DNA of 20,926 nt, from positions 1-20,926 of IMG/VR virus record IMGVR_UViG_3300048925_000657; one strand, 5' to 3'. The notes below the pieces were generated by a model, which saw only the letters and a list, made by a program, of their open reading frames with translations, was not told where the DNA came from and ran no database searches. Position 1 is the first letter of the stretch. The number at the start of each line of letters is the position of its first letter. Shown one piece after another: positions 1 to 20,926 of this stretch. The position numbers and the translations under genes are program-made. This DNA is from a virus.

Positions 1-3
1 CAT
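1..3 (-). CDS. Possible start codon of the next late gene, leaving the window
   Basis: The first three bases read as ATG on the minus strand, directly downstream of the candidate late promoter at 15-74. A gene starting here would run off the left edge, so nothing can be said of its product. From the order small terminase, large terminase, 187-aa gene, the next genes are probably head or portal genes; that is inference from usual phage layout. Confidence 0.3.
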
Positions 4-11
4 CTGCCAAG

Positions 12-40
12 AAACAAAAATACCGCGGTATACGCGGTAT
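12..40 (-). terminator. Hairpin plus T-tract, candidate intrinsic terminator
   Basis: Read on the minus strand, bases 40-20 form a perfect 8-bp G+C-rich stem (CGCGGTAT against ATACCGCG on the plus strand) with a 5-nt loop, followed by TTTTTGTTT. This fits a rho-independent terminator ending the terminase operon after the 54-codon ORF. The same T-tract also supplies the TATTTTTG box of the candidate late promoter, so terminator and promoter overlap physically. Confidence 0.55.
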
Positions 41-74
41 ATAAAGCAAAAAATGAGCGAGTTACTTACATATT
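15..74 (-). promoter_or_regulatory. Candidate activator-dependent late promoter, copy 1
   Basis: The 16-mer AATATGTAAGTAACTC (minus strand, 74-59) is followed after exactly 36 bp by TATTTTTGTT (22-13), a match to the Bacteroidetes -7 box TAnnTTTG. The same 16-mer, 36-bp gap and TATTTTTGTT occur at 5553-5492. At the normal -33 distance there is no TTTG; the nearest is 24 bp from the -7 box. The promoter may therefore need a protein bound at the 16-mer. It would drive the gene starting at position 3. Confidence 0.45.
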
Positions 75-237
75 AAGACGTTGGTGGTTTAGAATTTTCA
101 TTCTTCCATGCATAAAAATCCTGAATGTTTTTATATCTGTAGTAGAAATCATAAACAGAACAATTAAGGATGTAATCTGCTTTCTGCTGATCACCATCGG
201 CAAGTTTCAGGGCCAGTCCGTTATAATGATTATACAT
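73..237 (-). CDS. Small ORF, probable -1 frameshift extension of the 187-aa gene
   Basis: This is a 54-codon ORF (MYNHYNGLAL...NSKPPTS) starting 5 nt after the stop of the upstream gene. Its frame is open backwards past the ATG to at least 261, inside the upstream gene. There it meets the slippery heptamer GGGAAAC (267-261) in the phase needed for -1 slippage. A shift would make a 244-aa fusion (182 residues, then HVGSRITE, then these 54). Reinitiation at the ATG is the alternative. The acidic/aromatic composition (YDFYYRYK, DFYAW) looks protein-like. By analogy with lambda gpG-T this could be the T part of a tail assembly chaperone, but no homology is recognised. Confidence 0.6.
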   Translation of the reverse strand: MYNHYNGLALKLADGDQQKADYILNCSVYDFYYRYKNIQDFYAWKNENSKPPTS

Positions 238-242
238 TTCTG

Positions 243-806
243 TTATTCTGGAGCCGACATGTTTCCCTGCATCGTTTCGAGCATCATTCTTCTCTGGCTG
301 AAAGAAGTCTGGGAAATTTCCGCTAAGTATTCGTTGTACGCTGGAGTTAACTCGATGCCGATGGGCAAAAAAAAACTGTAAGCTTCAGGTTCGGCCAGTA
401 TCTTCTTCATTTTCCATTCAGTCCAATGATTTTCACATTTATCCGGATCCTCCCCATCAACGAATGAATAGATCATTGCCATTCTTAGAACCGCGTTTTC
501 ATCAACAGGATATTTGGTCCTGTACTTAAGGTTATTCGCCAAAACCGCTACATCAGTTATTTTTTTGTCGTTCACAGCCTGAATCATCCTGTCACAAATG
601 GCATTGATAACATCAGGGGTTACTCCTGCAGCAGAATACATATTTTGTGCGTTCGCTGCCAGGTAGCGGGACATGTGATAGTTTGCCATGTTTGTGTGGG
701 TGTAATATCGGAGAGGTTCAGCTCCTTCTTTTAAAGGTTCACCGATTGTGTCGAACATCTTACTGGTGAATTGTACAGTAAATTGTGGATCATCTTTGTA
801 AAGCAT
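243..806 (-). CDS. Conserved-looking phage protein upstream of a candidate frameshift site
   Basis: This 187-aa protein of unknown family lies 10 nt downstream of the large terminase gene and begins with ATG at 806. It looks soluble and helical, with no signal peptide or membrane segment; it has a Tyr/His/Asn/Met-rich stretch near residues 34-60 (TNMANYHMSRYL, AANAQNMYSAAG). The last codons contain GGA-AAC within the heptamer GGGAAAC, 18 nt before the stop TAA, and the -1 frame continues into the 54-codon ORF. A short/long pair produced by -1 slippage at GGGAAAG is the hallmark of lambda G/GT tail assembly chaperones. On that basis I suggest, without sequence homology, a chaperone-like role. 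The position next to the terminase rather than before a tape measure gene is unusual for this. It could also be a head-associated protein. Confidence 0.8.
   Translation of the reverse strand: MLYKDDPQFTVQFTSKMFDTIGEPLKEGAEPLRYYTHTNMANYHMSRYLAANAQNMYSAAGVTPDVINAICDRMIQAVNDKKITDVAVLANNLKYRTKYPVDENAVLRMAMIYSFVDGEDPDKCENHWTEWKMKKILAEPEAYSFFLPIGIELTPAYNEYLAEISQTSFSQRRMMLETMQGNMSAPE
261..267 (-). promoter_or_regulatory. Slippery heptamer GGGAAAC, candidate programmed -1 frameshift site
   Basis: On the minus strand codons CAG GGA AAC form the X-XXY-YYZ pattern in the reading phase required for tandem -1 slippage onto GGG AAA. The zero frame ends 18 nt later, while the -1 frame stays open to 73. Lambda uses the near-identical GGGAAAG for gpG-T. 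I see no strong hairpin directly downstream. Confidence 0.55.
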
Positions 807-816
807 ATTCTTAATT

Positions 817-2184
817 TTAATTATTATTAGTTAGGTGGTAGTTTGATCTTGCGAATTCCTGAAAATATTTCTGGAAAAAATATCTCATATTATCGAAGTG
901 GTCCATTGCAAATGTTCCCCTGTCTTTTTTAAGTTCATGAATATTTTTTGACTTTTCATCAATTGTTGCAATTTCACAATCATTAATTGTGCCTTTACAT
1001 TGAGGGTGGATAAACAAATTAGGGTAATTGTAAAACATTTGGTTAAGCAGGATACGGCTGTTTTCATAGGTTAAATTATAATTGTTAGGCTGCATTTGAG
1101 CATCCGATAAGCCTAAATGTTTTTTAATCATAGAATAGGCACTATCATGCACGCTTTCATATCCAACTTCGCCCTTTTTATTACCAGAGCTGTCGCCAGT
1201 GACAAAGAAAGGACTAAACGGATATTTTGCCTTTATTCTCATACAGAATTCACGCAAAACAACATTTCCTTCCATTTCATCAAGCATGTGGATAAAGCTA
1301 TCAGGCAAACCCTTCTGCGGTGACATCTGAAACATTTTTACAGTCATTGGATTTTTATTAAAGTCAAAGCTGAGATAAATAGGGTAGGACGGTATAAACG
1401 GTATTTCCCGAACATGCTTTTCTTTATCATAAGCATATAACCAAGGATCGTCGTTCGGCATCTGTCCCCAAAGTCCTTTTAAATCCGATAATATTTTCGC
1501 TTCATTTCCTCCGTTATCCATTAACAAGGTTTGCTTATATTCTTCTTGATTGATAAATGGATTATCCAAATATGTAGAATGGTTCAGGTATGTGTCCAGG
1601 TTGCGGAACTGTTCCGACAATTCATATTGTTGTACTTTGTCGAATATCGTTGTTCTTATCCAATGCAGCTCATTGATGAATGTATTGAAGGAAAGAATAA
1701 AACTGTTCTGAGTTTTTAGAGAACGCAATGCTTTGTTAAGCGTATCAAAGTCATCAAATGTCATCTGGTCGGCTTCCTCAACCCATATATGTGTAGGCTC
1801 TGCAATTGACTTTGTCTTCTGGTTATCATCGAGACCTTTCGCTACAGCTCTGTTTCCGTTCCTAAGACATACAAATGAATAATCACTCTGATTAAATTTA
1901 AACTCATTTTCCCACCCCATTAATTTTACACAATCTTGAAATATCTTGAACTGTGAATCTTTAATATGAGCTGACCACTTACGACAATAAACCAGGTACA
2001 TATATTCATCAGTCATCATCCGGGAAAGAAGCAGGATTGCAATATGTGTAGATTTAGAACCGCCTCTTCCCCCGAAGAAAATCATGTATCGGTGAAACCG
2101 GATAAAAGCATCCCGGAACTTGGGAGCAATCTTTTTCTTAGAAATCGCTAATTTCTTGTTGGGAATCTTCGTTTTCGTCATCAT
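817..2184 (-). CDS. terL: Phage terminase large subunit
   Basis: This is the packaging motor ATPase and headful/concatemer nuclease (455 aa). The N-terminal ATPase shows Walker A GGRGGSKS (residues 38-45), Walker B IWVEEAD (133-139) and a coupling motif SFNT (about 165-168). The C-terminal RNase H-fold nuclease has acidic residues in LSFDFNKNP (D274), VTGDSSG (D331) and FAMDHFDNMRYF near residue 430. Length and motif order fit the PBSX-type (Terminase_3) family. It starts at the first of two adjacent ATG codons and overlaps the end of the small subunit gene by 47 nt, the usual terS-terL coupling. All expected catalytic motifs are present, so it should be functional. Confidence 0.95.
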   Translation of the reverse strand: MMTKTKIPNKKLAISKKKIAPKFRDAFIRFHRYMIFFGGRGGSKSTHIAILLLSRMMTDEYMYLVYCRKWSAHIKDSQFKIFQDCVKLMGWENEFKFNQSDYSFVCLRNGNRAVAKGLDDNQKTKSIAEPTHIWVEEADQMTFDDFDTLNKALRSLKTQNSFILSFNTFINELHWIRTTIFDKVQQYELSEQFRNLDTYLNHSTYLDNPFINQEEYKQTLLMDNGGNEAKILSDLKGLWGQMPNDDPWLYAYDKEKHVREIPFIPSYPIYLSFDFNKNPMTVKMFQMSPQKGLPDSFIHMLDEMEGNVVLREFCMRIKAKYPFSPFFVTGDSSGNKKGEVGYESVHDSAYSMIKKHLGLSDAQMQPNNYNLTYENSRILLNQMFYNYPNLFIHPQCKGTINDCEIATIDEKSKNIHELKKDRGTFAMDHFDNMRYFFQKYFQEFARSNYHLTNNN

Positions 2185-2647
2185 CGTCTACCAATGTTAC
2201 ACCTGTTATATTGGAAGTGTCATTCACATCCACCTCTTTTTTATCACGCCATTGATCAGGATGCCTGTTTTTTAACCAGAAAATTGCTGCACCAGTATCA
2301 GCGGGAATAACAACTTCTTCTTCGACAATTTCAATTCTCTCAGAAGATCCTTCACCATTTACAGTGGTGCGGAGCTTGAAAGCTTTCTTTACTTTTTCTT
2401 TACTGCCGAGGGCTCTTTTGTAAAGGGATGCAGCTATTTTGACATCTGCCTCTTCTTTCCCGCTTTTTATGGCCTCCGAAAACCCAGGATATTCTTTCTG
2501 CCATTCATATAAAGTAGACACGGCAATATCAAATACACCTGCTATTTGTTCATTTGTAAGACCCAGAAGACAATAACCCACCACCTTTTTAGGATGGTAA
2601 TCCGGATCATACAAAGAGGGGCGGCCGCCTTTATTTTCTTCTGACAT
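2138..2647 (-). CDS. terS: Phage terminase small subunit
   Basis: A 169-aa DNA-recognition subunit of the packaging machine. The N-terminus begins GGRPSLYDPDY, followed by a homeodomain-like helix-turn-helix (about residues 28-60: LTNEQIAGVFDIAVSTLYEW, then EYPGFSEAIKSGKE). Next come the oligomerisation region with ADVKIAASLYKRALG and the conserved DTGAAIFWLKNRHPDQWRDK near residues 117-136. The acidic tail (DDDDENEDSQQE) is typical for contact with the large subunit. The gene precedes and overlaps terL. Start is the ATG at 2647, 8 nt after the stop of the upstream small gene. Confidence 0.92.
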   Translation of the reverse strand: MSEENKGGRPSLYDPDYHPKKVVGYCLLGLTNEQIAGVFDIAVSTLYEWQKEYPGFSEAIKSGKEEADVKIAASLYKRALGSKEKVKKAFKLRTTVNGEGSSERIEIVEEEVVIPADTGAAIFWLKNRHPDQWRDKKEVDVNDTSNITGVTLVDDDDENEDSQQEISDF

Positions 2648-2655
2648 AATTTTAG

Positions 2656-2910
2656 TTAGGGTGTAAAATCTTCAAATTGTTTTTTAGCCTCTTCATATTC
2701 GGTTTTGGCAATATCCCAAACCAAATTTAAAATGGCTTCTTTTTTTTCTGCGGATATTGTGATCCATCCATGTCCAACATTTGCAAGGGATAAATGTTTG
2801 TTGCTTTCCTCATGTTCAGCTTTCCAAGCATTAACTTCGTCGAAAGCTTTATCTTTAGAGTTTAAATTTTTCTTTAACTCATTAGCTTTTTTCAAGGTTT
2901 CTTCTGTCAT
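2656..2910 (-). CDS. Small acidic helical protein, function unknown
   Basis: 84 aa, ATG at 2910, directly upstream of terS in the late operon. The protein is rich in Lys/Glu and predicted helical (ETLKKANELKKNLNSKDKAF at the N-terminus, AKTEYEEAKKQFEDF at the C-terminus), with a central Gly/His segment (NVGHGWITIS). No family is recognised. Its place in the late operon suggests a packaging- or lysis-period role, but nothing in the sequence proves it. Confidence 0.75.
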   Translation of the reverse strand: MTEETLKKANELKKNLNSKDKAFDEVNAWKAEHEESNKHLSLANVGHGWITISAEKKEAILNLVWDIAKTEYEEAKKQFEDFTP

Positions 2911-2920
2911 ATTATTGTTT

Positions 2921-3073
2921 TTATTTTTTTTTCATACTTGTTAAATGCCAGCTTTGGCAGTCTTTACAGTAATAAGATCTCTTTGGTATTTTACTGCGGT
3001 GACTTGAATGTTTACATTTCCTGATTGTCTCATTAGCCAATCTCTGAGAAGGAAAAGAGACCTTATCACACAT
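2921..3073 (-). CDS. Small zinc-ribbon-like phage protein
   Basis: 50-aa ORF read directly from the sequence. It starts with ATG at 3073 inside the stop of the ParB-like gene (overlap TGATG) and ends at TAA 2921-2923. It has a possible metal site: Cys20-x-His22, then YYCKDCQSWHLTS with Cys36-x2-Cys39 and His43. The motif YYCxxCxxWHLTS recurs in tiny phage proteins of Bacteroidetes as I know them, which supports a real gene. It is strongly basic, so nucleic acid binding is plausible. Translational coupling with the upstream gene is evident from the overlap. Confidence 0.75.
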   Translation of the reverse strand: MCDKVSFPSQRLANETIRKCKHSSHRSKIPKRSYYCKDCQSWHLTSMKKK

Positions 3074-3810
3074 CACCCAATTCTTTCGACCATTTCGGCA
3101 AGTCTTTCACCTTTGATCATTTTTAATTCCGGGTCGAAATCGAACCTCAACATAAATGCCTCTTTAGCATCTGCAGTACTGAAGGAGAGTGTAACATACG
3201 CATCCATGTTCTGAACTTTCTCGATAGACCTTTGCTGAATATCTTCTTTCACACTTTTAACATGGTCTTTTTTTTCTTCATCAGACATTTCCTTCTTGAT
3301 GGCTTTCTCAGCATCTTTTTGCTGTTGTACCGGCTCGTAGAAATCTTCTACATCATTTAGAACATCATTTGCCGTATCTGCATTTAAATCGATTCCCAAA
3401 TATTCAAGGTCATAATCATCAAGGCCGGCAGCTTTATAATCGATGTCCGGTACCAGTATGCGTAAAAGTTCATCATCAAAATCGGTTCTTGACTTTGTCT
3501 GGAAGATATTTTGTTCTTTTTCAGTTTTATCATCCAGATTTGTACGTTCTATTCTAACCTCATAATCATTTTCAGTTCCATCATATTTGTGAATGATATC
3601 CATTGCCTGGATTCTTTTGTGCCCGTCGATAAGGTTTCCGGATCTTTCATTCCAAATAATACCTCCTAAGAATCCAACACTCTTGAAATTTTTAACAATT
3701 TGCTGAACTTGTTCCTTCGTATGGTGTTTCGGATTATATGCAGCAAAATTGATCTGGCTTCTCATTATAGTGATAGCATCACTTTGTTTTATTTTTTTCG
3801 TCATAATCAA
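3073..3810 (-). CDS. ParB/sulfiredoxin-fold (IbrB-like) protein
   Basis: A 245-aa protein whose N-terminal ~110 residues are a ParB-like nuclease/Srx-fold domain. Visible are NPKHHTKEQVQQIVKNFKSV (residues 26-45), GGIIWNERSGNLIDGHKR (49-66) with the family's GH(R/K)R signature as DGHKR at 62-66, and VRIERTNLDDKTEKEQNI. The remainder is acidic and charged (a DUF-type tail with DVEDFYEPVQQQKDAEKAIK) and ends in a beta-rich segment. It follows a PAPS-reductase-like gene with a 32-nt overlap (26 nt if the second ATG at 3804 is used). This order is the one found in IbrA/IbrB pairs of enterobacterial prophages. Chromosome partitioning is unlikely because there is no ParA and no long HTH domain. Confidence 0.85.
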   Translation of the reverse strand: MIMTKKIKQSDAITIMRSQINFAAYNPKHHTKEQVQQIVKNFKSVGFLGGIIWNERSGNLIDGHKRIQAMDIIHKYDGTENDYEVRIERTNLDDKTEKEQNIFQTKSRTDFDDELLRILVPDIDYKAAGLDDYDLEYLGIDLNADTANDVLNDVEDFYEPVQQQKDAEKAIKKEMSDEEKKDHVKSVKEDIQQRSIEKVQNMDAYVTLSFSTADAKEAFMLRFDFDPELKMIKGERLAEMVERIG

Positions 3811-4456
3811 TCAATAGTTTTTCTGAAAGGGGATAAGCTTTAAGTATTTTCTTCAGGTCCTCCGGATAGAACTTTCGCAGGTATACATAAACATCAACAT
3901 CGAAGTTGACACCGTTACTACGTTTATTACTATACTTGATAGGCTGGGGTAGTGAATGCCTCTTTATGTAATCCAGGACATCTGCATCTTTCCATTTACT
4001 CAAAGGGTATACATTATTCGTACTGGAAATTGCTTCCTGATCATATTGGCGAAGCTTTATGTTTCTGGCCATGTTGTCGGCCTTTTTCTCTCCAATGAAG
4101 GCGTATTGAAGCCCCGTTCTAATTTTAACCGCGCTGATGGTGTCTGCAAACTTTAATTGCCTGATATTTCGTGGCTGGCAGAATAAACCATATTTGTGAA
4201 TCTTGGTTAATGTCCAGTGTGGAACTTCTTCAAATGTAACGTTTGTATATTTTTTCTTTGAAAATTCTATGAACCGGTTAATATGCTCCAGGTCTTTGAC
4301 AAAGTACATGAAGATACATACAACCTCTTTGAATTCTTTTGAAAGTAAATCAAGTAAAACGATGCTGTCTTTACCAGCAGAATAAAAAAGGATAACACGA
4401 TCAGCCCTTTCCTTGATCGTGTTAATAACCTCTTTTGAATGTTTCAGGTGATCCAT
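3779..4456 (-). CDS. PAPS reductase/PP-loop ATPase family protein (IbrA-like)
   Basis: 225-aa member of the adenine-nucleotide alpha-hydrolase/PAPS reductase superfamily. The PP-loop is VILFYSAGKDSIVLLDLL, with SAGKDS at residues 26-31. Later segments YGLFCQPRNIRQLKFADT and FIGEKKADNMAR match the substrate-loop region of the family. The C-terminal Cys motif of true assimilatory PAPS reductases is not visible, so adenylation or sulfur transfer onto another substrate is more likely than sulfate assimilation. It is coupled by overlap to the ParB-like gene. DndC and IbrA are relatives known from DNA phosphorothioation and phage gene regulation. Which role applies here cannot be decided from the sequence. 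Confidence 0.88.
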   Translation of the reverse strand: MDHLKHSKEVINTIKERADRVILFYSAGKDSIVLLDLLSKEFKEVVCIFMYFVKDLEHINRFIEFSKKKYTNVTFEEVPHWTLTKIHKYGLFCQPRNIRQLKFADTISAVKIRTGLQYAFIGEKKADNMARNIKLRQYDQEAISSTNNVYPLSKWKDADVLDYIKRHSLPQPIKYSNKRSNGVNFDVDVYVYLRKFYPEDLKKILKAYPLSEKLLIDYDEKNKTK

Positions 4457-4458
4457 GA

Positions 4459-4611
4459 TTAACCACCTGAGAGACCGAAAGCAACTCTTAAGTCTCTTCT
4501 TTTTTGATCTCTTGTACCAAAGCCGGCTTGTTTTCCTCTTTCGACTCTTCCGGCATTTACTCTTGTTCTTACGGTAGATACACCCGTAACTCTGTTAATT
4601 AATTTTCTGAC
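4459..4611 (-). CDS. Basic small ORF without a standard start codon
   Basis: Between an in-frame TGA (4614-4612) and TAA (4461-4459) lie 50 sense codons with protein-like content (RKLINRVTGVSTVRTRVNAG, then RVERGKQAGFGTRDQKRRDL, then RVAFGLSGG). It is strongly basic and ends 2 nt before the ATG of the PP-loop gene, as an operon gene would. No ATG, GTG, TTG or CTG occurs in frame; ATT at codon 5 is the only plausible alternative start. Either it uses a rare start, is reached by frameshifting from the short TTG-CTG frame upstream, or is a 5'-damaged gene. The tight spacing to the next gene favours coding over chance. Confidence 0.4.
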   Translation of the reverse strand, partial: VRKLINRVTGVSTVRTRVNAGRVERGKQAGFGTRDQKRRDLRVAFGLSGG

Positions 4612-4638
4612 TCAGCAATAAAGTTTTAAGTTAAACAA

Positions 4639-4992
4639 TTAGATATTTTTCTTAGAAATGATTTTACCCAGAGAATAAACCATTTGAGCAGTTAAATAAG
4701 TTTGACCATCTTCTACATATTCGATGAAATTTCCTTCCTTATCAACTATGTATTCAATTTCAGCATTTTTGTACTTGATTATCACTTCAGGTCTGTTTTT
4801 AGCATAACCATTTAAAAGTTTTAAACCATCATACTTTTTAGGTCGGACATCTTGTTCACCATCATCAGCAATAAAATACTCAATGTATTTTTTTGAATTT
4901 TTAGGTCGAATTTCTCTGTATTCTTCAGGCTTTAGACCTAATATGATTTTATCAAGATTTTCTCTTGTAATCTGTAACGTTAGGTAGTTCAT
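4639..4992 (-). CDS. ASCH/PUA-like domain protein
   Basis: 117 aa, ATG at 4992, just after the tRNA-like gene. The N-terminal pattern LTLQITRENLDKIILGLKPE followed by EYREIRPKNSKKY is like the ASCH fold's substrate groove (a K-x-x-EYR-type motif at about residues 20-29). ASCH proteins bind modified nucleosides or RNA, and small phage-borne versions are common. The C-terminal half (NAEIEYIVDKEGNFIEYVED) is less diagnostic. Assignment is by motif reading only. Confidence 0.7.
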   Translation of the reverse strand: MNYLTLQITRENLDKIILGLKPEEYREIRPKNSKKYIEYFIADDGEQDVRPKKYDGLKLLNGYAKNRPEVIIKYKNAEIEYIVDKEGNFIEYVEDGQTYLTAQMVYSLGKIISKKNI

Positions 4993-5008
4993 TTCTTAAC
5001 TTTTTTTG

Positions 5009-5081
5009 TAGCGGGTGAGGGATTCGAACCCCCGACCTCCAGTAAGTCAAACTGGCAAGCTAACCTCTGCTCTAACCCGCG
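5009..5081 (-). tRNA. tRNA-Val-like gene (anticodon GAC)
   Basis: A full cloverleaf can be drawn on the minus strand. The D-arm is GAGC-AGAGGTTA-GCTT and the anticodon arm CCAGT-TTGACTT-ACTGG, giving anticodon GAC. The variable loop is AGGTC and the T-arm GGGGG-TTCGAAT-CCCTC, with A as discriminator. The acceptor pairs GCGGGT with ACCCGC (6 bp), but position 1:72 is a C/U mismatch. Position 37 is U, where a purine is normal. CCA is not encoded. The 5' end overlaps the last codons and TAG stop of ninG by 10 nt. It could supply a valine tRNA during late expression, or be a decaying tRNA; the oddities argue for caution on function. Confidence 0.75.
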
Positions 5082-5488
5082 TTTTTATATCTTTCGATTA
5101 TGTCAATCAGCATAAATCTATCGTGTTTAAACCCTTTTGAATAAGCCATCATTTCTAAATTATCAAATCTCTCTTGACCTATTTTTTTGATGAGGTTTTT
5201 TTGATATGGTATTAAGTTGGCGTGCAAATGAAAATTGCAGTATATGCATTGAGCATGAATATTATCTAAATTAAACCTCACACTACCAAAATTACCCCTG
5301 TTGTAAAAATGACCGGCATTACACTGACTTTTTGGTTTCAGCATACCACAGGAAATACAAATGAAATCGCCTAAATCATTAATTGAATCTCTTTTTCTCA
5401 CGTAAGCATTTACCAGCTCTTGAGCTTTTTCGATCAACCAAGGCAGCTTTTTTGTTTTATATTTTTGTATGGTTTTTGCCTCTAACAC
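5072..5488 (-). CDS. ninG: NinG-like phage recombination protein (HNH-type zinc endonuclease fold)
   Basis: 138-aa homologue of lambda NinG/Rap, a recombination nuclease acting on branched DNA. Diagnostic pattern: CISCG (residues 44-48), QCNAGHFYNRGNF (55-67), VRFNLDNIHAQCIYCN (70-85) and IPYQKNLIKKIGQERFDNL. The paired CxxC motifs and the central His form the metal and active site. The start is GTG at 5488; no in-frame ATG exists nearby. It would lie almost at the predicted transcription start of the promoter at 5494-5553, so the mRNA may be nearly leaderless. The gene is first in the late operon, and its stop codon lies inside the following tRNA. Confidence 0.88.
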   Translation of the reverse strand: MLEAKTIQKYKTKKLPWLIEKAQELVNAYVRKRDSINDLGDFICISCGMLKPKSQCNAGHFYNRGNFGSVRFNLDNIHAQCIYCNFHLHANLIPYQKNLIKKIGQERFDNLEMMAYSKGFKHDRFMLIDIIERYKNAG

Positions 5489-5493
5489 ACTAA

Positions 5494-5553
5494 CAAAAAT
5501 AAAATAACCCAGAAGCCTTTCAAAGAGAAAAACAACTGAGTTACTTACATATT
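5494..5553 (-). promoter_or_regulatory. Candidate late promoter, copy 2 (upstream of ninG)
   Basis: On the minus strand: AATATGTAAGTAACTC (5553-5538), TTTG (5524-5521), a 19-bp spacer, then TATTTTTG (5501-5494). The last two form a consensus Bacteroidetes promoter. The upstream 16-mer and its 36-bp distance to the -7 box are identical to copy 1 at 15-74, suggesting a shared regulator. Confidence 0.6.
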
Positions 5554-5796
5554 TTAGAAATTATCCATCGCAAATCCCTTACCACATAAACACCCGTAAA
5601 ATTTGCCGTCTTTTCGTCCGAATACATGATATAAATCTTCATGTTTTGGTTCATCAACCATAAAACAACCATTTGCTAACCAAATAGGGGGTAATACCTC
5701 TAAAGCCTCATAATACAGATCTTCTGTAACTTCAACAAAATTTTGTTCTTCTAAAACTAGTTTTTCAAGTTCTTTGTATGTAGCTGCAACCTTCAT
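5554..5796 (-). CDS. Small phage protein, DUF1419-like
   Basis: 80 aa, ATG at 5796, one base after the stop of the upstream gene. The core YYEALEVLPPIWLANGCFMV followed by DEPKHEDLYHVFGRKDGKFY recalls the DUF1419 pattern (a helical EVLPP segment, then a F-x-V-x-EP-x-H turn and a Tyr-rich strand). The assignment is tentative and made from memory. The function of that family is unknown; members occur in phages and mobile elements. It ends immediately before the ninG promoter. Confidence 0.75.
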   Translation of the reverse strand: MKVAATYKELEKLVLEEQNFVEVTEDLYYEALEVLPPIWLANGCFMVDEPKHEDLYHVFGRKDGKFYGCLCGKGFAMDNF

Positions 5797-5797
5797 T

Positions 5798-6643
5798 TTA
5801 ATTTTTTTCAGAGTATTTTAGTAGTAAATTTGAGACTTCGTCAGTCTGATTTTTTGAAAAAATCCAACCTGCTTTTCTAAGGCCGTCAACTGTAAGAAAT
5901 TTATTGAATCGACCACCTAACTTTTTTAATTCTTCTTTGATCTCATAAGTATCGCCGATTACCGCAATTGCTTTTTCAGAATAATCAATCATTTTTACAC
6001 CATTTGAAATGATTGTTTTTTCTCTTACAATTGTTTCAAGCTCTTTTTTTATCTCAGTTTGTTTGGTGCTGTATTCTACACCGTTAAGAATATAAAACAT
6101 TTCTATACCTTCATAAGAGTTAATATTAGCGTCTTCTTTGAAGAAAACTTCAGTAATTTGGCTTTCTTCATTGGTTAAGAAATTCATATTTTTTGTATGC
6201 TGATATAAATACTGTGAAATAGTCCAATGACCTAAAATATCGTGATCAATTGTTTTATGAATATCTGAAACCGCTTCAGGTAATTCAATATTTTTAAAAG
6301 AAAACCTGGTAAAAAATGCTTTCGCAATTTTTAAAATAAATTCAGAAGACATTTCACGATCTACAAACACGTAACTGTATGTTATCAAATTCGTATCATT
6401 AATTTTTATACCAACTTCGGCACTTTCTTTATATTCATACATATCAATCATACCGTCAAAATTACCCTCTTTAAGTCTTGAAAGATCACTCTTTAATATT
6501 CTTTCAGAGAGCCCTAAATCATATTTTATTCTTAAAGAACTACCACCAGAATAAAAGTCTGATTTTGCAGATACTTTCATATTGTATTTTTCTTTAATAT
6601 ACTTTTTTAAAAGGCTTGTACTTTTTGTAACTGATGTTTTCAT
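5798..6643 (-). CDS. Polyvalent-protein-type domain protein (LPD29-like plus C-terminal GWxF module)
   Basis: 281 aa. Residues about 10-60 (LKKYIKEKYNMKVSAKSDFY, SGGSSLRIKYDLGL) resemble the LPD29 domain found in phage and plasmid polyvalent proteins. The C-terminal ~60 residues (IAVIGDTYEIKEELKKLGGR, FNKFL, AGWIFSK) are a small module that recurs at the ends of Bacteroidetes mobile-element proteins. Proteins with these parts are often linked to anti-restriction or early takeover functions, but no catalytic residues are evident. It is the first gene behind promoter cassette A, so it is probably under direct control of the nearby HTH regulator. Confidence 0.8.
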   Translation of the reverse strand: MKTSVTKSTSLLKKYIKEKYNMKVSAKSDFYSGGSSLRIKYDLGLSERILKSDLSRLKEGNFDGMIDMYEYKESAEVGIKINDTNLITYSYVFVDREMSSEFILKIAKAFFTRFSFKNIELPEAVSDIHKTIDHDILGHWTISQYLYQHTKNMNFLTNEESQITEVFFKEDANINSYEGIEMFYILNGVEYSTKQTEIKKELETIVREKTIISNGVKMIDYSEKAIAVIGDTYEIKEELKKLGGRFNKFLTVDGLRKAGWIFSKNQTDEVSNLLLKYSEKN

Positions 6644-6730
6644 TTTAACTTATATTGTAATGTTATGAGACAAATGTATACTTATTTTGTTATATAAACA
6701 AAATATTTTTTAACTTTTTTTGTAATATTT
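6641..6730 (-). repeat. Duplicated promoter/operator cassette, copy A
   Basis: About 90 bp beginning at the start codon of the downstream gene are nearly identical to 9853-9942. The segment contains a leftward promoter and two operator-like sites (6645-6664 and 6710-6729). Shared runs include GACAAATGTATACTTATTTT or close variants and ACAAAATATTTTTTAACTTT. The two copies differ at scattered single bases, consistent with an old duplication kept for regulation. Confidence 0.85.
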
Positions 6731-6761
6731 CCTCTGATTAGTTAACTTATATTGTACTTTT
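6645..6761. promoter_or_regulatory. Three operator-like sites in the divergent control region
   Basis: Three co-oriented 20-bp sites are seen: TTAACTTATATTGTAATGTT (6645-6664), TTAACTTTTTTTGTAATATT (6710-6729) and TTAACTTATATTGTACTTTT (6742-6761). Their ends AAC and GTT are dyad symmetric in the first. They flank promoter A and lie just upstream of the -7 box TATCTTTG (6764-6771) of the divergent HTH gene. They are the obvious binding sites for that protein, allowing repression and self-control. Confidence 0.6.
6671..6702 (-). promoter_or_regulatory. Leftward promoter A (TTTG-N20-TACATTTG)
   Basis: On the minus strand TTTG (6702-6699) is followed after 20 bp by TACATTTG (6678-6671), a perfect Bacteroidetes -33/-7 pair. 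Transcription would begin near 6665 and run into the polyvalent-domain gene. The downstream operator-like site lies over the start region, the upstream one just behind -33. Confidence 0.75.
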
Positions 6762-6763
6762 TG

Positions 6764-6771
6764 TATCTTTG
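6764..6771 (+). promoter_or_regulatory. -7 box of the HTH regulator promoter
   Basis: TATCTTTG fits TAnnTTTG, 4 nt before the ATG at 6776, so the transcript would have almost no leader. There is no TTTG at the -33 distance; the third operator-like site occupies that spacer. A weak, autoregulated promoter is likely. Confidence 0.45.
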
Positions 6772-6775
6772 CCCT

Positions 6776-7063
6776 ATGGAACAGCAATTACTTAATTTAG
6801 ACCGCATTAAAAAGATATGTGCCCGTAGAAACCTTTCTTTAGAGGAGCTGGCAGGTATGCTATGGAATGAAAAGACCTCAAAAAAGGGGATAGGGTATCA
6901 CGCTTTATATAAGCGTATTACAGGAAACATATCCTTTTCTAAACTTGTAGAAATTGCGGATGCTCTGGAAACTGAGCCGGCCGAACTTATTGAAACAAGG
7001 GAAGGGTATTCTCATTTCTATGATGACAAAACAGGCGAATGGCTGGGAATTAGAAAAAAATAA
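6776..7063 (+). CDS. Cro/C1-type HTH transcriptional regulator
   Basis: 95-aa single-domain DNA-binding protein. The HTH spans about residues 8-70: LNLDRIKKICARRNLSLEEL, AGML, YHALYKRITGNISFSKLVEI, ADALETEPAELIE. It ends in a short tail (YDDKTGEWLGIRKK). The ATG at 6776 is chosen because it follows a TATCTTTG promoter box and begins the domain directly; an upstream TTG at 6752 lies inside the operator region. It is one of only two plus-strand genes and is divergent from promoter A. The same operator type occurs at 9856-9940, so it probably controls both accessory operons. Confidence 0.88.
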   Translation: MEQQLLNLDRIKKICARRNLSLEELAGMLWNEKTSKKGIGYHALYKRITGNISFSKLVEIADALETEPAELIETREGYSHFYDDKTGEWLGIRKK

Positions 7064-7096
7064 ATCCTCTGAATATTAGAGGATTTTTATTTTTAC
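7062..7096 (+). terminator. Intrinsic terminator of the HTH regulator gene
   Basis: Perfect 9-bp stem AAATCCTCT (7062-7070) / AGAGGATTT (7078-7086) with a 7-nt loop, then TTATTTTT. It starts inside the stop codon of the regulator gene. The A-rich stretch at the stop may also let it work for leftward transcripts of the small membrane protein gene. Confidence 0.85.
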
Positions 7097-7224
7097 TACA
7101 ACCAAAATAATATATAAATTATTAAGATAATCCATAGCCAAGATAATGCACCTATGATTCGCAATTCTGTGTCTTTATGCTGGAAAAATAAGCAATCCTT
7201 TACAAATTCGATTATAGATTTCAT
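7096..7224 (-). CDS. Small single-span membrane protein
   Basis: 42-aa ORF read from the sequence: ATG at 7224, TAG at 7096-7098. It begins 2 nt after the stop of the DUF551-like gene, as an operon gene would. The N-terminal half is charged (MKSIIEFVKDCLFFQHKDTE) and the C-terminal 20 residues are a hydrophobic segment (IIGALSWLWIILIIYILFWL), a clear transmembrane helix. Inner membrane location is expected. A function in superinfection exclusion or lysis timing is possible but unsupported. Last gene of its operon, abutting the terminator of the opposite gene. Confidence 0.65.
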   Translation of the reverse strand: MKSIIEFVKDCLFFQHKDTELRIIGALSWLWIILIIYILFWL

Positions 7225-7226
7225 TG

Positions 7227-7724
7227 TTAATAAATTGGTTGTTTATCTGAAAATAGCATGTAGTGAGTAGGGTCAATATTATCTCTTATTTCATCGCTGA
7301 ATTCTTCATCATTATCACAATATGAATGTGAAATAGTCATATAGGTATCTTGATAATTCCAGTAATGAGCTGTGGTCCATTCAGAACCATTTAAAAAACC
7401 TATCCTAATCCCTTTAGGATTAAAATCTTCATTTATCCACGCTTCATTAAAACAGAGAACTTCTATCCCTTCTTCTGGCAACATATCATCAACCTTTATC
7501 CATCCATTATTATTGTTAATTCCAGAAAGGGAGACAGGACGCTTCCAATAACAATATTTAGGATCATAAGGATCTGATATCTCCATTGTTAATCCGACTA
7601 ATCCTTTGTGTATTGCTTGGCCATAAAAACTTTTTGCATCAAACCATCCGTCCTTATCTACAAAATATTTCACTTTTTCCCAGTGTTCTCCGTAGGCTTC
7701 TTGTATTTTTTCTTGCTTTGTCAT
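7227..7724 (-). CDS. DUF551-containing phage protein
   Basis: 165 aa. The N-terminal ~60 residues are unassigned. From about residue 73 the sequence NNGWIKVDDMLPEEGIEVLC, then FLNGSEWTTAHY and finally DPTHYMLFSDKQP, follows the DUF551 pattern (GWI-x-VxDxLP-x-x-G-x-x-VL ... PTHWMPLPxxP). DUF551 is common in phage early regions; its function is unknown. It lies in the operon driven by cassette B between the DnaQ-like gene and the small membrane protein gene. Confidence 0.85.
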   Translation of the reverse strand: MTKQEKIQEAYGEHWEKVKYFVDKDGWFDAKSFYGQAIHKGLVGLTMEISDPYDPKYCYWKRPVSLSGINNNNGWIKVDDMLPEEGIEVLCFNEAWINEDFNPKGIRIGFLNGSEWTTAHYWNYQDTYMTISHSYCDNDEEFSDEIRDNIDPTHYMLFSDKQPIY

Positions 7725-7736
7725 AATTATTTTTAT

Positions 7737-8285
7737 TTAAAGTGTGAAAACTCCTCTTTTGTAAAGTTCATAAACTATATCTGCTTCATGAAAAGCATCA
7801 TCGGCCCCGCGGTGAGCTTCTATATAGCTGGTTTTTCCAAAGAAATACTCATAGGCTTCTTCAACCTTTGGCCATTTATAGCCTCTCATTGAAGGTATTT
7901 TACAGATATTGGTTGAAAGCTTCATAGGGCAGGCCAGTTTTTTAGGAAAAATAAACCCTCTGTTTTCCATAAAGCCAAAGTCGAAAGCATTATTATAGGC
8001 TGTTGTACCGTGTTTATAGGAATGTAGAATTGACTGAATTTCTGGTTTGAGAATATCTAAAGGTTTTGATGTTCTAATCTCTTCTACTGTAAGTGTAGAA
8101 TTTTTTACAATCCATGATTTCTCACATTCTTCCTTTGTAATTCCTTTTTCATGGGTGACCTGGTCAAAAATAATCTTCTTATTACCATTTGATAAATCCA
8201 GCTCAACAATACCAATTTCTACAATTTTTCCTTTTTGCTGTAGAAATCCTGTTGTTTCTATATCGACAATTAGTATTTTTTGCAT
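7737..8285 (-). CDS. DnaQ-like DEDDh 3'-5' exonuclease
   Basis: 182-aa exonuclease domain protein acting on single-stranded DNA or RNA ends. Exo I: DIETTG (residues 8-13, D8/E10). Exo II: YNNAFDFGF (D102). Exo III: HRGADDA (H158, D162/D163), giving the DEDDh set. Length fits a stand-alone epsilon-like or oligoribonuclease-like protein without extra domains. It may proofread or process phage DNA together with the exonuclease/SSB module, or degrade nucleic acid early in infection. All catalytic residues are present. Confidence 0.92.
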   Translation of the reverse strand: MQKILIVDIETTGFLQQKGKIVEIGIVELDLSNGNKKIIFDQVTHEKGITKEECEKSWIVKNSTLTVEEIRTSKPLDILKPEIQSILHSYKHGTTAYNNAFDFGFMENRGFIFPKKLACPMKLSTNICKIPSMRGYKWPKVEEAYEYFFGKTSYIEAHRGADDAFHEADIVYELYKRGVFTL

Positions 8286-8295
8286 TTTGATGATT

Positions 8296-8541
8296 TTAAA
8301 TTTTTTCTAATGACATGACACAATAACCTTCTTTAATCCCGAACTGTCCGCCTCTAAGTATATATTTTATTCTTCTGTGAAGAATTCTTCCAGTGAGTGA
8401 TTTAGTATAATCGTTATATTCTTCGAGGAATAATTCATCACCTCTTTGAAAATTTCTATCATCTTTTCTAACTTCAAATTCTTTATCACCTCGTAAAATG
8501 GCATTAAAGAATTCAGAATGAGTTTTGAGTTTATGTAACAT
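8296..8541 (-). CDS. DUF3850 (ASCH-related) protein
   Basis: 81 aa, complete. It matches the DUF3850 pattern: HKLKTHSEFFNAILRGDKEF, EVRKDDRNFQRGDELFLEEY, TGRILHRRIKYIL, GYCVMSL. The E-x-R-x-DDR-x-F-x-x-GD motif (residues 22-35) lines the ASCH/PUA-like pocket. These small proteins are frequent in phages and are thought to bind RNA or modified nucleotides. It sits 10 nt upstream of the DnaQ-like gene. Confidence 0.92.
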   Translation of the reverse strand: MLHKLKTHSEFFNAILRGDKEFEVRKDDRNFQRGDELFLEEYNDYTKSLTGRILHRRIKYILRGGQFGIKEGYCVMSLEKI

Positions 8542-8545
8542 ATTT

Positions 8546-8890
8546 TTAGCTTATTCCTCGTTTTAAATTTCTTCCATCACTGGTGATACCCAGTAAATGG
8601 CAGTTGTATTCATTATTCAAGATCCGGGTAACTTTGCCATCCTGTTCTTTTTGCAGTTTAAAGAAAAGATCACTGTTCTTATCTACAGGTAATGTTCTCA
8701 AAGTATTATGATAGCCGTTAGGCTGATAAAATGTGTCGGATTTCTTCGAAGGTAAGCTTGTATAAATGCCGGCTTCTGTTAAATTTCTTGTATATCCTGC
8801 ATTTTCAGGCCGCCAAAAGAAAAAATGCTGATCTTCAGCTTTAGTGTGGTATACTGAAAGCAGATAATATTGATGTGTTTTATTTGTCAT
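8546..8890 (-). CDS. Hypothetical phage protein
   Basis: 114 aa, ATG at 8890. The sequence is aromatic-rich and beta-like (YYLLSVYHTKAEDQHFFFWR), with PENAGYTRNLTEAGIY following. It is spaced tightly (4 nt) before the DUF3850 gene. No named family is recognised. The phrase FFFWRPxNxGYTxxLxxAGxY resembles small proteins of Bacteroidetes phages that I cannot name. No membrane segments or catalytic motifs. Confidence 0.75.
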   Translation of the reverse strand: MTNKTHQYYLLSVYHTKAEDQHFFFWRPENAGYTRNLTEAGIYTSLPSKKSDTFYQPNGYHNTLRTLPVDKNSDLFFKLQKEQDGKVTRILNNEYNCHLLGITSDGRNLKRGIS

Positions 8891-8907
8891 TTTAATTGTT
8901 TTAGTAA

Positions 8908-9303
8908 TTACTCTTTTCCAAGTGACAGTAGGACGTTATTTTTTATTTTTAATTCTTTTCGATTAAGTTCAAAGAAGATATTTTGTATTTCATGTACATA
9001 ATATAATTTCAAGCCTTCGTCCATTTCATCACGGACCTGCATCGTTCCATCTTCTTTAATATGGCTGAAAAGCCCTCCTATATATGGCATTTTTAGGAAG
9101 TGATATTCCCAAATATCACCGTCGAAATCGGCCGTTACTTTTTCAAAACCCAACTTTTCAAGCCATTCAATTGAAATACTTTGTCCCCTTATTTCGCTAA
9201 ACCTAAAACATTTACCTAAACCCACATGAACACCTGATTCGTAAAAGCTTTCAATAATTCCCTTATTGGTAACATTTCCAATTCTGATTTCACACTTTTT
9301 CAT
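8908..9303 (-). CDS. Conserved Bacteroidetes phage protein of unknown function
   Basis: 131 aa. The N-terminal CEIRIGNVTNKGIIESFYES, then SISIEWLEKLGFEK, and C-terminal YYVHEIQNIFFELNRKEL match a small-protein layout that is very common in Bacteroidetes prophages (RIGN start, I-x-L-x-x-EWLxKxGF centre, HxLQNLYFALTxxEL end). Function unknown; soluble. It is the second recognisable phage-hypothetical gene behind cassette B. Confidence 0.82.
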   Translation of the reverse strand: MKKCEIRIGNVTNKGIIESFYESGVHVGLGKCFRFSEIRGQSISIEWLEKLGFEKVTADFDGDIWEYHFLKMPYIGGLFSHIKEDGTMQVRDEMDEGLKLYYVHEIQNIFFELNRKELKIKNNVLLSLGKE

Positions 9304-9346
9304 AACATTTTTGTTTTTAATTATTCTTTTTACAATTCGTCGGTTA

Positions 9347-9700
9347 TTATTTTATTCTCAATCCCTTTGATTCAAGAAAATTTCTTTGCTTGTTACTGAG
9401 GTGCCCAATCTGCTTATATCCTAAATTATTTCTAAGAAATAACTCACGGTATATTTTTTGAGTAAAGGCATCGACCCTGTAGCCGTTTCTCCGATACAAA
9501 TCGTTGACTTTTGCGAACTGTAGTAGTTGTTCATCTGTCATATCTCCAAGAGCTTCGACGATTTCAGCGGGTGTAGACACCTTTAATCTTTTGTAGATAG
9601 TTTCGTCCAGGTTATCGAATTCACGATCAACTATAGGCTTTAAAATCTTTATATCTTCAGGTGTAAGATCTACTTCACCAAATGATAAGGTAACTTTCAT
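9347..9700 (-). CDS. Hypothetical phage protein
   Basis: 117 aa, ATG at 9700, 2 nt after the membrane protein gene. The first half is acidic (VDLTPEDIKILKPIVDREFD, DMTDEQLLQFAK); the second half is basic (YRRNGYRVDAFTQKIYREL, SNKQRNFLESKGLRIK). The C-terminal part resembles a short helical DNA- or protein-binding element, but no family is assigned. Confidence 0.75.
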   Translation of the reverse strand: MKVTLSFGEVDLTPEDIKILKPIVDREFDNLDETIYKRLKVSTPAEIVEALGDMTDEQLLQFAKVNDLYRRNGYRVDAFTQKIYRELFLRNNLGYKQIGHLSNKQRNFLESKGLRIK

Positions 9701-9702
9701 TT

Positions 9703-9855
9703 TTAATCTTTTTTAGGTTGGTACTTTCTTTCAGTGATCTCTATACCATACTTTTCTCCAACACAGAATGATATATATGATGTAAAAGCAATTAGAAGAG
9801 CAATTACAATTATTGAGAGAATGAAGGCTACTTGATCTGTTGTTTTATCTTTCAT
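9703..9855 (-). CDS. Small membrane protein
   Basis: 50-aa ORF read from the sequence: ATG at 9855, TAA at 9703-9705. Residues about 9-32 (VAFILSIIVIALLIAFTSYI) form one transmembrane helix between a short charged N-terminus and a charged tail (EKYGIEITERKYQPKKD). It is the first gene of the operon of promoter cassette B, with its start codon included in the duplicated segment. Function unknown; an early phage membrane protein. Confidence 0.7.
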   Translation of the reverse strand: MKDKTTDQVAFILSIIVIALLIAFTSYISFCVGEKYGIEITERKYQPKKD

Positions 9856-9942
9856 TTTACTTATATTGTAATGTTATGGGACAAATGTATACTTATTTTA
9901 TTATAAAAACAAAATATTTTTTAACTTTTATTGTAATGTTTT
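9853..9942 (-). repeat. Duplicated promoter/operator cassette, copy B
   Basis: Near-identical to 6641-6730, again starting exactly at an ATG. It contains the leftward promoter (9882-9913) and two operator-like sites: TTTACTTATATTGTAATGTT (9856-9875) and TTAACTTTTATTGTAATGTT (9921-9940). No regulator gene is adjacent, so it should be served by the HTH protein at 6776-7063. Confidence 0.85.
9882..9913 (-). promoter_or_regulatory. Leftward promoter B (TTTG-N20-TACATTTG)
   Basis: Minus strand TTTG (9913-9910), a 20-bp spacer, then TACATTTG (9889-9882): same boxes and spacing as promoter A. It would transcribe the operon from 9855 down to 7096. Confidence 0.75.
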
Positions 9943-10002
9943 TCTGGTAATCTTGTCTTATAGTGTAATAAGCAAGGTTTTTGAGTATTAAAGGAATTAG
10001 GT

Positions 10003-11481
10003 TTAAGCAGCCCTGCGGGTTTCAATTATTCGCAATGCTGTTGCTTCACAGATTTTACGAGCTATTGTTACCTCTACAGCATTACCAATGAATTTTTTTT
10101 GATCAGTTTTGCTACCTTTCAAAATATAATCCTTCGGGAAACCCATAATTTCTTTTAATTCCTGGACTGTCAACATTCTCATTGTGATTGATTTGATGTG
10201 ATTCAAAATCATAAATTCTTTAATTTCCTTAACCACATCAGAATCACCTTCTTTAATGAAGTCAGAAGGATATCCTCTTTCAGCCTGTAAAATATATAAT
10301 GGCTTTTTATCTTGTCTCGCAATAATTGTGGGAGAAGGTTCATCTATGGATTTTGAAACTCTACCAAATTGTGTGTCCATTAACCATTGAATAGACATCA
10401 AGTTGTGTTTTGGTACAGTGGTCACAGCTCCGGCAGGATTATTAATACTTGATGTTGTCAAGCTTGAATAATCATAATGGATGTAGTGAAGGGCATATCT
10501 GTCTTTAGTAGTTAAAGTACCAATAGGAGAATCAATTGAATGCGCGGAACCATTACCATAGTATGAGGTAAGGAAATGTTTATTTGTCTCTCTTTTAAGT
10601 CCCAGGAGAATTCTTTGATAAGTCTTATCAGATTCGATTTTATCAAAAATTGATTCTCCAATGTCTTCCAAATCCAGAACATCCTTAACTGCTTTCCATT
10701 TTTCTAATTGTCCAAAAAGGGTTACTTCAGGATTTTTTGAATGTGTTTGTTCCGGCCAGACTGTAGGAATATTTTTATTGAATTGAATAAATAATCTTTT
10801 CCTACTTGTATAGGCTCCAAAATCAGCAGCATTCAATAATCTATAATCATAAGAAAATCCACGTTTTAAGACTTCATCAAGCCATGCATTATAATATTCT
10901 GCTTTTCTTTCTTTTATAGGAATCCAAATTGGCCTTAATTCTTTAATTTTTTTCTTTTTATCGATAGTTACAAGATCTAATGGACAATAGGAAGTATTAT
11001 TTTTGTGAATTTCTTTGATCATCAAAGGCCCCCAGATTAGAAACTCCTCAACATTTTCAATCTGTACAGAATCTGGATTTATAGCATCTATGTACCTGAA
11101 TAAGTGATTAGCCAATGTACGAGAATCTGCATCCCTTGACATACCCCCTTTTGCTTTACTATGGTTTGTGCATTCCAGCGAAGCCCAAAGAACAACTCTT
11201 GCAAATGGATATAATTCCCTCATTTTTTTGATATGGAATATTACCGGTGCAAGATCTAAAGTTTTAATGTCTTCAGTAAAATGACAAGAATCAGGATGGT
11301 TTTCTGCGTGACTGGCAATAGCAATAGGATCATGATTGACACATACGATTACTTTTGCACATTTTTCTCTTTTTACTTTTGCAGTTTCAATACCAGTTGA
11401 TGTTCCCCCGGCACCACAAAATAAATCCACATACAATAAACTGACGGCTAAAGTTGCAAGTTTTATAAATTTATTTTTCAT
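10003..11481 (-). CDS. C5-cytosine DNA methyltransferase
   Basis: 492 aa, transferring methyl from AdoMet to cytosine C5, probably to protect phage DNA from host restriction. Motif I DLFCGAGGTSTG (residues 19-30), motif IV with catalytic Cys104 in SLECTNHSKAKGG, motif VI IENVEEF (141-147), motif VIII SRKRLFIQF (226-234), motif X GNAVEVTIA (466-474). A target recognition region lies about 240-440. The residue before the catalytic Cys is Glu instead of Pro (EC, not PC), which I recall from related Bacteroidetes phage enzymes. An unusual hydrophobic N-terminus (FIKLATLAVSLLYVDLF) precedes motif I. It follows the DnaC-like gene by 2 nt and closes the early operon. No matching endonuclease is present, so it is an orphan enzyme. 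Confidence 0.93.
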   Translation of the reverse strand: MKNKFIKLATLAVSLLYVDLFCGAGGTSTGIETAKVKREKCAKVIVCVNHDPIAIASHAENHPDSCHFTEDIKTLDLAPVIFHIKKMRELYPFARVVLWASLECTNHSKAKGGMSRDADSRTLANHLFRYIDAINPDSVQIENVEEFLIWGPLMIKEIHKNNTSYCPLDLVTIDKKKKIKELRPIWIPIKERKAEYYNAWLDEVLKRGFSYDYRLLNAADFGAYTSRKRLFIQFNKNIPTVWPEQTHSKNPEVTLFGQLEKWKAVKDVLDLEDIGESIFDKIESDKTYQRILLGLKRETNKHFLTSYYGNGSAHSIDSPIGTLTTKDRYALHYIHYDYSSLTTSSINNPAGAVTTVPKHNLMSIQWLMDTQFGRVSKSIDEPSPTIIARQDKKPLYILQAERGYPSDFIKEGDSDVVKEIKEFMILNHIKSITMRMLTVQELKEIMGFPKDYILKGSKTDQKKFIGNAVEVTIARKICEATALRIIETRRAA

Positions 11482-11483
11482 AT

Positions 11484-12437
11484 TTATTTTCTTAATGATT
11501 CTCCTTTTAATTCTGCGATATTGAACATTTCGTAAGATCGATCAAAGACCCGGTCTCCATAACGATCACCAAAGGCGTTTAATGTTTTGGATAAATTCTT
11601 TTGAATTCCATTCTCTTCGTCATAATAGTTCATTGTGACCATTGTCTTAGCTTTATTGTAATATCTTTTCTCAAAAAGCTTCCGGAAAATATCTCGTTTA
11701 CCATAATTTTGAGCCATTTCCTCGGCCATAATATCATCAAAACCCTTAAAGCCAAATGCAAACTTATTATTGAAGGCTTTTTTCTCTTGCTCATTTGCGC
11801 AAAATTCATAAGCATCTACAACCTCATCAGCTGAAAAGAATCCAAATCCGAGTTTATATCTCCGAAGCGGTTGGTGGTTTCCTTGAGAATCTTCAACTGT
11901 GAGAGGATTATTCCTGGCATAAAAGAACATATCATGGAAGGTTCTAACAATAGCTGTTTTACCAACTCCCTTTCCACCAACAATCAAAATTCCCTTATTC
12001 AGATCAGGCTGCGACACCTCAGAATTAAGAAGTGGATTTTCATAAAAGGATTTACGTCCGGCTAAATAAGAACACAATAACCTTGCGAGGTGGCGGCCTT
12101 CACCATCATTAACTTCTTCATCAAATTTCTTTTTATTGAAATATTCAAAAGCCTCTAAAAACCTTTCATAAAACTTCTCCATTTTCATAGGTTTCAACTC
12201 TGGAAGCTTAAAATTTAAGTTTGGTTTTCTTTCAAGACAGGTTATTTGTTCCTGTAAGTTTTTTTGGTATTCTTCAACCTGAGCATTATATTTTTTTACA
12301 AGATGATGATCAGGATCAACCTTTAAAAGCATTTCAATAATTGAACTTCTTCTTGGAGGTTTTACATCATTGCTTGTTTCTGTTGATTTCTCTGCTTCCG
12401 GATCCGTTGTTTGATTTTTGATTATTCGTTTGTCCAT
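11484..12437 (-). CDS. DnaC-like AAA+ ATPase, helicase loader
   Basis: 317 aa from the ATG at 12437; an upstream TTG at 12470 is less likely. The AAA+ core is seen as Walker A GGKGVGKT followed by AIVRTFHDMF, Walker B-like KGFDDIMAEEM, sensor I-like TMVTMNYYD, and an arginine-finger region FGDRYGDRVFDRSYEMFNI, as in DnaC/IstB-type loaders. The N-terminal ~110 residues form a charged helical region likely to contact the replicative helicase. It overlaps the initiator gene by 71 nt, matching the O-P order of lambda. Inferred role: loading host DnaB at the phage origin. Confidence 0.85.
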   Translation of the reverse strand: MDKRIIKNQTTDPEAEKSTETSNDVKPPRRSSIIEMLLKVDPDHHLVKKYNAQVEEYQKNLQEQITCLERKPNLNFKLPELKPMKMEKFYERFLEAFEYFNKKKFDEEVNDGEGRHLARLLCSYLAGRKSFYENPLLNSEVSQPDLNKGILIVGGKGVGKTAIVRTFHDMFFYARNNPLTVEDSQGNHQPLRRYKLGFGFFSADEVVDAYEFCANEQEKKAFNNKFAFGFKGFDDIMAEEMAQNYGKRDIFRKLFEKRYYNKAKTMVTMNYYDEENGIQKNLSKTLNAFGDRYGDRVFDRSYEMFNIAELKGESLRK

Positions 12438-13215
12438 TGCTGTGATCTTTATTGTTATAATTGCCTTCAAGAACCTTTACAAAATTGGTAGGCTTCATTA
12501 TCCAATCGAAATCCGCTGTCCAGGTTTTATTATTTTCTCCAGATAAAAAATTTGATTTGCCAGCAATTTCTAAAACCTCCTTAATTTTTTCTATTCCATA
12601 GTCATTTATTCGAGCATTTATAGATTTTTTTCTCTGCTGATTTATTATTAAAATCTTAGGAAGTCTTGTACATTTCTCATGAAAATAGTCTATGATTTCT
12701 TTTTCTTTTTTTGCGGAACTTTTTTCTTTTTCCGAATCTGGGGACTTAACAGTTTCAGATTTTTCTTCTGGAAAAAATTCTGAAGGCATATTTCCTTTTG
12801 TTTCTTTTTTTAAAAGAATATCATTACCATTATCTGTTCCTATATCAATATCACTACCTTTATCTATATCGGTATGTTTTGCATTAAGTGGTAAAGCTTC
12901 GCATGTTTTTGCATCCGCTGGTATGCGGTCGCATGCGGTTGCATCCGATGGTATAGTTTGGGGCTTTTGCCATCTTTTATTAGCATTTTCCCTGTTTCTT
13001 TCCTTGGTTTTTTCATATTTTTTCAAATCTCTTTTTAAAGCCTGTTTTACAGGCTCAAAACTTAATTCAATAAGAAGATTATCAGTTTCCGGGTTTTCGT
13101 CATTTACATAACTTAAAATATGCATGAACAATTCTCCAGCGGTTTCTTTGGGTAATTTTCTAACTGAATGGATGAGATCTTTATATAATATAAAACCGTT
13201 TTTATCTACAGCCAT
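12367..13215 (-). CDS. Phage replication initiator (DUF6291-like N-terminus, initiator C-terminus)
   Basis: 282 aa. The N-terminal part (residues 1-80: GFILYKDLIHSVRKLPKETA, GELFMHILSYVND, KQALKRDLKKYEKTKERNRE) is the DUF6291-like domain frequent in Bacteroidetes phage initiators. A variable linker holds three 10-residue repeats (TIPSDATACD, RIPADAKTCE, ALPLNAKHTD) and a Asp/Gly-rich stretch. The C-terminal segment about 175-255 (CTRLPKILIINQQRKKSINA, RINDYGIEKIKEVL, TWTADFDWIMKPTNFVKVLE, GNY) is typical of phage replication proteins. Upstream of a helicase loader, it acts as a lambda O analogue; the repeats in its DNA may be its own binding sites. Confidence 0.85.
   Translation of the reverse strand: MAVDKNGFILYKDLIHSVRKLPKETAGELFMHILSYVNDENPETDNLLIELSFEPVKQALKRDLKKYEKTKERNRENANKRWQKPQTIPSDATACDRIPADAKTCEALPLNAKHTDIDKGSDIDIGTDNGNDILLKKETKGNMPSEFFPEEKSETVKSPDSEKEKSSAKKEKEIIDYFHEKCTRLPKILIINQQRKKSINARINDYGIEKIKEVLEIAGKSNFLSGENNKTWTADFDWIMKPTNFVKVLEGNYNNKDHSNGQTNNQKSNNGSGSREINRNKQ
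12780..12968. other. Candidate replication origin inside the initiator gene
   Basis: Three direct repeats with exactly 30-bp period start at 12879, 12909 and 12939. Each begins TTGCAT, has TGGTA at offset 10, and in the first two CGCATG at offset 22. Beside them at about 12780-12860 is an A+T-rich stretch, located downstream in the coding direction, as in the lambda origin within gene O. The repeats also encode a 10-aa repeat, so pure protein-level repetition remains possible. Confidence 0.45.
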
Positions 13216-13225
13216 TTAAATAATT

Positions 13226-15841
13226 TTAAGCATCCAACATATCAAAAAGAGTAGGCATGTTTACTTGGTAATTGATAGCATTTATATAGCTTACACCATC
13301 ATTGAAGTACTCTGAATTTAGTTCGCATGAAATTGCTTTCCTTTTCAATTTTAAAGCCATATATGCCGTAGAAAATAGGCCTCCGAAACAATCATCAACC
13401 ATATCTCCTTCATTGGTAAATCTGTAAATTAGCCTTTCAATTATATCCAGCTGCAGAGGACAAATATGCTTTTCTTTTTTACTGTTTACCTGCTTTGCAT
13501 TTAGGGTATTCATCCTGTTTATATCGGACCATACGCATTCTTGATTTGAGTTGGGCGGAAGGGTCATGAATAATTTTGATAATTTACCTTCTTCATCCAG
13601 CATGTCACAAGTCTCCAGGTGCTTTTTATAATTGTACACTACTTTTGTATCGTATTTTTTCCAAGCATTGTAAATCTTATCAATTTCGAATCTCTTTATT
13701 TCGCTAGAAGTCAGAAATCGATCTCCGGAAGACTTCCAATAAGAATGCGCATCCAGCTGCCACATTGACAAAAGATATTCATCAATTCTCTTTGAAACTG
13801 GATCATCTGCATAAGCATTCTTTGTATGGCTTGGAGGTTTTCGGAAAAGAAGAATATATTCCGGGATTCCTACACCCATTTTTGAAGCATCTTTTCTTTG
13901 TTCTCCCCATCCGAGGCGATAGGTTTGGTTATTCTCCCGAACAACATCAGTGGTGATGGTGATACGCCCAATAAAATGAAATCTGTCTTCATAATCGGAT
14001 CTCAATTCCTGAAGTCTTTTATTTTTCAGGTCATCTGAAATACCGTCTTCAGCTGTAAGATTTTCCCAAAGTGCAATTTGGTCCTTCACTTTTTGTTTTG
14101 TAAAATGTCTTACAGTAGTATCTGAAAAAGGTTCTATGGTGAAAAACTGAACATCAGTCTGGTGGGAATACCGCGGCCGGTCCTTCACATGGATTGCAGC
14201 AATCCGGCCAGGTTTTAGCGTTCTGTAAAGTTCGGGCGTTAAGAATTCCATTTGCTTAAAAAATTCTTCGTTTCCGTCATTGTGACCAAAATCATTGTAA
14301 TTATCTGAATATTCGTAGTGATCACCGAAAGGGATGGACGTCAGATGCATTCCTATAGAATCATCAGGAATTTCATCAGGATCCGAATGAACAATAACCG
14401 TATCGTTGTTATATAGAGTGGCATTGCCTATAATAAGCTTCCTGCCATTTTCAAATATTTGTCTTTCCATTTGAGATTTTATTAATTCTGAGTTAAGTCC
14501 GTACTCCCGAACCAAGGCTATCATTTCCGTTTGCAGCTCATTGTGTTTTCGCCACTTGTCAAAAAGTGTTTTAAGAACTTCTCTTTCATTTTGGGTAAAT
14601 ATTATGTAGATATGTACTTCTTTGTCCTGCATAAACCGATACACTCGGTGAACGGCCTGAATAAAGTCGTTAAACTTGAAATCAATTCCGACGAAAATCA
14701 TCTTATGACATGCATGTTGAAAGTTGCATCCAGATCCTGCGATCTTTGGCTTTGTAGCTAAAATTTTATATTGAGATTCTGAAAAACCAATTAAAAGACT
14801 CTCTTTCCAGTTATTGTCTTGGGCACCATAAACAGAATTCAATGAGAATTCCTTGAATTTTTTTTCAATAGCCATTCTTTCAGCCTCCAGATGATGCCAC
14901 AAAATCCACGAATCTTCCGGGCCCTCATTCTGAACAATTTCAAAAGCTTTATTAATTCGGATATCGACGGTTTGAGATTTCTCTCGTGAAGTATCGATAA
15001 GAGATTTTGTATTGTCTTTAAATAAAATTGGAGTACCATTCTTATCTGTAATGAGTTCGTCTGTATAGTTTTCAACCTCAATTTCATGAATATGAAGTTT
15101 AGGAAGATTGTATTTTGAATCATCGTAACCTAAATCAGAAGGTTTGTTGATGAAAACCGCCCATGTGTTAACCCATTTCCAGAATTCACTTTTTTTGTTT
15201 TCAAGCAGCTGCAGGTTGCCAGCCTTAGTGGAATCTCTTTTGAAGAATCTGGTCAGAAGGTGCCCGCGGTCTGCCACTCCAAGATAATCCGCATAATTTA
15301 AAATCTCTATAAAATCATTTGGAGTAGGTGTTGCAGTTGCCACAAATCGGTAAGGCACCTTTTTAAAGTGATTCAAAACATAATTTGTAGTCTCGGTCTT
15401 CAGGTTCCGTAGAATACTTGCTTCATCAAAAGATACTCCAGAGAACTTTTCAGGATCAATATCTCCCTTCCGGATCCGTTCATAATTTGTGATGAATACA
15501 GCATTTTCATTTACTGGAACCTGATCAGAATCAGTAATATATATAATTTCTAAGCCTGTTTCTAGCTTTTCATTATCCCTTTTGAATTCCCCAACTACGC
15601 CAAGTGGGCAGACAATGAGAAATGGTTTATCTTCCTTTTCAATGCATTGCTTTGCAATTTCCAACTGCATCATAGATTTTCCCAATCCGAAAGATGCAAA
15701 GATTGCACGGCGACCACCTCTCAAACACCATCTAACTATATCCGGTTGATGAAGATGTAATTTTGTTGAAAGTTTATCAACCTCAAAACCGAAATTTTCG
15801 GATATTATAACTTTATTTTTTAAGAATTGCTGGTAACTCAT
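13226..15841 (-). CDS. SNF2-type helicase fused to an amino-methyltransferase
   Basis: 871 aa with two enzymes. N-terminal SF2/SNF2 motor: Walker A ASFGLGKS (49-56), motif II DEAS (139-142), motif III TATPTPN (169-175), motif VI QAVHRVYRF (395-403). The C-terminal beta-type DNA N4/N6 methyltransferase has catalytic motif IV TSIPF (501-505) early and the AdoMet motif I DDCFGGLFSTAYMA near 816-829, followed by CELNSEYF. Other family marks: YNDFGHNDGN, LKPGRIAAIHVKDR, TDVVRENNQTYRLGW, MGVGIPEYILLFRKPP. The usual S/D-PP-Y is altered to SIPF, a form I recall as conserved in phage homologues. Likely a self-methylation or DNA-translocating modification enzyme, without any restriction partner. It overlaps the preceding small ORF by 29 nt. 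Confidence 0.9.
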   Translation of the reverse strand: MSYQQFLKNKVIISENFGFEVDKLSTKLHLHQPDIVRWCLRGGRRAIFASFGLGKSMMQLEIAKQCIEKEDKPFLIVCPLGVVGEFKRDNEKLETGLEIIYITDSDQVPVNENAVFITNYERIRKGDIDPEKFSGVSFDEASILRNLKTETTNYVLNHFKKVPYRFVATATPTPNDFIEILNYADYLGVADRGHLLTRFFKRDSTKAGNLQLLENKKSEFWKWVNTWAVFINKPSDLGYDDSKYNLPKLHIHEIEVENYTDELITDKNGTPILFKDNTKSLIDTSREKSQTVDIRINKAFEIVQNEGPEDSWILWHHLEAERMAIEKKFKEFSLNSVYGAQDNNWKESLLIGFSESQYKILATKPKIAGSGCNFQHACHKMIFVGIDFKFNDFIQAVHRVYRFMQDKEVHIYIIFTQNEREVLKTLFDKWRKHNELQTEMIALVREYGLNSELIKSQMERQIFENGRKLIIGNATLYNNDTVIVHSDPDEIPDDSIGMHLTSIPFGDHYEYSDNYNDFGHNDGNEEFFKQMEFLTPELYRTLKPGRIAAIHVKDRPRYSHQTDVQFFTIEPFSDTTVRHFTKQKVKDQIALWENLTAEDGISDDLKNKRLQELRSDYEDRFHFIGRITITTDVVRENNQTYRLGWGEQRKDASKMGVGIPEYILLFRKPPSHTKNAYADDPVSKRIDEYLLSMWQLDAHSYWKSSGDRFLTSSEIKRFEIDKIYNAWKKYDTKVVYNYKKHLETCDMLDEEGKLSKLFMTLPPNSNQECVWSDINRMNTLNAKQVNSKKEKHICPLQLDIIERLIYRFTNEGDMVDDCFGGLFSTAYMALKLKRKAISCELNSEYFNDGVSYINAINYQVNMPTLFDMLDA

Positions 15842-15962
15842 ATTCTCCTTCTTTTATTGCTGATTGAACATTTTTTGCTTTTAACCGTTTTATCTCTTTG
15901 TCATTCCATATGAAAAAACCTTTTGAATCCTGTCCTAAGTGATAGTCATTTTTTAATTTCAT
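15813..15962 (-). CDS. Small basic phage protein
   Basis: 49 aa from the ATG at 15962, overlapping the end of the DnaA-like gene by 17 nt and the start of the helicase-methyltransferase gene by 29 nt. The overlaps on both sides suggest translational coupling. The sequence MKLKNDYHLGQDSKGFFIWN followed by DKEIKRLKAKNVQSAIKEGE looks like a short basic helix after a beta turn; no family is assigned. A longer frame starting at 16028 would overlap the upstream gene by 83 nt and is less likely. Confidence 0.65.
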   Translation of the reverse strand: MKLKNDYHLGQDSKGFFIWNDKEIKRLKAKNVQSAIKEGEYELPAILKK

Positions 15963-16239
15963 GATTTGGGAAGGCTTCGTCAAATTTTTCCAGCAGGCTT
16001 CTGGATCTTGGAGCATAAAACCGATCAAATTCTATGTCTATTACGGGCTTTATATGATGAAAAATAACCGAATGATGCAATTCCATTATCTTGGCAACCT
16101 GGCACACTTTAAATCCTTTTTCTTTAATTAAAAAAATAATTATAAGCTTTCGGATTAATACTATTTCTCGTTTTCTGGATCTACCAAAAGCAGCTTCTCC
16201 AAATATATCTTTGAAAAATTTTTGATAATTCTTGATCAT
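15946..16239 (-). CDS. DnaA domain IV-like DNA-binding protein
   Basis: 97 aa. The core RSRKREIVLIRKLIIIFLIK, then GFKVCQVAKIMELHHSVIFH, H, reproduces the DnaA C-terminal domain IV: a basic helix (R-x-x-x-x-R), HTH, and a signature with HHSVIFHH in place of DHSTVLHA (about residues 54-61). There is no AAA+ domain, so it cannot be an initiator on its own. It may bind DnaA-box-like sites, recruit or block host DnaA, or regulate phage genes. It lies between the winged-helix gene and the replication genes, overlapping the former by 4 nt. Confidence 0.78.
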   Translation of the reverse strand: MIKNYQKFFKDIFGEAAFGRSRKREIVLIRKLIIIFLIKEKGFKVCQVAKIMELHHSVIFHHIKPVIDIEFDRFYAPRSRSLLEKFDEAFPNHEIKK

Positions 16240-16658
16240 ATCGAAAGTGTTTTGAGGTTTGAGATTTTATTTTTCAAATAATTTATTCTCTTTATCAGAA
16301 GGGCTTTACCCTGTTTTGTTTCACATCTATGATGATCGGCTTCCAATTGAGATTTAGTATCTATGAAAAAAGCATATAGTTCATTCTGCCTTTGAATAAT
16401 TTCATTTACATCCGCAATAACAGAGAATTTGTCACGTATAAATTTGCCTCTTTGCTCTTCACCGGTTTTCTTTATTAAACCTGAATTTGCAAGTTCATTC
16501 ATGCGGTTGGAGACTTTATTAACATTCCAACTCAATTTAAATGCAATCTGATAGAAGGTAGAATTTGGATTTTCTTCTAACATTAGGTATACAGCCCTTC
16601 TTTTTTCAGGTAATTCCTCAGAAATATCCTGAAAGGCTTTTAATGAATTCTGAGACAT
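16236..16658 (-). CDS. Winged-helix DNA-binding protein
   Basis: 140 aa. Residues about 15-70 (LPEKRRAVYLMLEENPNSTF, YQIAFKLSWNVNKVSNRMNE, LANSGLIKK) form a winged-helix of the MarR/TrmB-like kind, followed by a basic wing (GEEQRGKFIRDKF). The C-terminal third is a helical, probably coiled-coil dimerisation segment (KALLIKRINYLKNKISNLKT). Members of this type in phage early operons regulate or assist replication. It overlaps the following gene by 4 nt (ATGA type). Confidence 0.82.
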   Translation of the reverse strand: MSQNSLKAFQDISEELPEKRRAVYLMLEENPNSTFYQIAFKLSWNVNKVSNRMNELANSGLIKKTGEEQRGKFIRDKFSVIADVNEIIQRQNELYAFFIDTKSQLEADHHRCETKQGKALLIKRINYLKNKISNLKTLSI

Positions 16659-16663
16659 AAAAT

Positions 16664-16867
16664 TTATTTTTTTAAGGTTAATTTTTGATTCTTTTTAGCC
16701 CTTTGTAGAAGTTTTTTAAAGAGTGGGGTACTTTCATCGGTAATTCTTCTATCACCTCTGATTACAGCACTTATGGTGTCTTTCTGATAACCAAAATCAT
16801 TGGCTATTTCTCTTTTTTCCTCAGTAGATGTAAATGCCTTGATTAATTGTAATTCTTCTTTAGTCAT
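16664..16867 (-). CDS. Small HTH protein
   Basis: 67 aa from the ATG at 16867, placed 19 nt after the tRNA-like gene. It carries one helix-turn-helix (EEKREIANDFGYQKDTISAV, IRGDRRITDES) and a lysine-rich tail (LLQRAKKNQKLTLKK). An upstream GTG at 17011 would extend it through the tRNA and is rejected. Likely a DNA-binding accessory or regulator of the early operon; partner and site unknown. Confidence 0.8.
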   Translation of the reverse strand: MTKEELQLIKAFTSTEEKREIANDFGYQKDTISAVIRGDRRITDESTPLFKKLLQRAKKNQKLTLKK

Positions 16868-16885
16868 TGTATATGATTTTATTTG

Positions 16886-17017
16886 TGAGTGTGGCAGGAA
16901 TCGAACCTGCATGAAGTCGTTTAAGTGGGTAAAAATTGGGCACTTTAATATGATGCTTAGACTTCTTAAAACCGCGAGTAGAATAACTCTTAGCGTCTGC
17001 CATTCCGCCACACACTC
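16886..17017 (-). tRNA. Anomalous type II tRNA-like gene (Leu-like), oversized centre
   Basis: On the minus strand there is a perfect 7-bp acceptor stem GAGTGTG/CACACTC, a Leu-type D-arm GCGGAATGGCAGACGC, a perfect T-arm GCAGG-TTCGATT-CCTGC and discriminator A. Between D-arm and T-arm lie 82 nt, where about 32 are expected for tRNA-Leu. Two helices are visible in this insert: GAAGTC/GACTTC ending 2 nt before the T-arm, and AAGTG/CACTT inside it. No 5-bp stem with a 7-nt loop gives a leucine anticodon. It may be a tRNA with an intron or giant variable arm, or a tRNA-derived RNA. It sits 9 nt after the preceding gene within the operon. Confidence 0.5.
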
Positions 17018-17026
17018 AGCCGTTAA

Positions 17027-17746
17027 TTATTTATAAATTATTGCTAAGCCTTCGCAGTTTGCAAGTTCACGTTGAAATAACTCAGCTCTTTTAACATCCA
17101 ATAATTCAGCAAGCTCAACGCTTTCAAACCAAAACCTCACCCCGCTATCATTTTCGTCTAAACATATTTCAACCGGAAATGAAACAGGTTTTTCACCTTT
17201 GAAAATTGGTATTTCAAGAACAAAACTTTCGGCGATATCAGTTTTTATTTGCTTTAGGTAATTTTGACCAACATTACCTCTCAAATCAGAATTTTGGGAA
17301 ATGTCTTTTTTTACTGAAGCTGTGAAATTCTGATACGAATGAAGAAGCTTTGCATTTTCCTCTTTATTTGGGAAAAACCTACGATTGTATCGAAGTATTT
17401 TAATAAGTTCTTCACGCCTGTAAAACTTGCCTTGGTTAATACCAAATTCTTGCAATTCATTTGAATAATCAGCCTTACCGGTGATCTCGGTTGCATAAAC
17501 ATCGTTTGGATTTGTTTGTAACTTAATGGTGAGGTTGTCGTAATCACAGATAACAACTGCATTTTCGGGTTTAATCTCCTGGAATGAGTTAGCTTCTTTT
17601 AACTTAATTTTTAAGAAATTACCTACTGCAGAGAAATCTCCATTAATAACCAGTTTTACAGGTTCTTTAGGTGTGTTTGCTTGACCGATGAAAAGAGTAG
17701 ATGTTTCACCGCTTGACTGTACATTTAAGTTGATTTTTTGTTCCAT
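17027..17746 (-). CDS. Phage protein, DUF2303-like
   Basis: 239 aa, single soluble protein. After a Ser/Thr-rich start, residues about 30-75 carry a beta-helical region (LVINGDFSAVGNFLKIKLKE, AVVICDYDNLTIKL). The C-terminal part (SFVLEIPIFKGEKPVSFPVE, ICLDENDSGVRFWFESVELA) resembles DUF2303 proteins, which in other phages lie beside recombination exonucleases and SSB, as here. Function unproven; recombination accessory is the contextual guess. Overlaps the preceding gene by one base. Confidence 0.78.
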   Translation of the reverse strand: MEQKINLNVQSSGETSTLFIGQANTPKEPVKLVINGDFSAVGNFLKIKLKEANSFQEIKPENAVVICDYDNLTIKLQTNPNDVYATEITGKADYSNELQEFGINQGKFYRREELIKILRYNRRFFPNKEENAKLLHSYQNFTASVKKDISQNSDLRGNVGQNYLKQIKTDIAESFVLEIPIFKGEKPVSFPVEICLDENDSGVRFWFESVELAELLDVKRAELFQRELANCEGLAIIYK

Positions 17747-18171
17747 TATTGGGCTTTTTGTTGTTGATTAATACTAAACATAGATCCAATCCTTTCATCA
17801 GGTTTTAGCCTTCTGGATGATATAAATTCTCCATTGGCATCGAAAGAAAACATGAATCCTTTATCCTGATCATCTATATGATACAAGACACCTTCAATTT
17901 CTTCATGCCTAGTTTCAATGGCAGTTATGAGAGAAGATTTTTCTTTAATGATTGGATCTACTTTCTTTTTAATATCAGCTACGAATTTTTTCTTTTCAGT
18001 TTCTAACCGTGAAAGCTTAATTTCATTGTCAGTTAGAGTTTCCCTTTTCAGGTCCAACTCTTCCTGTGAGAGTTCTTTGAAATACTTTGTATTTTCAGTT
18101 GAAAATGCCATGGCCTGCAAATTGTCTGCACGGTCCTTAGGCGACATGTTTTTAAATGTGTCTTTATCCAT
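17746..18171 (-). CDS. Coiled-coil phage protein
   Basis: 141 aa. The middle (residues about 38-85: LDLKRETLTDNEIKLSRLET, EKKKFVADIKKKVDPIIKEK) is a heptad-rich coiled coil. The end (HIDDQDKGFMFSFDANGEFI, SSRRLKPDER) is a small beta-like unit ending in a Gln-rich tail. It overlaps the upstream coiled-coil gene by 8 nt and precedes the DUF2303-like gene. Proteins of this size and place accompany phage recombination genes in Bacteroidetes; no biochemical role is known to me. Confidence 0.78.
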   Translation of the reverse strand: MDKDTFKNMSPKDRADNLQAMAFSTENTKYFKELSQEELDLKRETLTDNEIKLSRLETEKKKFVADIKKKVDPIIKEKSSLITAIETRHEEIEGVLYHIDDQDKGFMFSFDANGEFISSRRLKPDERIGSMFSINQQQKAQ

Positions 18172-18559
18172 TGTGGGTATATTTGAGTTCTTCTTTTGCT
18201 TTAGAAATTAGGGTCCGGGCAAAATCAATCTGCCGGGCAAAGGCAGCGTTAAGACGTTCAGCCCATTTTAATAGGTAGTTTTCCTCTTCCATAAGACTAT
18301 CAACAAACTTGTTGGCAGTAGAAGGGGCGAAAGAAGTAATTGTCTTCAACTGTTCAGTTAATTCACTTCGCATTTTTCTGTCTTTATGGTATTGAGAATC
18401 CGCGATTAATTTGGCGGTTCGGGCTAGAAATACAAGAGCCTCATTTGACCATAAAATGATCTCTTCAGGGTTTTCAGATAGAGAGATTTCAGCGTGAAAC
18501 TGATATCTCTCTAATTCTTTTTTGATTTCTGTTTTTGATGTAATATTGTCAAGTGCCAT
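18164..18559 (-). CDS. Helical phage protein next to the recombination exonuclease
   Basis: 131 aa, almost entirely helical, with segments KTEIKKELERYQFHAEISLS, ALVFLARTAKLIADSQYHKD and FARQIDFARTLISKAKEELK. No Cys, no membrane segment. It follows the exonuclease gene by 5 nt and overlaps the next gene by 8 nt, so it belongs to the recombination module. No family is recognised; a partner of the exonuclease (annealase-like or regulatory) is conceivable, but its length is short for RecT/Erf. Confidence 0.75.
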   Translation of the reverse strand: MALDNITSKTEIKKELERYQFHAEISLSENPEEIILWSNEALVFLARTAKLIADSQYHKDRKMRSELTEQLKTITSFAPSTANKFVDSLMEEENYLLKWAERLNAAFARQIDFARTLISKAKEELKYTHNG

Positions 18560-18564
18560 AAAAA

Positions 18565-19296
18565 CTATTTTTTATATGATTTTAATTCTTTTCTTTTCTC
18601 AATATTTGCTAACCGTACACGTTCTGTGATAAGGTTTTGAGTTTTCTCGCACTTGTTTATTATAATCCAGAATAGATCTGTGAATCCTGTTTTTTCATTC
18701 ACATAGAAACTGCAGAAAATTGCTTTGTCTCGTTTTGTACAATACATTTCGGACTGAACTTGAAGCCAATATCCTTTATTGGCTGACTTCAGATCTTCGC
18801 CTTTTCTCATTCTTTTAAACTTATTGTGATTGACAAAGTTTGGACACTTTACTTCTAAAGAATATCTTTTACTTAATCCATCAGGTGTTGAACCAAAACC
18901 GGATCTTTTAAAGAATTTTTGATTTTCACCGGTAAATGAGAATGTAATATTTGTCTCTTTTTCAAGATATTGAATAGCAATTGGTTCATATTTACGGCCC
19001 CTTAAAATATCTTCTGTCTCAAAAATTTCACCTTTGTATTTTTCTTCAAAAAGACATTCATAAACCTTTTCAGAAACATAGGTCAAGGCACCTTCAGGTA
19101 ACTCTGTTTTTGTTTCGTATGAACATAGTCTTTCGATTTCAGAACCTGAAAAAATGCCAAGTCGAGATTTTTCCCATTGTTCACGCTTTATTTGCGCTTT
19201 ACTTTTGGTGTTTTCTCTGACTTCAAGAGCTTGCAAAGTTTCTGAATATTCGGGGGTGATCACACCCCCGAAAAAATCATCGCCAAAAAAGTCCAT
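18565..19296 (-). CDS. YqaJ/lambda-type recombination exonuclease
   Basis: 243-aa PD-(D/E)xK 5'-3' exonuclease that resects double-stranded DNA for single-strand annealing. Motifs: GIFSGSEIERL (47-57), GRKYEPIAIQYLE (100-112, E104), GSTPDG (135-140, D139), SLEVKCPNF (146-154, E148/K150), YWLQVQSEMYC (176-186, Q179). All catalytic positions are present. Works with the ssDNA-binding protein just upstream; no RecT-type annealase is obvious, so one of the neighbouring unknowns may fill that role. Codons 8-16 contain a perfect 10-bp G+C-rich hairpin. Confidence 0.92.
   Translation of the reverse strand: MDFFGDDFFGGVITPEYSETLQALEVRENTKSKAQIKREQWEKSRLGIFSGSEIERLCSYETKTELPEGALTYVSEKVYECLFEEKYKGEIFETEDILRGRKYEPIAIQYLEKETNITFSFTGENQKFFKRSGFGSTPDGLSKRYSLEVKCPNFVNHNKFKRMRKGEDLKSANKGYWLQVQSEMYCTKRDKAIFCSFYVNEKTGFTDLFWIIINKCEKTQNLITERVRLANIEKRKELKSYKK
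19249..19272. promoter_or_regulatory. Strong intragenic hairpin near the start of the exonuclease gene
   Basis: TTCGGGGGTG (19249-19258) and CACCCCCGAA (19263-19272) pair perfectly around a 4-nt loop. In an AT-rich genome a 10-bp stem with seven G-C pairs is conspicuous. It lies about 24-47 nt inside the gene. It lacks a following T-tract on the coding strand, so it is not a terminator. It could slow translation, be an RNA-binding site, or be a DNA cruciform used in replication. Confidence 0.5.
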
Positions 19297-19298
19297 GA

Positions 19299-19871
19299 CT
19301 AGTAATTATAGGTTAAGAATGGATATTTACCGTCCCAGATAGCATCTAAATTTAGAAGCTCTTTTTCTTTAAGCTCATCGTAAACAGCCTTTACATCTTT
19401 AGCAAGTGGTTTTGGCGGTTTAGGTGTTACACTATAGGTTGTATCATTTTTTGTAGAACCTTCTTTGTGAATGTTTACGTCAAAATTTCGCAAATCACCC
19501 CAGTCTTGATCCTGCACTATTTGATACAGAAATTTAAGTACAGTAATCTGAGTAACTTCAAGAACCTTTGGGGCCTTTTCTGCATAATCCCAAACTAACA
19601 TCATCCAAAAATGTTTTGGTACATCGGGTTCTTTGGTTGCTTCATCAATTTTTGGTTTAATTTCTTTCAATTCTTCTACAGTAAAATCTCCGTTTTTGAA
19701 ATTTTTTCTTACTGGTGATTTTTCAGAATTGAAAACAACATAGCCCAGTAATGGCGAAGAAAGTATTCTAATGATATTATCACCAGGTTTAAGCTTCATG
19801 AATTGTTTTGACTTATCCGGTACTTTATATTCACCCGGTAAAAATTCTTGTGTTGTAAGTAAATTGCTCAT
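19299..19871 (-). CDS. Phage single-stranded DNA-binding protein
   Basis: 190 aa. The sequence MKLKPGDNIIRILSSPLLGY followed by HFWMMLVWDYAEKAPKVLEV, TQITVLKFL, DQDWGDLRNFDVNIHKEGST and TTYSVTPKPPKPL has the strand order and conserved words of T4 gp32-like phage SSBs (FW-x-x-VWDY, E(I/V)TQ, DWGDxxxxD, YxVxPxPPxPL). The gp32 zinc ligands and a clearly acidic tail are not seen. It lies 2 nt before the exonuclease gene, as expected for a recombination/replication pair. Protects ssDNA during phage replication. Confidence 0.85.
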   Translation of the reverse strand: MSNLLTTQEFLPGEYKVPDKSKQFMKLKPGDNIIRILSSPLLGYVVFNSEKSPVRKNFKNGDFTVEELKEIKPKIDEATKEPDVPKHFWMMLVWDYAEKAPKVLEVTQITVLKFLYQIVQDQDWGDLRNFDVNIHKEGSTKNDTTYSVTPKPPKPLAKDVKAVYDELKEKELLNLDAIWDGKYPFLTYNY

Positions 19872-19876
19872 TTTTC

Positions 19877-20053
19877 TTAATTTTTATTTATTGTTCTATT
19901 TTTATATTTGACTACATTTTTTAGTAAGTAGGCTTTGATTCTATCATCTTCTGTCAGCTTTTTGGGTGCTAACATTTTTCGTTTTTCTTCTAAAATGCTT
20001 TCAAGCTCAGATATTGGTAACTGCTCAAGAATATTTCTAATGAAAGCATCCAT
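19877..20053 (-). CDS. Small charged phage protein
   Basis: 58-aa ORF read from the sequence: ATG at 20053, 17 nt inside the end of the preceding gene; TAA at 19877-19879, 5 nt before the SSB gene. The first half is amphipathic helix (FIRNILEQLPISELESILEE), the rest strongly basic (KRKMLAPKKLTEDDRIKAYL). No family. The tight packing between two genes and the coupled overlap support it being real. Confidence 0.65.
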   Translation of the reverse strand: MDAFIRNILEQLPISELESILEEKRKMLAPKKLTEDDRIKAYLLKNVVKYKNRTINKN

Positions 20054-20306
20054 TTTTAATGAAGATTCTTTGTTTTCTCATTTCTTGCTGAGTATAGTCG
20101 ATAAATGCTTCTAACATTTTCTTTTCATTTTCTGAAAGATCACTTTCATGCTCAGAATAATCATCAATGCTTATAGAAAGTTCACATTGGTGATCATTTA
20201 AGCAGATAACACCTCTGAAGCCTTCACTTTCAATATTTGAGAAATCTATTTTTTCTCCAAATTCATTTCTTACTAGAAATAAGAATGTGTCAAGTGTATT
20301 TTCCAT
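20037..20306 (-). CDS. First leftward gene, acidic hypothetical protein
   Basis: 89 aa, ATG at 20306, first gene of the early operon behind the operator region at 20404-20465. Strongly acidic centre (LSISIDDYSEHESDLSENEK) with a helical C-terminus (MLEAFIDYTQQEMRKQRIFI). No known family. Position suggests an immediate-early product expressed as soon as the repressor is lifted. Overlaps the following small gene by 17 nt. Confidence 0.75.
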   Translation of the reverse strand: MENTLDTFLFLVRNEFGEKIDFSNIESEGFRGVICLNDHQCELSISIDDYSEHESDLSENEKKMLEAFIDYTQQEMRKQRIFIKNGCFH

Positions 20307-20403
20307 GATGATTTTTTTGTCTTTTATATAATTTTATGGTAAACCGTAAAACCGATTGATTTGAAATTATATATCTTTGTTGTTGTTGTTGTTAAACTTG
20401 AAG

Positions 20404-20435
20404 CAAATATACAAGACAAAAAAATACAAAACAAG
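20404..20435 (-). promoter_or_regulatory. Candidate early leftward promoter
   Basis: On the minus strand TATATTTG (20411-20404) fits TAnnTTTG, with CTTG (20435-20432) 20 bp upstream in place of TTTG. It would start transcription near 20398, about 90 nt before the first leftward gene. Confidence 0.5.
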
Positions 20436-20465
20436 ACAAAAATATAAATTTGTATTATTTTGTAT
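20409..20465. promoter_or_regulatory. Operator-like half-site cluster between divergent genes
   Basis: Four ATACAA(A/G) half-sites: direct at 20409 and 20424, inverted (TTTGTAT) at 20449 and 20459. In addition ACAAGACAAAAA occurs twice exactly 20 bp apart (20411-20422, 20431-20442). They cover the leftward promoter and the region before the plus-strand HTH gene, which is the likely binder. Confidence 0.5.
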
Positions 20466-20494
20466 CAATTTATAATCATTCTAAATAGTAGAAT

Positions 20495-20926
20495 ATGCCA
20501 GACAAATACGATAGAATTGATATTGCACGTAAACAGCTGGGGCTTACCTATGAAGATTTAAAAGAAGTCTTTGATATAAGCCCTGATGCAATTAGAAAGG
20601 CAATTGTAGTACGCAAGAATTTGAAACCTATCTATTTTAATAAGTTTATCGAACGTTTTGGAATTTCCAAAGAATGGATTGAAAATGGTTCAGGTGAAAT
20701 GGAGCTTCAACCTAAAATCGGAGCTGAAAAGGAGACAAAAGAAGACATTTATGATTTTGATGAAAATAAATGGCCATTGGATGTTATAAGAATATTGCAG
20801 GAACAAAAGAAAGCATTTGATGCAATACAAAAAATTCAGGACCGTAAAATTTTGATTCTTACTGATAAAGTTGAAAAGCTAAATAAGGAATTAAATAATT
20901 TAAAATCAGCTATCAATAAATATTAA
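20495..20926 (+). CDS. CI-like HTH repressor with C-terminal coiled coil
   Basis: 143 aa ending in TAA at the last base of the window, so it is complete. Residues 6-66 form a Cro/C1-type HTH (DRIDIARKQLGLTYEDLKEV, FDISPDAIRKAIVVRKNLKP, RFGISKEWIENGSGEMEL; the GISKEWIENGSG phrase is typical of Bacteroidetes phage repressors). From about residue 95 there is a coiled coil (VIRILQEQKKAFDAIQKIQD, then ILTDKVEKLNKELNNLKSAI) for dimerisation instead of a LexA-type peptidase domain. Without a peptidase it cannot self-cleave in the SOS response, so induction needs an antirepressor or other signal. It is divergent from the early operon and probably keeps it silent in the lysogen. Confidence 0.88.
   Translation: MPDKYDRIDIARKQLGLTYEDLKEVFDISPDAIRKAIVVRKNLKPIYFNKFIERFGISKEWIENGSGEMELQPKIGAEKETKEDIYDFDENKWPLDVIRILQEQKKAFDAIQKIQDRKILILTDKVEKLNKELNNLKSAINKY

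Follow-up and report, generated by a model that had tools for sequence, protein, structure and literature searches.

A conserved run of nine T residues as the likely frame change site of a putative phage tail assembly chaperone gene

A gene at one end of the window, the IMG/VR virus fragment of 20,926 bases that was analysed here, almost certainly has a switch to the −1 frame at nine consecutive T residues (T9), be it by the action of RNA polymerase or of the ribosome, as judged from the comparison of homologous sequences. A short product of 187 aa and a long product of 244 aa would both be made. We consider it somewhat probable that the gene represents an undescribed tail assembly chaperone family that sets its short/long ratio by polymerase slippage on the conserved T9. 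Ribosomal frameshifting is classically illustrated by the λ G-T ratio; if the reading proposed here is true, dose control of the chaperone ratio extends from the ribosome to RNA polymerase. A nine-nucleotide homopolymer is kept across great protein divergence, in a family that shows no detectable resemblance to the chaperones already known. The features of the locus, in window coordinates, are:

1–10, minus strand: putative tape measure protein gene, truncated at the contig edge after its first codons, TTG GCA GAT g (by-eye alignment to loci L002 and L004)
15–41, minus strand: terminator-like hairpin followed by a T-rich tail, in the interval that separates the chaperone gene from the tape measure gene (folds in the window and in four homologues)
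73–375, minus strand: −1 frame, run to its stop, 100 codons of which the last 54 are the 54-codon ORF; putative C-terminal extension of the 244-aa long product, gpT-like role (open and conserved in homologues)
235–237, minus strand: ATG of the 54-codon ORF, read here as a Met codon internal to the −1 frame, not required as a start
243–806, minus strand: zero-frame ORF (ORF list), which would encode the short product of 187 aa, a putative tail assembly chaperone with a gpG-like role
261–267, minus strand: GGGAAAC heptamer, judged a chance match
367–375, minus strand: T9 slip run, AG TTTTTTTTT GCCC, zero-frame codons AGT TTT TTT TTG; proposed −1 frame change site (homologue comparison)
817–2184, minus strand: terminase large subunit gene, upstream neighbour (Pfam Terminase_3, E 8e-38; PHROG terL)

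Position of the frame change and selection on the two frames

Close homologues were collected by degenerate-pattern scans with the window protein and its relatives. Four of them share 74% (L002), 73% (L004), 54% (L059) and 49% (L075) identity with the window protein, and the 187-aa product is kept in these and in 32 more loci. The context AGT TTT TTT TTG CC is identical in all five sequences (the window and the four homologues). The −1 frame opens 0–5 codons ahead of T9 in each of the five (3 codons in the window); in L002 a TAG stop in this frame directly abuts the run. The +1 frame is closed within 18 codons in all five. From T9 onward the −1 translations align without gaps over their first ~28 residues (FFFAHRHRVNSSVQRILSGNFPDFF and relatives). 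A preliminary description of the window had proposed a fusion of the 187-aa ORF with the ORF downstream of it by way of a −1 frame change, and had suggested that homologues be examined for an open −1 frame. The homologue comparison supports the fusion: the frame is open in all four and is conserved at the protein level.

That description had placed the slip at the GGGAAAC heptamer and did not mention the T9 run, which lies ~108 nt upstream of it. The heptamer is indeed in X_XXY_YYZ phase at 267-261, followed by 15 sense nt and the zero-frame stop (245-243); it resembles the λ site, and the −1 frame is open, as described, down to its stop at 75-73. However, GGGAAAC is present in only one of the five sequences. 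By the yardstick of the preliminary description itself, conservation among homologues, it is refuted as a conserved site because it is missing from L002, L004, L059 and L075. Conservation of the −1 frame moreover reaches ~36 codons upstream of the heptamer, which sits in an already open frame since that frame opens 3 codons upstream of T9. Slippage at GGGAAAC is hence extremely improbable. The fusion length of 244 aa given in the preliminary description is the same in both models and stands, but residues ~147 to 182 differ between them, the predicted junction peptides being ILAEPEAYSFFFAHR for a switch at T9 and MMLETMQGNHVGSR for a switch at GGGAAAC.

We compared the substitutions between the window and L002. 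The differences fall 25/14/67 on the three zero-frame codon positions before T9 and 8/12/11 within the overlap; past the zero-frame stop they fall 9/6/31 on the −1 codon positions. The excess of third-position substitutions is lost in the overlap and is back, in the −1 frame, past the zero-frame stop. The zero frame of all five sequences was also recoded synonymously in 20,000 draws, using the codon usage of these genes: none of the 20,000 draws reached the observed −1 similarity (753, compared with 146 ± 60 for the simulation), and five open −1 frames were obtained in none. These comparisons indicate that the zero and −1 frames are both under selection in the overlap.

A reading without any frameshift would make the 54-codon ORF, which starts with the ATG at 237-235, a separate gene translated by coupling. 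This ATG lies 5 nt past the zero-frame stop in the window and is also found in L002 and L004. However, the position is occupied by TTG in L059 and by TTA in L075, and −1 conservation begins at the T9 run, 46 codons upstream of the ATG. Furthermore, L075 has no ATG, GTG or TTG among its 99 −1 codons, and the −1 frame is devoid of these three codons in seven members altogether (L075, L153, L164, L207, L208, L224 and L230); it is therefore not a separately started gene. We consider the separate-gene reading very unlikely, and the −1 frame is treated below as an extension entered at T9.

The T9 family and the agent of slippage

We wondered how widely the run is kept. The regions upstream of tape measure genes in a first tape-measure scan (80 loci) were searched for a zero frame with a −1 continuation at any XXXYYYZ heptamer. 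T9 was found in further, highly divergent proteins (L079, L080/L081, L092, L114, L128 and L123), each extended in the −1 frame by ~94–111 codons, and a profile of the zero-frame proteins independently picked up L153, which likewise carries T9. All of these proteins are connected with the window protein by BLASTP single linkage (E<1e-3, E-values being relative to the loci searched). As a test of prediction, a second tape-measure scan was searched with the zero-frame profile, i.e., with protein only. This yielded 24 new loci (one of them, L159, comes from the contig of L114): 21 have T9, L169 has T8 and L186/L187 have A9. Two scans of genome contigs yielded no relative; a terL scan gave mostly remote matches.

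The family totals 37 loci, grouped at 60% identity into 17 clusters. Of these clusters, 14 carry T9 as the slip run; T8, A9 and T6 followed by A (L110) are each found in a single cluster, and T7 in none. The codon ahead of the run is AGT, GGT, GCT, GAT, ACT or GTT, with a final T in every T-run member. T9 is retained in loci of 40–50% G+C. The plus strand of these tape-measure loci spans 900 kb, with some redundancy, and contains 39 T9 runs (29 at the slip site), 32 T8 runs and 124 T7 runs; the loci were picked by similarity, and these frequencies describe a biased sample of phages. The zero frame goes on for 38–82 codons beyond the slip site, an overlap far beyond what tools searching near the zero-frame stop expect.

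The two mechanisms, insertion of one U and −1 slippage of the ribosome, lead to an identical protein and cannot be told apart by it. If RNA polymerase is the agent, it would add one U on the T9 run to give U10; the resulting mRNA would be translated in the ordinary way (AGU UUU UUU UUU GCC) into the −1 frame, and the frequency of slippage would set the short/long ratio, by analogy with λ gpG/gpGT. Runs of more than eight T are a reported polymerase slippage motif (PMC3711429), and slippage at mxiE is 20–30% (PMC4256274). An A/T homopolymer of at least 8–9 at the frame junction is what polymerase slippage calls for (PMC3711429), and the window has T9 there. The run is nine long in most members, though seven would be enough for the tRNAs. 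Between L123 and L153 it is displaced by one codon position and its length is still nine (a single phase change), and in L186/L187 an A9 stands instead, a few codons upstream (a single base change). Among the clusters with Leu as third codon, TTT TTR is kept in 12 of 12, with a joint chance of ~3e-7 by codon usage, the third −1 Phe possibly being selected itself.

The alternative is ribosomal −1 frameshifting at the same run, with a paired tRNA-Phe slip on U_UUU_UUU (375-369). The window and every T9 member carry this X_XXY_YYZ heptamer in phase, a fact that also tells against the polymerase. Within the same family, L110 offers only T6 then A (U_UUU_UUA, positions 2637-2642), a ribosomal-type site below the usual length for polymerase slippage; the T8 of L169 is likewise under the usual polymerase threshold. 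L110 is a natural test case for ribosomal slippage within the T9 family. Sister chaperone families use A_AAA_AAG, the known phage chaperone switches are ribosomal, with the λ G-T switch as precedent (PMC5009743), and if the third −1 Phe is perhaps selected as protein, this would account for the extra T's. Against the ribosome stand the nine rather than seven T's in 14 of 17 clusters, with T7 absent and T8 found once, and the substitution by A9 in one lineage. The downstream folds may also weigh against it: the pseudoknot-free folds compared differ among homologues (z −0.4 to −2.1), with one pair showing a two-sided change, and no conserved structure was found among them. A stem located downstream, in which the U run would pair with a purine stretch, was discounted because any purine pairs with U and covariation is nearly nil. 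Some bacterial −1 frameshift sites may do without downstream structure. Ribosomal slippage at T9 is a real possibility that we rate as short of probable. Polymerase slippage is favoured because the run length is constant, because the run appears to have survived a phase shift and a T-to-A swap (one case of each), and because no conserved downstream fold was found; on these sequence patterns it is, with modest confidence, the probable main mechanism at T9. A literature search, with Xu et al. 2004 outside its scope, found no earlier U-run chaperone site.

Identity of the gene and its neighbourhood

The preliminary description had taken the short and long products as typical of tail assembly chaperones, and this is the best reading given position and architecture. 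It had also found the place beside terL odd. The gene is indeed flanked by terL, but its opposite neighbour is a tape measure gene. The place appeared odd because the contig edge cuts that gene, and the window holds only its first codons. In L002 and L004 the tape measure gene begins ATG GCA GAT; in these two and in L059 and L075 a tape measure protein gene is the next gene after the chaperone gene, and the L004 protein matches annotated tape measure proteins. The gene studied here lies directly upstream of the tape measure gene, the classic position of a tail assembly chaperone, and on the comparative evidence it would give two products with a common N-terminus via a −1 change, as chaperone pairs do. 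The hairpin in the intergenic interval is found at ~6766-6790 in L002, ~6334-6358 in L004, ~537-568 (minus strand) in L059 and ~4687-4720 in L075, and its stem sequences differ among the window and the four homologues. It could reduce tape measure transcription relative to that of the chaperone.

Comparison of 28 members with Pfam and PHROG gave no significant match, and tblastn of six members against named phages and plasmids gave no chaperone relative. AlphaFold2 with 28 sequences returned a model with a pLDDT of 89, a beta hairpin followed by helices (with 5 sequences the pLDDT was 47 and the model unusable). The pLDDT 89 model has no fold match in PDB or BFVD at E<=0.001; two BFVD matches named tail assembly chaperone were discounted, having E>1. 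Known tail chaperone families are mutually dissimilar. As there is no sequence or fold match, the assignment of the locus as a tail assembly chaperone gene, which we infer, rests on position and on the two-product architecture. If the products act as λ gpG/gpGT do, the N-terminal part common to both would coat the tape measure protein, and tail tube subunits would be recruited by the C-terminal extension.

The λ pair resembles the present one in that the gene is directly ahead of the tape measure gene and gives a short product and a longer −1 product with the N-terminus in common. In contrast, it shares neither sequence nor fold with the T9 family at a detectable level, its slip site is GGGAAAG instead of T9 (where slippage is possibly transcriptional), and its zero frame runs on for a few codons after slippage, compared with 38–82 in the T9 family. 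Shigella mxiE (T9), Thermus dnaX (A9) and Citrobacter tssM1 (A11) likewise have an A/T homopolymer of at least nine within the coding frame, one gene giving two products and run lengths at the reported polymerase threshold; they are not phage tail genes, and slippage is experimental there whereas it is deduced here. For dnaX, E. coli uses A_AAA_AAG and the ribosome, and Thermus uses A9 and the polymerase (PMC3711429), a parallel to the two mechanisms weighed above.

A third comparison is with gp038/gp039 of Flavobacterium phage vB_FspM_pippi8-1, a chaperone-like pair directly ahead of a tape measure homologue with a −1 continuation at a slippery run (L073); unlike T9, the site is a ribosomal-type A_AAA_AAG a few nt ahead of the zero-frame stop, and the protein is not recognisably related. 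In L073 (MN812205), gp038 stops at A_AAA_AAG (10126-10132), beyond which the −1 frame continues through gp039 as far as the tape measure homologue gp040, apparently an unannotated chaperone frameshift. Other chaperone-like families ahead of tape measure genes have either A6 then G (A_AAA_AAG) or A9–A10, with almost nothing between (L086, L091, L093, L094, L095, L096, L101, L103, L104, L106, L111, L115-L118, L121, L122, L132, L137, L140 and L148), a pattern suggestive of two slippage mechanisms. An annotation rule would follow from the main reading: split chaperone genes are marked by long A/T runs just ahead of the tape measure gene.

Host and other features of the window

The phage host is probably a member of the Bacteroidota, since relatives of the window's TerS and DNA methyltransferase occur in Riemerella, Porphyromonas, Tenacibaculum and Cellulophaga phages. 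Riemerella phages have TerS in common with the window; PT03 has two consecutive small genes, a possible chaperone pair, with no T9 or A9 run. The TerS of OQ791282 (Shigella phage Henu10) matches the window as those of Riemerella anatipestifer phages do (47.6%, same span), and its stated Shigella host seems doubtful. Elsewhere in the window, the only other nine-base homopolymer is a T9 on the plus strand at 2924-2932, just upstream of the start, at 2910, of an 84-aa minus-strand ORF. A minus-strand ORF of 871 aa at 13226-15841 appears by eye to combine a helicase with a DNA methyltransferase-like part.
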